Assembly (NCBI RefSeq): GCF_003182135.1
Contig: NZ_QGTL01000014.1
Span: 1-64,000, forward strand
DNA length: 64,000 nucleotides
Direction: 5' to 3'
Origin: Nocardia neocaledoniensis
Lineage (GTDB): Bacteria; Actinomycetota; Actinomycetes; Mycobacteriales; Mycobacteriaceae
The position numbers and the translations under genes are program-made. The notes beneath the pieces were generated by a model. It had not been told where the DNA came from and made no database searches. It saw only the letters and a list, made by a program, of their open reading frames with translations. This document shows positions 1 through 64,000 of the stretch, in pieces; within the stretch, counting starts at the first letter, position 1; the number at the start of each line of letters is the position of its first letter.

Positions 1-818
<818 letters not shown>

Positions 819-882
819 GCGCGAGTCGGTGTCGGGAGTCCGCGCGCCGCGCGGGCACGGGTGGAGTGGAAGCGGGCATGCT

Positions 883-1521
883 GTGAGGGTGGAGATTCCG
901 ATGTTCCCGCTGGGCGCGGTGTTGTTGCCCGGCGAACCGTTGTCGTTGCAGATTTTCGAGCCGCGCTATGTGGCGTTGGTGCAGGACTGTCTCGACGGGC
1001 GGCGGGAACCGGAGTTCGGGGTGGTGCTCATCGCCCGCGGGCACGAGGTGGGCGGCGGTGACGTGCGCACCGATGTGGGCGTGGTCGCGCGCATCACCGA
1101 CGTGGTCGAGTTGTCCGGCTCGCGGTTCCGGCTGCGGTGCGTCGGCGGCGCGCGCATCCGGGTCGAGGAGTGGCTCACCGACGCCCCGTACCCGCGGGCC
1201 CAGGTGCGCGAGTGGCCGGACGAGGAGGGCGCCGACGACGGCGAACTCCTCGCCGACCTGCGCAAACGCGCGGACCGCCTGCACACCCTCACCGAACGGC
1301 TGGCCCGCCGCTCCGGCATCCGCCAGCCACCGCCGTCGGCCCCGCTCGACGACCTGTCCGACGACCCGGTGATCCGCTCCTACGAACTGGCCGCCCGCCT
1401 CCCCATCGGCCCCACCGACCGCCAGGCCGCCCTCTCGGCCCCCGACCCCTACACCCGCCTGCAGTCCCTCGTCACCGCCGTCGACGACGCCATCGCCATG
1501 ATGGAATTCCGCCTCCAGTGA
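883..1521 (+). CDS. LON substrate-binding domain protein
   Basis: A 212-residue cytoplasmic protein that resembles the N-terminal substrate-recognition domain of Lon protease standing alone. It opens with VEIPMFPLGAVLLPGEPLSL and continues with IFEPRY, the usual start of the LON domain. There is no AAA ATPase or protease domain. The frame stays open further upstream, but homologous sequence begins only near the GTG at 883; GTG 889 and ATG 901 are alternatives. The C-terminal third is a helical segment with LHTLTERLARR. It lies 64 bases after acs on the same strand, so co-transcription is possible. Function in actinobacteria is not established. Confidence 0.8.
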   Translation: MRVEIPMFPLGAVLLPGEPLSLQIFEPRYVALVQDCLDGRREPEFGVVLIARGHEVGGGDVRTDVGVVARITDVVELSGSRFRLRCVGGARIRVEEWLTDAPYPRAQVREWPDEEGADDGELLADLRKRADRLHTLTERLARRSGIRQPPPSAPLDDLSDDPVIRSYELAARLPIGPTDRQAALSAPDPYTRLQSLVTAVDDAIAMMEFRLQ

Positions 1522-1631
1522 CGCTCTCGAGGGCACCTCGCCCGCTTTTCGAACCGGAGTGCTGCCCGATCCGTTGAACCGGTAGTGAGCGTGCCGGGTC
1601 GGCGGCTCGACCGAGTGGATCGGAGTACGGG

Positions 1632-2045
1632 ATGAGCAGCGCGTGGGAGATCGATCGGCGAACGGTGATGGTCGGGGCGGGGGTGTTGGCGGCGGCCGCG
1701 ACCGTGACCGCGTGCGGCGGGAAGGACGGGTCATCGGCCGGGGCGCAGGCGCCGGTGGACGGGCCGCCGGGTGCGTTGGCGCGGACCGCCGACGTGCCGG
1801 TCGGGGGCGGGGTGATCGCCGGGGACACGGTGATCACGCAGCCGACGGCGGGGACGTTCGTGGGACTGTCCTCGACCTGTACGCACGCGGGCTGCCGGGT
1901 GGGCAATGTCTCGGACGGCACCGTCAACTGCCCGTGCCACGGCAGCCGCTTCGGGCTCGACGGCAGCGTCCGCGGTGGACCGGCGACCGAGCCGCTGCCG
2001 TCGAAACCCGTACGGGTGGAGGGTGATTCGATCGTCGCGGGGTGA
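1632..2045 (+). CDS. Rieske [2Fe-2S] lipoprotein with twin-arginine signal
   Basis: A 137-residue exported iron-sulfur protein. The N-terminus has a twin-arginine signal ([10 protein letters not shown], Arg9-Arg10) that also ends in a lipobox with Cys28, so the folded protein is probably exported by Tat and then lipid-anchored. The Rieske cluster ligands are Cys83 and His85 in CTHAGC and Cys100 and His103 in CPCHGS; Cys88 and Cys102 can form the usual disulfide. Short stand-alone Rieske proteins of this type are common in actinobacteria and are presumed electron carriers. No partner oxidoreductase is adjacent. It ends one base before the stop of the convergent VOC gene. Confidence 0.88.
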
Positions 2046-2513
2046 TCAGCCCGCGTTCATCATCTCGTCCATGCGCCGCTGCATCTCCTCCTCGGAGACG
2101 TCCTCGACGTGGGTCGCCACGGTCCAGCGGTGGCCCCACGGGTCCTCGAAGGCGCCGCTGCGGTCGCCGTAGAACTGGTCGGTCACGGGCGTGATCTCGG
2201 TGGCGCCCGCCGCGATCGCGGCGTTGAACGCGCCGTCGGCGTCGGGGACGTAGACCATCAGGTTCACCGGCGAGCCGCCGACCGCCTTCGGATCGAGGAA
2301 GCCGATCTCGGGGACCGGGTCGCCGACCATGAGAACAGAGTCGCCCACCAGCAGCTCGCTGTGCACGATCGTGTCACCGGGGCCGGGCATCTTCATGCGC
2401 ACCGTGGCGCCGAAGATCGCGGTGTAGAAGTCGATCGCCGCCGCGGCTCCCGCACACGAGATGCCGGGACAGATTCGCGGGTAACCAGCGGGAAAGGGGG
2501 AAACATCAGACAT
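2046..2513 (-). CDS. VOC-fold (glyoxalase/PhnB-like) protein
   Basis: A 155-residue protein of the vicinal oxygen chelate superfamily, in the PhnB-like group with the pattern IDFYTAIFGA near the N-terminus and FYGDRSGAFEDPWGHRWTVA near the C-terminus. These proteins form beta-alpha-beta-beta-beta modules that usually bind a metal; the enzymatic activity of most PhnB-like members is unknown. The tail EEMQRRMDEM is also typical of this group. The gene is monocistronic and faces the divergent LLM oxidoreductase across a 155-bp spacer. Confidence 0.82.
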   Translation of the reverse strand: MSDVSPFPAGYPRICPGISCAGAAAAIDFYTAIFGATVRMKMPGPGDTIVHSELLVGDSVLMVGDPVPEIGFLDPKAVGGSPVNLMVYVPDADGAFNAAIAAGATEITPVTDQFYGDRSGAFEDPWGHRWTVATHVEDVSEEEMQRRMDEMMNAG

Positions 2514-2624
2514 CGGATACCTCCGTGTCGAGGTTGATGCGCGGACCGTTCCGAGCCTATTCCCCGCACCCGGCGCGGGGAAGCCCGTCGCCGCCGTGGT
2601 CTTCCGACCGGCCCGAAAGGCTGG

Positions 2625-2638
2625 TAGAACTTGTTTCA
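2625..2638 (+). promoter_or_regulatory. KstR-like operator upstream of LLM oxidoreductase gene
   Basis: The 14-mer TAGAACTTGTTTCA fits the published mycobacterial KstR operator pattern TnnAACnnGTTnnA at every fixed base. It lies 31 bp upstream of the ATG at 2669, in the promoter region of the LLM gene. KstR represses sterol catabolism genes in mycobacteria and rhodococci. The assignment here rests only on the motif match. Confidence 0.5.
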
Positions 2639-2668
2639 GTTTTGTTGTCTGATCCGGAGGGCCGGAAT

Positions 2669-3520
2669 ATGCGGTACGGGCTCGTGCTGTTCACCAGTGA
2701 CCGGGGCATCACGCCCGCCGACGCCGCGCTGGCCGCGGAGAACGCGGGCTTCGACGCGTTCTACGTCCCCGAGCACACCCACATCCCGGTGGTGCGCGCG
2801 GCCGCGCATCCCCAGACCGGGGACTCCTCTCTGCCCGACGACCGCTACCTGCGCACCCTCGACCCCTGGGTCGCGCTGGCCACGGCCGCCGCGGTGACCG
2901 AGCGCATCACGCTGTCGACGGCGGTGGCGCTGCCCGCCGAACACCATCCGATCACCCTGGCCAAGACCATCGCCTCGCTCGATCACCTCTCCGGCGGCCG
3001 GGTCGAGCTGGGCGTCGGATTCGGCTGGAACACCGACGAACTCGCCCACCACGGTGTCCCGCCCAAGAAGCGGCGGACCGTGCTGCGCGAGAACCTCGAC
3101 GCGATGCGCACCCTCTGGTCGCAGGAGGAAGCCGAATTCGAGGGCGAGTTCGTGCGTTTCGGGCCGAGCTGGTCCTGGCCCAAGCCCATCAGCCCGAAGA
3201 TCCCGGTACTGCTCGGCGCGGGCGGCACCGAGAAGTCCTTCGGCTGGCTCGCCGCGCACGCCGACGGCTGGATCACCACCCCGACCGAGGGCGAGCTGGG
3301 CGAGAAGATCGCGCTGCTGCACCGGGTCTGGCGCGAGGCCGGTCGCGAGGGCACGCCGCGCGTGATCGCGCTGGCGGGGCGCCACGACGCCGACCAGCTG
3401 GCCCGCTGGGCGGAGCTGGGCGTCACCGAGACGGTGTTCGGCCTGCCCGACCGCTCGGCCGACGAGGTCCGCGGCTACATCGCCCATCTGGGCGGCAAGC
3501 TGGCTCCCGCCGCGGTGTGA
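2669..3520 (+). CDS. LLM class F420-dependent oxidoreductase
   Basis: A 283-residue luciferase-like TIM-barrel enzyme of the class that commonly uses coenzyme F420 in actinobacteria. It begins MRYGLVLFTSD, has the FDAFYVPEHTHIP strand-loop typical of these enzymes, the segment LDHLSGGRVELGVGFGWN, and the C-terminal LGVTETVFGLPDRSADEV. A GGAGG at 2656-2660 sits 8 bp before the chosen ATG. The substrate is unknown. A KstR-like operator just upstream suggests a role connected with sterol or fatty acid metabolism. FMN instead of F420 cannot be excluded from sequence alone. Confidence 0.85.
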   Translation: MRYGLVLFTSDRGITPADAALAAENAGFDAFYVPEHTHIPVVRAAAHPQTGDSSLPDDRYLRTLDPWVALATAAAVTERITLSTAVALPAEHHPITLAKTIASLDHLSGGRVELGVGFGWNTDELAHHGVPPKKRRTVLRENLDAMRTLWSQEEAEFEGEFVRFGPSWSWPKPISPKIPVLLGAGGTEKSFGWLAAHADGWITTPTEGELGEKIALLHRVWREAGREGTPRVIALAGRHDADQLARWAELGVTETVFGLPDRSADEVRGYIAHLGGKLAPAAV

Positions 3521-3533
3521 CCCGCCCCGCCGC

Positions 3534-4259
3534 TCAGGCGCGCAGTTTGCGCACCTGAGCGGCGGTGAGGTCGGCGAGCACGCCGGGGTCGACGACCTCC
3601 GGTGCGGTGACCACGATCTGGACCAGGGTGTTGCCGACCTGGACCAGTGCCGTGGCCGAGGTCAGGGTCAGGCCCTCGCTGGCCGCCGTGAGGGTGAAGG
3701 CCGAGTGGGCGTCGCCCGCCTTCGGCTGGTCGAGCGGGGCGGTGCGGTAGTCGATGCGCACGCCCTCGTCCTCCCCGGTGTAGGAGACGCAGCGGCGCGG
3801 CTGGTCCTGCAGCGCGTCGAACGCGCCGGCCAGCGAGGCGTCGGGGTAGCTCGCGGCGTCGATGTCGATCGTCGCGAAGCTCGGCCCGGCGAACTGGACC
3901 GAGGCGGCCGCCGAGGATCCCGGCCGCTGGGTGGCGATCGGCGACAGCAGGCGCGCGCAGTCCGGCGGATCCGTCGGCGCCACCGGGGGCACCGCCGGAT
4001 CGGCGGTCTCGCCGCGCGGCGGCACCACGCTGAAGTCACCGGGAAGGTCGTCCGCCGCGAGCAGACCCGCCGACAAACGCGCGGGATCGCTGACCACGGC
4101 ACCAGTGCCGGGCGCCGCGGTGACGGTGGGTCCGAACGACGCGGGGCAGGACCCGCCCGCGCCGCACTCGTCCTCGTCGGAGCCGCACGCGACCACCCCG
4201 GCCAGGACCGCGCACGCCGAGACGGCCGCGCCCGCGCGCCGCAGGGTCGAACGCATCAT
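3534..4259 (-). CDS. Hypothetical lipoprotein (second of an overlapping pair)
   Basis: A 241-residue predicted lipoprotein. It has a basic start, a hydrophobic stretch and the lipobox VVAC (Cys25 from the first ATG), followed by a cysteine-containing linker and a domain of about 190 residues that ends LTAAQVRKLRA. The domain resembles actinobacterial DUF5642-like or LpqN-like envelope proteins in general character, but I do not recognise a specific family. The start overlaps the stop of the upstream lipoprotein gene in an ATGA arrangement, so the two are translationally coupled. ATG 4256 is an alternative start. Confidence 0.72.
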   Translation of the reverse strand: MMRSTLRRAGAAVSACAVLAGVVACGSDEDECGAGGSCPASFGPTVTAAPGTGAVVSDPARLSAGLLAADDLPGDFSVVPPRGETADPAVPPVAPTDPPDCARLLSPIATQRPGSSAAASVQFAGPSFATIDIDAASYPDASLAGAFDALQDQPRRCVSYTGEDEGVRIDYRTAPLDQPKAGDAHSAFTLTAASEGLTLTSATALVQVGNTLVQIVVTAPEVVDPGVLADLTAAQVRKLRA

Positions 4260-5209
4260 TCGGTCCAGGAGACGCGGGTCGACTGCGTCTGCACCAGGGT
4301 GCTCTCGCTGCGCGCGTCGCGGTAGGTCTGCTGGCCGCCGACATCGATCGCGCCCGAGACCGGCAGGGGCAGTCCGAGATCGACGGTGATGGTGCCGGTG
4401 CCCTCCATCACGTACCCGGCGATGTCGAGCGCGCCCGCGTCGTTGGGCAGCGTCCACACGTTCTCGGTCGGGGTCTGGCTCACGTGCAGATCGATGGTGA
4501 GCCGGTCGCCCTCGCGGCTGGTGAGGGTGGCGGTGGTGATCTGGTCGAGGGTGACCCCGCCGGTGATCTCCTGGTGCACCGTCCACACCGCGCCGACGCC
4601 GACGGGCTCGTCGGGGAACGCGATCGAGCGGTACACGGCCTGGTAGAAGGCCTGTTCCAGGGCCGCGCGCGCGGCATTGGGGGTGTCGGGGGACGGGGCG
4701 AGCCGCAGCTCGGTGATGGCGCCGAGATCGCTCATCTCCAGGCCCGCGTGCGAGCCGTCGGCCGAGGTGAACGCCTTGTTCAGCGCCGGATCGGGCGTGG
4801 TCACCGTGCCGACGGTCAGGTCGACGCCGTCGTCGCCCGCGGTGGCCGTCATCGGGATGGTGAGCGCCGCGGGCGAGAAGTCGCGCGCGGGCTGATCGTT
4901 GACCTGCTGCTGGATGCGGTAGTCCGTGCGCAGCGTCACCTCCTGCGTGACGCCGGGGACATACCGCGAGCGCAGCATGTCCCGCGGCTCCTCGCCCGCC
5001 GACACCAGCGTGGTGGCGGCGGCCGGGATCGGCACCGTCACTTCCTTGCCGATGCCGAGCGGCTCGGTACCCTCCGCGTCGACCTGCGACGGCGACCGAT
5101 CGGCGCAGCCGGCGCCGAAGGTCGCGAACCCGAGCACGAGCGCCACGACCAACACCCCGGGGCGCGCGATACGGGGTAAGCGAGAACCAGACAACACCGT
5201 CACAGCCAT
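4256..5209 (-). CDS. Hypothetical lipoprotein (first of an overlapping pair)
   Basis: A 317-residue exported protein with a signal sequence ending in the lipobox FGAGC (Cys35). The mature part has the beta-rich, repetitive hydrophilic/hydrophobic character of DUF6263-like secreted actinobacterial proteins and ends TQSTRVSWTE. It contains no recognisable catalytic motif. The gene is coupled through ATGA to the following lipoprotein gene, and the two probably act together at the outer face of the membrane. It is divergent from lspA, the peptidase that processes such lipoproteins; that pairing may be coincidental. Confidence 0.72.
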   Translation of the reverse strand: MAVTVLSGSRLPRIARPGVLVVALVLGFATFGAGCADRSPSQVDAEGTEPLGIGKEVTVPIPAAATTLVSAGEEPRDMLRSRYVPGVTQEVTLRTDYRIQQQVNDQPARDFSPAALTIPMTATAGDDGVDLTVGTVTTPDPALNKAFTSADGSHAGLEMSDLGAITELRLAPSPDTPNAARAALEQAFYQAVYRSIAFPDEPVGVGAVWTVHQEITGGVTLDQITTATLTSREGDRLTIDLHVSQTPTENVWTLPNDAGALDIAGYVMEGTGTITVDLGLPLPVSGAIDVGGQQTYRDARSESTLVQTQSTRVSWTE

Positions 5210-5293
5210 CAGCGTACGACCGCTTCCTGAGTAACAGCTGGGACTCCCGGCACCGCGACGAAGGCCCGATCGCCACTAGGGAATGATGGACGC

Positions 5294-5902
5294 GTGAGTG
5301 AAGACCGGCCCATCGACAACGCTGCCGTCCCCGAGACCGGCGACGAGGCGACCGCACCGGCGACCGAGCCCGCCGAACCCGCCGAACCCGCAGGTCGGCG
5401 CCGGTTGACGACGCTCCTGGCGATCGCGGCCGTGCTGTTCGGACTCGACCTGCTGACCAAGTGCCTCGCCGTGGCCCTCATCGATCCCGGTGAATCGGTG
5501 CCGATCATCGGCGATTTCGCGCGGTTCACCCTGGTGCGCAATCCGGGCGCGGCGTTCTCGATGGCGACCGGCATGACCTGGCTGCTGACCCTGATCGCCG
5601 CGGCGGTGGTGATCGGCGTCATCCGGATCGGGCGCACGCTGCGCTCGCTGTGGTGGGCGATCGGCCTGGGCATGGTGCTCGGCGGCGCGCTGGGCAACCT
5701 GGTCGACCGGATCTTCCGTTACCCCGGCCCGCTGCAGGGCCATGTCGTCGATTTCGTGGCCATCGGGTGGTGGCCGGTGTTCAACGTCGCCGATTCGGCG
5801 ATCGTGTGCGGGGCGATCCTGCTGGTAGCGCTCACCGTGTTCGGTTTCGAACCGGACGGCACCCGCAGCGGCCGCAAGCACACCGGGGAGGAGACCGCGT
5901 GA
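5294..5902 (+). CDS. lspA: Lipoprotein signal peptidase (signal peptidase II)
   Basis: A 202-residue inner-membrane aspartic peptidase that cleaves prolipoprotein signal peptides after lipid modification. The two catalytic aspartates are visible as Asp139 in GNLVDRIF and Asp167 in FNVADSAI, with the conserved [13 protein letters not shown] near residue 80 and four hydrophobic segments. A Pro/Glu/Ala-rich N-terminal tail of about 35 residues precedes the first membrane helix, which is common in actinobacteria. The start is GTG. Its stop overlaps the GTG of the pseudouridine synthase gene, as in mycobacteria where the two are neighbours. Confidence 0.96.
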
Positions 5903-6825
5903 GGGAGACCAGGACGATGCCCGTCCCCGACGGGCTGGACGGGATGCGCGTCGACGCGGGCCTGTCCCGGCTGCTCGGGTTGTCACGGACGGCGGTGGCC
6001 GCGCTGGCCGAGGAGGGCTCGGTGCAGCTCGACGGCGTCGCGGCGGGCAAGTCCGACCGCCTGACCGCGGGCGCCTGGCTGGAAGTGGTCTTCCCCGAAC
6101 CGAAACGGGAGCTGGTCGTGGAGGCCACCCCGGTGGAGGGGATGAAGATCCTCTACGCCGACGACGACATCGTCGCGGTGGACAAGCCGATCGGCGTCGC
6201 CGCGCACACCGGCGTCGGCTGGACCGGACCCACTGTGGTGGGCGGGCTGGCCGCGATGGGCTACCGCATCTCCACCTCCGGCGCGCACGAACGCCAGGGC
6301 ATCGTGCACCGCCTCGACGTCGGCACGTCGGGGGTGATGGTGGTCGCCCAGTCCGAACACGCGTACACGATGCTCAAGCGCGCCTTCAAGCAGCGCACGG
6401 TCGACAAGCAATACCATGCACTCGTGCAGGGACATCCCGATCCGAGCAGCGGCACGATCGACGCGCCGATCGGACGGGCGCGCGGCAACGACTGGAAGTT
6501 CGCGGTCACCGGCGACGGCAGGCCCAGCGTCACCCACTACGACACGATCGAGGCGTTCCAGGCCGCGAGCCTGCTCGACGTGCACCTGGAGACCGGCCGC
6601 ACCCACCAGATCCGCGTGCACTTCTCAGCGATCCGGCACCCCTGCGCCGGTGACCTGACCTACGGCGCCGACCCGACCCTGGCCAAGCGGCTGGGACTCG
6701 AGCGGCAGTGGCTGCACGCGCGACAGCTCGGTTTCCACCATCCCGCCGACGGGCGCTGGCTCGAGATCACCAGCGAGTACCCGGCCGATCTGGCGGGCGC
6801 ACTGGACGTTCTGCGCAATGCCTGA
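5899..6825 (+). CDS. rluD: RluA/RluD-family 23S rRNA pseudouridine synthase
   Basis: A 308-residue RNA-modifying enzyme that isomerises uridines in 23S rRNA. An S4-like RNA-binding domain covers about residues 15-70 ([16 protein letters not shown]). The catalytic domain has the signature HRLDVGTSG with the nucleophilic Asp140, and [10 protein letters not shown] later on. The GTG at 5899 overlaps the lspA stop codon, which supports this start and translational coupling; ATG 5917 is an alternative. The symbol is by family; exact target uridines cannot be read from sequence. Confidence 0.9.
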
Positions 6826-7588
6826 GGACCCGCGGTCGTCCCCGCAGGCACCGGATCCGGTGCCGGACGACCGCGGGCCCCTGCCCGACCCCGATATCGT
6901 GACCACGCCCGACAACGAGCCGCCCGCGCGCGAGCACCGGCTCCGGACGGCACTGCTGATCGCCGCCGCCGTCGTGCTGGCGGTGGTGGTCGTGGTCCTC
7001 GGGATCGTGAATCCGCGCCCGTCCTCGGGGATCACCACCGATCGGCTCGGGCCCGCGCAGGGCGAGCGGGTCGACGACTACCTGACCGAGGCACGCGCCT
7101 CCCTCGACGGCCCCGACACCGACGCGCACTGGGCGCTGGTCTCGTTCACCGATTACCTTGCCCCGCCCCAGATCCCGGCCGCGGCCGCAGGCCTGCGGAT
7201 CTCCGGGGTGATCCAGCACGTCCCGATCGAGCGGGTACAGACGCCGGTGATCACGGTGGCCACCCCCGCGGGCGACGAACCGGCGATCGCCTCGGCCGAC
7301 GCGGCGGCGGGCTTGCTCGCGGCCCAGCGCTTCCGTGACCAGCGGGCCGCCGAGATCGCCAGGGTCACCGAGGCCAGGCTGCGCGCGGGCTGCGCCTGCA
7401 CGGCCGGACTGGTCGTCCGCGGCACCCTGCCCGAATTACGTGACCTGGCAACCCGACCCGGCGTCCGGTCGGTCCAGGCGCTCCCCGCGGACGCGATCGC
7501 GGGCCGGTTCGCCGTGGCGCCGCTGCTGCCAGAGACCGTCGACGTGGTGACGCCGATCCCGGACGACGGGCCGGTTCCCGCGGAGTAG
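6818..7588 (+). CDS. Hypothetical single-pass membrane protein
   Basis: A 256-residue protein with an acidic, proline-rich cytoplasmic N-terminus of about 40 residues, one transmembrane helix at about 45-65 ([20 protein letters not shown]) and an extracytoplasmic domain. The domain contains [12 protein letters not shown] and a stretch of alternating hydrophobic residues, but no family that I recognise. Its start overlaps the end of the pseudouridine synthase gene by eight bases, making it the third gene of the lspA operon. It probably ends at the hairpin at 7603-7624. Confidence 0.75.
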
Positions 7589-7602
7589 CGGCACCACCCG
7601 CT

Positions 7603-7624
7603 CCCGCCGTGTCCACACGACGGG
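7603..7624. terminator. Hairpin between convergent genes
   Basis: A 10-bp stem with one mismatch (CCCGCCGTGT and ACACGACGGG) around a two-base centre lies between the convergent stops at 7588 and 7651. It can act as a bidirectional terminator. There is no U-tract, as is usual for actinobacteria. Confidence 0.5.
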
Positions 7625-7650
7625 CCGAATCGACGCCACCCCGGCACGGT

Positions 7651-8292
7651 TCACGCCGCGACGGCGGCGTGCCCGATCGTGATGTCGCCGTACATGTTCC
7701 GTGCGTGCACGCGCACGGTGTCGTCGCTCGTGACGGCGGCCGCGGCGAAATCGTTGCGGACCGTGCCGTAGGCGGCGAACGTCTCCACCTGGACGGCGCT
7801 GCCGGGCCGCACGCCGACCGACAGCGCGCCCATCGACGTCTCCACCTGCACCACCCCGCGCACTGCCGCACCGATCGTGACGTCGCCCTTGGCGGTCTTC
7901 GCGGTGACCGAACCGCGAGGCTGCTCGACGACGATGTCGCCCGCGGCCACGTCGAGGTCGCAGTCGCCGAGCTCGCCCTTGCCGACCAGGCGGCCGAGCG
8001 CGGTCGTGGCCTTCAGCTGTGAACCCGCGGGGGCCAGCACGCTCACCTCGATCGAGTACTTGCCGCTCAACATCCCGGTGAACCACTTGTCCTCGGGCGC
8101 ACGCACGGTGAGCACACCCGCGGCGAAATCGACCCGCATACGCTCGGCGGCGCGCACATCGCTCTTGCTGGACGGATCGGACGGACGGATCTCGACGACC
8201 GTGTCGGCCCGGTCGGTGGCGGTGACGACGACATCGCCGCACGGCACGTCGACGATGACGGTGATCGGGTCCGGGGTCTGGAAAGTGGGCAT
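7651..8292 (-). CDS. DUF4097 beta-strand repeat protein
   Basis: A 213-residue protein of the DUF4097 family, which folds as a right-handed beta solenoid of short repeated strands. The repeats are visible as alternating segments such as VEIRPSD, GVLTVRAPED, SIEVSVLAP, LKATTALGRLV, GDCDLDVAAGDIVV and TAKTAKGDVTIG. There is no signal peptide or membrane anchor, so it is cytoplasmic or surface-associated by interaction. The function of the family is unknown; in other actinobacteria it is often found near regulators. An AT-rich palindromic site lies upstream. Confidence 0.83.
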   Translation of the reverse strand: MPTFQTPDPITVIVDVPCGDVVVTATDRADTVVEIRPSDPSSKSDVRAAERMRVDFAAGVLTVRAPEDKWFTGMLSGKYSIEVSVLAPAGSQLKATTALGRLVGKGELGDCDLDVAAGDIVVEQPRGSVTAKTAKGDVTIGAAVRGVVQVETSMGALSVGVRPGSAVQVETFAAYGTVRNDFAAAAVTSDDTVRVHARNMYGDITIGHAAVAA

Positions 8293-8365
8293 GGCTGTGC
8301 TCCTCGGGAGATGCGATGGGGGAAGGCCGGTCCGCGCGATGGGCGGTCCGTCCGGCTACGACTCC

Positions 8366-8392
8366 AACTATATGTAGAAGTATACGTATATG
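8366..8392 (-). promoter_or_regulatory. AT-rich palindromic operator/promoter candidate
   Basis: Upstream of the DUF4097 gene is an island of very low GC. It includes the perfect palindrome TATACGTATA at 8381-8390, preceded by CTATATGTAG. In a window of this base composition such a stretch is conspicuous. It is likely a promoter plus a repressor site. The binding protein is not encoded next to it. PadR or TetR family proteins bind sites of this look, but that is a guess. Confidence 0.4.
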
Positions 8393-8480
8393 CAAGAGGC
8401 GTCCGGAATCCCCCGCTGGTTCCCAGGTCACAAAGGATTTTCGGCCGCCGCGCCCCGAGGTGGCGCGGCGTCCGGTGCGG

Positions 8481-9308
8481 TCAGTCGGGCAGGGTCACCA
8501 CGCCGTCGAGATAGCGGCGGCAGCGGCCGAGCAGCAGGACGCGGTCGTCGGCGAGTTCGGTGCGCAGGGCGCCGCCGCGGCGGGAGAGCTGACGCGCGGT
8601 CAGCGTCGTCCGCCCGAGCTCGCGGCGCCACAGCGGGACCAGCTGGGCGTGCGCGGAGCCGGTGACGGGGTCCTCGGGGACACCGACGCCGGGGGCGAAG
8701 AAGCGGGAGACGAAGTCGGCGGAGTCGCCGGCGGCGGTCAGGATCGCCCCGCGGGCCAACTCGGGGAAGGCACCGAGATCCGGGGCGGCGGAACGCACTT
8801 CGTTCTCGGTGGCGACGACGATCACCTCGTCCTGCCCGGTGTAGGCGCGGAGCGGGGTGACGCCGAGCGCGGCCACCAGGGCCGGATCGGGATCCACCTG
8901 AACCGAGGCGAGGGCGGGCAGGTCGAGGACGTATTCGTCGTCGTCGGTGCGGTCGACGTGCAGCCACCCGGAGCGGGTGTAGAAACTCACCCGGTCGTGG
9001 CCGGGATGCAGGTCCTCGATGATCTGGGCGGCCGAGGCCAGCGTGGCGTGGCCGCACATGTCGACCTCCACCGCCGGGGTGAACCAGCGCAGGTGGAAGG
9101 CCGGCCATTCACCGGGCGGTCTCCCGGCGTCGGGGGGTAACTCGGAGGTGTAGAACGCGGTCTCGGCGAGGTTGTTCTCCTCGGCCAGTTGTTGCAGCAG
9201 CGCATCCGGCAGCCACGTGGACAGCGGCATGACCGCGGCCGGGTTGCCCGAGAACGGTGCGTCGGCGAACGCGTCGATCTGGTGCAGCAGTACCTCCATA
9301 GTGCGCAA
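8481..9308 (-). CDS. PhzF-family isomerase/epimerase
   Basis: A 275-residue protein of the PhzF family (diaminopimelate-epimerase-like fold). Members isomerise substrates such as trans-2,3-dihydro-3-hydroxyanthranilate. Visible signatures are HQIDAFADAPFSGNPAAVMP at the N-terminus, the conserved glutamate in ENNLAETAFY, CGHATLAS, and GVPEDPVTGSAHAQLVP in the second domain. No phenazine genes are nearby, so the substrate is unknown. A TTG at 9308 has GGAG five bases upstream; the ATG at 9299 lies 14 bases from it and is the alternative. Confidence 0.87.
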   Translation of the reverse strand: MRTMEVLLHQIDAFADAPFSGNPAAVMPLSTWLPDALLQQLAEENNLAETAFYTSELPPDAGRPPGEWPAFHLRWFTPAVEVDMCGHATLASAAQIIEDLHPGHDRVSFYTRSGWLHVDRTDDDEYVLDLPALASVQVDPDPALVAALGVTPLRAYTGQDEVIVVATENEVRSAAPDLGAFPELARGAILTAAGDSADFVSRFFAPGVGVPEDPVTGSAHAQLVPLWRRELGRTTLTARQLSRRGGALRTELADDRVLLLGRCRRYLDGVVTLPD

Positions 9309-9379
9309 AGGTACTCCAAGACCGAATGTTCGTCGGGCACAAGGGTTCTCGAGGCAACCCGGCCCTGGTCAGCGCGGCC

Positions 9380-11803
<2,424 letters not shown>

Positions 11804-11825
11804 GCTCGTCAGGCTACGTCAGTCG

Positions 11826-11841
11826 TAACATGGGATGAATG
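11826..11841 (+). promoter_or_regulatory. Probable leaderless promoter of rarD
   Basis: TAACAT at 11826-11831 is a plausible -10 hexamer, with the rarD ATG eight bases after it. The transcript would start at or next to the initiation codon, a common arrangement in mycobacteria and relatives. There is no Shine-Dalgarno sequence in the 35-bp gap. Confidence 0.4.
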
Positions 11842-12762
11842 CAGCGCAGCCCCTCTCCGCCCGGTGTCGTCTTCGGGACCGGCGCCTACCTGATCTGGGG
11901 CATGTTCCCCGCGTTCTTCGGGTTGCTGGCCTTCGCCTCGGCCGCCGAAGTCGTGGCGCAGCGCATCATCTGGACGCTGGTCGTCGTGCTGATCGTGCTG
12001 GCGGTGGCCGGGCGACTGCGGGAGATGCGCGGGATCGATGCGCGCACCTGGCGGCTGGCGGCGGCCGCGTCGGCGGCGATCGCGATCAATTGGGGCACGT
12101 ATGTGTACGGCGTGAATTCCGGGCATGTCGTGGAGTGCGCGCTGGGGTACTTCATCAACCCGCTCGTCACCGTGGCGTTCGGCGTGGTGCTGTTCCGGGA
12201 ACGGCTCACCCGCGCCCAGTGGGTGGCGCTGGGGCTCGGCGCGCTCGCGGTGGTCGTGCTGACCGTCGACTACGGTCGACCGCCCGTGATCGCCCTGGTG
12301 CTCGCCTGCTCGTTCGCCACCTACGGACTGGTCAAGAAGGTGATCCGGCTCGACGCCCTGCGCGGGATCGCGGCCGAGGGCATCGTGGCCTTCCCGTTCG
12401 CGCTGGCCTTCCTGATCGTGCTGATGGCGACCGGTCGCAGCGAATTCACCTCCACCCCGGCGCATTTCGGCCTGATGCTGGCGACCGGGCCGGTCACGCT
12501 GATCCCGCTGCTGCTGTTCGCGGTCGCCGCCCAGCGGGTGCCGCTGTCGACCATGGGCATCCTGCAGTACCTGACTCCCGCCCTCCAGATGGCCTGGGGC
12601 GTTGCCGTCATGCACGAACCGATGCCGCCGTCACGCTGGGTGGGGTTCGCGTTGATCTGGGCCGGGCTGGCGGTCTTCACCGCCGACGCCCTGCGCCGGG
12701 CAGGGCGGGCGCGTCGCGCGCCGGTCGCCGTCGCACCCACGGACGAGGTCACCACGCCGTAG
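11839..12762 (+). CDS. rarD: RarD-type EamA-family transporter
   Basis: A 307-residue integral membrane protein of the drug/metabolite transporter superfamily with about ten hydrophobic helices in two repeated halves. The RarD-like N-terminus GAYLIWGMFPAFFGLL and the segment ALGYFINPLVTVAFGVVLFRE are characteristic. The substrate is unknown; the family includes chloramphenicol-resistance proteins and metabolite exporters. The C-terminus is a short basic tail. The gene probably starts from a leaderless promoter in the 35-bp divergent spacer shared with ctpE. Confidence 0.88.
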   Translation: MQRSPSPPGVVFGTGAYLIWGMFPAFFGLLAFASAAEVVAQRIIWTLVVVLIVLAVAGRLREMRGIDARTWRLAAAASAAIAINWGTYVYGVNSGHVVECALGYFINPLVTVAFGVVLFRERLTRAQWVALGLGALAVVVLTVDYGRPPVIALVLACSFATYGLVKKVIRLDALRGIAAEGIVAFPFALAFLIVLMATGRSEFTSTPAHFGLMLATGPVTLIPLLLFAVAAQRVPLSTMGILQYLTPALQMAWGVAVMHEPMPPSRWVGFALIWAGLAVFTADALRRAGRARRAPVAVAPTDEVTTP

Positions 12763-12925
12763 GAGCCGGCGCACACCGGGCCTCCCCGGCGCGGTGGCGC
12801 CACGTCTCCGCCCGTCTTGTGAACGGCCCGCGTGCCGGATCGGAATCGGCGGTGCGAGGCACAATCCGACCGGTAGGCTCGGTCGGCTGGATGGTCGAGG
12901 GCGGCGCTCGGGAGGGGTGGTTCGG

Positions 12926-13846
12926 TTGGTCGGGTCGGGGTTCTCGGATCGGGTGGCGGGGGTGCTCGTCGGCGGGGCCGCGGGTGACGCGCTCGGCGCC
13001 GGGTACGAGTTCACGAAACCCGGGCCCGCAACGGTGATCGACATGATCGGCGGGGGCGTGTTCGACTGGGCGCCGGGTGAGTGGACCGACGACACCTCGA
13101 TGGCGCTGGCCATCGTGCTGGCGGCGGTCAACGGGCCGGGGATCGATCTGGACGCGGTCGCGCAGGGATTCGTCGCCTGGTTCGATTCGGACCCGCCGGA
13201 CATCGGCAACCAGACCAGGACCGTGCTCTCGGCCCGGCCTTCGTCCGCACTGGACATGCAGGCGGTCGCGATGTCGCTGACCGGGCGGACCGGCGGCAAC
13301 GGGTCGCTGATGCGCACCGCGCCGGTGGCCCTGGCCTACCTCGACGACGCGGCCGCCTGCGTCGCGGCGGCGGGCCGGATCGGGATGCTCACCCACTACG
13401 ACGAGCACGCCGTCGAAGCCTGCAAGCTGTGGACCTACGCGGTGCGCCACGCCGTGCTGCACGCCGACTTCGGCGGTGTCCGCGAATATCTCGGCGGCTC
13501 GGCGCATGCGGCGTACTGGACCGAACGCCTCGACGAAGCCGAGCACGGCACCCCGGACGACTTCCCGAACAACGGCTGGGTGGTACACGCCCTGCAGACC
13601 GCCTGGTGGGCCATCAGCACCACCGACCAGTCCACGCCCGAGCACCTCCCCCGCGCCCTCGAAGCCTGCGTCCGCGCGGGCAACGACACCGACACCACGG
13701 CCGCCATCGCAGGCGGCCTCCTCGGCGCCCGCTGGGGAGCCTCCGCGGTGCCGCCGCGCTGGCGGGCCATGCTGCACGGCTACCCGGGGCTGACCGGCGC
13801 GGACCTGCCCGACCTGGCCCAGCGCATCGCCGCGCACTCGCGCTGA
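12926..13846 (+). CDS. ADP-ribosylglycohydrolase (DraG-like) family protein
   Basis: A protein of about 306 residues of the DraG/ARH superfamily, which removes ADP-ribose from proteins or nucleic acids using two magnesium ions. Visible motifs are GAAGDALGAGYEF, the metal-binding EWTDDTSMALAI, GGNGSLMRTAPVAL and the second metal site NDTDTTAAIAGGLLGARWG. The reading frame is open much further upstream. The TTG at 12926 is chosen because GGAGG at 12911-12915 lies ten bases before it; GTG 12917 and 12920 are too close to it. No ADP-ribosyltransferase gene is adjacent. It is convergent with the Emb gene, 22 bases away. Confidence 0.85.
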   Translation: MVGSGFSDRVAGVLVGGAAGDALGAGYEFTKPGPATVIDMIGGGVFDWAPGEWTDDTSMALAIVLAAVNGPGIDLDAVAQGFVAWFDSDPPDIGNQTRTVLSARPSSALDMQAVAMSLTGRTGGNGSLMRTAPVALAYLDDAAACVAAAGRIGMLTHYDEHAVEACKLWTYAVRHAVLHADFGGVREYLGGSAHAAYWTERLDEAEHGTPDDFPNNGWVVHALQTAWWAISTTDQSTPEHLPRALEACVRAGNDTDTTAAIAGGLLGARWGASAVPPRWRAMLHGYPGLTGADLPDLAQRIAAHSR

Positions 13847-13868
13847 GCGGCCCGTCCTGGACCGCTGC

Positions 13869-16800
13869 CTACCAGGCGGTGATGATCGGGCCCGGAGTCC
13901 AGGTCCCCCAACGGTTCTCGGAGGACACCGTCGGCTGCGCCGGGACGGCGGTGCTGTCCAGCGGCAGGTACTGCTCGAGCGAACCCCAGTCGCGGTCCCA
14001 GTCGTTGTTCAGGTAGGTCGGCAGGGTGCGGGCCGTGAACAGCAGCTGGGTCCAGCCGAGCGGGCCGCCGCCGTCGTGCCCCTGCCACAGGTTCGTGATG
14101 GTGGCGCCGTTGCGGTCGGGCAGGATGCGGTACTCGGGCAGCGCCGAGATGCCGTTGTGGGTGGGCAGGTGGTTCTGGCACGGGAAGTGCAGTCCCACCG
14201 CCCAATCCAGCAGCACGGGAGCGTCGCCGCCGACGACGGCGTTGAGCGTGGTCAGCTTCGGCACCCGCGGCGGGGTGACGGCGAGCCACTGATCGGGGCC
14301 GAGGTCGCGGTCCTGCGCGACCAACCGGACGACGCCGGCCTCGGCGGGCACCTGATCGAGCGGGACGCGCAGGTTGCGCCACATCGGGGCGGGACCGATG
14401 TCGATCGGCGTCACCCGACCGGCCGGGGTCACCGAGCCGTCGGGTCCGGCGGTCCCGTACTCGACGGCCAGTTCCTGGCCCGGGTGCACGATGCCGTCGG
14501 CGTCGACCGAGCGGATCCGGCCCGCCACCGCCACCGTCAGCAGCGGTCCGCGCGGACCGTCGGGCAGGCGGAACCAGCCGCTGGTGAGCGCGGCGGGTTC
14601 CTGCGCGCCGGCGCGGTAGCTGCCCAGCACCGGGGTGGTCGCCGGATCGAGACCGAACGGGAGCGCGAGGGAACCCTGGCGGGACTCCGAGCCCGCCGAG
14701 GTGGAGGCGTCGCGCAGCTTGTCGGGGTCGTCGGAGACCGAATTGGCCTGTCCCGTGGTCGATTCCACCTCGTCGGAGGTGAGGACCGGGGCCACCCCGT
14801 CGGGCCGGAAGCCGGTGGCGTCGGTGCCCGCCAGCGCCGTCGTCACGTCACCGGTCAGCGGGACGAGCATGGACGCGTTCGGGTCGGTCTCGACGAGGAC
14901 CTCGTCGGCCATCCCGCAGCCGCCGTTGAAGGCGGCCTGGAAGTTGGAGTTCGCCAGCGAGTACGCCGGGTGCTGCGCCACGGTCGCTTTCGCGAACGAG
15001 GCCACCTCGAACAGCACCATCATGGCGGCGACGACGGCGAGCACCGGCACCCGCGCGAGCCGACCCGCCGTGGGCGTCGGGTTCGGGTGGATGTGGAACC
15101 AGGCCGCGATCGCCAGGCACAGCGCCGTGAGCCCGGCGAACAGCGTGGAGACGCCGAATCCGGCGACGGTCGGCGGCTTGTCCCACCACGGGATGCCCCA
15201 CGACGACGCGTACCAGTACCCGTTGGCGCCGACCCAGGTCATCGCCAGGGCGAAGAACACCGCGGCGGCGAACAGCGCGCGGTTGCGCAGGGGCCGCAAC
15301 ACGGCCGGGCTCACCGCCACCGCGGTCACCGCGGCGACGCAGGTGCCCAGACCGGCGAAGACGCCGAACTGGTGGGTCCACTTGGTGGGCGAGAACATCA
15401 TCAGCACCATGGCGGCCAGGGTGATCCCGAGCAGCCTGCGCGTCGGGCCCGTCGCGGTGCCGGGGATGTGGCCGCCGCGCCGGAGCATGGTCGCCGCGCA
15501 CACGATGAGGCCGAGCAGCATGACGAACACACCGAAGCGCCGGGTCAGCCAGCCGTCGGCATTGATCTGCAGCAGGTACTGGTAGCGCAGGAACTCGAAG
15601 AACCAGGATTCGCCGGGCCCGATCTTGCCGTGCACCTCGAACATCTCGCGCACGCCGGCCAGGGTGCGGTCGGCGAAGACCACGGTCAGCACCACGGTGC
15701 CCGCGGCCAGGATCGGCAGCAGCTGCGCGAGGTAGCCGACCGACTTGGCCCGGCGCACGATCACGGCGGTGACCGTGCGGGCGCCGGCGACCAGCGCGCC
15801 GAGGCAGATCAGGCCCGACGGCGCGCCGGTGAGGGTGAACGCGGCCACGATCACCGCGACCGCGAAGGGCAGCAGCCTGCGGGTCGCGATGGCTCGTTCC
15901 ACCGAGACCCAGGTGACCAGCACGCCCAGCGCGACAACGAATTCCGCGCGCAGCCCGTTGTTGTAGGGCAGCCAGAAGGCGAGGAAGACCAGGGCCGCGG
16001 TCCAGGTGGCGACCCGCCGGCGGCGCACCGCCGTCCCCAGCCGGGGCAGCACCTCGCGGCTGATCAGCCACCAGGTGAGCAGTCCCGCGCCGAGCGCGGG
16101 CAGCCGGACCACCGGGCTCGCCGTGGACAGGTGGGTGAGCCAGCCGATGATGTCGGTGTAGGGCGTGTAGAACGGGCCCTCGTCGACGCTGAACCAGCGG
16201 TAGTAGTTCGACATGTTGCCGGAACTACGCGCGCCCCTGGCCATCCCGAGGATGTAGCCGTCGTCGGAGGTGTTGGCGCCGATGAAGTGCCACACGGTGA
16301 GCACCGCGAACACCAGCCAGTCCACCGGGCGCAGCCGCCACCAGCGCTGCGGCAGGAACCGGCGGGCCGAGCGGCCGTCGCGCGCGTCGAGGCGGTGCAG
16401 CGCGAACAGCGACAGCGCCGTCGCCAGCAGGCACAGCGCGATCGCGGCGAACTTGATCCAGGTGGGCGAGGTGATGTAGCGGGAATCGGCGACCACGTCC
16501 ACGGCGAGGCCGGCGGGTGGCGCGCCGGTGAGTTCGCTGAAGACACCGACGACCTGGGGCCGCAGATCGGTGGACACGGTCGCGCCCGCGGCGCCGAGGC
16601 CGGTCGCGGTGACCGCGGCTTCGCGCGGGGTGATCGCGGCGGTGATCGCGCAATCGGCGCCGATCACCTCGGCCAGCGGCGCCGTCCACAACAGCGTCGA
16701 GCGCGACACCACGTCGACGCGACCCGGCCGCTCGTCGGTATCGGCGACGACCTTGACCACGAAGCCGTACTTCTCGCGATCCGCCGACTGGTACGGGATC

Positions 16801-17108
16801 GTCGACACCGCGACACCGCCGGTCGCGGCCAGCGAGCTCAGCGCCGCGCACGGCACGGTCGCGGTGAGTTCGGCGGGCGCGTAGGCGACGAGCGGTGATT
16901 CGATCGCGGTGAGGGTGCCGCGCTGCGGCCACGACACCGTCGCGGTGTCGACCCGCACGGGCAGGAACGGGATGGCGACCGCGCTCAGGACACCGATGAG
17001 GGCGGCGACGATCGCGACGACGCGGATCCCTTCGCCGGTACGACCCCGTCGCGCGGGCTCCGAAGCATCCTCGGTCGGATGCCCCGGCCGCACGATCGTC
17101 TCAACCAC
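13869..17108 (-). CDS. emb: Emb-type arabinosyltransferase
   Basis: A 1079-residue GT-C membrane glycosyltransferase that adds arabinofuranose from decaprenyl-phosphoarabinose to arabinogalactan or lipoarabinomannan. The N-terminal lectin-like domain lies between the first helix (about 28-50) and helix 2 at about 215. The catalytic aspartates are Asp282-Asp283 in NTSDDGYILGMAR. Many helices follow, then a soluble C-terminal carbohydrate-binding domain with QNHLPTHNGIS and ending WTPGPIITAW. The sequence around ILGMAR and NMSNYYRWF looks more like EmbB than EmbC. It is a single copy here, with no aftA or glfT genes beside it. Confidence 0.9.
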   Translation of the reverse strand: MVETIVRPGHPTEDASEPARRGRTGEGIRVVAIVAALIGVLSAVAIPFLPVRVDTATVSWPQRGTLTAIESPLVAYAPAELTATVPCAALSSLAATGGVAVSTIPYQSADREKYGFVVKVVADTDERPGRVDVVSRSTLLWTAPLAEVIGADCAITAAITPREAAVTATGLGAAGATVSTDLRPQVVGVFSELTGAPPAGLAVDVVADSRYITSPTWIKFAAIALCLLATALSLFALHRLDARDGRSARRFLPQRWWRLRPVDWLVFAVLTVWHFIGANTSDDGYILGMARGARSSGNMSNYYRWFSVDEGPFYTPYTDIIGWLTHLSTASPVVRLPALGAGLLTWWLISREVLPRLGTAVRRRRVATWTAALVFLAFWLPYNNGLRAEFVVALGVLVTWVSVERAIATRRLLPFAVAVIVAAFTLTGAPSGLICLGALVAGARTVTAVIVRRAKSVGYLAQLLPILAAGTVVLTVVFADRTLAGVREMFEVHGKIGPGESWFFEFLRYQYLLQINADGWLTRRFGVFVMLLGLIVCAATMLRRGGHIPGTATGPTRRLLGITLAAMVLMMFSPTKWTHQFGVFAGLGTCVAAVTAVAVSPAVLRPLRNRALFAAAVFFALAMTWVGANGYWYASSWGIPWWDKPPTVAGFGVSTLFAGLTALCLAIAAWFHIHPNPTPTAGRLARVPVLAVVAAMMVLFEVASFAKATVAQHPAYSLANSNFQAAFNGGCGMADEVLVETDPNASMLVPLTGDVTTALAGTDATGFRPDGVAPVLTSDEVESTTGQANSVSDDPDKLRDASTSAGSESRQGSLALPFGLDPATTPVLGSYRAGAQEPAALTSGWFRLPDGPRGPLLTVAVAGRIRSVDADGIVHPGQELAVEYGTAGPDGSVTPAGRVTPIDIGPAPMWRNLRVPLDQVPAEAGVVRLVAQDRDLGPDQWLAVTPPRVPKLTTLNAVVGGDAPVLLDWAVGLHFPCQNHLPTHNGISALPEYRILPDRNGATITNLWQGHDGGGPLGWTQLLFTARTLPTYLNNDWDRDWGSLEQYLPLDSTAVPAQPTVSSENRWGTWTPGPIITAW

Positions 17109-17152
17109 GGGGCCCGATAGTAGCCGCGCGGCGGATTCCCCGCGAAAATGCC

Positions 17153-17191
17153 CGAAGCCCCGGCCACGACGGGTGTCGGACCGGGGCTTCG
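17153..17191 (-). terminator. Terminator after MTB12-like lipoprotein gene
   Basis: An 11-bp perfect stem (CGAAGCCCCGG with CCGGGGCTTCG) closes a loop that itself contains CGAC/GTCG. It lies 11 bases after the stop of the minus-strand lipoprotein gene and before the Emb gene promoter region. Confidence 0.65.
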
Positions 17192-17201
17192 CGGGGGTGG
17201 G

Positions 17202-17699
17202 TCAGGCGCAGGCGACCGACTGCTGGCCCAGGTTGGTCAGCATGGTGCAGGCCCACGACTTCTGGACCTTCCACTTGCCGTCCTCGGCCACGAACGGCAC
17301 GTCGACCACGTTGGTCTGACCGTTGAGGGTGAAGTTGGCCTTGGCGTTCACGCTGTCACCGAAGGAGGTCACCTCGGTGACCTGCACCTGCACGCCGGCC
17401 TGCTGCGCGGCGACCGCGAGCCGGTTCGGCAGCTCGGGATCGGCGGAGCCGCCCTGCACGAAGTCCAGCTTCTGGTCGTTGGGCACCGACGGGTCCAGCG
17501 CGGTGGTGAGCTGCTGGTTCAGCTCATCGACGGTCGGCACCGGGGGCAGGTTCGTGGCGGCCGTGGTGCTGGCGACCTTGCTGGTGGTCGGCTTGGCGGC
17601 GGGCTTGTCGCCCTTGTCGTCGCTGCACGCGCTCAGTCCGAGGGCGGCGACCACGGCCAGTCCCGCGATCGCGACACGTCCGGTCGTACGAAGCTTCAA
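17202..17699 (-). CDS. MTB12-like (low molecular weight antigen) lipoprotein
   Basis: A 165-residue secreted protein. The start is TTG at 17699, with AAGGA about eight bases upstream. No ATG gives a complete signal sequence. The signal ends at the lipobox LSAC (Cys25). A Thr/Ala/Pro-rich linker leads into a domain of about 115 residues with PTVDELNQQLTTALDP, a central NGQTNVVDVPFVAEDGKWKV and a final WACTML, matching the mycobacterial MTB12/CFP-2 antigen family (a DUF4878-like cystatin fold). The two cysteines at the C-terminal end could form a disulfide. Function is unknown. Confidence 0.78.
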   Translation of the reverse strand: MKLRTTGRVAIAGLAVVAALGLSACSDDKGDKPAAKPTTSKVASTTAATNLPPVPTVDELNQQLTTALDPSVPNDQKLDFVQGGSADPELPNRLAVAAQQAGVQVQVTEVTSFGDSVNAKANFTLNGQTNVVDVPFVAEDGKWKVQKSWACTMLTNLGQQSVACA

Positions 17700-17755
17700 C
17701 TGCTCGTCCTTTGCGTTCGAGGTGGGAGTTCCATCGCGGTAGTCGAGGCTACTAC

Positions 17756-19144
17756 TCACGCGAGGCTGTCGAGGGGGTCGGCCCGGGTGAGGTCCGGGTC
17801 GTCGGCTGGAAAGGTACGCGCCGGGCCGGGGCCTGTCGAGCGGGTCTCGAAGCGGACGGTCACCACGCCGTAGCCCGCGCCCTGCACCCATCCGTGGCCG
17901 AACTCGGGATGGCGCACGTCCGTGCCCGGAAACCACTGTCCGACAGGCGCGTCGCGGACGCGGGCGGGTTCCTCCGGGGGTGGCGCGGTGTCCTCGAACG
18001 TCGAGTCCGCGGGCAGCGCCTGGTCGAGTTCGGGGAACAGCGATTCCTGCCGGACCAGCGACAGACCGCCGTAGCCGACGCCGACCAGGCGGACGGGTCC
18101 GAGTTCGGCGGGATCGATGGCGGAGCGCTGCGCCGCCGCGGCCAGGGTGGTGAGGTCGGCCGTGGCGTAGGGCAGGGTGAACGACCTGGTCACGATGCTC
18201 ATGTCGGACTTCTTGAGCTTGAGCACCACGGTGCGGGCCGCCCGGCCGTCGCGCTCGAGGCGGCGATGGGCGGCCGCGGCCATCGCGGCGACGGCGCTGC
18301 GCAGCTCGGGCAGCGTGACGATGTCGCGCTCGTAGGTGTTCTCGGCGCTGATCTGTTTGGCCTCGGCGCGTTCGGCGACCGGCCGGTCGTCGATCCCGCG
18401 GGCGAGCCGGTGCAGCGCGGTGCCGATGCTGCCGCCCAGGATCGAGGCGGCCTCCGATTCCGGCAGCGCCGCGAACGCCCCGACGGTCTCGATGCCGAGC
18501 CCGCGCAATCGGCCCTCCGCGACCGGCCCGATCCCCCACAGCTTGCGCACCGGCAGCCCGGCCAGCAGCTCGCCCTGTTCGGCCGGTGAGATCACCCGCA
18601 TCCCATCCGGTTTGGCCAGGCCGGACCCGATCTTGGCGAGCTGCTTGCCGGTGCCCGCGCCGATCGAGGCGGTGAGGCCGGTGCGCTCGCGCACCAGAGC
18701 GCGCAGCATCGCGCAGTACTCCTGCACGTCGGCGACGGTGGCGCCCGCCAGTTCGGCGGGTTCGGCGAACGCCTCGTCGAACGACAGCGTCTCCAGGACC
18801 GGGATCCGGCCGCGCAACGTGTCGAACACCTGCCCGCTCAGCAGCGAGTACACCGCGCCACGCGGAGGCACCACCACCGCCGACACCCCGATCAGCCGCC
18901 GCGCCTGGTGCATGGGCATGGCCGAGCGCGCCCCGTACACCCTGGCCTCGTAACTGGCCCCCGCCACGACCCCGCGCTGTCCCGCGCCGCCGACCAGCAC
19001 CGGGCGCCCGCGCAGGGTGGGCCGGGTGAGCTGTTCGACCGAGGCGAAGAACGCGTCCATATCGATGTGCAGCACCCAGCGGCGCGCCGTGACCGCGGCA
19101 TCGGGCCTGGCCGGGGCGCCGGCGGCGGAGGCGTCGGTGCTCAC
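17756..19144 (-). CDS. dinB: DNA polymerase IV (Y-family)
   Basis: A 462-residue translesion DNA polymerase. The metal-binding carboxylates are Asp28 in [13 protein letters not shown] and Asp123-Glu124 in SFDEAFAEP. The steric-gate region, a thumb HhH region with [19 protein letters not shown], and a little-finger domain with [17 protein letters not shown] follow. A beta-clamp-binding motif QESLF is present near residue 365, and a C-terminal extension of about 90 residues follows it. Length matches mycobacterial DinB1/DinX, which also sits close to ileS. No LexA box is visible upstream. Confidence 0.93.
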
Positions 19145-19237
19145 GCCCGCAATCTACGCCGCGCCGCCGACAGGTTTCCCAGCCGACTGACAGCGGTGCC
19201 ACAGCGACAACCCCGTCCGGTGTGTGATGATCGGGTA

Positions 19238-20113
19238 ATGAAGATCCGCAAGGCTGTCATTCCCGCCGCGGGCATCGGCTCCCGACTGCTCCCGCTGACG
19301 AAGGCGACGCCGAAGGAGATGCTCCCGGTCGGCGACAAGCCGGTCATCGAGCACACCGTCCGTGAGCTGGTCTCCTCCGGTATCACCGACATCACCATCG
19401 TGGTGAGCGGCGGCAAGTCGCTCATCCAGGATCACTTCCGCCCGAACCCGGCACTGGTCGCGCAGCTGCGCGCCGACGGCAAGTCCGCCTTCGCCGACGC
19501 GGTGGAGGAGGTCGGCGAGCTCTCCGCCGCCGGGCACATCACCTACCTCGACCAGCACGGGCCCTACGGCAACGGCACGCCCGTGCTCAACGCCGCCCGC
19601 CACCTGGGCGACGAGCCGATGCTGGTGCTGTGGCCCGACGACGTGTTCGTCGCCGAGGTGCCGCGTGCCCAGCAGCTCATCACCGCCTACGAGTCCACCG
19701 GCTGCCCGGTCCTGGCCCTGCTGCCGATGGAGCCGGGCGAGTCGCAGCGTTACGGCGTCCCGGTCGTGCGCGAGGACCTCGACGACGGGTTGCTGCGCAT
19801 CTCCGGCCTCATGGAGAAGCCCAAGCCCGAGGACGCCCCGTCGGCGTTCGCGGCGATCGGCGGCTACGTGGTGACCCCGGGCATCATCGAGGAGCTGCAG
19901 GTCCAGACGGAGAAGTGGTACACCCACCAGAACGGCGAGGTGTACCTGACCGACGCGATCAACAGCTACGCCGCCAACCACGCGGTGTACGGCCAGGTGA
20001 TCCAGGGCCGCTGGTACGACACCGGCAACCCCGCCGACTACCTGGTGGCCCAGTTCGCCTCGGCCCTGGCCCACCCCGAGTACGGGCCGCTGCTGCGTCA
20101 GCTCGTGGACTGA
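19238..20113 (+). CDS. galU: UTP-glucose-1-phosphate uridylyltransferase
   Basis: A 291-residue cytoplasmic nucleotidyltransferase that makes UDP-glucose for cell wall polysaccharides, glycolipids and trehalose. It starts MKIRKAVIPAAGIGSRLLPL with the nucleotide-binding loop KATPKEMLPVGDKPVIE. The metal-binding region LVLWPDDVFV and the sugar-binding YGNGTPVLNAARHL and MEKPKPEDAPS segments are present. Length is normal for bacterial GalU. It is divergent from dinB and convergent with the NlpC/P60 gene, only four bases away. Confidence 0.95.
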   Translation: MKIRKAVIPAAGIGSRLLPLTKATPKEMLPVGDKPVIEHTVRELVSSGITDITIVVSGGKSLIQDHFRPNPALVAQLRADGKSAFADAVEEVGELSAAGHITYLDQHGPYGNGTPVLNAARHLGDEPMLVLWPDDVFVAEVPRAQQLITAYESTGCPVLALLPMEPGESQRYGVPVVREDLDDGLLRISGLMEKPKPEDAPSAFAAIGGYVVTPGIIEELQVQTEKWYTHQNGEVYLTDAINSYAANHAVYGQVIQGRWYDTGNPADYLVAQFASALAHPEYGPLLRQLVD

Positions 20114-20117
20114 GCCG

Positions 20118-20633
20118 TCAGAACCGGCGAATGGTGAAGATGTCGAATTCGCGCAGGGGATGCAGGCCGACCGGGACGCCCGCGGCGTGGGCGTCGAGGA
20201 TCTGGCCCATCCCCGCGTAGATGCCGACGTGGGAGCCGTCGCCGTTGAGGACGACGACGTCGCCGGGCGCGAGCCCGCGGAACGTCACCGGCATGCCGAC
20301 TTTCGCCTGCTCCCAGGTGGTGCGCGGCAGGGTGACGCCGACCTGCCGGAAGGCCCACTGCACCAGGGCCGAGCAGTCCCAGGCGTGCGGCCCGGTCGCG
20401 CCCCACTCGTAGGGTTTGCCGATCTGGGTGGCCGCCGCCGTGAGCGCGCCCATGCCGGTGGCACTGGGCAGCGGGATACCGCCCGAGCCACTCGAACTGC
20501 CCGAGGCGGAGCCGGAATCGCCCGAGCCCGTGGCACTGCCGGTCTGGGACCAGGCGGGCCCGGCGAGGACGAGGGTGGTGGCGAGGGAGGCGACGAAGCC
20601 GAAGGCCAACCGTCGCAGAACTTTCCGTCTCAT
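20118..20633 (-). CDS. Secreted NlpC/P60 peptidoglycan endopeptidase
   Basis: A 171-residue exported hydrolase that cleaves peptide stems in peptidoglycan. A cleavable signal peptide covers about residues 1-29 (ending GPAWSQ), followed by a Ser/Gly-rich linker to about 52 and a single NlpC/P60 domain. Catalytic residues are Cys87 in WDCSALVQWAF, His135 in GSHVGIY and His149 in ILDAHAAG. The frame is open further upstream, but ATG 20633 has AGGAAGGG seven bases before it and begins the signal peptide. It resembles mycobacterial RipD-type short hydrolases. No SH3 or binding domain is present. Confidence 0.9.
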   Translation of the reverse strand: MRRKVLRRLAFGFVASLATTLVLAGPAWSQTGSATGSGDSGSASGSSSGSGGIPLPSATGMGALTAAATQIGKPYEWGATGPHAWDCSALVQWAFRQVGVTLPRTTWEQAKVGMPVTFRGLAPGDVVVLNGDGSHVGIYAGMGQILDAHAAGVPVGLHPLREFDIFTIRRF

Positions 20634-20922
20634 GCGCGCGCCCTTCCTCACGGCCGGACCGGTGGGCCCGGCTGGTCGGTTATCGGGTGGCATCGCCACC
20701 GCTGACGGCGGCGCCACCCCGGGTGCAGTGCCGCGCCCCGAGCGGTCACCGAGGGCACGACACTGTTTCCACAGGACAATCGTCACAAGCAGTTACTGTC
20801 GCCTCAGCGGTTCCATGCGCATCAGCAGTAACACCTCGATTGTGCGCGAAGATCACGTCGCTGTCTCGAAGTTTCAGCAAATTGTCAGCATCGTTACCTT
20901 CGGTCAGCTCCGACGCAGCGAA
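20634..20922 (-). other. Upstream region of NlpC/P60 gene
   Basis: About 290 bases without a gene. On the minus strand it can hold the promoter and a long untranslated leader of the hydrolase gene. I looked for the cyclic di-AMP (ydaO) riboswitch that precedes some actinobacterial wall hydrolases and did not find its conserved sequence. Apart from the Shine-Dalgarno AGGAAGGG near 20641-20648, nothing specific is supported. Confidence 0.4.
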
Positions 20923-20953
20923 AGGGGCGGAGCCGAAAGTCGGCTCCGCCCCT
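20923..20953 (-). terminator. Terminator after ileS
   Basis: A perfect 13-bp stem (AGGGGCGGAGCCG with CGGCTCCGCCCCT) closes a five-base loop. It lies 12 bases beyond the ileS stop codon on the minus strand. Confidence 0.8.
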
Positions 20954-20965
20954 CGCGTGTCGCTG

Positions 20966-23900
20966 TCAGGCCTTGGCGACGACGGCCCGCACACCGCCCG
21001 TGAGTTCGGCGGCGTCGGTGCCCGCGGAGCCGAAATCGAGGGTGGTGGCGAGGATTTCACCGGCGATCAGCTCGCGGTGGGTCTGTGCCCAGGCCAGCCG
21101 CTCGGCCGGCACCTCCAGGGTGACGGTGATCCGGTCCGACACCTCGAGGCCCCGCGACTTGCGCGTCTCCTGCAGGTCACGGATGAGGTCGCGAGCCCAG
21201 CCCTCGGCCTCCAGTTCCTCGGTGACCACCGAATTCAGCACCACCAGACCGGCATTGCCGGGCAGGGCGGCGGTGGACTCGGGTTCGGCGGCCACCAGGC
21301 GCTGGGTGTACTCCTCGGGCAGCAGGGTGATCCCGGCGGCGGTGACGACACCGTCGGCCGACTCCGACCACTCCCCCGCCTTGACGGCCTTGATCACCGT
21401 CTGCACGTCCTTGCCCAGGCGCGGACCCGCGGCGCGCGCGTTGACGGCCAGCTCGAACCGCCCGTGCGCGTCGACGTCGGTGGTCAGGTCGACCTTCTTG
21501 ACGTTGACCTCGTCGGCGATCAGCGCACTGAACGGCGCGAGCCGCTCGGCGTCGCCCGCCGCGATGGTCACCTCGGCCAGCGGCAGCCGCACCCGCAGGT
21601 TCTTGGCCTTACGCAGGCTCAGCACCGTGGAGCAGACCGTGCGCACCTCGTCCATCGCGGCCACCAGCTCGGCGTCGTGCGGCAGCTCGGTCTCGGCGGG
21701 CCAGTCGGTCAGGTGCACCGAGCGCTCGCCGGTGAGACCGCGCCAGATGACCTCGCTGATCAGCGGCAGCAGCGGCGCGGCGAGGCGGGTGGCCACCTCG
21801 AGCACGGTGTGCAGCGTGTCCACCGCGTCGCGGTCCTCGGACCAGAACCGCGAACGCGACCGGCGCACGTACCAATTGGTGAGCGCGTCGGCGAACGAGC
21901 GCAGCTCGTCGCAGGCGCCGGCGATGTCGTAGGTCTCGAGCGCCTCGGTGATCACGTCCCGCGTCGCCGCCAGCTTGGCCAGGATGTACCGGTCGAGCAC
22001 GTGCGGCGAGTCCGTGCGCCACACCCCGGGCTTCGAGGCGTAGAGCTGCAGGAAGGTCCACGCGTTCCACAGCGGCCGCAGCGCGTGGCTGACGCCCTCG
22101 CGGATGCCGCGCTCGGTGACGATGAGGTTGCCGCCGCGCAGGATCGGCGAGCTCATCAGGAACCAGCGCATCGCGTCGGAGCCGTCGCGGTCGAAGACCT
22201 CGTTGACGTCGGGGTAGTTGCCCTTCGACTTCGACATCTTCAGGCCGTCGTCACCCAGCACGATGCCGTGCGCGGCAACGGTTTTGAACGACGGCGAGTC
22301 GAACAGCGCCGTCGAGAGCACGTGCAGGGTGTAGAACCAGCCGCGCGTCTGCCCGTTGTACTCGACGATGAAATCGCCGGGAAAGTGACTGTCGAACCAC
22401 TCCTTGTTCTCGAACGGGTAGTGCACCTGGGCGAAGGGCATCGAGCCCGACTCGAACCAGCAGTCGAGCACCTCGGGGACCCGGCGCATGGTCGACTTCC
22501 CGGTCGGGTCGTCGGGGTTGGGCCGGGTGAGGTTGTCGATGCCGGGGCGGTGCAGGTCCGCGAGGCGCACGCCGAAGTCACGCTCGAGTTCGTCGAGCGA
22601 ACCGTAGACGTCCACGCGCGGGTAGGCTGGGTCGTCGGACACCCACACCGGGATCGGGCTGCCCCAGTAGCGGTTACGGCTGATGTTCCAGTCGCGCGCG
22701 CCCTCGAGCCACTTGCCGAACTGGCCGTCGCGGATGTGCTCGGGCACCCAGGTGATCTGCTTGTTCAGCTCGACCATGCGATCGCGGAACTTCGTCACCG
22801 CGACGAACCAGGACGGCACGGCCATGTAGATCAGCGGCTGGCCCGAGCGCCAGCTGTGCGGGTAGGAGTGCTCGATCGTCTCGTGCCGCAACAGCTTTCC
22901 GGCGGCCTTGAGGTCCTTGATGATCACCGGGTTGGCGTCGAAGACCATCAGTCCCTCGTACGGGGGAACCATCGAGGTGAACTTGCCCGCGGGGTCCAGC
23001 GGCTGCACGATCTCGATGCCGTTGGCCGAGGCCACGTCCATGTCCTCCTCACCGAAAGCCGGTGCGAGGTGGACGATTCCGGTGCCGGAGTCGGTGGTGA
23101 CGTAGTCGGCGGTGAGCACGCGGTGCGCGTTCGGGTGACCGAGGAAGAAGTCGAACGGCGGCCGGTAGGACAGGCCGGCCAGCGCCGCCCCGTCGTACTC
23201 GCCGAGCACCGTCGGCTCCTCGCCGAACTCGCGGGCGAAGTGCGACACCCGTTCGGCGGCCAGCACGTAGCGCTTGCCGTCGGCGGCCTGGACGTGCACA
23301 TAGCGCACGTCGGGGTGCACGGCGATCGCCAGGTTGGACGGCAGCGTCCACGGCGTGGTGGTCCAGATCAGGGCGTTGGCGCCGTCGAGGGCGGCCAGCG
23401 GGTGCTCGGCGGGGACCGACAGCACCATGTCGACGGTGACCGCCGGGTCCTGGCGCATCTTGTACGCGTCGTCGAGGCGGGTCTCCTGGTTCGACAGCGG
23501 CGTCTGCTCGTACCAGCTGTAGGGCAGCACGCGGAAGCCCTGGTAGATCAGGCCCTTGTCGTAGAGGGTCTTGAAGGCCCACATCACCGACTCCATGAAG
23601 TCGAGATCGAGGGTCTTGTAGTCGTTGTCGAAGTCGACCCAGCGCGCCTGGCGGGTGACGTAGTCACGCCACTCGCCGGTGTAGCGCAGCACCGAGGACT
23701 TACAGGCGGCGTTGAACTCGGCCAGCCCCATCGCGTCGATCTGCGACTTGTCGGTGATGCCGAGCTGCTTCTCGGCCTCGATCTCGGCGGGCAGGCCGTG
23801 GGTGTCCCAGCCGAAACGGCGGTCGACCTTCTTGCCGCGCATGGTCTGGTAGCGCGGGACCAGGTCCTTGACGTAGCCGGTGAGCAGGTGGCCGTAGTGC

Positions 23901-24097
23901 GGCAGGCCGTTGGCGAAGGGCGGGCCGTCGTAGAAGACGAACTCGCCTTGGCCGTCGCGGCTGTCGATGCTGGCGCGGAAGGTGTCGTCGCGGGCCCAGT
24001 AGTCGAGGACCTGCTGTTCGAGTTCCGGGAACGACGCGCCGGAACCCGCGCCGAAGTCGACCCGGGGGTATGCACCGGTGGTTGTCTCGTCCGCCAT
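20966..24097 (-). CDS. ileS: Isoleucyl-tRNA synthetase
   Basis: A 1043-residue class I aminoacyl-tRNA synthetase. The HIGH motif is HYGH at 67-70 within [18 protein letters not shown] and the KMSKS motif is at about 619-623. The editing domain lies between them, with [16 protein letters not shown]. The sequence around HYGH and the length fit the eukaryote-like (type 2) IleS found in actinobacteria, which is generally less sensitive to mupirocin; that is family knowledge, not a measurement. Translation is probably controlled by the T-box leader directly upstream. The Shine-Dalgarno GAGGAG is ten bases before the ATG. Confidence 0.96.
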
Positions 24098-24336
24098 CGC
24101 GGATCTGCTCCTCGTGCCGCCGCGCCGTCGGCGCGAATCCTGGGCACGGGGACGATGTCGACGCCGGTGCGCCGGACCGCGGTACCACCCCGCTTGCCCG
24201 TGCCGCCCCGGTCGGAGGGTACGGGCCTCTCGTTGTGAGCTGTGACGGGCTCACCCGTTCGGTTCTACTGAGCGCCTGCGCGCCGTTCTTCCGAAGGCTC
24301 CCCGGTGATGGCCGGATCACTGCCGTGTCTGTGTCG
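24098..24336 (-). promoter_or_regulatory. Translational T-box leader of ileS
   Basis: The minus strand carries the T-box core GGGGTGGTACCGCGG (24177-24191), whose TGGT bulge pairs with the CCA end of uncharged tRNA. Stem I lies around 24260-24320, with the segment CATCACCGGGGAGCC and ATC (Ile) triplets at 24309-24307 and 24317-24315 as specifier candidates. The Shine-Dalgarno GAGGAG is at 24113-24108. Actinobacterial ileS leaders of this short type are known to act on translation by freeing the Shine-Dalgarno sequence when tRNA-Ile is uncharged. No terminator hairpin with a U-tract is seen, which fits that mode. Confidence 0.88.
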
Positions 24337-24342
24337 ATTCTA
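24337..24342 (-). promoter_or_regulatory. Probable -10 element of the ileS T-box transcript
   Basis: TAGAAT on the minus strand, about 20 bases before stem I of the T-box leader. A convincing -35 hexamer at 17 bp was not found. Confidence 0.45.
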
Positions 24343-24372
24343 GCGGGAACCGTCCAGCGAATATTCCCGCGG

Positions 24373-24585
24373 TCAGTCCCGCCGGACGTGACGCCCGGGC
24401 CGGACCTCGTCGTTCTCGGGTTTCCGCGCGGCCAGCGCGCTCACCAGCAGGGTGGCGGCGCCGATCACACAGACCAGAATGCAACCCCACGCCCAGAGCA
24501 CCGAACCGGTGGCGAGCGCCGCGACGAGCAGTCCGAAACCGATTGCCGCGAGGACGAGCGTCAAGACGAGCATGCTGACTCCCAA
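24373..24585 (-). CDS. Small two-helix membrane protein
   Basis: A 70-residue protein with two hydrophobic helices, at about 5-25 (MLVLTLVLAAIGFGLLVAAL) and 30-52 (WAWGCILVCVIGAATLLVSA), and a charged C-terminal tail ending RPGRHVRRD. Base composition and codon use match its neighbours. It sits between the T-box leader and wag31, separated from wag31 by a terminator-like hairpin. No function can be assigned; the position next to wag31 may mean a link with polar growth, but that is speculation. Confidence 0.62.
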   Translation of the reverse strand: MGVSMLVLTLVLAAIGFGLLVAALATGSVLWAWGCILVCVIGAATLLVSALAARKPENDEVRPGRHVRRD

Positions 24586-24618
24586 GAAACCCGAGCAGCC
24601 CGACGAAAGCTGGGCGTT

Positions 24619-24650
24619 CCCGGATCACGCGGGGTGCCGCGCGATCCGGG
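24619..24650 (-). terminator. Terminator after wag31
   Basis: A 14-bp stem with one A-C mismatch and the loop GGTG (CCCGGATCACGCGG with CCGCGCGATCCGGG) lies seven bases after the wag31 stop. Confidence 0.7.
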
Positions 24651-24656
24651 TCCAGT

Positions 24657-25517
24657 TTACTTGGCGCCCTTGGCGAAGGAGGCCGGAGCCAGGCTGTTGG
24701 CGGAGCCGTTGGTCTCGCCGGCGAACTCGCCGCCGTCGACCGGCACGGCCGAGCCGCGGTTCTCCAGCTCCTCCAGCTGCGACTCCAGGTACGACTTCAG
24801 CCGCACGCGGTACTCGCGCTCGAAGGTCTTGAGCTGCTCGATGCGGCTCTCCAGCACCGTGCGCTGCTGGGTGATGGTGGCCATGATCTCGGCGTGCTGA
24901 CGCTCGGCGTCGGCGGTGAGCGCCTCGGCCTTGTCCTTGGCCTGGCGCAGCTGGGTGTCGGAGCGGTTCTGCGCGTCGGCCAGCATCGCGTCGGACTTCT
25001 GGCGCGCGTCGGCGATCATCGCCTCCGAGCGGGTGCGGGCGTCGCCGACCAGTCGCTCGGAGTTTGCCCTCGCGTTCGACAGCAGGCCCTCGGCCTCGGT
25101 CTTGGCGTCGGTGGTGAGCCGGTCGGCCATCTCCTGGGCCAGCGTCAGCACCTTGGCGGCCTGCATGTTCGCGTCGGGGCCGGAGTTGTCCCGGACCGGC
25201 GCGGCGACCGGCATCGGCGCGGGCGGCGCGGCGGGCACCGGTGGCGCGATCGGTTCCGGTGCCGGTGGCGGTGCCTGTTGAACGGGCGCCTTCACAGCGT
25301 TGACCGGGGCGGATCCGCGGTTCTTCTTGGCATCGGCCAGTTCGGTGTCGAGCTCGGCGACCCGCTGACGCAGGTCGGCGTTCTCCTCGATCAGGCGCGA
25401 AAGCTCCTGCTCGACGAGATCCAGGAAGGCGTCGACCTCGTCCTCGTTGTAGCCGCGCTTCCCGATCGGCGGTTTGCTGAACGCGACGTTATGCACATCG
25501 GCAGGAGTCAGCGGCAT
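24657..25517 (-). CDS. wag31: Polar growth protein DivIVA/Wag31
   Basis: A 286-residue coiled-coil protein that gathers at cell poles and directs tip growth in mycolate actinobacteria. The DivIVA membrane-binding N-terminus is clear ([20 protein letters not shown], then [20 protein letters not shown]). A proline/alanine-rich linker spans about 85-115. A long coiled coil with repeated DAKTEAE, DARTRSE, DARQKSD and DAQNRSD units leads to the C-terminal [10 protein letters not shown]. In mycobacteria the protein is phosphorylated by PknA/PknB in the linker region. It is the last gene of the extended dcw cluster. Confidence 0.96.
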
Positions 25518-25577
25518 CGAAGGATCCCTTCACGCGTCTTTTGGAGAACTAGCAAGCGGTCTTCTCGATTCAGTATG

Positions 25578-25898
25578 TCACACGGAGGTCACGGGCTGCC
25601 CGAGCCTACCCACGATGGACATCAGGATGAAGACCACGAAGAGCAGGACCATTATCGACAGATCGAGGCGAATACCCCCGAGATTCACAGGAGGTATCAA
25701 CCGCCTCAGGAGTTTCACCGGCGGGTCGGTGATCGTGAAGATGACCTCCAGGATGATCACCACCACACCGGTCGGGCGCCAATCACGCGCGAAACTGCGA
25801 ATGAACTCGACGATCACCCGGCTGATCAGCAACAGCCAGAAGATGAAAAGCACCAGGTACAGAACCGCGAACAGGGCCACGGCTTCACTCTGCCGCAA
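25578..25898 (-). CDS. YggT-family membrane protein
   Basis: A 106-residue membrane protein of the YggT family. Two hydrophobic helices (about 5-30 and 80-100) flank the conserved DPPVKLLRRLIPPVNLGGIRLDLS. YggT proteins are found beside sepF and divIVA in many bacteria and are linked to membrane or division functions that remain poorly defined. It lies between sepF and wag31, in the usual order. A strong hairpin separates it from sepF, so it may be transcribed partly from its own promoter. Confidence 0.9.
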   Translation of the reverse strand: MRQSEAVALFAVLYLVLFIFWLLLISRVIVEFIRSFARDWRPTGVVVIILEVIFTITDPPVKLLRRLIPPVNLGGIRLDLSIMVLLFVVFILMSIVGRLGQPVTSV

Positions 25899-25915
25899 AA
25901 TCGGCGGCGTGCAAA

Positions 25916-25947
25916 ATGGCCGCGCCGCGCGATGCGCGGGCGGCCAT
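25916..25947 (-). terminator. Hairpin between sepF and yggT
   Basis: A 14-bp stem with a single bulged G and the loop GAT (ATGGCCGC and CCGCGC paired with GCGCGG and GCGGCCAT) lies just downstream of the sepF stop. It is strong enough to terminate or to protect the transcript end. Confidence 0.6.
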
Positions 25948-25969
25948 CATCTGCGGACCTAAGTCGGGG

Positions 25970-26725
25970 CTATTTCTGGTTGTAGAAGCCGTTTTCGGCG
26001 ATGCGGCGGCGCTCTTCCGCCGATACGTCGACATCGGCCGGTGAGAGCAGGAACACCTTCGTGGCCACCTTGTCGAACGAACCACGCAGGGCGAATGCGA
26101 GACCCGCCGCGAAATCCACCAGTCGCTTCGCGTCGGCGTTGCTCAGGTCGACCAGGTCCATGATCACCGGGTTGCCCTCGCGGAAACGCTCACCGATGAT
26201 CCTGGCCTCGCTGTAGTCGCGCGGACGCAGCGTGGTGATCTTGGACAAGGGGCCTCCGTCCTCGAAGATCCCCGGCCGCCGCGCCGCCGCGGGCTCGGGT
26301 CGCATGCGCTCCTCCAACCTGCGCTCCTCGGCGTCGGGATCGACCGCGAGCGCGCCGCGCGTGGAGCCGCGCATCCCCGGGGCGATACCGCCCGCCCGGA
26401 ACGAGCGACCCGAGGAGGGCGCCGTCTCGATCCTGGTCGGGCGGCGCGGCGCCTCGTAGCGCTCGTCGGCGTAGGTGTCGGCGACGTAGTCGTCGCGCCG
26501 TGCCTGGTAGGCCGACTTGTAGGCCGGCTGCGGATAGTCGTCGGGCTCGTCCTCGAAACGGTCGGAGCCGTAACGGTCTTCGGCGTAGCGGTCGTAGCTG
26601 CGCGGGCGAGGGCGGCCGAGGCGCTCGTCGGCGCCGCGAGGGGCGTGATCGTCGACGTAATCGTCTTCGTACTCGTCGAGCGGAACCATGCCGAAGTACG
26701 CCTTGAACTTGTGCAGCGTGCTCAT
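25970..26725 (-). CDS. sepF: Cell division protein SepF
   Basis: A 251-residue protein that anchors FtsZ filaments to the membrane in actinobacteria, which lack FtsA. The N-terminal membrane-binding helix is [14 protein letters not shown] long linker rich in Asp, Tyr and Arg follows (about 15-165), then the SepF core domain with [20 protein letters not shown] and [17 protein letters not shown]. The start at ATG 26725 is chosen because it begins the conserved helix. The FtsZ tail it would bind is intact in this window (IEVPIFMRR). The linker is longer than in Bacillus SepF, as in mycobacteria. Confidence 0.95.
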
Positions 26726-26830
26726 GATGGACCTTCCTTCGGCCCCGGTGGCGGCCGGGTGTTGAAGTTCTTGCTCAGCGCCTCTTCGGCCCAATCGTAT
26801 GTGTCGAATGTGACTGATGAGGTTTCTTTG

Positions 26831-27562
26831 CTACGCCGAGGTTATCGGTCGGGCGCCCATCAACGCGGTTCCGACACGCACACAAGTCGAACCGTGTTCG
26901 ACCGCAACTTCCAAATCACCCGACATACCTGCAGAAAGTTCGGTCGCCTCGGCGTGTTGCGCGAGCAGCGAAGTGTGCAAAGTCGCAAGATTCGCAAACG
27001 ACGCATCACTGGCGGCGTCAAGGGGCGGAATCGCCATCAGACCGGCCAGATGCAACCCGGGAGCCTTCGCCACGAGGTCGGCCAGGGCGGGCAGATCGGC
27101 GGGTGCGACACCCCCGCGCCCGGGGTCGGCGTCGAGGCTCACCTGCAGCAGCACACGCAGGGGCGCGGTACGCTCGCCGGCTGCGAGTGCGTCCTGCGCG
27201 GCCCGGTCCAGCGCGTTTGCCAGCCGTTCGCTGTCGACCGAGTGCACGGTGTGCGCCCAGCGCGCCACCGCGCGGGCCTTGTTCCGTTGCAGGCGCCCGA
27301 TCATGTGCCATTCGACGTCGTCGTAGGCGAGCTCGGCGACCTTGGCCGAGGCCTCCTGCTCGCGCGACTCCCCGAAGGCGCGGCGGCCGAGGCGGTACAG
27401 GATGTCGACATCGGTGGCCGGGAAGAACTTCGTCACCGGGAGCAGCCGGACCGAACCGGCCGGTCGGCCCGCCGCGACCACGGCCGCGTCGATGCGGGCG
27501 AGCAGGCCGTCGAGGCGGGCGGACAGTTCCGCGGTGCGGGTGGCGGAATCGGTCGGGGTCAT
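26831..27562 (-). CDS. yggS: YggS/PLPBP-family PLP homeostasis protein
   Basis: A 243-residue protein with a TIM-barrel fold resembling alanine racemase domain 1. It binds pyridoxal phosphate through the lysine in VRLLPVTKFFPATDV and influences vitamin B6 and amino acid balance. Other family marks are FGESREQEASAKV, WHMIGRLQRNKAR and the C-terminal VRVGTALMGARP. The ATG at 27562 overlaps the pgeF stop (ATGA), so the two are coupled. The order pgeF-yggS-sepF is standard in this cluster. Confidence 0.93.
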   Translation of the reverse strand: MTPTDSATRTAELSARLDGLLARIDAAVVAAGRPAGSVRLLPVTKFFPATDVDILYRLGRRAFGESREQEASAKVAELAYDDVEWHMIGRLQRNKARAVARWAHTVHSVDSERLANALDRAAQDALAAGERTAPLRVLLQVSLDADPGRGGVAPADLPALADLVAKAPGLHLAGLMAIPPLDAASDASFANLATLHTSLLAQHAEATELSAGMSGDLEVAVEHGSTCVRVGTALMGARPITSA

Positions 27563-28293
27563 CCGCGGGCCGTATCCATCCAGATCACGCTCCCGATGCG
27601 ACCGGTCGGGGCGCCGCGACGGTGGCTGAACAGGGTCTTGTCCTCGATCGTGCAGCGCGGGTCGAGGGCGATGCCGCCGATCCCCGCCTCGGTGAGCTGC
27701 CTGCTGATCCCGGCCCGCAGGTCGAGGCCAGGGGTCTTGCGGACCGTGGTGGTGGCGCTGCCGGGCAGGTGAGCCTCGACGTCGGCGCGCATCGCGGCCG
27801 GGACCTCGTACTGGCGGCCGGAGGCAGCGGGGCCGAGGAAGGCGCCGATCCGCTCCATCCTGGCGCCGACCGAGACCATCGCCTCGAGCACCAGCGGCAC
27901 GATGCCGATCCGGGCGCCGATGCGGCCCGCGTGCACCGCGGCGATCACGCCCGCCTCGTCGTCGGAGAGCAGCAGCGGGACGCAGTCGGCGGTGAGGACG
28001 ACGAGCGCCAGGTCCGGCACCGTGGTGACCAGGGCGTCGGTCACCGGGACCGGTTCGGCGCGCGGTCCGTCGACGATCTCGACGTGGCGTCCGTGCACCT
28101 GCTCCATCCAGACCAGGCGGTCGGGGGTGAGCCCGATGCCCTCGGCGAGGCGAACCCGGTTGCGGCGCACGGCTTCCGGATCGTCGCCGACGTGATCGCC
28201 CAGGTTGAACGAGTCGTACGGGGCGGCGGAGAAGCCACCGGCGCGGGTCGTTGTCACCCGGCGGACGGTCACGGTCGGCGGTGCGGAAGTCAT
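27559..28293 (-). CDS. pgeF: PgeF/YfiH-family (polyphenol oxidase-like) protein
   Basis: A 244-residue protein of the DUF152/laccase-domain family. In E. coli the homologue removes misincorporated amino acids from peptidoglycan precursors (purine nucleoside phosphorylase activity is also reported). Zinc-site motifs are MEQVHGRHV, LTADCVPLLLSD and AAVHAGRIGARIG. The ATG at 28293 is chosen because the sequence MTSAPPTVTVRRV begins the conserved domain; the frame is open 45 bases further. It stands right after the inserted LAL regulator gene rather than after ftsZ. Confidence 0.88.
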   Translation of the reverse strand: MTSAPPTVTVRRVTTTRAGGFSAAPYDSFNLGDHVGDDPEAVRRNRVRLAEGIGLTPDRLVWMEQVHGRHVEIVDGPRAEPVPVTDALVTTVPDLALVVLTADCVPLLLSDDEAGVIAAVHAGRIGARIGIVPLVLEAMVSVGARMERIGAFLGPAASGRQYEVPAAMRADVEAHLPGSATTTVRKTPGLDLRAGISRQLTEAGIGGIALDPRCTIEDKTLFSHRRGAPTGRIGSVIWMDTARG

Positions 28294-28373
28294 GGGATCG
28301 AGGGTAGTGCGCGGAGCCGGGTGCTTGGTCGCGCGCACGCGGTGACATCGATCAACACGCTCGCCCGCAGGGG

Positions 28374-31300
28374 TCAGGCCGGGGTGCTGTCGAGTTCGTC
28401 GAGTCTGCGGGCGATTCCGGCGCGGCCGGTGAGGCCGAGCTTGCGCAGGACGCGGCTCAGGTGGTCCTCGACGGTGCGGGGGCTCAGGTACAGCAGCGCG
28501 GCGATGTCCTTGTTGGAGTGGCCGCGGGCGGCCAGGTCGGCGACCTCGCGTTCGCGCCGGGTCAGCGCGTCGGCGCCGGTGACGGGGCGGCTGCCCGCGA
28601 GTCTGCGCTGCGCGCTCGTGGTCTCGGCCACCAGGCGGTGCGCGCCCGCGGCGATGAAAATCGCACGTGCCGAGGCGAATCGGCTCGTGGCCGCGCCGAA
28701 GTCACCGCGGCGGCCGGCCACGATCCCGGCGAACAGGTCCGCCTGCGCGGCGTTGACCACCATTCCGGCGCGAGTGAACGCCACCCTGGCCAGCTCGGCG
28801 GCCCGCGCCGCCGCGGCCAGGTCGCCGATCGCCGCGGCGTAGTCGGCCCTGGCCATAGCGGCAGAGCCGACCTGGCTGCCCCGGAAGAGTTCATGCTCCA
28901 GGTCGGGCTCCGCCAGGTCGGCAGCCGTGCCCACTTTTCCGGCCCCGGTGCCTGCGGTCATGGTCGGGGCGTGCAGGTCGGCGACCGAGCCGGCTTCCGC
29001 GGCTCCGGTGCCTGCGGCCATCGTCGGGGCGTGCAGGTCGGCGACCGAGCCGGCTTCCGCGGCTCCGGTGCCTGCGGCCATCGTCGGGGCATGCAGGTCG
29101 GCGACCGAGCCGGCTTCCCCGGCTTCGCCGTACGCGGTCGTCGGGCCGAGCAGGTCATCGGCCGAACCGGCTTCTCCAGCTCCGGCGTGCACGATCTCCA
29201 TCGGGCCTAGCAGGGCATCGGCCGTGGGGAGATCGGCGGCGCCGCCGCACGCGGTCGGCACCCGGACGACCGGGTCCACGCTGGTGGCGAGCGCTCCTCC
29301 GCACGCGGCCTCGGCTCTGCGCACCAGGTCGGCGGCCGTGGCGAGGTCGCCGTCGGCGATGGCGGCGTGGGCGGCTCGGGCGAGGTGGGTGGGGTGCAGG
29401 GGGCCTGGGCGTCGGTCGAGGGGTGGGGTGTCTGGGAGGGGGAGGTTCATGGCGCGCGCGGTGTCGGCGAGGGTGGTGTCGACGACCTGGCGCCACCAGC
29501 GCATGGCGGGGCGCGGGAGGGCGGCGACCGCGTGCCACTGGGCGGCCACCAGGTCGGGCGGTGCGGTGAGCTGGAGGGTGCGGAGTTTGATCGCGCCGGC
29601 GAAGGCGAGCAGGTCCGGGTAGTGGAAGGTGGTGGCCGCGGCGGTGGCGTCGTCGGCGGCGGCGATCGCGTCGTCGAGGCGGCCGAGTTTGGCCAGCGAG
29701 TACGCGCGCACGGTGTGCAGTTCGGCGATCGCGTAGGTGCGGCCGTAGCGGCGGCTCACCCGGATCGCGCGTTCGAGGTGGACCAGGCCGGCCGCGTCGT
29801 GGTCGAGGAAGTAGGCGCACCAGCCGAAGGCGGGAACGGCGTGCACGACCTCGCGGAATCCGAGGTCGTCCAGTGCCGTGAGGGCCTGGTCGCAGATCGG
29901 GTAGAGCTGTTCGGCCGCGCGGAGCCTGCCGTCGGCGAGGAAGCCGATGCCGCGCAGGGCGGTGGCGGCGGCGCGCACGGCCGGGTCCTCGATCGCGGCG
30001 GAACCGAACAGCGCGTTGAGGCGGGCCTGGCCCTCGGCGTCCTGATGGTCCTGCATCTCGAGGATGGCCAGTTCCAGCTGGACCGGACCGTCGCCCGCCC
30101 GGCGCGGCAGGTCGGCGGCGCGGGCGAGCAGCGAGCGGGCCTGATCGACACGGCCGAGCATGCGGGCGCACCGTGCCGCGAGCAGCAGGGCTTCGAGTTG
30201 GTGGGGTCCGGGTGTGGCAGCGGCCGCGTCGAGGGTCTCCCCCGCGCGTGTGGCGGCGCCGGACAGCAGCAGCGCGCGGCCAAGGGCGACCGCGTCGGCC
30301 AGCGGAGCGGCGGTCGACGGCGCGATCCGCTGGGCGATCGCGAGCCAGCGCGCGCTGGCCGCGGGCGCGTCCGCGATCACCTGCGCCGCCGCCTGCCGCA
30401 ATTCGGCGCCCGCCACCTCGTCGCGGCCGAGCATGGCGTGTTCGAGCTGGCCGGCGCGGGCGGGCATCGGGGCGTCCCTGGCGCGCAAGGCTTGGGCAGC
30501 GCGGCGATGCGCCATGGTCAGCCAGCCGGGCCCGGCCGACCGGTAGGCCGCGGTGCGGACCAGCGGGTGGACGAAGGTCACCGTGCCCGCGCCGAGCACG
30601 ACCACCCCGCGCCGGACCAGTCCGTCGAGCGCGTCGGCCACGGCCTGCTCGGGCAGACCGGCCGTGGTGCCGAGCAATTCGAGGTCGGGAGGCACGCCAC
30701 AGACGGCGGCGGCCTGGGCGACGGTCCGCTGGGTCCCGGGCAGCTCCGCCAGCTCCGCGCGGATCGTCCGGTCCACCGCCGCGTAGTCGTCGGAGGCCGG
30801 GTCCGGGTTCTCCCCGCGCAGGGTGCGCTCGAGTTCGGGATCGGGCAGCGCGGCCAGCAGCGACAGATACAGCGGATTGCCGTGCGAGGCGCTGAACAAC
30901 CTGGCCCGGCGCGCCCGCGTCTCCCCCGGCAGCAGCCCGTCGACCTCGGCCTCGGTGAACGGCGGCACCCGCAGATGCACCGAGCGGACCCGCGGCGCCC
31001 GCAACAGCCGGGCGAGCACGGGCGGACAACCACCGTCCCGGTAGGCCAGCAGCAGGCGGAACCCACGCCGGGGCCGATTGCGGATCAGGAACGCCAGTAC
31101 CCGCAGCGATTCGGAGTCGGCCCACTGCACGTCGTCGACGACGAGCAACGTCTCCGCTGCCCCGAGCCCGGCCCGCAGCACCCGCGCGGACTCCACATCG
31201 GCGAGCACCTCCGCACCGGACGGTACCTGCCCTCCACGCGGAAACGCCGGCTCCCCGTGCCGGCCGATCAAGCCTCCGCCGGCCGAAACCCGCACCGGCC

Positions 31301-31640
31301 TGTCGCGCACCGTCTCCCCGCGCGGCGGCGCGACACCGCTCCGCGCGTCCGCACCGTCGCGCCGCCCGCGATCCGGGTTCGCGTCGTCCTCAGCAGCGAA
31401 GTCGGCCAGTTGTTCGGCGATGTCCTCGGCCAGGTAGCGCGGCTGGAGCTGGGCGTCCTCGGTGCCGGTGACCGTGAGGACGCGGCAGGGGGCGGTGTGG
31501 GCGAAGTGGGCGATCAGGCGGGACTTGCCGATGCCCGCCGGGCCTTCGACCAGCAGCAGCCAGGGGGTCTCGGGGGCGGTGAAGGTCGCGGTGAGGGTGG
31601 CGAGTTCGGCGACGCGGCCGACGAAGGCGCGTTCGATCAT
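28374..31640 (-). CDS. Large ATP-binding LuxR-family (LAL) transcriptional regulator
   Basis: A protein of about 1088 residues with the LAL layout. An N-terminal AAA/STAND ATPase has Walker A GPAGIGKS at 33-40 and Walker B TLLVVDDVQWADSESLRV; a long helical, TPR-like middle follows. The C-terminal LuxR helix-turn-helix reads LTRREREVADLAARGHSNKD and continues SPRTVEDHLSRVLRKLGL. Between Walker A and B is an unusual Arg/Gly-rich insertion of about 60 residues. Near residue 850 lies a 20-residue tandem repeat. The signal sensed and target genes are unknown. It separates ftsZ from pgeF, an atypical position. ATG 31640 is preferred; the frame is open 18 bases more. Confidence 0.9.
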   Translation of the reverse strand: MIERAFVGRVAELATLTATFTAPETPWLLLVEGPAGIGKSRLIAHFAHTAPCRVLTVTGTEDAQLQPRYLAEDIAEQLADFAAEDDANPDRGRRDGADARSGVAPPRGETVRDRPVRVSAGGGLIGRHGEPAFPRGGQVPSGAEVLADVESARVLRAGLGAAETLLVVDDVQWADSESLRVLAFLIRNRPRRGFRLLLAYRDGGCPPVLARLLRAPRVRSVHLRVPPFTEAEVDGLLPGETRARRARLFSASHGNPLYLSLLAALPDPELERTLRGENPDPASDDYAAVDRTIRAELAELPGTQRTVAQAAAVCGVPPDLELLGTTAGLPEQAVADALDGLVRRGVVVLGAGTVTFVHPLVRTAAYRSAGPGWLTMAHRRAAQALRARDAPMPARAGQLEHAMLGRDEVAGAELRQAAAQVIADAPAASARWLAIAQRIAPSTAAPLADAVALGRALLLSGAATRAGETLDAAAATPGPHQLEALLLAARCARMLGRVDQARSLLARAADLPRRAGDGPVQLELAILEMQDHQDAEGQARLNALFGSAAIEDPAVRAAATALRGIGFLADGRLRAAEQLYPICDQALTALDDLGFREVVHAVPAFGWCAYFLDHDAAGLVHLERAIRVSRRYGRTYAIAELHTVRAYSLAKLGRLDDAIAAADDATAAATTFHYPDLLAFAGAIKLRTLQLTAPPDLVAAQWHAVAALPRPAMRWWRQVVDTTLADTARAMNLPLPDTPPLDRRPGPLHPTHLARAAHAAIADGDLATAADLVRRAEAACGGALATSVDPVVRVPTACGGAADLPTADALLGPMEIVHAGAGEAGSADDLLGPTTAYGEAGEAGSVADLHAPTMAAGTGAAEAGSVADLHAPTMAAGTGAAEAGSVADLHAPTMTAGTGAGKVGTAADLAEPDLEHELFRGSQVGSAAMARADYAAAIGDLAAAARAAELARVAFTRAGMVVNAAQADLFAGIVAGRRGDFGAATSRFASARAIFIAAGAHRLVAETTSAQRRLAGSRPVTGADALTRREREVADLAARGHSNKDIAALLYLSPRTVEDHLSRVLRKLGLTGRAGIARRLDELDSTPA
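28921..29160. repeat. 60-bp tandem repeat inside the LAL regulator gene
   Basis: Units of 60 bp start at 28921 (first half degenerate), 28981, 29041 and 29101 (second half degenerate). The units at 28981 and 29041 differ at one base only. Each encodes 20 residues with the core ADLHAPTMAAGTG. Weaker copies of the same pattern extend to about residue level AGSADDLLGPTT on the upstream side. The reading frame is kept because 60 is a multiple of three. Confidence 0.92.
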
Positions 31641-31810
31641 CGTTGACACCCTTCGCACACCGGATCGGCCGGGTCACAGCGTAACCCGGACCACTGTCCA
31701 GTAGATTCCCGTGGTTTCCCGGATGCTCGCCGGTCGGGCGTGGGGTTGGGTGGGCGAGGCCGATCACCGCCGAAGGGTCCGCGGTGAGGTTCTCCAGAAA
31801 GTAGGTTCGC

Positions 31811-32356
31811 ATGACGTTCACCGGCAAGGGAATGGTTTCGCGGTTCGCGATCGCCCTGCTCGCGGTCGCGGCACTCGGCACCGCCGGGTGCTCCGCGGTC
31901 GAGAAGGCCACCGAGGTGGTCCAGGACGCGGGCAAGTCCGACACCGCCCGTTCGAAGGTCGGTGCGTGCATCAACGTCATCTCGGCGTCGGTGGTCGACT
32001 CGAAGACCGAGCCGGTGGACTGCTCCTCCGAGACCGCGGTGTACAAGGTCGTCCAGACGCACGACCAGAAGGTCGAGTGCCACGAGGACTACACCTCCTA
32101 CGAGGAGACCTACGGCAGCGGCGGCACCCTCGCCTTCCTGTGTCTGGCACCCAACTTCAAGGAGGGCAGCTGCTACAACGAGGGCATGATGACCGGCTAC
32201 AAGTACGTGCCGTGCACCGCCTCCGACGCCAGCTTCAAGGTGGTCTCGCGCGTCGACGGCCAGGTCGACGAGCAGCTGTGCGGCGAGGACGCCGATTCGG
32301 TGCTCGTGGTCAACGACCCGAAGACCACGTTCTGCCTGAGCGACACCACCAGCTGA
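31811..32356 (+). CDS. Hypothetical lipoprotein, LppU-like
   Basis: A 181-residue exported protein with a lipobox in GTAGC (cysteine near residue 27) after a hydrophobic signal. The mature part has a regular set of cysteines (VGACINV, VDCSSE, VECHEDY, LCLAP, GSCYNEG, VPCTAS, QLCGED, TFCLS), which suggests a disulfide-bonded extracellular domain of the LppU/SCO3897-like type. It is the only plus-strand gene inside the dcw region and is convergent with ftsZ, separated from it by a strong terminator. Function is unknown. Confidence 0.8.
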   Translation: MTFTGKGMVSRFAIALLAVAALGTAGCSAVEKATEVVQDAGKSDTARSKVGACINVISASVVDSKTEPVDCSSETAVYKVVQTHDQKVECHEDYTSYEETYGSGGTLAFLCLAPNFKEGSCYNEGMMTGYKYVPCTASDASFKVVSRVDGQVDEQLCGEDADSVLVVNDPKTTFCLSDTTS

Positions 32357-32364
32357 ACCCCGCG

Positions 32365-32410
32365 ACGACGAAAGCGCCCGGACTCCAGGGAGTCCGGGCG
32401 CTTTCGTCGT
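32365..32410. terminator. Bidirectional terminator between lipoprotein gene and ftsZ
   Basis: A near-perfect inverted repeat gives a 22-bp stem closing on two bases, with arms beginning ACGACGAAAGCGCCCGG and ending CCGGGCGCTTTCGTCGT. The AAAG/CTTT part gives T-rich flanks on both strands. It serves the convergent stops at 32356 and 32418. Confidence 0.88.
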
Positions 32411-32417
32411 TCTCGGG

Positions 32418-33674
32418 CTAGCGGCGCATGAAGATCGGCACCTCGATGTCGTCGTCATCGTCGCCGTCGTCGCGCTGATCCGGGTTGTTCACCTGGTTCA
32501 TCGCCCGCTCGGTGACGCGCTGACGCTCCGACTCCCGGTACCGCTCGGTGTCGCGGTAGCTCGGCGCGGCGGTGCGCCCGGTCGACACCCCGGAGCTCGC
32601 CGGCTCGGTGGCCCGCGCGGGCGCCTCGGTGCGGGCCTGGCCGACCTCGCCCGCCCGGCCCACGCCGATCGGGTTGGCCCCGTTGCGCGCCGACGTCGTG
32701 GTCGTGTGCTCGATCCGCCGCGAGGGACCGCCGCCGTCGAAGCCGGCCGCGATCACGGTGACGCGCACCTCGTCGCCGAGCGAATCGTCGATGACGGTAC
32801 CGAAGATGATGTTGGCCTCGATGTGGGCCGCCTCCTGCACCAGCGAGGCCGCCTCGTTGATCTCGAACAGGCCGAGATCGGAGCCGCCCGCGATCGAGAG
32901 CAGCACGCCGTGCGCGCCGTCCATCGACGCCTCGAGCAGCGGCGAATTGATGGCCGTCTCGGCCGCTTTCACCGAGCGGCCCTCACCGCGCGCCGAACCG
33001 ATGCCCATCAGCGCCGAACCGGCGCCCGACATCACGCTCTTGACGTCGGCGAAGTCGACGTTGATCAGGCCCGGGGTGGTGATCAGGTCGGTGATGCCCT
33101 GGACACCGTTGAGCAGCACCTCGTCGGCCGAACGGAACGCGTCCATCAGGCTCACGGCCGCGTCGCCCAGCTGCAGCAGCCGGTCGTTCGGGATGACGAT
33201 GAGCGTGTCGCAGGACTCGCGGAGCAGGTTGATGCCGACCTCGGCCTGGTTGCCGCGGCGCTTGCCCTCGAACGAGAACGGCCGGGTGACCACGCCGATG
33301 GTCAGTGCGCCCAGCTTGCGGGCGATGCTGGCGACGACGGGCGCGCCACCGGTACCGGTGCCACCGCCCTCGCCCGCCGTGACGAACACCATGTCGGCGC
33401 CCTTGAGCACCTCTTCGATCTCGTCCTTGTGGTCTTCGGCCGCCTTGCGGCCCACTTCCGGATCGGCCCCGGCGCCGAGGCCGCGGGTGAGCTCGCGGCC
33501 GACATCGAGCTTGACGTCGGCATCACTCATCAGCAGGGCCTGCGCGTCGGTGTTGACCGCGATGAACTCGACTCCCTTGAGTCCCTGTTCGATCATCCGG
33601 TTGACGGCGTTCACGCCGCCGCCGCCGATACCGACGACCTTGATCACGGCAAGGTAGTTGTGCGGGGGCGTCAT
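32418..33674 (-). CDS. ftsZ: Cell division GTPase FtsZ
   Basis: A 418-residue tubulin-like protein that polymerises into the Z-ring. The N-terminal Rossmann part has [15 protein letters not shown]. The GTP-binding signature GGGTGTG is at 103-109 and the T7 synergy-loop region is [21 protein letters not shown] disordered Arg/Glu/Ser-rich linker of about 80 residues precedes the conserved tail IEVPIFMRR, which binds SepF and FtsW in actinobacteria. It has its own upstream gap of 131 bases after ftsQ, where a separate promoter is likely. Confidence 0.98.
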
Positions 33675-33805
33675 GGGCTCTCGCCTTCCTTCGATCTTAA
33701 ACCCTCAACCTCAACCATAGGGTTGGCGTTATGTCAAGTATCCGACTGCTGCGGAACGCTATTCGCAGCCAGCGCGATCCCGGCGCAGGCGCGCCGACGT
33801 TTCGC
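33675..33805 (-). promoter_or_regulatory. ftsQ-ftsZ spacer, candidate ftsZ promoter
   Basis: This is the largest gap in the otherwise coupled rsmH-ftsQ-ftsZ series apart from the ftsI-murE spacer. On the minus strand it contains a consensus-like -35 TTGACA (33738-33733), the segment CTATGG some bases later, and the direct repeat TTGAGG TTGAGG. AACCCT at 33700 and AGGGTT at 33719 form a small inverted repeat. Separate ftsZ promoters are known in mycobacteria and Streptomyces. A good -10 at standard spacing is not obvious. Confidence 0.4.
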
Positions 33806-34495
33806 TCACTTTACCGTGACCAGATTCGGACTCGACACGTCGAACACGGTCCCCTCACGGGTCAGCAGTGGCAGCACGACGGCAGCTTTGCGCTCGCCGT
33901 CGCCCGTGCCGCCCCACACTACCTTCCTGCCGTCCCGCAGGTTCAGTGAGACGTCCGAATTCGACCGTGCCACAACCTCACCCACCTGCACCGACAGCGC
34001 CGGCGGCAGCGTGACCAGCACATCGACGGCGGCGCGCGCGGCCGCTGGTCCGGTGAAGGACCCCTCGGTGAGCAATTTCGGCACGCCGATCGGCGGCGCC
34101 GCCTCGATCGCGAATTCGACGCTCTCGGCGTCGATCAGGTGCGCGCCGTCCGGTGTTTCGAAGTACAGCACCGGGGTTCGCTCCACTACCGTCACCAGCA
34201 CGGTGGAGGGGAACTTGCGCTGCACCCGCACCGAGCGCACCTTCGGGATCTGCGCGACGCGCCGGGCGATCGCGGTGGTGTCGATCCGCAACATCGAACG
34301 GCCGTCCGGGATTTCGAGGCGCCCGCGCACCTCCTGCTCCGGCACCGCCGCCAGCCCGTCGACGCGCACCGTGCGCACCGACAGCACCGGGGTGAACCAG
34401 GCGAGCACGACGAGCACCGTCACCACGAGCAACCCGACCACCGTCCAGAGGCGGTAGCCGCGCCACCCGCGCGCGGCGGGCATCGGCAATCTCAC
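33806..34495 (-). CDS. ftsQ: Cell division protein FtsQ
   Basis: A 229-residue bitopic membrane protein of the divisome that works with FtsB/FtsL. A short cytoplasmic N-terminus precedes one helix (about 17-35, [20 protein letters not shown]). A POTRA domain follows ([17 protein letters not shown], then [17 protein letters not shown] and [20 protein letters not shown]), and then the FtsQ beta domain. The GTG at 34495 overlaps the murC stop in a GTGA arrangement; ATG 34483 is the alternative. Confidence 0.95.
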
Positions 34496-36003
34496 CGGCC
34501 GCCCTGCTGCGGCCGGGCCCGGAGGCCGTCGAGGATCTGGTTGCCGAGCATCGTGACGTCGCCGGCGCCCATGGTGATCACCACGTCGCCTGGCTGGGCC
34601 AGCGCGGCGACCTGCTTGCCGACCTTCGACATATCCGGTTGGTAGTGCACGGGCTCGGTGACCGCCTGCGCCACGAGCGCGCCGTTGACCCCGGGCAGTG
34701 GTTCCTCGCGCGCGCCGTACACATCCAGCACCACGACCTCGTCGGCCAGGCTCAGCGCGGCGCCGAACTCGGTGGCGAAGGTGGCGGTGCGGCTGTACAG
34801 GTGCGGCTGGAACACCACGATGACCCGGCCGCGCCGGGTCCGGGCGCCGTCGCGGGCCTCCTGTTCGACCAGCTGCGCGGCGGCCTCGAGCACCGCGCGC
34901 ACCTCAGTGGGATGGTGGGCGTAGTCGTCGAAGACGCGCACGCCGTTCTCCCTGCCGGTGAACTGGAAGCGGCGGTGCACGCCGCCGAAGCCCTCCAGGC
35001 CCTGCACGATCTCGTCGACATCGGCGCCGGTCGCCTTGGCGGCGAGCAGCGCGGCCAGCGCGTTGAGCGCCATGTGCCTGCCCGGCACCGACAGCCGCAC
35101 CGTGCGCGGGGTGTGCTCGCCCGCGAGCTCGAATTCCACGATGCCGCCGACATCGCGCGGTTGCCAGCCGAGCAGCCGCGCGCCCACCGGGACGGGGGCG
35201 TCGGCCAGCTCACCGGAGCCGTAGCCGAGCACCTCGACCCCGCGCTCGCGCAGCCGCGGCGCGACCCGGTGGGCCAGCGCGAGCGAGCCGGGATCGTCCA
35301 GGCACACCACCAGCAGCCCGCCGGGGGCGAGGCGGTCGGCGAAATCGTCGAAGACCTGGATGTAGGCCTCGTCGGTGCCGAAGAAGTCCAGGTGATCGGA
35401 TTCGATGTTGGTGACCACCGCGACGTCGGGGTCGTATTGCAGCAGCGAGCCGTCGGACTCGTCGGCCTCGGCCACGAAGATGTCGCCGCTGCCGTGGTGG
35501 GCGTTGGTGCCCGCCTCGTTGAGTTCGCCGCCGACGGCGAAGGACGGATCGGCACCGCAGTGCTGCAGCGAGACGATCAGCATCGAGGTGGTGGAGGTCT
35601 TGCCGTGGGTGCCCGAGACCAGCAGCGTCTTGTGACCGCGCATCAGGGCGGCGAGCACGGTCGGGCGCAGCAGCACCGGGATGTTGCGCCGGTTCGCCTC
35701 GACCAGTTCGGGATTGGTCTTCGGGATGGCGGCGTAGGTGGTGACCACCACGGTCGGGCCGCCGGGCAGCAGGTCGAGGGCGTCGGCGTCGTGGCCGATG
35801 CGGACCTGGGCGCCGCGTGCCCGCAGCGACAGCACGCCCCTGCTCTCGCGCGCGTCGGAGCCGGAGACCGCGCCGCCGCGCGAGAGCAGGATCCTGGCGA
35901 TGCCGGACATCCCGGCGCCACCGATGCCGACCATGTGCACCCGTTCGAGCTCGGGCGGCAGGCCGGTGCCCGCGGCCTCGCTGATGCCGCTCGCGCCGTT
36001 CAT
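34492..36003 (-). CDS. murC: UDP-N-acetylmuramate--L-alanine ligase
   Basis: A 503-residue ATP-dependent ligase that adds the first amino acid to UDP-MurNAc in the cytoplasm. The N-terminal Rossmann motif is [17 protein letters not shown] and the ATP loop is GTHGKTS at 131-137. Mur-family residues follow in [10 protein letters not shown] and [10 protein letters not shown], and the C-terminal domain has [14 protein letters not shown]. The start codon overlaps the murG stop (ATGA), and its own stop overlaps ftsQ. Length is normal. Confidence 0.97.
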
Positions 36004-37115
36004 CGAGCGACCTCGGTGACGATCCGGGCCACGGTGGCGGCCGCGTCGCGATGCCCCGCGCCCGCGGCGGCGCGGCTCATCTCGGCGAGTCGGGCGGGCT
36101 CGAGCAGCAGCGGGATCACCTCGTCGATCACGTATTTCGGGGTCAGGTCGGCGTCGGCCACAATTCTGCCACCTCCCTGCGCCACCACCGGCCGCGCGTT
36201 GAACTCCTGCTCGCCGTTGCCGTGCGGCAGCGGCACGTAGAACGCGGGCAGCCCGACCGCCGACACCTCGGCCACCGTCATCGCGCCGGAGCGGCACACC
36301 ACCGCGTCGGCGGCGGCGTAGGCCAGGTCCATCCGGGACAGATACGGCACCGCGACATACGGCGACTCGGCCTCGGCGGTGCTCACCTCGACGCTGTTCT
36401 TGGGGCCGTGCGCGTGCAGGACCGAGATCCCCGCGGCGGCCAGTTGCGGCGCGGCGCCCGAGACGGCCTCGTTGAGGCTGCGCGCGCCCTGCGATCCGCC
36501 GAACACCAGCAGCACCGGGCCCTCGGCGGGCAGCCCGAAGTGGGCACGTGCCTCGGCGCGCAGCGCGGCGCGGTCGAGGCCGGTGATCGAGGCGCGCACC
36601 GGGATACCGACGACCTGGGCGTTCGCCAGTCCCGAATCAGGGACGGCGGCGAGCACCTTCGCGGCCAGCTTGGCGCCGACCTTGTTGGCGATTCCCGCCT
36701 TGGCGTTGGCCTCGTGCACCACCACCGGGACGGCGCGCCTGCGGCCGAACAGCCCACCGCGCGCGGCCAGGTAGGCGGGCAGCGCCACATAGCCGCCGAA
36801 ACCGACGATCACGTCGGCCTGCACCTCGTCGATGACGGCCCTCGTCCGCCGGACCGAGGCGAGCACCCGGCCGGGCAGGCGCAGCAGGTCGGCGGAGGGC
36901 TTGCGCGGCAACGGGACCGGCGGGATCAGCTCGAGCGGGTACCCGCGTTCGGGGACCAGCTTCGTCTCCAGTCCGCGCTCGGTGCCCAGTGCGGTGACCC
37001 GGATCGACGCGTCGAGCGTGCGCAGCGCGTCGGCGACGGCCAGCGCGGGTTCGATATGCCCTGCGGTGCCGCCGCCGGCGACGATCACCGACAACCCGGA
37101 GCGCGGGTGACTCAC
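36000..37115 (-). CDS. murG: MurG N-acetylglucosaminyltransferase (lipid II synthase)
   Basis: A 371-residue peripheral membrane GT-B enzyme that transfers GlcNAc from UDP-GlcNAc to lipid I. The N-terminal glycine-rich loop [18 protein letters not shown], the membrane-associated patch and [17 protein letters not shown] are present. The C-terminal UDP-binding half has [13 protein letters not shown] and [17 protein letters not shown]. Starts and stops overlap ftsW and murC by four bases, which points to coupled translation. Confidence 0.97.
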
Positions 37116-38530
37116 TTGGATCTACCTCGTTCTTTCGCGTGTGGCATCGGATAGGTCGGTTCCCAGGCCCGGGTCGACCGTAACGAACTGGTGCCGCGGC
37201 TCTGCGGGGCACGGCGGCGGCGCGGGGCCTGCGCCTCGCGGCGGGCCGCCGGACGCGGCCGCTCGGCCCTGGCCTTCGGGGTGGCGCGGCGCGGGGCGTC
37301 GGCCTTGAACGGCGTGTACACCTCGGGCACCGGCAGGCGCAGCATCCGGCTCACCCGGCCGTCCTGGCCCGCCTGCAGCGCCGAGATCGCCTCCGGTTCG
37401 TGCCGGGCGGCGCTGGCGATGATGCCGAACATGAACAGCGTGATGGCCAGCGAGGAGCCACCGGCGGAGACCAGCGGCAGCTGCAGACCGGTCACCGGCA
37501 GCAGGCCGACCACATAGCCGATGTTGATCAGGGCCTGCGCGGTGATCCACGTGGTCGCGGTAGCGGTGAGCAACCGCAGGAACGGGTCCACCGAGCGCAG
37601 CGCGATCCGGATGCCGGTGTAGACGAACAGCGCGAACAGCGCCAGGACGACCATGCAGCCGAGGAAGCCGAGTTCCTCGCCGATGATGGCGAAGATGAAG
37701 TCGTTGTGCGAGTTGGGCAGGTAGCTCCACTTCGCGCGGCTCTGCCCGAGCCCGCGCCCGAGGATGCCGCCGTCGGCGAGGGAGTACTTGGCCTGCCTGG
37801 CCTGATAGTTCACGCCCTGCGGGTCGTCACCGGGGTTGAAGAACGCGCGCACCCGGTCGGAGCGGTAACCGGCCGACAGCGCCAGCACCGAGGCCGCGAC
37901 CAGGCCGCTGACCATGATGCCGACGAACAACCGCACCGGCAGTCCGCCGAACCACAGCAGCGCCATCAGCACGATGCCCAGCGCGATGGTGGTCGACAGG
38001 TTCGGTTCCAGCACGACGAGCAGACACACCAGCAGACCGGCGGGCACCAGCGGCACCAGCAGGTCCTTGAGCTGGGCGCCGCGGCGCGAGGCGAGCAGAT
38101 GCGCGCCCCACACCACCAGCGTCACCTTGACGACCTCGGACGGCTGGATGGACAGCGGGCCGATGTCGAACCAGCGCCGGGCGCCGCCATGGATGGCGCC
38201 GATGCCGGGGATCAGCACCAGGACCAGCGCGATCACCGAGAGACTGAAGATCGGGAAGGACCACTGCCGCAGCAACCGCAGGGGCAGCCGCAGCGCGATG
38301 TAGAACGCGACGGCGCCCAGCGCGGCGAACATGGCCTGCTGGATGAACAGCGCGTACGCCGACCCGCCGCCGGCGTAGGCCTCCACGCTCGACGCCGACA
38401 ACACCATCACCAGACCGAGCACGGTCAGCAGCGTCGCGATGGTGACGACCAGATGGAAGGACGCGAGCGGACGGGCCAGCCAAGCGCCGAAGCGCTCCCC
38501 CGCCCACCCGATTCGCCGCGTCTCCGTCAT
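37112..38530 (-). CDS. ftsW: SEDS peptidoglycan polymerase FtsW
   Basis: A 472-residue polytopic membrane protein of the SEDS family, the septal glycan polymerase that pairs with FtsI. About ten helices are visible. Characteristic segments are [32 protein letters not shown] and the catalytic-region [20 protein letters not shown] basic, disordered C-terminal tail of about 70 residues rich in Arg, Ala and Pro follows the last helix; mycobacterial FtsW has a similar tail that contacts FtsZ. It overlaps murD and murG by four bases each. Confidence 0.96.
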
Positions 38531-40017
38531 AGGGCCCGCCCGATGTCACCGTCTTCCAGTGCCGTCACCGCGTCCACGAAGCAGCGTCCGCGGTGGGTGT
38601 AGTCGTCGTACATGTCCAGGGAGGCCGCGGCCGGGGCGAGGAGCACGGTGTCTCCGGCGCGGGCCAGGCCCGCCGCGGCGCGGACCGCGCGGCCCATGAC
38701 CGCTTCGGCACGCTGGGATCTCGACGACTCCATGTCTGCATCGTCTCCCGCGCCCAGCTCGATGACCGGGACTTCGGGCGCGTGTCGCGCCAACGCGGCC
38801 GCGATCACCGGCGCGTCGGCGCCGAAGAGCACCGCGCCGACGAGCCGGTCACCGACCTCTTCGACGAGGTCGTCGACGCTGGCGCCCTTGAGCAGACCAC
38901 CCGCCAGCCACACCACGTGCGGGTGCGCCATGATCGCGGCCCGCGCGGCGTGCGGGTTGGTGGCCTTGGAGTCGTCGATGAACTCGACTCCGCCGAGTTC
39001 GCGTACGAACGCGGTGCGGTGCGGGCCCACCTTGTGCTCGGCCAGGCCCTCCTTGACGAACTGCGGGGCGACATCGATCGCCCTCGTCAGCGCCGAGGCG
39101 GCGAGCGCGTCGGCGATGCCCGCGGGGCCCTGCGGGCTGATGTCGGAGGTCTCGGCGAGGATGGCCGCCTTGGTGAACGCGCGGTCGAGCAGCTTGCCGT
39201 CGACCACGCCCAGCTCGCCGTCGGCGGGCACGCCGATGCGGAACCCGACCGTGCGGCGCGCCTTGGCCTTGCGGGCCAACGACCCGGCGACCGGATCGTC
39301 GAGACCGACCACGCCGACCCGCCCGGTCAGCGCGCGCGCCTTGGCGGCGGCGTAGGCATCGAGACCGCCGTGCCAGTCGAGATGGTCCTCGGCGACATTG
39401 AGCACCACGCCCGCCTCGGGCCGCACCGACGGCGCCCAGTGCAGCTGGAACGAGGACAGTTCCACGGCCAGCACCTGCGGGCCCGGATTGCGGCGCAGCG
39501 CGTCCAGGATCGGCAAGCCGATGTTGCCGCAGGCCACGCTGGCGATCCCGGCGGCGCGCAGGATCGAGTGGGTCATCTGGGTGGTGGTGGTCTTGCCGTT
39601 GGTGCCGGTGATCACCAGCCACTTGCGGACCGGACCGTAGATCCTGGCCTGATCGACCCACCAGGCGAATTCGACGTCACCCCAGACCGGGATGCCCTCG
39701 GTGACCGCCGAAACCAGCACCGGCGAGTCGGGCCGCCAGCCCGGGCTGGTGATCACCAGCGCGAACCGGCTCAGATCGGCGTTCTCCAGCTCGACGCTGG
39801 TGGCGACCTCCAGACCCAGTTCGGCGGCCTCGGCCAGCGCCTTCGCGCCGCTGTCGGTGACCACCGGGTGCGCGCCGATGTCGCGCAGCGGTTCGATCAG
39901 CGAGCGCCCGGAGACGCCCCAGCCTGCGACCAGAACGTCACGGCCACGCAGGAATTCGAGCATCGGGCCCGGAGAGCGCAACGCGCGGGGAGAGTGTTCG
40001 ACCATGTTCGTCCTCAC
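38527..40017 (-). CDS. murD: UDP-N-acetylmuramoyl-L-alanine--D-glutamate ligase
   Basis: A 496-residue cytoplasmic ATP ligase that adds D-glutamate to UDP-MurNAc-L-Ala. The N-terminal domain has [18 protein letters not shown] and the ATP loop is GTNGKTT at 138-144. The later motifs include [12 protein letters not shown] and [17 protein letters not shown]. The GTG at 40017 overlaps the mraY stop, which favours it over ATG 40005. Confidence 0.96.
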
Positions 40018-41090
40018 CCGACCTGCGAAAGATATTCGCTGTAGAACAGTCCGAGACCCACGGCGGCGGCGATGCCGGCCAGGATCCAGAACCTGATGAT
40101 CACCGTGGTTTCAGCCCACTTGCTCAATTCGAAGTGGTGATGGAACGGCGCCATCTTGAACAACCGGTTACGGGTGGTGCGGAACACCGCCACCTGCAGC
40201 ACCACCGACGCCGCCTCGGCGACGAACAGCGCGCCGATGACGACCATCAGCAGCTCGGTGCGGGTGGTGATCGAGAGCCCGGCGAGCATGCCGCCCAGGG
40301 CCAGCGAGCCGGTGTCGCCCATGAAGATCTTGGCGGGCGCGGCGTTCCACCACAGGAAGCCGATGCACGCGGCGGCCGCGGCGGCGCACACGAGCGCCAG
40401 GTCCAGCGGGTCGCGCACGTTGTAGCAGCCCGCCTCGGGGGCGGTCGAGCACGCGTTGCGGTACTGCCAGAAGGTGATGATCACGTAGGCGCCCAGAACC
40501 AGGCTCATCGAGCCCGCCGCCAGCCCGTCCAGGCCGTCGGTCAGGTTGACCGCGTTGGACCACGCCACCACGAGCAGGCACACCAGGATGACGAACACGA
40601 TCGCGCCCAGCGACACCGTCGAGATGTCGCGCACGTAGGAGATGTGCTTGCTGCCGGGGGTGAGCCCGTTCTCGCCGCGGAACTGCAGCACCAGCACCGC
40701 GAAGATCACCGCGGCGCCGATCTGGCCGACGTACTTGCCCGCCGCGGACAGGCCGAGGTTGCGCTGTTTGCGCAGCTTGATGAAGTCGTCGAGGAACCCG
40801 ACCACGCCCAGCGCGGTGGTGAGCCCGAGCACCAGCATGCCCGAGGCCGTCGGCCCCTCGGCGTTGTAGCCGATGCCGATCAGGTGCGAGCCGAGATAGC
40901 CCGCCCACATGCCGATCAGGATCGCGACACCGCCCATGGTGGGGGTTCCGCGCTTGGCCTGGTGGCTGGCCGGTCCGTCGACCCGGATCTCCTGGCCGAA
41001 GCCCTGCCTGGCGAAGACCCGGATCAGCAACGGCGTCAACAGGATCGACACCGCCAGTGCGATCCCCGCCGCGAAAAGAATCTGCCTCAT
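40014..41090 (-). CDS. mraY: Phospho-MurNAc-pentapeptide transferase (lipid I synthase)
   Basis: A 358-residue integral membrane enzyme that transfers phospho-MurNAc-pentapeptide to undecaprenyl or decaprenyl phosphate. About ten helices, the Asp-rich [17 protein letters not shown] near residue 105, [16 protein letters not shown], and [12 protein letters not shown] are the catalytic loops. The HHH motif [13 protein letters not shown] lies near the C-terminus. It overlaps murF and murD by four bases. Length is typical. Confidence 0.97.
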
Positions 41091-42586
41091 CGACTGGCCT
41101 CCGTGCTACCTTCCCCTGCCCTGGTCAGGTGCTCGGCGACGGCCCACAGGCCGACCGCCTTCGACGCCTTGACCAGTACCACATCGCCCGCGGCGATCTC
41201 GTCGTCGAGCAGCGCGATCGCCGCGTCGATATCGGGCACGAGGACCGACTCCTCGCCCCATGAGCCTTCCATCACCGCGCCCTGGTGCATCCCCCGGGAC
41301 GGCCGTCCGGTGCCGACCACGATCAATCGGTCGACGTCGAGGCGGACCGCGAGGCGGCCGATCGCGTCGTGTTCGATCACCGAGGTGTCGCCGAGTTCGC
41401 CCATCTCGCCGAGGACGGCCCAGCTGCGGCGCGGCTCCTCGCCCGCCTTGGCCAGGGTGACCAGCGCCTTGAGCGCGGCCCGCACCGAATCGGGGTTGGC
41501 GTTGTAGGAATCGTTGATGACGGTCACCCCGTCGGCCGTGGTGCGCACGTCCATGCGGCGCGCCGAGGCGGCGGTGGCGCCCGACAGCGCCGCCGCGATC
41601 GTCGCCAGGTCGGCGCCGCACTCCAGTGCGACGGCGGCCGCGGACAGCGCGTTGCCGACCTGGTGCTCGCCGTGCACGGCCAGCTGGACGGGCACCGACT
41701 GCCCGCCCGCGTGCAGGGTGAACCTGGCACGGGCCTGCTCGTCGGTGACGACGTCGGTGGCGCGGATGTCGGCGTCGCCGGACAGGCCGACCAGCACCAC
41801 GCGGGCCTTCGTCCGCGAGGCCATGGCGGCGACATTCGGGTCGTCGGCGTTGAGGACGGCCAGGCCGTCGGCGGGCAGTGCCTCGACCAGCTCGCCCTTG
41901 GTCTGCGCGATGGCCTCGCGGCTGCCGAATTCGCCCAGGTGGGCGGTGCCGACATTGAGGACGACGCCGATGCGCGGCGGGGCGATCCTGGCGAGCGCGG
42001 CGATGTGGCCGGGGCCACGGGCGGAGAGCTCGAGCGCGAGGAACCTGGTGTCCGCGTCGGCGCGCAGCGCGGTCCACGGGTGACCGAGTTCGTTGTTGAA
42101 CGAGCCGGGCGGCGCGACGACCGGTCCCAGCGGAGCCAGCACGGCGGCCAGCAGATCTTTGGTCGAGGTCTTGCCGGAGGACCCGGTGACCCCGACGACG
42201 GTGAGGCCGGTGCGCGCAGCCAGCCGCTCGGTGCTGACCCGCGCCAGCTCGGCGAGGGCGGCCAGCACGGCGGCGCCGGAGCCGTCGCTGTCGTGACTCA
42301 GCGCGACCGAGGTCGCCGGGACCGAGCCGAGCTCGGGGCCGACCACGATCGCCGGCACCCCGACCGGCCGGGCGGCCAGCACGGCGACCGCGCCCGCCGC
42401 CACGGCGTTCGCGGCGAAATCGTGTCCGTCGGAGGAGGCGCCCGGCAGCGCGAGGAACAGATCACCGGAACCGATTCGGCGCGAATCGAATTCGACCGAA
42501 CCGGTCACCAGGGCCTGGGGGTCGGGTACGTCGTGCAGCTCGCCGCCGACGACGTCCGCGATCTCCCGCAGTGTCATCTCGATCAT
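41087..42586 (-). CDS. murF: UDP-MurNAc-tripeptide--D-alanyl-D-alanine ligase
   Basis: A 499-residue ATP ligase that adds D-Ala-D-Ala to the tripeptide precursor. The ATP loop is GSSGKTS at 135-141 within [15 protein letters not shown]. Other Mur motifs are [13 protein letters not shown] and [17 protein letters not shown], the latter characteristic of MurF. The start [15 protein letters not shown] is the usual one. It overlaps murE and mraY by four bases. Confidence 0.96.
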
Positions 42587-44253
42587 GAAACCGTCAAGTC
42601 CTCCGAGTCCGTCTGCGGACTGTGTCGTGTCTGCAGGGCTTCCAGCGCCGCCGCGACCACCTCGCGGTCGTCAAAGGGATGCTTGACGCCCTGGATCTCC
42701 TGCCCCGCCTCGTGGCCCTTGCCCGCGATGAGCACCACGTCGCCGGAACGCGCCCAGGCGAGGGCGGCGGCGATGGCCGCCGCGCGGTCACCGATCTCGC
42801 GGATCTCGCCGCGGTCGGTGGCCGGGAGTTCGTGCGCACCGGCCACCACGGCGGCCCTGATGGCCGCCGGGTCCTCGGTGCGTGGGTTGTCGTCGGTGAC
42901 GATCACCAGGTCGGCGCCGCGCGCGGCGGCCGCGCCCATCAGCGGGCGCTTGGCCGCGTCCCGGTCGCCCCCGGCGCCGACGACGACGGCCAGCCTGCCG
43001 CGCCCGGCCTCGGTGAGGTGCCCGCGCAGCGTCGCCACCACCGATTCGACCGCGGCGGGCTTGTGCGCGTAGTCGACGACCGCGAGGAAGTCCTGGCCGC
43101 GTTCGACCCGCTGCATCCGGCCCGGCACGTCGACCGTGGCCAGCGCGGGCGCGGCGATCGCCGGATCGACGCCGGCCGCAGCGCAGGTCGCGACCGCGAG
43201 CAGGGCGTTGGCGACGTTGTAGCGTCCCGGCAGCCGCAGGCGCACGGCCAGCTCGCCGTCGGGCCCGGCCGCGGTGAACTCTTGTTCGCCGCCGGTGGCC
43301 CGCACCTCGCCGGTGACCTGCCAGGTGGCGGCGCCGCGATCGGCGGGCCCGGAGGAGGTAGCGGAGCGTGACCACGCAGGGACCTCGGTCGCGGCGCCGG
43401 CGGGTGCAGCGCCGACGGTGGAGACGGTGATCGGGTCGGCGAGGTCGCCGGCGAGCCGGGTGCCCCACTCGTCGTCGACGCAGATCACCGAGGTGCGCGC
43501 GGCGATCGGCGAATCCGCTTCGAAGAGTCGGCGTTTCGCGGCGAAGTAGTCCTCGAAGTCGGCGTGGAAGTCGAGGTGGTCCTGGGACAGGTTGGTGAAC
43601 GCGCCGACCGCGAAGCGCACGCCGTCGACGCGGCCGAGCGCGAGCGCGTGGCTCGACACCTCCATCACGACCGCTTGCACGCCCTGCTCGACCATCGCCG
43701 CGAACATCGCGTGCAGCTGCGGGGCCTCGGGGGTGGTGAGCGCGCTGGGCACCCGCCTGCCGCCGATGCGGGTCTCGATCGTGCCGATCAGGCCGGTGGA
43801 CAGCCCCGCCGCGACCAGCCCGGCCTCCACCAGATACGAGGTGGTGGTCTTGCCGGAGGTGCCGGTGATGCCGATGATGCGCAGCCGATCGCTCGGGTGA
43901 CCGTAGATCTCGGCGGACAGTTCCCCGAGCACGGCGCGCGGGTTGTCGCGCACCAGCACCGGCACGGCGACCTCGCCGATCAGCGCGGCGCCCTCGGCGT
44001 CGGTGATCACGGCCACCGCGCCGCGGGCGAGGGCGTCGGCGGCGAAACGGGCGCCGTGCGAGGTGGCGCCGGGCAGGGCGGCGAACAGGTCGCCGGGGCG
44101 CACGGCGTTGGACCGTTGCTCGATGCCGGTGACCGTCGGTTCGGTGGGTACCGGCGTCGCCGAGGTGGCGCCGGTGAGGTCCAGCAGGGCCTGCAGCGAC
44201 GTCGACGGCGGCGTGGTGGGCCGGAGCGCGTGCGGGCTGGACTGCGCGGGCAC
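42583..44253 (-). CDS. murE: UDP-MurNAc-L-Ala-D-Glu--meso-diaminopimelate ligase
   Basis: A 556-residue ATP ligase that adds the third peptide residue. The ATP loop is GTSGKTT at 131-137. The DNPRTEDP segment is the known recognition motif for meso-diaminopimelate, in keeping with the A1-gamma walls of mycolate actinobacteria. An acidic/serine-rich insertion of about 30 residues ([18 protein letters not shown]) interrupts the central domain and is unusual. The GTG start has GAGAGGAG upstream. A gap of about 100 bases separates it from ftsI. Confidence 0.96.
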
Positions 44254-44357
44254 AAGGCTCCTCTCTGAGAGTGATCGAGCGCGTGGGCGAGACGAGCAGT
44301 CAGGTTACCGACGCGCAGTGTCGGACGGACAACGCGGGTTGTGCCAAGGCGCAGGAG

Positions 44358-46241
44358 TTAGAGCCCCGCCTCCAGCACGAGCTGCTTGGGCTCCGGTGAG
44401 GGCGGCACCCGGTCGCGCTGCAATGCCCAGGAGGCGATGGTGTGGAACAGCGGCGCGGCCGATCCGCCCCCGGTGCCGTCGGAGCTGCGGACCGGCGCGT
44501 CGAGCATCATGCCGATCACGTAGCGGGGGTTGTCGGCGGGCACCATGCCGGCGAAGGTGATGTAGTACGAGGAGGTCGAGTAGCACCGGCAGGCCGGGTC
44601 GACCTTCTGCGCGGTGCCGGTCTTGCCCGCCACCTGATAGCCCTCGATCGCGGCCTGCGGCCCGGTACCCATCTGGTAGCCCATCGGGTCCTTCTGCACG
44701 GTCGCCTGGAAGATCTGGCGCAGCGTCGCGGCCGTCTGCGGGCTCACCACGCGCACGCCGTCGGGCTGCAGTTCCTCGGTGCGGGTGCCGTCGGGGGCGA
44801 CCTTGGCCTTGACGATGCGCGGCGGGATGCGCAGGCCGTCGTTGGCGATGGCCTGGTACATGCCGGTCATCTGCAGGGTCGTCATCGAAAGGCCCTGGCC
44901 GATGGGCAGGTTCGCGAACGTGCCGCCGGACCACTGGTCACGCGCGGGCACCAGGCCGGGGCTCTCGCCGGGCAGGCCGATGCCGGTGCGCTTGCCGAGG
45001 CCGAACCGGTCGATCATGTCGGCGAAGCGGTCCTCGCCCACCCGCTGCGCGAGCATGAGAGTGCCCACGTTGGAGGACTTTCCGAAGATGCCGGTGGTCG
45101 TGTAGGGCGCGGTACCGTGCTGCCAGGCGTCGTTGACGGTGACGCCCGACATCCGGATCGAGCCCGGTACCTGGAGCACCTCGTCGGGCGAGGTGAGCCC
45201 GTACTCGATGGCCGCGGCCGCGGTGATGATCTTGTTCACCGAGCCGGGTTCGAAAGGTTCGGAGACCGACGGGTTGCTCATGTTGGCCGAGGCCCAATGC
45301 TGGGGCCCCAGTGCGGGATTGAAGGTGTTGTCGTTGGCCATGGCCAGCACCTGGCCGGTCTTCGCGTCGAGCACCACCGCCGAGGCCGCCGACGCGCCGG
45401 ACTGCTGCTTGGCCTGCTGCACCTGCTGCTGGACGAAGTACTGCATGTCCTCGTCGAGGGTGAGCTCGACACCATAGCCGTTGACGGCGGGCTGCTGATC
45501 GCGGTAGCTGCCCGGGATCACCGCGCCGTCGGAGCCGCGGTCGTAGGTGCGCGAACCGTCGGTGCCCGCGAGTACCGAGTCCAGCGCGGATTCCAGGCCG
45601 ATCTGACCGTGCCCGTCCCAGCCGGTCGCGCCGACGACGTTGGCCGCCAGCACTCCGCCGGGGTATTCCCGCAGGTCCTGGCGCTCGGCGCCGACCTCGG
45701 GGAACTTGGCGACGATCTCGGCGGCCACCCGCGGATCGACATTGCGCGCGAGGTAGGTGAAGGTCTTGTCGCCGCGCAGCTTGTCCAGCAGCTCTTCCTC
45801 TTTCGGCGCGCCCGCGCCGAGCTTGTCGTGCACGAACTTCGCGATGTCCTTCAGCCGCTGCTCCGGATCGGGCGCGCTCGGCTTGGTCTTCTTGGCGTCG
45901 GCCAGCTGCTGACGCACCCGGACCGGCTGAAAGTGCAGGGCTTTCGCGGTGATGGTGAAGGCGAGCCGGTTGCCGTTGCGGTCGGTGATCGGACCGCGCA
46001 CCGCGGCCTCGGTCTCCTTGGTGGTGCGCTGCGAGGCCGCCTGCGCCGAGAGCGCCGGCGCGGCGATGCTCTGCACGTACAGCAGTTGCAGCGCGACCAC
46101 CGCCAGCGAGGCCAGCAGGGTGACCCGGCCGACGCCGAGGCGCAACCGGATGGGCCGGTCCGGGGAGAGCGAGCGCGTGCGGCGGGCCCTCGACGAGACC
46201 GGCCCGCGACGCTGTCGCGACGCGGGCCCGCTCTGCCTCAT
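44358..46241 (-). CDS. ftsI: Septal penicillin-binding protein FtsI/PBP3
   Basis: A 627-residue bitopic membrane transpeptidase that crosslinks septal peptidoglycan together with FtsW. A basic cytoplasmic N-terminus precedes one helix at about 38-60. The dimerisation domain starts with RGPITDRNGNRLAF. Catalytic motifs are SVNK with the active serine near residue 332, SSN near 387 and KTGTAQ near 538. There are no PASTA repeats. The stop is followed by a spacer of about 100 bases before murE. The start overlaps the ftsL stop (ATGA). Confidence 0.96.
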   Translation of the reverse strand: MRQSGPASRQRRGPVSSRARRTRSLSPDRPIRLRLGVGRVTLLASLAVVALQLLYVQSIAAPALSAQAASQRTTKETEAAVRGPITDRNGNRLAFTITAKALHFQPVRVRQQLADAKKTKPSAPDPEQRLKDIAKFVHDKLGAGAPKEEELLDKLRGDKTFTYLARNVDPRVAAEIVAKFPEVGAERQDLREYPGGVLAANVVGATGWDGHGQIGLESALDSVLAGTDGSRTYDRGSDGAVIPGSYRDQQPAVNGYGVELTLDEDMQYFVQQQVQQAKQQSGASAASAVVLDAKTGQVLAMANDNTFNPALGPQHWASANMSNPSVSEPFEPGSVNKIITAAAAIEYGLTSPDEVLQVPGSIRMSGVTVNDAWQHGTAPYTTTGIFGKSSNVGTLMLAQRVGEDRFADMIDRFGLGKRTGIGLPGESPGLVPARDQWSGGTFANLPIGQGLSMTTLQMTGMYQAIANDGLRIPPRIVKAKVAPDGTRTEELQPDGVRVVSPQTAATLRQIFQATVQKDPMGYQMGTGPQAAIEGYQVAGKTGTAQKVDPACRCYSTSSYYITFAGMVPADNPRYVIGMMLDAPVRSSDGTGGGSAAPLFHTIASWALQRDRVPPSPEPKQLVLEAGL

Positions 46242-47446
46242 CGACCGTCCTCCGGAGCGACGATCCGCGGTGTCTCACTCGGGGCGCCGGTCGGGCGACC
46301 GCCCGGGCCGGGCGCGACACCCGGTGCGGGCGGCGGCGTGTCGGCGGGTAGGCCCTGCTCGGCGGGTGCGGTGGCCTCGGCGGGGTTCGGGCCGGCTTCG
46401 GCCGGTGCCGGAGCCGGACCGCCGGCCGGGACCTGTGGCTGTCCCTCGATCAGGCCATTGATCGGGGCGGGAGCCTGACCGTCCGGCACCGGGCCACTGA
46501 TCGGGGCGGGAGCCTGGCCTTCCGGCGCCTGGCCGCTGATCGGGGCGGGAGCCTGGTTCGCCGGCGCTGTCGCGGGCAGACGACCGTTGGCGGGAGCCAT
46601 CGGTGCCGGGCCGTCGGCGGGAGCCAGCGGCGCGGGCGCCTGTCCGTCGGCAGGGGCCGGTGCGGGCGCCTGTCCCTCGGCGGGCGCGAGCGGTGCGGGT
46701 GCCGTCCCCTCGGCGGGAGCGGTGGCGAGCGGGGCGGGCGCGACGGCCACCGCGGGCTGCGGCGCGACGGCCGGGGCCTGGGGCGCGGCCGGGGCACCGG
46801 CCTGCGGCGCACCGCCCTGCGGCGCCGGCGCGGCCTGCGCGGGGGCGGGCGCCTGGCTCGAGGACGGGAGGCCCGGCTGCACCGGGACCACCCGCTCGCC
46901 CTGCGCCTGCGCGTGCCCGGGGACCGGGCCGTTGGGGGTGGTGGTCGGCGGCGCGTTGAGCGGCGGCGCCGGCGCGCCCTGGGCGGGGCTGGGCGTCCCG
47001 ATGACGGTCACCTCACCGCCGGGACCGAGCACCAGGCGAGCGGGGTCCTTGGCGGGGATCATGCCGAGTTCCCGTGCGCGCGCGGCCAATTCGGGAGCGG
47101 AGTCGGCGGCGGCGACCTCGCGCTGGAGTGCGGCGCGCTCGTCGGCGAGCTTGCGGTTGACGGCCCTGGCGTCGCCGAGCTGGTAGCTGTCCTCGGCGGC
47201 GCGGGTGGTGAGCAGCAGGGTGAGCGCGAGTCCGCAGCCGAGCAGACCGATGATCGCGGTGACGAAGGGGATCCGCCCGGCCATGCTCGACGCCCGTTCG
47301 GGCAACTCGATGCCGTCGAGGAGCTGCTCCCTGGTGCGCTTGCGCGCGTAGGCGCGCTGCGCGGCACCGGATTTCACCCGTTCGGCCGTCTCGGCGCGGC
47401 GGGCCGTCCGGCCCGGCACGGCGACGGTGCTCGTCCGCAGGCTCAT
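46238..47446 (-). CDS. ftsL: FtsL-like septum protein with long Pro/Ala-rich extension
   Basis: A 402-residue membrane protein in the ftsL position between rsmH and ftsI. A basic cytoplasmic part of about 58 residues precedes one helix (about 60-82, [19 protein letters not shown]). A coiled-coil segment with [15 protein letters not shown] leads to [19 protein letters not shown], the usual FtsL core. From about residue 155 to the end the protein is a low-complexity Pro/Ala/Gln repeat with units such as GQAPAPISG and [12 protein letters not shown]. Most FtsL proteins are about 100 residues; mycobacterial FtsL is also extended and proline-rich. Confidence 0.85.
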
Positions 47447-48441
47447 CGTGTCCCCTCCTGTGTCCTCCCTGACCTCTCCGCGATCCGTTCGGCCGCGCGC
47501 ATCCGCACCGGCGCGGATCGCGGATTGACCTCGATCTCGGACTCGGTCGCTTTCTCCGCGCCGCGGGTCAGCATCCGGAATTCCGGTCCCATACCGGGCA
47601 ATTCGACCGGCAGATCCATCGGCGACCTGGAGACGATGCGTGGCGCGAATTCCTGCTTGACCAGCCGGTCCTCCAGCGACTGGTACGACATGACGCAGAT
47701 CCGCCCGCCCACGCGCAGCGCGTCGAGGGCAGCGGGCAGCGCCGCGCGCAGCGAATCGAGCTCCCCGTTGACCTCCACCCGCAGGGCCTGGAAGGTGCGC
47801 TTGGCCGGATGTCCACCGGTGCGCCGCGCCGCGGCCGGGATGGTGTCGTAGAGCAGCTCGACCAGCTCGGCGCTGGTGGTGAACGGCTTGACCGCGCGCC
47901 TGCGCAGCACCTCGGAGGCGATCTTGCCCGCGAACCGTTCGTCGCCATAGGTTTTCAGCACCCGGGCCAGGTCACCGTGGCTGTAGGTGTTGAGCACGTC
48001 GGCGGCGGTCGGGCCGGTGGTGGGGTCCATCCGCATGTCCAGCGGCGCGTCGACGGAGTAGGCGAAGCCGCGGTCGGCCTCGTCGAGCTGCATCGAGGAC
48101 ACCCCGAGATCCATCAGAATCGCTGAGACGGAACCGGTTTCGGGCAGACCGGCCTCGGCGAGCGCGGCGGCGATGCCGTCGTAGCGGGTGTGCACCAGCG
48201 TGATCCGGTCGGCGTAGGGCGCGAGTCGCTCCCCGGCCAGCCGCAGTGCGGTGGTGTCGCGGTCGAGGCCGACCAGGCGCGCGTCCGGGTAGGTGCGCAG
48301 GAAGTGTTCGGCGTGCCCGCCGAGGCCGAGGGTCGCGTCGAGGTAGACCGCGCCCGGTTCGCTCAGCGCGGGACCGAGCAGTTCGTCGGCTCGTTCGAGC
48401 AGGACCGGCACATGACGGGGGTTCTCGGTGTCATGGTTCAC
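47443..48441 (-). CDS. rsmH: 16S rRNA (cytosine-1402-N4)-methyltransferase
   Basis: A 332-residue SAM-dependent RNA methyltransferase (MraW) that modifies C1402 in the ribosomal P site. The SAM-binding motif is [14 protein letters not shown] and the later motifs include [21 protein letters not shown] and [16 protein letters not shown]. The GTG at 48441 has GGGAGG five bases upstream and begins the conserved [13 protein letters not shown] region; the frame is open about 300 bases more but without homology. Its stop overlaps the ftsL start by four bases. Confidence 0.95.
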
Positions 48442-48623
48442 CTCGACCTCCCGGGATACTGCCTCGCGTCGCAGACGGGTCGCCTTGCCACACAGTGCTT
48501 TCGAATGAGATTTGCGATGAGCGAATGCGTCGAGGTCTCTGACCGAGGCGCGGCACCTGGCGTCGGGGAAGTACGTCAGGGTCCGCGCCCGGGCAGAGGC
48601 CTCGCAGCACTCGCGTGCTCCGG

Positions 48624-49055
48624 CTAGAAGATCCCGCCCAGCGACTCGTCTCTGGCTTGCGCGTAGTCCTCCTCGTGCTCGGCGAGGTAGGACTCCCACG
48701 CCTGCTTGTCCCATATCTCGAGGAAGTCGACCGAACCGATCACCACGCAATCCCGCGCGAGATTGGCGTAGCGCCGATGGTCCGGCGACAGCGTGATCCG
48801 GCCCTGTGCGTCCGGACGTTGCTCGTCGGTGCCCGCCGCCAGCGCGCGGACGAAAGCCCTTGCCTGCGGATTGCTTCGAGACGCCGCCGCGGCCCGCCGC
48901 GCGAGCGCGGTGAACTCGTCTTTCGGATACACGGCCAGGCTGTGGTCTTGACCTTTGGTGACCATCAACCCTCCCGCCAGATCGTCTCGGAACTTCGCAG
49001 GCAACGTCAGTCGCCCTTTGTCGTCCAATCGGGGGGTGTAGGTACCGAGAAACAT
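48624..49055 (-). CDS. mraZ: Transcriptional regulator MraZ
   Basis: A 143-residue DNA-binding protein that represses the dcw cluster in other bacteria by binding repeats upstream of its own gene. Two AbrB-like MraZ half-domains are visible, around [16 protein letters not shown] and [16 protein letters not shown]. The start [10 protein letters not shown] is the conserved one; an ATG nine bases upstream is also possible. A 182-bp gap precedes rsmH and shows no clear element. The presumed operator is at 49111-49140. Confidence 0.95.
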
Positions 49056-49110
49056 CCCGGCCACCTCCCTACTGGATCACCTCGCCGTACGGCCTCTCCT
49101 GTAGTGCGCG

Positions 49111-49140
49111 ACCCACATTACCCCACTTTCCCCCACTTTC
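49111..49140 (-). promoter_or_regulatory. MraZ operator (three TGGG boxes) upstream of mraZ
   Basis: On the minus strand three TGGG boxes follow each other with exactly ten-base spacing: GTGGGGGAAA, GTGGGGTAAT and GTGGGT. This matches the MraZ box layout known from E. coli and Mycoplasma (TGGGN repeated about every 10 bp). The array ends about 55 bases before the mraZ start, where a repressor could block the promoter. Confidence 0.8.
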
Positions 49141-49330
49141 AATCGAAACCCCGGGTGATCCTGGTCCCCGCCGGCACAATTCCGCAGGTCATGCCAGCTA
49201 TCACCGAGATTCGCGACTATCGCGTGTTCGGACAACCCGCGCGGGTCGGCAACCTGCGGTTCCGACAACGTTCAGCAAACTTCGCAGGTGCGACGGGCGC
49301 GCACACGCCCCGTGACCGCGCGCGGGAGCG

Positions 49331-49360
49331 AGGTGGGGAACGGTGGGGAAGGTGGGGGAA
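49331..49360 (+). promoter_or_regulatory. Second TGGGG box array, opposite orientation
   Basis: On the plus strand AGGTGGGGAA, CGGTGGGGAA and GGTGGGGGAA follow directly, giving TGGGG boxes at 49334, 49344 and 49353. The spacing and core equal the mraZ operator 200 bp away, but the orientation is reversed. No plus-strand gene begins nearby. Confidence 0.55.
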
Positions 49361-49405
49361 CCGCCCTGATCACGCCGTCACGAGGGGGATCGGGCACAGA
49401 ACAGG

Positions 49406-49447
49406 CGAAGGCGGCGCCGCACCCCACTGGGTGCGGCGCCGCCTTCG
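49406..49447. terminator. Terminator after DUF3040 gene
   Basis: A perfect 19-bp stem closes the loop CACT; the arms begin CGAAGGCGGCGCCGC and end GCGGCGCCGCCTTCG. It lies 28 bases beyond the DUF3040 stop on the minus strand and isolates the mraZ promoter region from upstream transcription. Confidence 0.85.
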
Positions 49448-49475
49448 ATGCCGTCGCGCTCCGGCTACAGCGGAG

Positions 49476-49904
49476 CTATTCCTGCTCGAACCTTCGGCGG
49501 AACCGGTCTTCCATCCGCTCGGAGAAGCCGCCCGACTTGCGGGGCCGGCCACCGCGACCGGACGAGCCGCCCGACGGGCTCGCGCCCGACGCGGAGGTCT
49601 CGGACGAGTCCTGATGAGCGGACTTGCGGGAGTTGCCGATCATGAGCAGGACTCCGGCGCCGAACATGGCGATGAAGCCGACGAGGCTGATGATCGGGAA
49701 GCCGCCCGGCTTGAACGGGGCGGCCAGGCCGGCGACGAGCAGGAACAGGCCGACGGCGAACAGCGCCGCCGCCTGCAGTCTGCGTCGACTCGACGTGGAG
49801 CGAAGGCGTCCGCCGCGGACGGACGAGGCGAACTTCGGATCCTCAGCATAGAGAGCGCTCTCGATCTGTTCGAGCATGCGCTGCTCGTGCTCGGAGAGTG
49901 GCAC
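49476..49904 (-). CDS. DUF3040 membrane protein
   Basis: A 142-residue protein of the DUF3040 family. It starts with PLSEHEQRMLEQIESALYAE, the family hallmark, then has a basic stretch, two membrane helices at about 50-70 and 76-96, and a Ser/Gly/Arg-rich tail. The start is the GTG at 49904, preceded by GGGGGAGG; the frame runs further upstream without homology. The same family occupies this place next to mraZ in mycobacteria. Function is unknown. Confidence 0.88.
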   Translation of the reverse strand: MPLSEHEQRMLEQIESALYAEDPKFASSVRGGRLRSTSSRRRLQAAALFAVGLFLLVAGLAAPFKPGGFPIISLVGFIAMFGAGVLLMIGNSRKSAHQDSSETSASGASPSGGSSGRGGRPRKSGGFSERMEDRFRRRFEQE

Positions 49905-50029
49905 GGTACCTCCCCCGGCACTAGGCGTGGCTGGTCGCCTCCGGGTAGGCGACGGGTAGCCGACCTTGGCGGCTATCTGCTCCCCATGATACGAGTTCGA
50001 TCGAAGCCGTACCACCTACTCGGTGATAA

Positions 50030-50479
50030 CTAAGCGGTCATGTCCCGGTCGCGGCCCGGCTGCGGGCGTGTCTTGGCCGCGGCGACCAGCGCGTCGTCGA
50101 TGTCGTAGAGGAATGCGCCCACGCGTGAACAGAACTCGTCGGCCCTGGTGTCGGTGATCTTGCGATCGAGGCCGGCCTCCAGATCGGCCCGCAGCTGCGA
50201 ATGGGCCTCGAAGTAGTCGGCCCACATCGCGAACTCGGGTGTCGCACGTCTCAGCAGGACCCACGCGCTGCGCGAGCGCGCCCGCGGCGCCCGGTCGGCG
50301 CCGGTGAGCGCGATCATGGCGCCCGCGCCGCGCAGGGCGGCCAGGTAGGCCGTGCGGAAGCGCTCCCCCGGCTCGTGCTCCCAGGCCGAATCGGTGAGCA
50401 GGGCATCGGCCTGCCGTAGCAGGCCGCCCGCGCGACCGTCGTGCCCCGCGTGCTCCCGACCATCGTTGCGACCAGCCAT
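50030..50479 (-). CDS. SAV_6107-type HEPN-domain protein
   Basis: A 149-residue all-helical protein of the actinobacterial SAV_6107 HEPN family. It has LLRQADALLTDSAWEHEPGE, RFRTAYLAALRGAGAMIALTG, then WVLLRRATPEFAMWADYFEAH and the C-terminal FLYDIDDAL. HEPN proteins often act as RNases or nucleotide-binding partners, but the RX4-6H catalytic motif is not evident here. It is divergent from the GNAT gene, with an SOS-like site between them. ATG 50479 is chosen for the conserved start; the spacing signal is weak. Confidence 0.8.
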   Translation of the reverse strand: MAGRNDGREHAGHDGRAGGLLRQADALLTDSAWEHEPGERFRTAYLAALRGAGAMIALTGADRAPRARSRSAWVLLRRATPEFAMWADYFEAHSQLRADLEAGLDRKITDTRADEFCSRVGAFLYDIDDALVAAAKTRPQPGRDRDMTA

Positions 50480-50507
50480 CTGCTGCCCCTTTCGCCCCTC
50501 GCACAGA

Positions 50508-50537
50508 TCGAACAAGCATTCGAACGTTTGAATTGGG
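50508..50537. promoter_or_regulatory. SOS-like (LexA) palindrome cluster between divergent genes
   Basis: TCGAACAAGCATTCGA at 50508-50523 matches the actinobacterial LexA box TCGAACnnnnGTTCGA at all but one fixed base. It runs into the near-palindrome ATTCGAACGTTTGAAT. On the minus strand the halves ATTCAAAC, ATTCAAAC and TTCGAATG recur at 10-11 bp. It lies 29 bases from the HEPN start and about 70 bases from the GNAT start. Confidence 0.5.
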
Positions 50538-50595
50538 TTTGAATATAGGGACACCCACCGACAACTTCCGCGCCTGCGCGCCAGCGACGAGAGCC

Positions 50596-51225
50596 ATGAC
50601 AGCCGTCAAGCCGAATCACACCACCCCCGCACCCGTGGTCGTCGACCTCAGTGTCGCCGCCCTGCGCGCGCGCCTGCACGACGCGCTGTCGGTCTATGTG
50701 GCAGCCATGGACTATCCCCGCGGCACCGAGCACCACCGTGCCCCGATGTGGACCGAGCACACCACCCGCGCCGGGTGGCGGGCCGTGGCCGCCGTGCTGC
50801 CCGACGACTCCGGCGCGGTCGACCTGCGCACCGCGCCGATCGTCGCGATCGCCTACGGCTACAGCGGCGCGCCGCGGCAGTGGTGGCATCAGCAGGTGCA
50901 CACCGGCATGCGCCGCTGCGGCTGGCCCGAGGCCGCCGCCCGCGATCTGCTCGCCGACTACTTCGAGCTCACCGAGCTGCACGTGCACCCGGCGGCCCAG
51001 GGCCGCGGCATCGGCTCGACGCTGCTCGAGCGGCTGCTGGCGGACCGGCCGGAGGCCGCGGTGCTGCTGTCGACGCCGGAGGTCCCCGAGGAGGCCAACC
51101 GGGCCTGGCGGCTGTACCGGCGGGCCGGGTTCACCGACGTGATCCGCAATTTCGTGTTCGCGGGCGACACCAGGCCGTTCGCCATCCTGGGGCGGCGTCT
51201 GCCGCTGCCGGGCAGCCGGGCGTGA
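50596..51225 (+). CDS. GNAT-family N-acetyltransferase
   Basis: A 209-residue acetyl-CoA-dependent acyltransferase. The acetyl-CoA-binding motif is LHVHPAAQGRGIGSTLLERLL (residues from about 133), followed by AVLLSTPEVPEE and AWRLYRRAGFTDV. The N-terminal part has PRGTEHHRAPMW and is typical of a subfamily next to DUF3040 genes. The substrate is unknown. Its stop overlaps the start of the FAD desaturase gene (GTGA), so the two are co-translated. The orthologous position in mycobacteria also holds a GNAT gene. Confidence 0.87.
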   Translation: MTAVKPNHTTPAPVVVDLSVAALRARLHDALSVYVAAMDYPRGTEHHRAPMWTEHTTRAGWRAVAAVLPDDSGAVDLRTAPIVAIAYGYSGAPRQWWHQQVHTGMRRCGWPEAAARDLLADYFELTELHVHPAAQGRGIGSTLLERLLADRPEAAVLLSTPEVPEEANRAWRLYRRAGFTDVIRNFVFAGDTRPFAILGRRLPLPGSRA

Positions 51226-52799
51226 GGGCGGCGGGGACGACCGTCGTCGTCGGTTCGGGGCACAACGCGCTGGTCGCCGCCTGCTACCTGGCGCGGGCCG
51301 GTCAGCGGGTAACAGTGCTCGAGCGCGACGAGGTGCCCGGCGGCGCGGTCTCGACGGTCGAGCGGTTCCCCGGTCATCTGGTGGATCGCGGGTCCTCGGC
51401 GCACATCATGATCCGGCACAGCGGGATCATCGAGGAGCTCGAGCTCGCCCGCTTCGGGCTGCGCTATCTCGACTGCGATCCCTGGGGTTTCACCCCGTCC
51501 GACGGCGTGCGCCCGCCGATCGTCTTCCACCGGGATCTCGACGCCACCTGCGCCTCGATCGCGGCCGCCTGTGGCGCGCGCGACGCCGACGCCTACCGCC
51601 GCTTCGTCGCGGTGTGGGGCGAGCGCAGCGCACGGGTGATGCGGTCCTTCGGCGGGCCGCCGACCCCCGGCCGCCTGCTGCGTTCGTTCTGGGGGCTGGA
51701 CGCGCGCGACGGCGGGAGCGCGCTGTCGCGGGAATTCCTGCAGACCGGGGACGCGCTGCTGGACTACTGGTTCGACGACGAGCGGCTCAAGGCCTCGCTG
51801 GCCTGGTTCGGCGCGCAGTCGGGCCCGCCGATGTCGGAGCCCGGCTCGGCGCCGATGGCGGGTTTCGCCGCGCTCATGCACCGGCTGCCGCCCGGCCGGG
51901 CCGTGGGGGGAAGTGGGGCGTTGAGCGCCGCGCTGATCGCCCGGCTGCGGGCCGACGGGGGTGAGCTGCACCTCGGGGACGCCGTGACCGTCCTGCGCCG
52001 CGACGGCGACGGCTGGCTGGTGCGGACGGCGTCGGGACGAGAACTGCGCGCCGACACGGTGATCGCGGGCTCGCACATCCTGACCACGCTGGACCTGCTG
52101 CGCGCCGGTGATTTCGACGCGGGCACCATCGACGACTGGCAGCGGCGGATCCGGGTCGGCCCCGGCATCGGCATGGTGGTGCGCGTGGCCACCGATCGCC
52201 TCCCGGAGTACCCCGGCGCGTCGGCCGGCGAGTCGGCCCGCGGACTGCAGTTCCTGGTCAGCGACCGCAACCAGCTGCGGCTGGCGCACGGCGCGGCCAT
52301 GGGCGGAACGCTGCCCCCGCGCCCGGTGGTGCTCGCCATGAGTTTCAGCGCGCTCGACCCGAGCATCGCCCCGCCCGGCGAGCATCAGCTCTCGCTGTGG
52401 GCGCAATGGCATCCCTACGCGCTGGCCGACGGCAGCGACTGGGCGGCGCACGCCGAGCGCGAGGCGGACCGCGTGATCGCCGAGGTGGAGCGGTACGCAC
52501 CGGGATTCGCGTCCTCGGTGCGGCAGCGCTTCGTGCAGACGCCTGTCGACCTCGAGCGGGAGATGGGCCTGCGCGGCGGCAATGTGATGCACGTCGAGAT
52601 GTCGCTGGACCAGATGATGCTGTGGCGGCCGCTGCCGGAACTGTCGGGGCAGCGGGTTCCCGGCGCCCCCGGCCTCTACCTCACCGGCGCCTCGACCCAC
52701 CCGGGCGGCGGCGTCTCCGGCGCGAGCGGGCGCAGCGCCGCCCGGCTGCTCCTCGGCGACCGGCGCAAGCGACGATTCACCCTGCCGCGCAGACGATGA
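51222..52799 (+). CDS. Phytoene desaturase-like FAD-dependent oxidoreductase
   Basis: A 525-residue flavoprotein of the CrtI/CrtO amine-oxidase-like family. The FAD-binding loop VVVGSGHNALVAACYLARAG is at about 8-27, followed by VLERDEVPGGAVST. The C-terminal FAD motif is PGLYLTGASTHPGGGVSGAS. The family desaturates, oxidises or isomerises carotenoids; CrtO/CruO-like ketolases are close relatives. A CruF-like gene and a glycosyltransferase gene follow, which supports a carotenoid role. The exact reaction is not determined. The GTG start overlaps the GNAT stop. Confidence 0.85.
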   Translation: MRAAGTTVVVGSGHNALVAACYLARAGQRVTVLERDEVPGGAVSTVERFPGHLVDRGSSAHIMIRHSGIIEELELARFGLRYLDCDPWGFTPSDGVRPPIVFHRDLDATCASIAAACGARDADAYRRFVAVWGERSARVMRSFGGPPTPGRLLRSFWGLDARDGGSALSREFLQTGDALLDYWFDDERLKASLAWFGAQSGPPMSEPGSAPMAGFAALMHRLPPGRAVGGSGALSAALIARLRADGGELHLGDAVTVLRRDGDGWLVRTASGRELRADTVIAGSHILTTLDLLRAGDFDAGTIDDWQRRIRVGPGIGMVVRVATDRLPEYPGASAGESARGLQFLVSDRNQLRLAHGAAMGGTLPPRPVVLAMSFSALDPSIAPPGEHQLSLWAQWHPYALADGSDWAAHAEREADRVIAEVERYAPGFASSVRQRFVQTPVDLEREMGLRGGNVMHVEMSLDQMMLWRPLPELSGQRVPGAPGLYLTGASTHPGGGVSGASGRSAARLLLGDRRKRRFTLPRRR

Positions 52800-52815
52800 C
52801 GGCGCCCCGAAGCCC

Positions 52816-53934
52816 GTGGCTCTTCCCACCACCGACGGCCGGCCCCGGATCGCGCTGGTCGCGGGAACCCGGGGACGCCGAGCGGCCGCGCCGGTGGCCG
52901 CGATGAGCGGCGGCGATCGATCGCGCGAGGTGATCCGGCATGGGGTCGGCGCGGTCCGTGTGTGGACGCGTGCCGAACCGCTCCGGGTGATCCCCGCGGT
53001 GTCGGCGGTGCTGCTGGTGCTCGTCCAGATCACCTACCCGCTCAGCGCGGGTGCGGCGCGGGATCGGATCACCGTCGCGGTGGTGCTGCTGACGGTGGCG
53101 ACGGCGCTGCTGCACGCCGTGACGACGCGCGGAGTGCGCTGGGCCGCCGGATTCTTCGTCGTCGTGTCCGGGCTCGGTCTCCTCGCCGAGATGATCGGGA
53201 CGGCCACCGGATACCCGTTCGGCGCCTACTCTTACGCCGTCGACCGGCTCGGACCCGCGCTCGCCGACGTGCCACTGATCGTCCCGCTGGCCTGGACCGG
53301 GGGTCTGTACCCGATCTGGATCGTCGCCGGACTGCTCACCGACGCACACCGGATGCCGGGCCCCTCATCCCGACACCGAGCCGAGCCCCACACCGAACGG
53401 CGCGCCGACTCAGCGCTTCCGGAGGCCGACGCCGCGGAGCGACAGGCCACTGCCATCGAACCTGGCGGCCTGCGTGCCGACGATCGCCTGCCCACGGGTG
53501 ACTTCGCGACGGGACAGGCCGCCGCCGGTACCCGGACCGGCGCGACGAGCGTGCGACGCTGCGGCGTGTTCGTCCTCGGTGCGGTGGGCTGGGATCTCTT
53601 CCTGGATCCGCAGATGGTGGCCGACGGGCAGTGGACCTGGCGCGTCACCGACGCCGGACTGCCCGGAATCCCCCAGATCCCGTATACGAACTATCTCGGC
53701 TGGGCGCTGGTCGCGACGCTCATGGCGGTGCTGCTGGCAGTGCTCGACCGACGGCTTCCCCCCGCGCGGGACGATTCCGTGGCGGTCCCGGTCGCCGTGT
53801 TCGCCTGGACCTGGCTCGGTTCCACGCTCGCGCACGCGGTCTTCCTCGGCTTGCCCGCGGCGGCGGCCTGGGGTTTCGCGGGGCTCGGGTTGCTCGGCAT
53901 CCCCCTGCTCGCGCGCCACGCCCGCGCCGGCTGA
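52816..53934 (+). CDS. CruF-like carotenoid biosynthesis membrane protein
   Basis: A 372-residue membrane protein of the DUF422/CruF family; CruF hydrates the psi end of gamma-carotene-type pigments. Six or more helices are visible, with the family patterns GLLAEMIGTATGYPFGAYSY, VPLIVPLAWTGGLYPIWI and AVGWDLFLDPQMVADGQWTW. Between helices is an unusual hydrophilic loop of about 70 residues (from AHRMPGPSS to TGATSVRR) rich in Arg, Glu and Ala. The start is GTG 52816 in a short gap after the desaturase gene; ATG 52903 begins nearer the homologous part. Confidence 0.8.
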   Translation: MALPTTDGRPRIALVAGTRGRRAAAPVAAMSGGDRSREVIRHGVGAVRVWTRAEPLRVIPAVSAVLLVLVQITYPLSAGAARDRITVAVVLLTVATALLHAVTTRGVRWAAGFFVVVSGLGLLAEMIGTATGYPFGAYSYAVDRLGPALADVPLIVPLAWTGGLYPIWIVAGLLTDAHRMPGPSSRHRAEPHTERRADSALPEADAAERQATAIEPGGLRADDRLPTGDFATGQAAAGTRTGATSVRRCGVFVLGAVGWDLFLDPQMVADGQWTWRVTDAGLPGIPQIPYTNYLGWALVATLMAVLLAVLDRRLPPARDDSVAVPVAVFAWTWLGSTLAHAVFLGLPAAAAWGFAGLGLLGIPLLARHARAG

Positions 53935-54036
53935 CCGGGCCGCCTCGCCGAATTCTCCGGGGAAACGCCTGTTCGGTGCCGGTCGGTGGCACGGGGTGGG
54001 CCCGTCGTGTGGGTTCTCGGGCCCGGGCCTGGCACG

Positions 54037-54816
54037 ATGTCACCCGTGCAGCCGAGTCCCGTCGCCGACATGCCCACGCCGTCACCGCGCCGTTCCGTCC
54101 TCGCGCGGCGCGTCGCCGCCGTCACCGTTCTGCTGGCCCTGTTGGTGTCCGCGCTGACCGGGTGCCTGCGGGTGCAGGTGTCGATGGGCGTGTCGTCCAA
54201 CGACCGGGTGTCGGGCCGCATCGTGGCCGCGGTGGTGCCGACCAACTCCGAGGACAAGGGCCCGCAGCTGAAGGCGCCCGACCAGTTGGCGGCCAAGGTG
54301 CGGGTGGAGAAGTACAACCAGGACGGTTTCGTCGGCACCCAGGTGTTCTTCGACGACCTGTCCTTCGGCGAGGTCGGCCAGCTGGGCGGCCTGTCGGATC
54401 AGACGCAGGGGCTGTTCACCCTGGAGTTCAAGCGCAGTGGCGATCTGGTGAGCCTCACCGGGCGCGTCGATCTGGAATCGCTGCCGCCGCAGGGCTCGGA
54501 CGTGCAGTTCTCCATCGCGTTCCCCGCCCGCGTCGCCAAGACCAACGGCACCCGCGAGGGCGACAACACCGTGTCGTGGAAGCTGCCCGCGGGCGAGACC
54601 TCCTCGCTGCGCGCCGAGGTGAAGTACGCCGACCCGAACACCCGCTCGTTCGCGGGCTGGGCGGGCATCGTCGGCGGCATCACCCTGGCCGTCGCCGCGC
54701 TCGTCGCGGGACTGGCCTTCCGTGACCGCAACCCCGCCGCGCCGAACGCGCCGCGCGGCCGGTTCTCGCCACGGGAGATGTGGGACGAGATCGCCCGGCG
54801 CAGGCTCGGCCGCTGA
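54037..54816 (+). CDS. lppM: LppM-family (DUF3153) lipoprotein
   Basis: A 259-residue protein with a lipobox at Cys43 (SALTGC) after a hydrophobic segment, a DUF3153 domain (VSMGVSSNDRVSGRIVAAV, VFFDDLSFGEVG, WKLPAGETSSLRAE) and a second transmembrane helix near the C-terminus (about 208-230), followed by a cytoplasmic tail ending RRRLGR. LppM of mycobacteria affects phagosome blocking; its biochemical role is unresolved. ATG 54037 is used; ATG 54070 is possible. The glycosyltransferase gene begins two bases after its stop. Confidence 0.85.
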   Translation: MSPVQPSPVADMPTPSPRRSVLARRVAAVTVLLALLVSALTGCLRVQVSMGVSSNDRVSGRIVAAVVPTNSEDKGPQLKAPDQLAAKVRVEKYNQDGFVGTQVFFDDLSFGEVGQLGGLSDQTQGLFTLEFKRSGDLVSLTGRVDLESLPPQGSDVQFSIAFPARVAKTNGTREGDNTVSWKLPAGETSSLRAEVKYADPNTRSFAGWAGIVGGITLAVAALVAGLAFRDRNPAAPNAPRGRFSPREMWDEIARRRLGR

Positions 54817-54817
54817 C

Positions 54818-55996
54818 ATGGGCGCGGCGGGACGCACGCTGACCTGGGCCGGAACCGGCCTGGCCGCGCTCGGCGCGAGCACCGCCCTCTACAACCTGGC
54901 CACCCTGCGCACCCTGCCGCGCCGGGTCTCCGGCGTGATCGAGCCGGTGACGGTCTGCGTCCCCGCCCGGAACGAAGCCGACCGGCTGCCCGCCCTGATC
55001 GCCGATCTGCGCGCCCAGACCGGCGTCCCCCGGCTGCGCGTGCTCATCCTCGACGACGCCTCCACCGACGGCACCTACGAGGCCGCGATCGCCGCGATCG
55101 CGGGCGACGACCGCTTCAGCGTGCTCCGTTCGGCCGCCCACCCGGCGCCCGGCTGGACCGGCAAGGCCGCCGCCTGCGCGCGCCTGGCCGCCCGCACCGC
55201 CGCCGCCGCGCTGGTCTTCGTCGACGCCGATGTGCGCCTGGCGCCGCACGCCGTCGCGGCAGCGGTCACCGAATTGCGCGGGCGCGGAGCAGGTCTGGTG
55301 TCGGCGTGGCCGGTGCAGCGAGCCGGGTCGCCGACGGAGCGGCTGGTGCAGCCGCTGCTGGCGTGGTCGTGGGCGTCCACCCTGCCGCTCGGTCCGGCCA
55401 ATCACAGCCTGCGCCCGTCGACTGCCGTGGCGTGCGGGCAGTTCCTCGCGGTCGACGCGGCCGCCTATCGCGCCGGTGGCGGTCACGCCGGGGTGGCCGC
55501 GAGCGCGACGGAGGACCTCGACCTGGCCAGGGCGCTGCGCCGGGCCGGGCATCGCACGGCGCTGGTCACCGCAGGCCCGGCGGCCACGACCCGGATGTAC
55601 ACCGGGGCGGCCGAACTCACCGACGGCTACACCCGCTGGCTGTGGTCGGCCTACGGCGGCCGCGTCGACGCGGGTGCGGCAGTGGGAGTCGTTGCCGCGC
55701 TGGCCTATTGGGTGCCGCCACTGGCACTGCTGCTCGGTCGCGGGCAGGTCCGCCGCGCGGGGCTGCTGGGCTATCTCGCCGCCGTCGCCGGCCGGCTCGT
55801 CGCCCGGCGCATCGAGACCCGCGAGCGCCCCACCGGCACCGACCTCGCCTCGGCGCTGGCCCACCCCGTTGGCGTCCTGAAGTACCTGTCACTGTGGGCC
55901 CGCTCGCACCGCCGCCGCCGTTCCGGCGACCTGCGCTGGAAGCAGCGGCCACTCGTCACCCCGGTCAGCGTGCCCGCCGCCGACCGTCTGGGCTGA
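54818..55996 (+). CDS. Family 2 glycosyltransferase, CruG-like
   Basis: A 392-residue membrane-attached GT-A glycosyltransferase. A membrane helix at about 10-28 precedes the catalytic domain with VTVCVPARNEADRLPALI, LDDASTDG at 79-86, the metal-binding DAD at 136-138 in VFVDADV, and TEDLDLARALRRAGH. Two more hydrophobic segments lie near the C-terminus. In combination with the desaturase and CruF-like genes it may glycosylate a carotenoid, as CruG does in cyanobacteria; this is inference. It begins two bases after the lppM stop. Confidence 0.82.
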   Translation: MGAAGRTLTWAGTGLAALGASTALYNLATLRTLPRRVSGVIEPVTVCVPARNEADRLPALIADLRAQTGVPRLRVLILDDASTDGTYEAAIAAIAGDDRFSVLRSAAHPAPGWTGKAAACARLAARTAAAALVFVDADVRLAPHAVAAAVTELRGRGAGLVSAWPVQRAGSPTERLVQPLLAWSWASTLPLGPANHSLRPSTAVACGQFLAVDAAAYRAGGGHAGVAASATEDLDLARALRRAGHRTALVTAGPAATTRMYTGAAELTDGYTRWLWSAYGGRVDAGAAVGVVAALAYWVPPLALLLGRGQVRRAGLLGYLAAVAGRLVARRIETRERPTGTDLASALAHPVGVLKYLSLWARSHRRRRSGDLRWKQRPLVTPVSVPAADRLG

Positions 55997-56162
55997 AGGC
56001 AGAGCGGCGCGAGTCCCGCGTCTCGCCGTCAACCGGGCGATCACGCGCGGTCCGACGGGCGGCGATTCGCCACCCGCGCCCGCACGGCACGGACTTCGGT
56101 GATCGCGGCGCGCTGAGCGATCGGATCGAGCCGTCGAGTGCGCCCCGGGCCGCGAGATCGGC

Positions 56163-56861
56163 TCAGGGCACCTCGGTGATGCCGACCGTCGGGAAGAAGA
56201 AGCAGGAACGGCCCGCGTTGTCGGTGGTGCCGAAGACGGCGGCCAGCACCGTGCCGTGGCCGGTGTCCACGGGGACCGCGCGCACCCCGCCGACGGGGAT
56301 CGCGGTGAACAGGAAGTCGCGGATTGCCGTCTCGGCCAGAGGCCGCAGCTCGACCGGGACCTCGGGCGGGACCAGCGCGCGGACGATGTCGGCGATAGAC
56401 CCCATCGAGGCCATCCCGCCGCGGCCGGTGCTGATGTTGAGCCAGGCCACCTGCATGCCGGAGGTCTTGGTGGCGGCGGTGTCGGGGGCGAGCCCGTAGG
56501 GCAGGAAGGTGAACATGGTCTGCCCGGACTTCACCGCGGTGAGATCGAGGCCGGGGATCTGGACGGTGTTCGACGGCCACGGGCCCGGCACCGCCCCCGC
56601 GACGGCGGGCACGAGACCGAGCCCGTCACCGGCACAGTTCGCGGCGACCGTCGGGTACAGGAACGGCTGCACACCGAGGGATTCGAGGGTGGCGACGACG
56701 CTCTGATAGGCGCCGAGAAGATCGCCGGGGCCCGCGGTGTAGGCGGCGGGCGCATCCCTGGTTACCGCGGGTTCGGCCGCCGCGGTCGGCGCGGCGAGCA
56801 GGAGCGCGGCGGCGCAGGCCGCCAGCGTGGTGAGCGTGGTCTTCCGACGCGGATCGAACAC
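56163..56861 (-). CDS. Exported hypothetical protein
   Basis: A 232-residue secreted protein with an N-terminal signal peptide (about 1-30, LAACAAALLLAAPTAAAEPA). The mature part is about 200 residues with VQPFLYPTVAANC and SGRSCFFFPTVGITEV-like endings; two cysteines (in ANCAGDG and SCFFFP) probably form a disulfide. The family is seen in mycobacteria and nocardiae, but I know no function. The GTG at 56861 has GAGGAG seven bases before it and starts the signal peptide. The frame is open about 100 bases more. Confidence 0.74.
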   Translation of the reverse strand: MFDPRRKTTLTTLAACAAALLLAAPTAAAEPAVTRDAPAAYTAGPGDLLGAYQSVVATLESLGVQPFLYPTVAANCAGDGLGLVPAVAGAVPGPWPSNTVQIPGLDLTAVKSGQTMFTFLPYGLAPDTAATKTSGMQVAWLNISTGRGGMASMGSIADIVRALVPPEVPVELRPLAETAIRDFLFTAIPVGGVRAVPVDTGHGTVLAAVFGTTDNAGRSCFFFPTVGITEVP

Positions 56862-57075
56862 GGCGCACTCCTCATCGACGTGAAGAAGGCCGAGGCTACT
56901 CCGTGTCGGGGCAGAATCCGCCCAGGTGGGCGCGTTCCGTGTTCGGCGCGTCGCGCACATTGTCGTCGCGATCGGCCCCGGATCGAAGCTCTGCGCTCAC
57001 GCTGATTTCTACCGTTGTGCGCGATCGCGCCTGTGCCCCATGCTGGTTCAGCTCGGGCTCGATGGCTGGGGCACA

Positions 57076-57163
57076 CCATCCAGAGCGACCGAGAGACCTG
57101 GCTCCACGACGTCGCAGCAACCCGCCCGTGACCGGGTGTGGGTGCTTCCGCCGGGTTCGATGG
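57076..57163 (+). promoter_or_regulatory. SAM-I/SAM-IV-family riboswitch
   Basis: The sequence upstream of the LLM gene shows the S-box core. P1 pairs CCATC (57076-57080) with GATGG (57159-57163). P2 pairs GCGAC (57085-57089) with GTCGC (57111-57115). The conserved GCAACC is at 57116-57121 and GGTGCTTCC at 57141-57149. The P2 loop CCTGG (57097-57101) can form the expected pseudoknot with CCGGG (57151-57155). There is no P4, which favours SAM-IV or a SAM-I/IV variant over SAM-I. The P1 3' strand touches the Shine-Dalgarno GGAGGAGG (57162-57169), so SAM would block translation. Confidence 0.8.
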
Positions 57164-57174
57164 AGGAGGTCCAC

Positions 57175-58245
57175 GTGAAATTTCTGCTGTTCACCTTGGT
57201 GACCAGGGTGCCCGATCCGCACACCGGCGCGGTCCCCGCGACCAGGGACCGGTTCCGGGAGGTCGTCGTGCAGGCGCGACTGGCCGAGGAGCTGGGCTAC
57301 GACGGGTTCGCCGTCGGCGAGCGCCACGAGGACCCGTTCCTCTCGGCCGCTCCCCCGGTGCTGCTGAGCCACCTCGCCGCCGTCACCTCGCGGATCACCC
57401 TGTTCACCGCCGTGACCACGCTGAGTCTGCTTGATCCGGTGCGCGCGTTCGAGGACTACTCGACGCTGGACAATCTCGCCGACGGGCGCCTGGAACTGAT
57501 CATCGGCAAGGGCAACGGCGCCGCGCAGGCCCGGCTCTACCACGTCACCACCGAGGACCAGTGGGACCGCAACCGCGAGGGCTACGAACTGTTCCGCGCC
57601 CTGTGGGACAGCGACGAGGTGACCTGGTCGGGCCGCTTCCGCCCACCGCTCACCGCGGCCAAGGCGCTGCCGCGGCCGTGGCAGCCGCGGATCCGGGTCT
57701 GGCACGGCAGCGCGACCAGCCGCGAATCGGTGGAACTGGCCGCCCGCCACGGTGATCCGCTGTTCTCGGCGAACGTCACCCATCCGATCGAGCCGTATGC
57801 CGAACTGGTGGAGCACTATCGGGAGCGCTGGGCCCACCACGGCCACGACCCGGCCGACGCGCTGGTCGGCGCCGGCACCGCGGGATTCCACGTCGCGCCC
57901 ACCTCGCAGCAGGCCAGGGCGGTCTACGCCCCGCTGTTCGAGGCGCGCTCGGCGCTGGCGCGCAAGCTCGGCCTGCCCCTCGTGTTCGACACCCTCGACG
58001 ACTTCGTCGCGCGCAGTTCCGCGCTGATCGGCAGCCCGCAGGAGGTGATCGACAAGGTCGGTCGCTATCACGAGCGGTTCGGGCACGAGGTGATCCACCT
58101 GTCCGCCGAGCGCGAAGGCCGCGCCGACGCCGACTACCTGGGCAGTCTCGAGCTGTTCCAGGCCGAGGCGGCGCCGGAGCTGCGCCGCCGCATTCCCAGC
58201 CGTCCCCTGGCCGCAGGCCGCGAATTCTCTGGAGTCACCCCGTGA
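57175..58245 (+). CDS. LLM-class flavin-dependent monooxygenase, first gene of ABC operon
   Basis: A 356-residue luciferase-like TIM-barrel oxygenase, probably FMN/FMNH2-dependent. It has KFLLFTLVTRVPD, the conserved AEELGYDGFAVGERH, DNLADGRLELIIGKG and GVTP at the end. GTG 57175 follows GGAGGAGG by five bases; ATG 57160 lies inside riboswitch stem P1 and has no Shine-Dalgarno. The stop overlaps the GTG of the binding-protein gene. Relatives cleave C-S bonds of sulfonates, sulfides or sulfones, and the riboswitch upstream supports a sulfur role. The substrate is not known. Confidence 0.85.
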   Translation: MKFLLFTLVTRVPDPHTGAVPATRDRFREVVVQARLAEELGYDGFAVGERHEDPFLSAAPPVLLSHLAAVTSRITLFTAVTTLSLLDPVRAFEDYSTLDNLADGRLELIIGKGNGAAQARLYHVTTEDQWDRNREGYELFRALWDSDEVTWSGRFRPPLTAAKALPRPWQPRIRVWHGSATSRESVELAARHGDPLFSANVTHPIEPYAELVEHYRERWAHHGHDPADALVGAGTAGFHVAPTSQQARAVYAPLFEARSALARKLGLPLVFDTLDDFVARSSALIGSPQEVIDKVGRYHERFGHEVIHLSAEREGRADADYLGSLELFQAEAAPELRRRIPSRPLAAGREFSGVTP

Positions 58246-59861
58246 TCGGTTCTCGTCATCGTCTCGCCGCCGTCGTCGGCGTGTTCGCCACCGCCGCCAC
58301 CGTGGTCGCGTGCGGCGGCGAGTCGGCGGGCCCGGGTGGGCAGGCCGGTCCGCCGCAGCCGGGTGGCACGCTGCGGTACGGCCTCTCGCAGGCGCCCTCG
58401 TGCTCGGATCCGGCGCAGGCCGGGTCGAACCAGTCCATCTATGTCGCCCGCCAGATCGTGGACTCGCTCACCGATCAGGATCCGAAGACCGGCGCGATCA
58501 CGCCGTGGCTGGCCCGGAGCTGGGAGGTCAGTCCCGACGCCAAGGTCTTCACCTTCCGGCTCGCCGACGGGGTGACCTTCAGCGACGGCACGCCGCTCAC
58601 CGCCGATTCGGTGCGCGACACCTTCGACGCGGTCGTCCGGCTCGGCGGTGCGAAGGCTCCGCTGGGCACGAGCTACCTCACCAACTACGTCGGCACGACC
58701 GCGGTCGACAAGCTCACCGCCCGTGTCGAATTCAGCCAGCCGAACGCCCAGTTCCTGCAGGCGTCCTCGACGCCGCAGCTCGGCATCCTGGGGCAGGCTA
58801 CCAACGCGAAACCGGCCGAGGCCAGGTGCGCGGGCGACAACGTCGGCAGCGGCCCCTTCACCTACGCCGAGTACAAGCAGGACGTCTCCGTGGCGCTGGC
58901 CAAGCGTGCCGGATACCACTGGGGCTCGGACGTTTTCGGGCACGAGGGCGAGGCGTACCTGGACCGGATCGAGTTCACCGTGGTCCCCGAATCCGGGGTG
59001 CGCACCGGCAGCCTGGTCTCCGGCCAGCTCGACGCCATCAGCGACGCGCTGCCCCAGGATGCCCCGCAGATCGAGGCGGTCGGCGGCCGGGTGCTCTCCA
59101 CGTCCAATCCCGGCACGCCGTTCGGCCTGCACACCAATGTGACGCGCGGTCCGCTGCGCGATCCCGCGGTGCGTCAGGCGCTGCTGCCCGCGCTCGACCG
59201 GCAGCAGCTCGTCGACACCGTGCTCGGCCCGCAGTTCAAGATCGCGACCTCGACGCTGGCCTCGGCGACGCCCGCCTACACCGATCTCTCGGCGCGCCTG
59301 CCCTACGACCCGGCGAAGGCGAAGTCGATCCTCGACCAGGCGGGCTGGACGCCCGGCCCCGACGGTATCCGCGCGAAGAACGGTGAGCGACTGAGCTTCT
59401 CGGTCACCTTCAGCCAGGTGTTCGCGGGCAATCAGGCGATCCTGGAGCTGGTGCAGCAGCAGCTGCGGCAGGTGGGCGTCGAGCTGCGGCTCGACCTGGT
59501 GTCGCTGCCGGAGTGGACCGCCAAGATGAACGGCAAGGACTACGACTCCACCTACGGCAACTCCACCCGCGCCGACGGCGACATCCTGCGCACCTCCTTC
59601 GCCGTCACCGGCCGCAATCTCAATGCGCGCGGCCCGATCCCGGCGCTGGACGAGACCCTGGACAAGCAGCTCGCCACCAACGACCCGGCGGCGCGGGCGG
59701 AGTTGATCAAGACGGCGCAACAGCAGATCCTCGACAACGGCCTCTACGTCCCGACCATCGAGCTGTCGCAGGCGATCGGCGCGGCGGCGGGCACCCAGGA
59801 CCTGAAGTTCGAGGCCTCGGCCCGGCTGCAGTTCTTCGACACCTGGCTGAGCGGACGCTGA
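58242..59861 (+). CDS. ABC transporter substrate-binding lipoprotein (peptide/nickel type)
   Basis: A 539-residue binding protein of the SBP family 5 (DppA/OppA/NikA). A signal sequence ends in the lipobox VVAC (Cys24), followed by a Gly/Pro linker. The family 5 pattern is visible in WLARSWEVSPDAKVFTFRLA, DGVTFSDGTPLTADSV and KAKSILDQAGWTPGPDG. Ligand choice (peptides, nickel, opines, sulfur compounds) cannot be read from sequence. GTG 58242 overlaps the LLM stop. It delivers substrate to the two permeases encoded next. Confidence 0.92.
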   Translation: MIGSRHRLAAVVGVFATAATVVACGGESAGPGGQAGPPQPGGTLRYGLSQAPSCSDPAQAGSNQSIYVARQIVDSLTDQDPKTGAITPWLARSWEVSPDAKVFTFRLADGVTFSDGTPLTADSVRDTFDAVVRLGGAKAPLGTSYLTNYVGTTAVDKLTARVEFSQPNAQFLQASSTPQLGILGQATNAKPAEARCAGDNVGSGPFTYAEYKQDVSVALAKRAGYHWGSDVFGHEGEAYLDRIEFTVVPESGVRTGSLVSGQLDAISDALPQDAPQIEAVGGRVLSTSNPGTPFGLHTNVTRGPLRDPAVRQALLPALDRQQLVDTVLGPQFKIATSTLASATPAYTDLSARLPYDPAKAKSILDQAGWTPGPDGIRAKNGERLSFSVTFSQVFAGNQAILELVQQQLRQVGVELRLDLVSLPEWTAKMNGKDYDSTYGNSTRADGDILRTSFAVTGRNLNARGPIPALDETLDKQLATNDPAARAELIKTAQQQILDNGLYVPTIELSQAIGAAAGTQDLKFEASARLQFFDTWLSGR

Positions 59862-59863
59862 TC

Positions 59864-60964
59864 ATGGTCCGCTACGTGGGTTCGCGTCTGCTGCAGGCGC
59901 TCTGGGTGGTCTGGGCGGCGTTCACCGTCTCGTTCGTCGTGCTGTACCTGCTGCCCGCCGACCCGGTCTCGATGGCCGCCGACGGCGCGGGCACCGGCAC
60001 GCCGGTCGACAGGGCGGCCATCGCGGAGATGCAGGCCCGCTACGGGCTGGACAAGCCGCTGTGGGAGCAGTATTTGAGCGCGCTCGGCAACGCGGTGACC
60101 GGTGATCTCGGCCGGTCGATCAGCACCGGGCAGCCGGTGACCGAGGCGATCGGCGACGCGATCCCCGCCACCCTCGGGCTGGCCGGTCTCGCCCTGCTGT
60201 TCGCGGTCGCGGGCGGCACCGCGATCGCCTTCGCCGCCACCTACACCCGGCGCGCGTGGCTGCGCAACACCCTCGCCGCGCTGCCGCCGCTGGGCGTCTC
60301 GGTGCCGACGTTCTGGACGGGTCTGCTGCTGTTGCAGCTGTTCTCGTTCCGGCTGCACTGGTTCCCCGCGTTCGGCGGCACCGGGTTGCGCGGCACGCTG
60401 CTGCCCGCGCTGACGCTGGCGCTGCCGATCGGCGCGGTCATCGCCCAGGTGCTCGCGGCCGGGTTGGCGCAGACGTGGCGGCAGCCGTTCACCGAGGTGG
60501 CGCTGGCCAAGGGCGGCTCGCGGTGGTGGGTGCAGCGCCGCCACGTCGCCCGGCTGGCGAGTGTGCCCGCGTTCACCATCGCCGGGGTGCTCGCCGGCAC
60601 CATGCTGGCGGGCTCGGTGGTGGTGGAGTCGGTGTTCGCCAGGGCCGGTGTCGGGCGGTTGACCCAGACCGCGGTGCTCAACCAGGACATTCCGGTGGTG
60701 CAGGGCGTGGTGCTGCTGTCGGCGCTGATCTTCGTGCTCGTGAATCTGGCCGTCGACCTGATCTATCCGCTGATCGACCCGCGCATCGCGGGGGTCGGCA
60801 CGACGCGCGCCACGACGACCGGCGGTGACGACACGCGGACCGGCGCACCGGCGACCGCCGCGACGACACCGGCCTCGGCCGGACCCGAGCCGGTGAGCGC
60901 CGTGGCCGTGAGTGGGCAGCCGAGCGGCGCGACCCGCGATTCCGAAGGGGTACAGCATGGTTGA
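59864..60964 (+). CDS. ABC transporter permease (DppB-type)
   Basis: A 366-residue inner-membrane permease of the peptide/nickel family. The N-terminal helix is VGSRLLQALWVVWAAFTVSF, then the typical DPVSM and ARYGLDKPLWEQYLSAL periplasmic segment, with about five further helices and the EAA-like VVESVFARAGVGRL loop. A C-terminal tail of about 50 residues rich in Thr, Ala and Gly extends beyond the last helix, which is longer than usual. It overlaps the following permease gene by eight bases. Confidence 0.93.
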   Translation: MVRYVGSRLLQALWVVWAAFTVSFVVLYLLPADPVSMAADGAGTGTPVDRAAIAEMQARYGLDKPLWEQYLSALGNAVTGDLGRSISTGQPVTEAIGDAIPATLGLAGLALLFAVAGGTAIAFAATYTRRAWLRNTLAALPPLGVSVPTFWTGLLLLQLFSFRLHWFPAFGGTGLRGTLLPALTLALPIGAVIAQVLAAGLAQTWRQPFTEVALAKGGSRWWVQRRHVARLASVPAFTIAGVLAGTMLAGSVVVESVFARAGVGRLTQTAVLNQDIPVVQGVVLLSALIFVLVNLAVDLIYPLIDPRIAGVGTTRATTTGGDDTRTGAPATAATTPASAGPEPVSAVAVSGQPSGATRDSEGVQHG

Positions 60965-61927
60965 GGTCGTTTCCCATCATCGAGCCGATCAGCGCGATGC
61001 GCGGCGAACGGCTGTCGTCCTCGAGAAGACCCCCGGCAGTACCGCATCCGCCGCGGGCTCTCCCCGGGCCCCCGGATGGCTGCTCGCGCACCTCGGTCTG
61101 TCGGCGTCCCGTGTCGCCGGTGCCGCCCGGTGGGCGCGGGCACATCTCGGTCTCGTGGTGTCCGGCCTGATCCTGGCGGTGGCGTTCGGCTGGGCGGTGG
61201 CGCCCTCGGTGTTCGCCCCCGGCGACCCGCTGACCGGCGTGCCCGCGGAGAAGTTCCAGGGGCCGAGCGCGACGCACTGGTTCGGCACCGACAACCTCGG
61301 CCGCGATCTCTACACCCGGATGGTGCACGGCGCCGGGCTGTCGCTCACCGCGACGCTCACCGCGGTCGGCATCGCCCTGGTCGTCGGGACGCTGCTCGGC
61401 CTGCTCTCGGGGGCGGCGGGCGGGCTGCTCGACACCGCGATCATGCGGGTGGTCGACGTGCTGCTGTCGATTCCCTCGCTGCTGCTGTCGCTGGCGCTGG
61501 TGACCGCGCTCGGCTTCGGCACCCGCAATGTCGCGCTCGCCGTGGGGATCGCGCTCATCGCGAACTTCGCCCGGGTGATGCGCTCGGAGGTGCTGCGGGT
61601 GCGGCACGCGCCGTACGTCGAGGCCGCGCGCGCGTCCGGGGTGCGCTGGTACACGGTGCTCGCCCGGCACGTGCTGCCCAACGCGTTCCAGCCGGTCCTC
61701 GCGCTGGCCGCGGTCGAATTCGGGATGGCGGTGCTGGCGGTGTCCTCGCTCAGCTTCCTCGGCTACGGCACCAAACCGCCCACCCCCGAATGGGGTTCGC
61801 TGATCTCGGAGGGCCGCAATTTCCTCGCCTCGGCCTGGTGGCTGACCACGCTGCCCGGCCTGGTGATCGTCGCCGTCGTGCTCTCGGCCCAGCGCCTGGG
61901 CCGCTTCGCGGGAAGGACACAGACCCG

Positions 61928-61931
<4 letters not shown>
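60957..61931 (+). CDS. ABC transporter permease (DppC-type)
   Basis: A 324-residue second permease of the same transporter. A variable N-terminal tail of about 60 residues precedes the first helix. The DppC hallmarks are [20 protein letters not shown] and the coupling loop [20 protein letters not shown], which contacts the ATPase. The C-terminus has [18 protein letters not shown]. It overlaps the ATPase gene by four bases (ATGA), so all parts are likely made in balanced amounts. Confidence 0.94.
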
Positions 61932-63660
<1,729 letters not shown>

Positions 63661-63664
<4 letters not shown>

Positions 63665-64000
63665 GCGCGCCACCCCTGTTCCTCGGCCTCGACCTCGCGG
63701 GCACCGGAACGCATCCGGCGTCCTGGCGCCGCGCCGACTCGCGCGCCGAGGACGTGTTCGGGGCCGCCTACTGGACCGAGGCGGTCACGCGGGCCGAGCG
63801 GCTCGGCGTCGACGCGGTCTTCCTGCCCGATTCCTTCGGTCTCCAGCCGGGTGGCGCCGAGGTGACGCGCGGGCGGCTCGACGCCGTCGCCATCGCCGCC
63901 CGCGTCGCGCCGCTGACCCGCCGGATCGGGCTGGTTCCGCAGGTGCCGGTGACGCACACCGAGCCGTTCCACGTGTCCAAGGCGATCGCGGCCCTCGATT
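63661..64000 (+). CDS. LLM-class flavin-dependent monooxygenase (3' end outside window)
   Basis: The first 113 residues of a second luciferase-like enzyme. It begins [19 protein letters not shown] and has the NtaA/SoxA/DszA-type opening with [18 protein letters not shown], then [20 protein letters not shown]. This subgroup includes nitrilotriacetate and dibenzothiophene-sulfone monooxygenases. The ATG overlaps the ATPase stop, so it belongs to the same operon. The gene runs past the window, so its length cannot be checked. Confidence 0.82.

What the first reader, a model, noticed from the sequence alone, without database searches (positions are those of the whole stretch)
57076..57163. SAM riboswitch of unusual compact type directly on the Shine-Dalgarno of an LLM/ABC operon
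All S-box core elements can be drawn: P1, P2, GCAACC, GGTGC and a P2-loop pseudoknot (CCTGG with CCGGG). There is no P4 hairpin, and P1 ends on the start of GGAGGAGG. This suggests direct translational blocking by SAM in a GC-rich actinobacterium, and either SAM-IV or a SAM-I/IV variant. I cannot decide the class.
Basis: partly seen in the sequence, partly recalled or inferred. Interest (0 to 1): 0.8.

Follow-up and report, generated by a model that had tools for sequence, protein, structure and literature searches.

The report
P4-less SAM-I riboswitch in Nocardia
An RNA switch that senses the sulfur metabolite S-adenosylmethionine sits against the ribosome-binding site of a probable sulfur-scavenging operon in Nocardia; it belongs to a known kind of switch, in a slimmed-down form found across many actinobacteria.

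Summary
The element is real. Window 57073-57166 (+) matches Rfam SAM (RF00162), 52.1 bits, cut-off 44.4. P1, kink-turned P2, P3, the GCAACC/GGTGC core and the P2-loop pseudoknot are present; P4 is absent; P1 overlaps the first two bases of GGAGGAGG. SAM-IV and SAM-I/IV are not supported. It is a SAM-I aptamer without P4, probably a translational OFF switch on an LLM-monooxygenase / family-5 ABC operon.

RF00162 matches in 72 of 118 Nocardia genomes; the P4-less form also lies in many other actinobacteria. 115 of 140 collected places end in exactly GATGGAGG, and the structure covaries. [quoted passage not shown] I found no account of the P4-less subtype in the texts searched, nor of its frequent coupling to a leader-peptide ORF (43 of 140 places), which the window lacks. 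The window has a second GGAGG register beyond P1, which weakens strict occlusion. Binding and regulation are untested.

The parts
57073..57166 (+). SAM-I (S-box) aptamer without P4
   Evidence: Rfam RF00162, 52.1 bits, gathering 44.4; clade model R1, 100.6 bits (the window is a member of the model)
57076..57080 (+). P1 5' strand CCATC, pairs with 57159-57163
   Evidence: pair columns 99.5% paired in 41 rows, 2 of 5 pairs changed on both sides
57085..57115 (+). P2: P2a 57085-57089/57111-57115, kink-turn loops 57090-57092 and 57105-57110, P2b 57093-57095/57102-57104
   Evidence: alignment; P2a 4 of 5 and P2b 1 of 3 pairs changed on both sides, 100% paired
57097..57101 (+). P2-loop strand of the pseudoknot, CCTGG
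   Evidence: pairs with 57151-57155; pseudoknot 99.0% paired, 3 of 5 pairs changed on both sides
57116..57146 (+). P3 with GCAACC and GGTGC
   Evidence: GCAACC and GGTGC columns invariant in 41 rows
57150..57158 (+). J3/1: pseudoknot strand CCGGG 57151-57155 and single pair G57150-C57158; replaces J3/4-P4-J4/1
   Evidence: the single pair is G-C in all 41 rows of A1; at the same places in other actinobacterial SAM-I elements, by eye, mostly U-A, with C-G in L158 and L180
57159..57163 (+). P1 3' strand GATGG; its last two G belong to the Shine-Dalgarno tract
57162..57169 (+). Shine-Dalgarno tract GGAGGAGG; GGAGG readable at 57162-57166 and at 57165-57169
   Evidence: among 118 rows ending GATGGAGG only the window has this repeat; L263 of the wider set has it too
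57175..58245 (+). LLM-class (Bac_luciferase) flavin monooxygenase, GTG start
   Evidence: Pfam PF00296, E 1.8e-72
58242..59861 (+). ABC substrate-binding protein, family 5
   Evidence: Pfam PF00496, E 9.7e-75
59864..60964 (+). ABC permease 1 (start chosen from the reading frame)
   Evidence: Pfam PF00528 and PF19300
60957..61931 (+). ABC permease 2
   Evidence: Pfam PF00528
61928..63664 (+). double ABC ATPase, oligopeptide/dipeptide type (start chosen from the reading frame)
   Evidence: Pfam PF00005 two stretches, PF08352
63661..63999 (+). second LLM-class protein, runs off the window
   Evidence: Pfam PF00296, E 1.8e-8 on the part present

Best explanation
This is a SAM-I (S-box) aptamer that has lost the P4 hairpin and has no separate expression platform. 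When SAM is plentiful it binds between P1 and P3 and stabilises P1. P1's 3' strand (GATGG) then holds the first two bases of the Shine-Dalgarno tract and sets the folded aptamer against the rest, so the 30S subunit cannot load and the LLM monooxygenase is not made; the overlapping ABC genes would follow by translational coupling or polarity. When SAM, and so methionine, runs low, P1 opens, the tract is free, and an import-and-oxidation system, probably for an organic sulfur source, is made. Shown here: sequence, covarying structure, conservation of the P1/SD fusion, gene content. Inferred: SAM binding, the direction of control, the occlusion step, and the sulfur role of the operon.
For: RF00162 over its gathering score, with model alignment over P1-P3. 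Covariation in P1, P2 and the pseudoknot across 41 rows. Of the nucleotides named as highly conserved in SAM-I (PMC3764141, passages; T. tengcongensis numbering and mapping recalled, done by eye), most are kept, among them G11, A12, G19, A20, G35, A36, C44, A45, U57, G58. The single pair that Barrick and Breaker predicted from the base before the pseudoknot strand to the base before P1's 3' strand (PMC2258182, passages) is present as G57150-C57158. GATGGAGG ends 72 of 73 Nocardia elements and 115 of 140 places. In 87 rows (85 places) that end so and have a start codon found 4-13 nt after GGAGG, only 3 have another SD-like tetramer before the start. No intrinsic terminator was found in 56880-57300. 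[quoted passage not shown] A family-5 binding-protein orthologue lies on the same strand within 8 kb downstream of 60 of 71 Nocardia elements tested.
Against: No binding or expression data. In this copy GGAGG is also readable at 57165-57169, outside the five P1 pairs and 5 nt before the GTG, so P1 need not cover the working SD; the window is one of the 3 exceptions among those 87 rows. P1 is only five contiguous pairs and is nearly constant where fused to the SD, so most of its covariation comes from other members. Folding without ligand or pseudoknot gives no sign of a switch: mean unpaired probability of GGAGG is 0.37 free and 0.34 with P1 enforced over 98 distinct elements. By the recalled mapping, two positions listed as highly conserved in SAM-I differ: A61 is U57147 and U4 is C57076. 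25 Nocardia genomes carry the binding protein at 63% or more but had no riboswitch in the RF00162 search.
Confidence: 0.75

Rival explanations
1. It is a SAM-IV or SAM-I/IV riboswitch.
For: Like SAM-IV it lacks P4 and has a 5-base first pseudoknot (PMC6890682); the genome carries SAM-IV elements.
Against: The SAM-IV search of the own genome found three other sites and not this one; SAM-I-IV gave no match at E<=10. Only 11 nt separate the last P1 pair from the start codon, leaving no place for P5 or the 3' strand of PK-2 outside the coding sequence. Kink-turn loops of 3 and 6 nt fit the SAM-I model; SAM-IV has a 4-nt turn and SAM-I/IV an undivided P2 without PK-1 (PMC2864571, passages). The SAM-IV elements of this genome read GGTGC-TCCGGGTGA and look quite different there.
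Confidence: 0.03
2. It is a SAM aptamer, but the output is not direct SD occlusion: it acts on transcription (for example Rho-dependent termination in untranslated mRNA) or on mRNA stability, and the SD adjacency is only one part.
For: The second GGAGG register in the window lies outside P1. Folding shows no clear SD release. In some relatives of other groups a P4-less element is followed, by eye, by a possible terminator-like repeat instead of an SD (L176, L178; not tested).
Against: No intrinsic terminator by pattern scan. The constant GGAGG at P1 in 115 of 140 places, with the start codon 4-13 nt on where one was found, is hard to explain otherwise.
Confidence: 0.15
3. It is a former SAM switch that no longer responds here, or senses a different ligand.
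For: A61 and U4 differ in the window (recalled mapping). Decayed remnants exist in two other Nocardia genomes (L205, L209).
Against: The other conserved core positions are kept. U61 is common among the collected elements (TTCCG or TTCTG joints), so it is not private decay. The window scores 100.6 bits with the clade model, of which it is a member.
Confidence: 0.07

Closest known systems
SAM-I (S-box) riboswitch, Rfam RF00162
   Same: P1, kink-turned P2, P2-loop/J3 pseudoknot at the same distance from GGTGC (recalled numbering), P3 with GCAACC/GGTGC, the single pair closing the pseudoknot onto P1; RBS in P1's 3' strand as described for SAM-I (PMC2258182, passages)
   Different: no P4 hairpin; A61 replaced by U in the window; J3/4-P4-J4/1 shrunk to 13 nt between GGTGC and P1
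SAM-IV riboswitch, Rfam RF00634
   Same: lacks P4, 5-base PK-1, same SAM core; also present in this genome
   Different: SAM-IV has PK-2 and P5 after P1 and a 4-nt turn in P2 (PMC6890682); absent here
SAM-I/IV variant, Rfam RF01725
   Same: same SAM core
   Different: SAM-I/IV has an undivided P2, a P4 and no PK-1 (PMC6890682); here P2 is kink-turned, P4 absent, PK-1 present
SAM-I of Xanthomonas campestris met operon (PMC7270179, passages)
   Same: SAM-I that acts mainly on translation
   Different: uses a separate expression platform with hairpins P5-P7; here there is none

Membership tests
SAM-I (RF00162) | covariance model score at or above the gathering score | tested here: met
   52.1 against 44.4 bits
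SAM-I (RF00162) | P2 divided by a kink-turn (3- and 6-nt loops, tandem G-A) | tested here: met
   CGA and CACGAC loops aligned to the model loops
SAM-I (RF00162) | P2-loop pseudoknot with J3/4 | tested here: met
   CCTGG/CCGGG; 99.0% paired, 3 of 5 pairs changed on both sides
SAM-I (RF00162) | conserved nucleotides of J1/2, P2 and P3 (G11, A12, G19, A20, G35, A36, G43, C44, A45, C47, G56, U57, G58, C59) | tested here: met
   positions listed in PMC3764141 (passages), mapped by recalled numbering
SAM-I (RF00162) | A61 in J3/4 and U4 in P1 | tested here: not met
   U57147 and C57076 by the recalled mapping; A61 is present in many relatives
SAM-I (RF00162) | P4 hairpin between P3 and P1 (part of the Rfam consensus; I file the element as a P4-less variant, not as a canonical member) | tested here: not met
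   3 bases between the pseudoknot strand and P1; local end in the alignment. Also missing in the collected family rows and in the 9 dropped ones
SAM-I (RF00162) | binds SAM | not testable with these tools
   needs probing or calorimetry
SAM-IV (RF00634) | model hit | tested here: not met
   3 sites in the own genome, none here (E<=0.001)
SAM-IV (RF00634) | PK-2 and P5 downstream of P1 | tested here: not met
   SD and start codon follow P1 at once
SAM-I/IV (RF01725) | model hit | tested here: not met
   no match at E<=10 in the own genome (150 of 159 candidates scored)
SAM-I/IV (RF01725) | P2 without internal loop | tested here: not met
   P2 has kink-turn loops; feature taken from PMC2864571 (passages)

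The most novel reading that the evidence does not exclude
Actinobacteria carry a stable, class-wide P4-less subtype of SAM-I, a minimal form of the SAM clan with neither P4 nor PK-2/P5, whose P1 3' strand is itself the Shine-Dalgarno sequence. In about a third of the places collected in the family of Nocardia that SD serves a 24-51 aa leader ORF with an RRHVDLCR-type motif and Cys near its end. SAM sensing would thus gate translation of a cysteine-responsive attenuator peptide, giving two-input control (SAM and Cys-tRNA) of sulfur-source uptake operons. The window would be the one-input form, with the leader ORF missing.
Probability: 0.3. Interest if true: 0.65.

Novelty: new variant of a known kind. 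Interest (0 to 1): 0.4.

Why it matters
P4 is part of the SAM-I consensus, so a natural, widespread SAM-I without it shows what the core needs and gives a small construct for testing. It also supplies a clear set of riboswitches without a separate expression platform, in which aptamer and ribosome-binding site are one piece. If the leader-peptide arrangement works as it looks, SAM and cysteine status are read in series on one leader. For the window itself the finding mainly links an LLM/ABC operon of unknown substrate to methionine/SAM supply.

Tried and rejected
SAM-IV and SAM-I/IV: rejected.

Free-energy folding as support: gave none (z 0.62). SD accessibility with and without P1: no difference on average (0.37 against 0.34, 98 distinct elements), so no support for or against.

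Upstream 9-nt inverted repeat 57032-57040/57067-57075 as an anti-P1 element: rejected, because the relatives with the same operon that I printed lack it (by eye).

Promoter and terminator pattern scan: nothing found, which says little in a GC-rich genome.

Missed riboswitch in Nocardia genomes with the binding protein but without a hit: I fetched 20 regions from 19 of the 25 genomes and scanned them with R1, filters off. Two hits are clear (a decayed copy in L205; part of one in L209, which lies at that genome's own hit place and not upstream of its operon); six more are at E 0.11-0.9. So it is absent or decayed in most of those looked at. A motif search for leader peptides in the same regions found none.

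Literature: the 10 searches used found no text that I could see to describe a P4-less SAM-I or a SAM riboswitch in front of a Cys leader peptide. Beyond the listings I saw passages of PMC2258182, PMC2864571, PMC3764141, PMC7270179, PMC1262725, PMC3766115 and PMC3890552, and parts 1-2 of 4 of PMC6890682. PMC1262725 (2005) reports no conserved RNA structure upstream of methionine operons in the Actinobacteria it studied, Nocardia farcinica included. The library lacks most subscription papers; the SAM-IV discovery paper is not held, and figures are not held.

Rows dropped or partial: the 143 rows are all 73 Nocardia matches plus a selection of the family matches, whose own list was cut off. In the family set, 9 of 38 fetched loci (L108, L114, L118, L119, L120, L123, L125, L127, L138) did not fit my regular expression; read by hand they are P4-less too. 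Three chance fits of the expression were removed by hand (L109, L119, L122). The 143 rows hold 3 places twice (L106/L135, L100/L122b, L102/L128), giving 140. A1 holds 41 of 121 distinct rows, chosen for diversity, with elements over 104 nt left out and one further chosen row (L075) not passed on. The co-location count used 71 of 73 Nocardia elements, because two genomes were not in that draw. Searches of more than 40 genomes used stricter filters that lose weak matches.

Full report
What is there. The window reads CCATC CAGA GCGAC CGA GAG A CCTGG CTC CACGAC GTCGC A GCAACC ... GGTGC TTCCG CCGGG TTC GATGG AGGAGG TCCAC GTG from 57076 to 57177. Rfam SAM (RF00162) matches 57073-57166 (+) with 52.1 bits against a gathering score of 44.4, E 4.1e-9 for the window and 1.1e-10 for the 7.3-Mb genome, where it is the only match reported. 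The alignment runs through P1, P2 with 3- and 6-nt kink-turn loops, P3, and P1 again; P4 is passed over by a local end.

Is it conserved structure? RF00162 matches in 72 of 118 genomes of the genus, 71 of them over the cut-off. In the family it matches in 114 of 401 genomes, in 14 of 31 genera. From these I collected 143 rows at 140 places: all 73 Nocardia matches and a selection of the rest. On an alignment of 41 diverse ones (A1) the structure pairs in 98.9% of cells; 11 of 26 pairs have changes on both sides (shuffled mean 4.0; slid controls 1-4), including 3 of 5 pseudoknot pairs, 5 of 8 P2 pairs and 2 of 5 P1 pairs. Examples of pseudoknot partners are CCTGG with CCAGG or CCGGG, TCCGG with CCGGA, CTTGG with CCAAG, and CAAG with CTTG. 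Against it, the middle pseudoknot pair fails in 2 of the 41 rows: C-A in L093 (and its near copy L094) and U-C in L013.

Which class? The SAM-IV search gave three other places in this genome and none here; the SAM-I-IV search gave none at E<=10. From PMC6890682 (parts 1 and 2 of 4 read): SAM-IV lacks P4 but has PK-2 and P5 and a 4-nt turn; SAM-I/IV has an undivided P2, a P4 and no PK-1. From PMC2864571 (passages): SAM-I/IV variants lack the internal loop of P2. The window has a kink-turned P2, PK-1, and only 11 nt, mostly SD, between P1 and the start codon. It is therefore SAM-I in core and kink-turn, and lacks P4. The distance GGTGC to pseudoknot strand is 5 nt, as in T. tengcongensis SAM-I (numbering recalled). 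The base before that strand (G57150) pairs with the base before P1's 3' strand (C57158), the long-range pair that Barrick and Breaker predicted for SAM-I (PMC2258182, passages). It is G-C in all 41 rows of A1; in other actinobacterial SAM-I elements it is, by eye, mostly U-A, with C-G in L158 and L180. Two positions listed as highly conserved in SAM-I differ in the window by my recalled mapping: A61 is U and U4 is C.

How common is P4-lessness? GGTGC and GATG are 12-14 nt apart in 142 of 143 rows; the exception, L071, is a parsing slip, since its 14-nt joint contains GGTGC. The nine loci that my pattern dropped are P4-less too. In the whole phylum RF00162 matches in 199 of 396 genomes. I printed 35 of those elements, the best-scoring ones and some picked for shortness: by eye at least eight lack P4 (L175-L181, L183), and most others have a hairpin there. 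The 80 fetched loci hold 82 sites, 80 of them with the CCATC strand in the expected setting, in Nocardia, Rhodococcus, Cellulomonas, Pseudonocardia, Amycolatopsis, Lentzea, Kineococcus, Actinomyces, Micrococcus and others, plus metagenome bins named Acidimicrobiia and Solirubrobacterales.

The Shine-Dalgarno link. 72 of 73 Nocardia elements and 115 of 140 places end in exactly GATGGAGG. GGAGG occurs at a random upstream position of the same loci in 10 of 7150 draws. In the 87 rows (85 places) that end so and have a start codon opening a gene or leader ORF, the codon is 4-13 nt on, and only 3 have any other SD-like tetramer before it. One of those three is the window: among the 118 rows ending GATGGAGG it alone has GGAGGAGG, though L263, a Nocardia record of the wider set, has it too. 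Hence in the family the SD is P1's own 3' end, while in the window a second GGAGG (57165-57169) lies just outside P1. Direct occlusion is the best reading for the subtype and a slightly weaker one for this copy. [quoted passage not shown] The mechanism is therefore not new.

What it controls. Downstream lie an LLM-class monooxygenase, a family-5 binding protein, two permeases, a double ATPase and a second LLM protein, with overlapping or nearly touching ends. The LLM protein is closest to TIGR04036 and TIGR03858 but below their cut-offs. An orthologue of the binding protein lies on the same strand within 8 kb downstream of 60 of 71 Nocardia elements. Other first genes seen are a permease followed by an ATPase and a family-3 binding protein, a GNAT protein, another LLM protein, and, in a 2.4-Mb genome, MTHFR (seven representatives scanned). 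This points to sulfur-source uptake and methionine supply; the substrate is unknown. 25 Nocardia genomes have the binding protein at 63% or more but no element in the RF00162 search. A scan of regions from 19 of them found a decayed copy in L205 that keeps P2, pseudoknot and SD but has lost GCAACC, and a fragment in L209; six further hits are at E 0.11 or weaker.

A lead beyond the window. In 43 of 140 places the SD fused to P1 serves not the enzyme gene but a short ORF whose peptide carries an H-[VIL]-D motif and, as a rule, Cys near the end; 52 open a gene directly and 45 are unclear. 29 of the 40 distinct peptides were scanned, and 27 of those 29 match NCBIfam NF042934 'putative leader peptide' at E<=0.01; of five tested singly, four exceed its cut-off. 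In the wider set 17 of 82 sites have such a leader, by a looser pattern; that set overlaps the family rows. A SAM switch on the SD of a Cys attenuator peptide would be two-input control. I found no paper on it in the searches named in Tried and rejected. It does not apply to the window, whose GTG opens the LLM gene.

Verdict. The P4-less, SD-fused subtype seems to be an undescribed variant of a known kind. SAM binding and regulation remain to be measured.

Noticed in passing
window 48513-48618 (-): Match to Rfam mraW RNA (RF01746), 68 bits against 50.
   Followed up: no
L020, L047, L050-L057, L066, L067, L074, L076 and many of L098-L144: Short Cys-containing leader ORFs (RRHVDLCR type, NF042934) start on the SD that is fused to the riboswitch P1.
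   Followed up: partly
L205:1212-1302 (-), L209:914-975 (+): Decayed copies of the riboswitch in two Nocardia genomes; L205 keeps P2, pseudoknot and SD but lacks GCAACC.
   Followed up: partly
L002 (G003:C75:66092-69181): A second P4-less type without the SD fusion (GGTGC-TAATGCCAG..., ending GATGAACC) stands back to back with a SAM-IV element about 160 bp away and precedes a 2OG-Fe(II) oxygenase-like gene; the RNAs of L080-L086 are of the same type.
   Followed up: partly
G000:C18:96544-96658, G000:C3:189720-189830, G000:C7:821-937 (L195-L197): Three SAM-IV elements in the same genome.
   Followed up: no
window 57032-57040 and 57067-57075: Perfect 9-nt inverted repeat TGTGCCCCA/TGGGGCACA just upstream of P1, not seen in the relatives printed.
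   Followed up: yes
window about 57005-57050 and the same place in L006-L016: Conserved upstream block (TTTCTACCGTTGTG ... CATGCTGATTC) shared, by eye, by several Nocardia loci; possible promoter or operator.
   Followed up: no
L202:2858-2925 (+): Match to Rfam ASdes sRNA (RF01781), 70.1 bits, in a Nocardia region upstream of the binding-protein orthologue.
   Followed up: no
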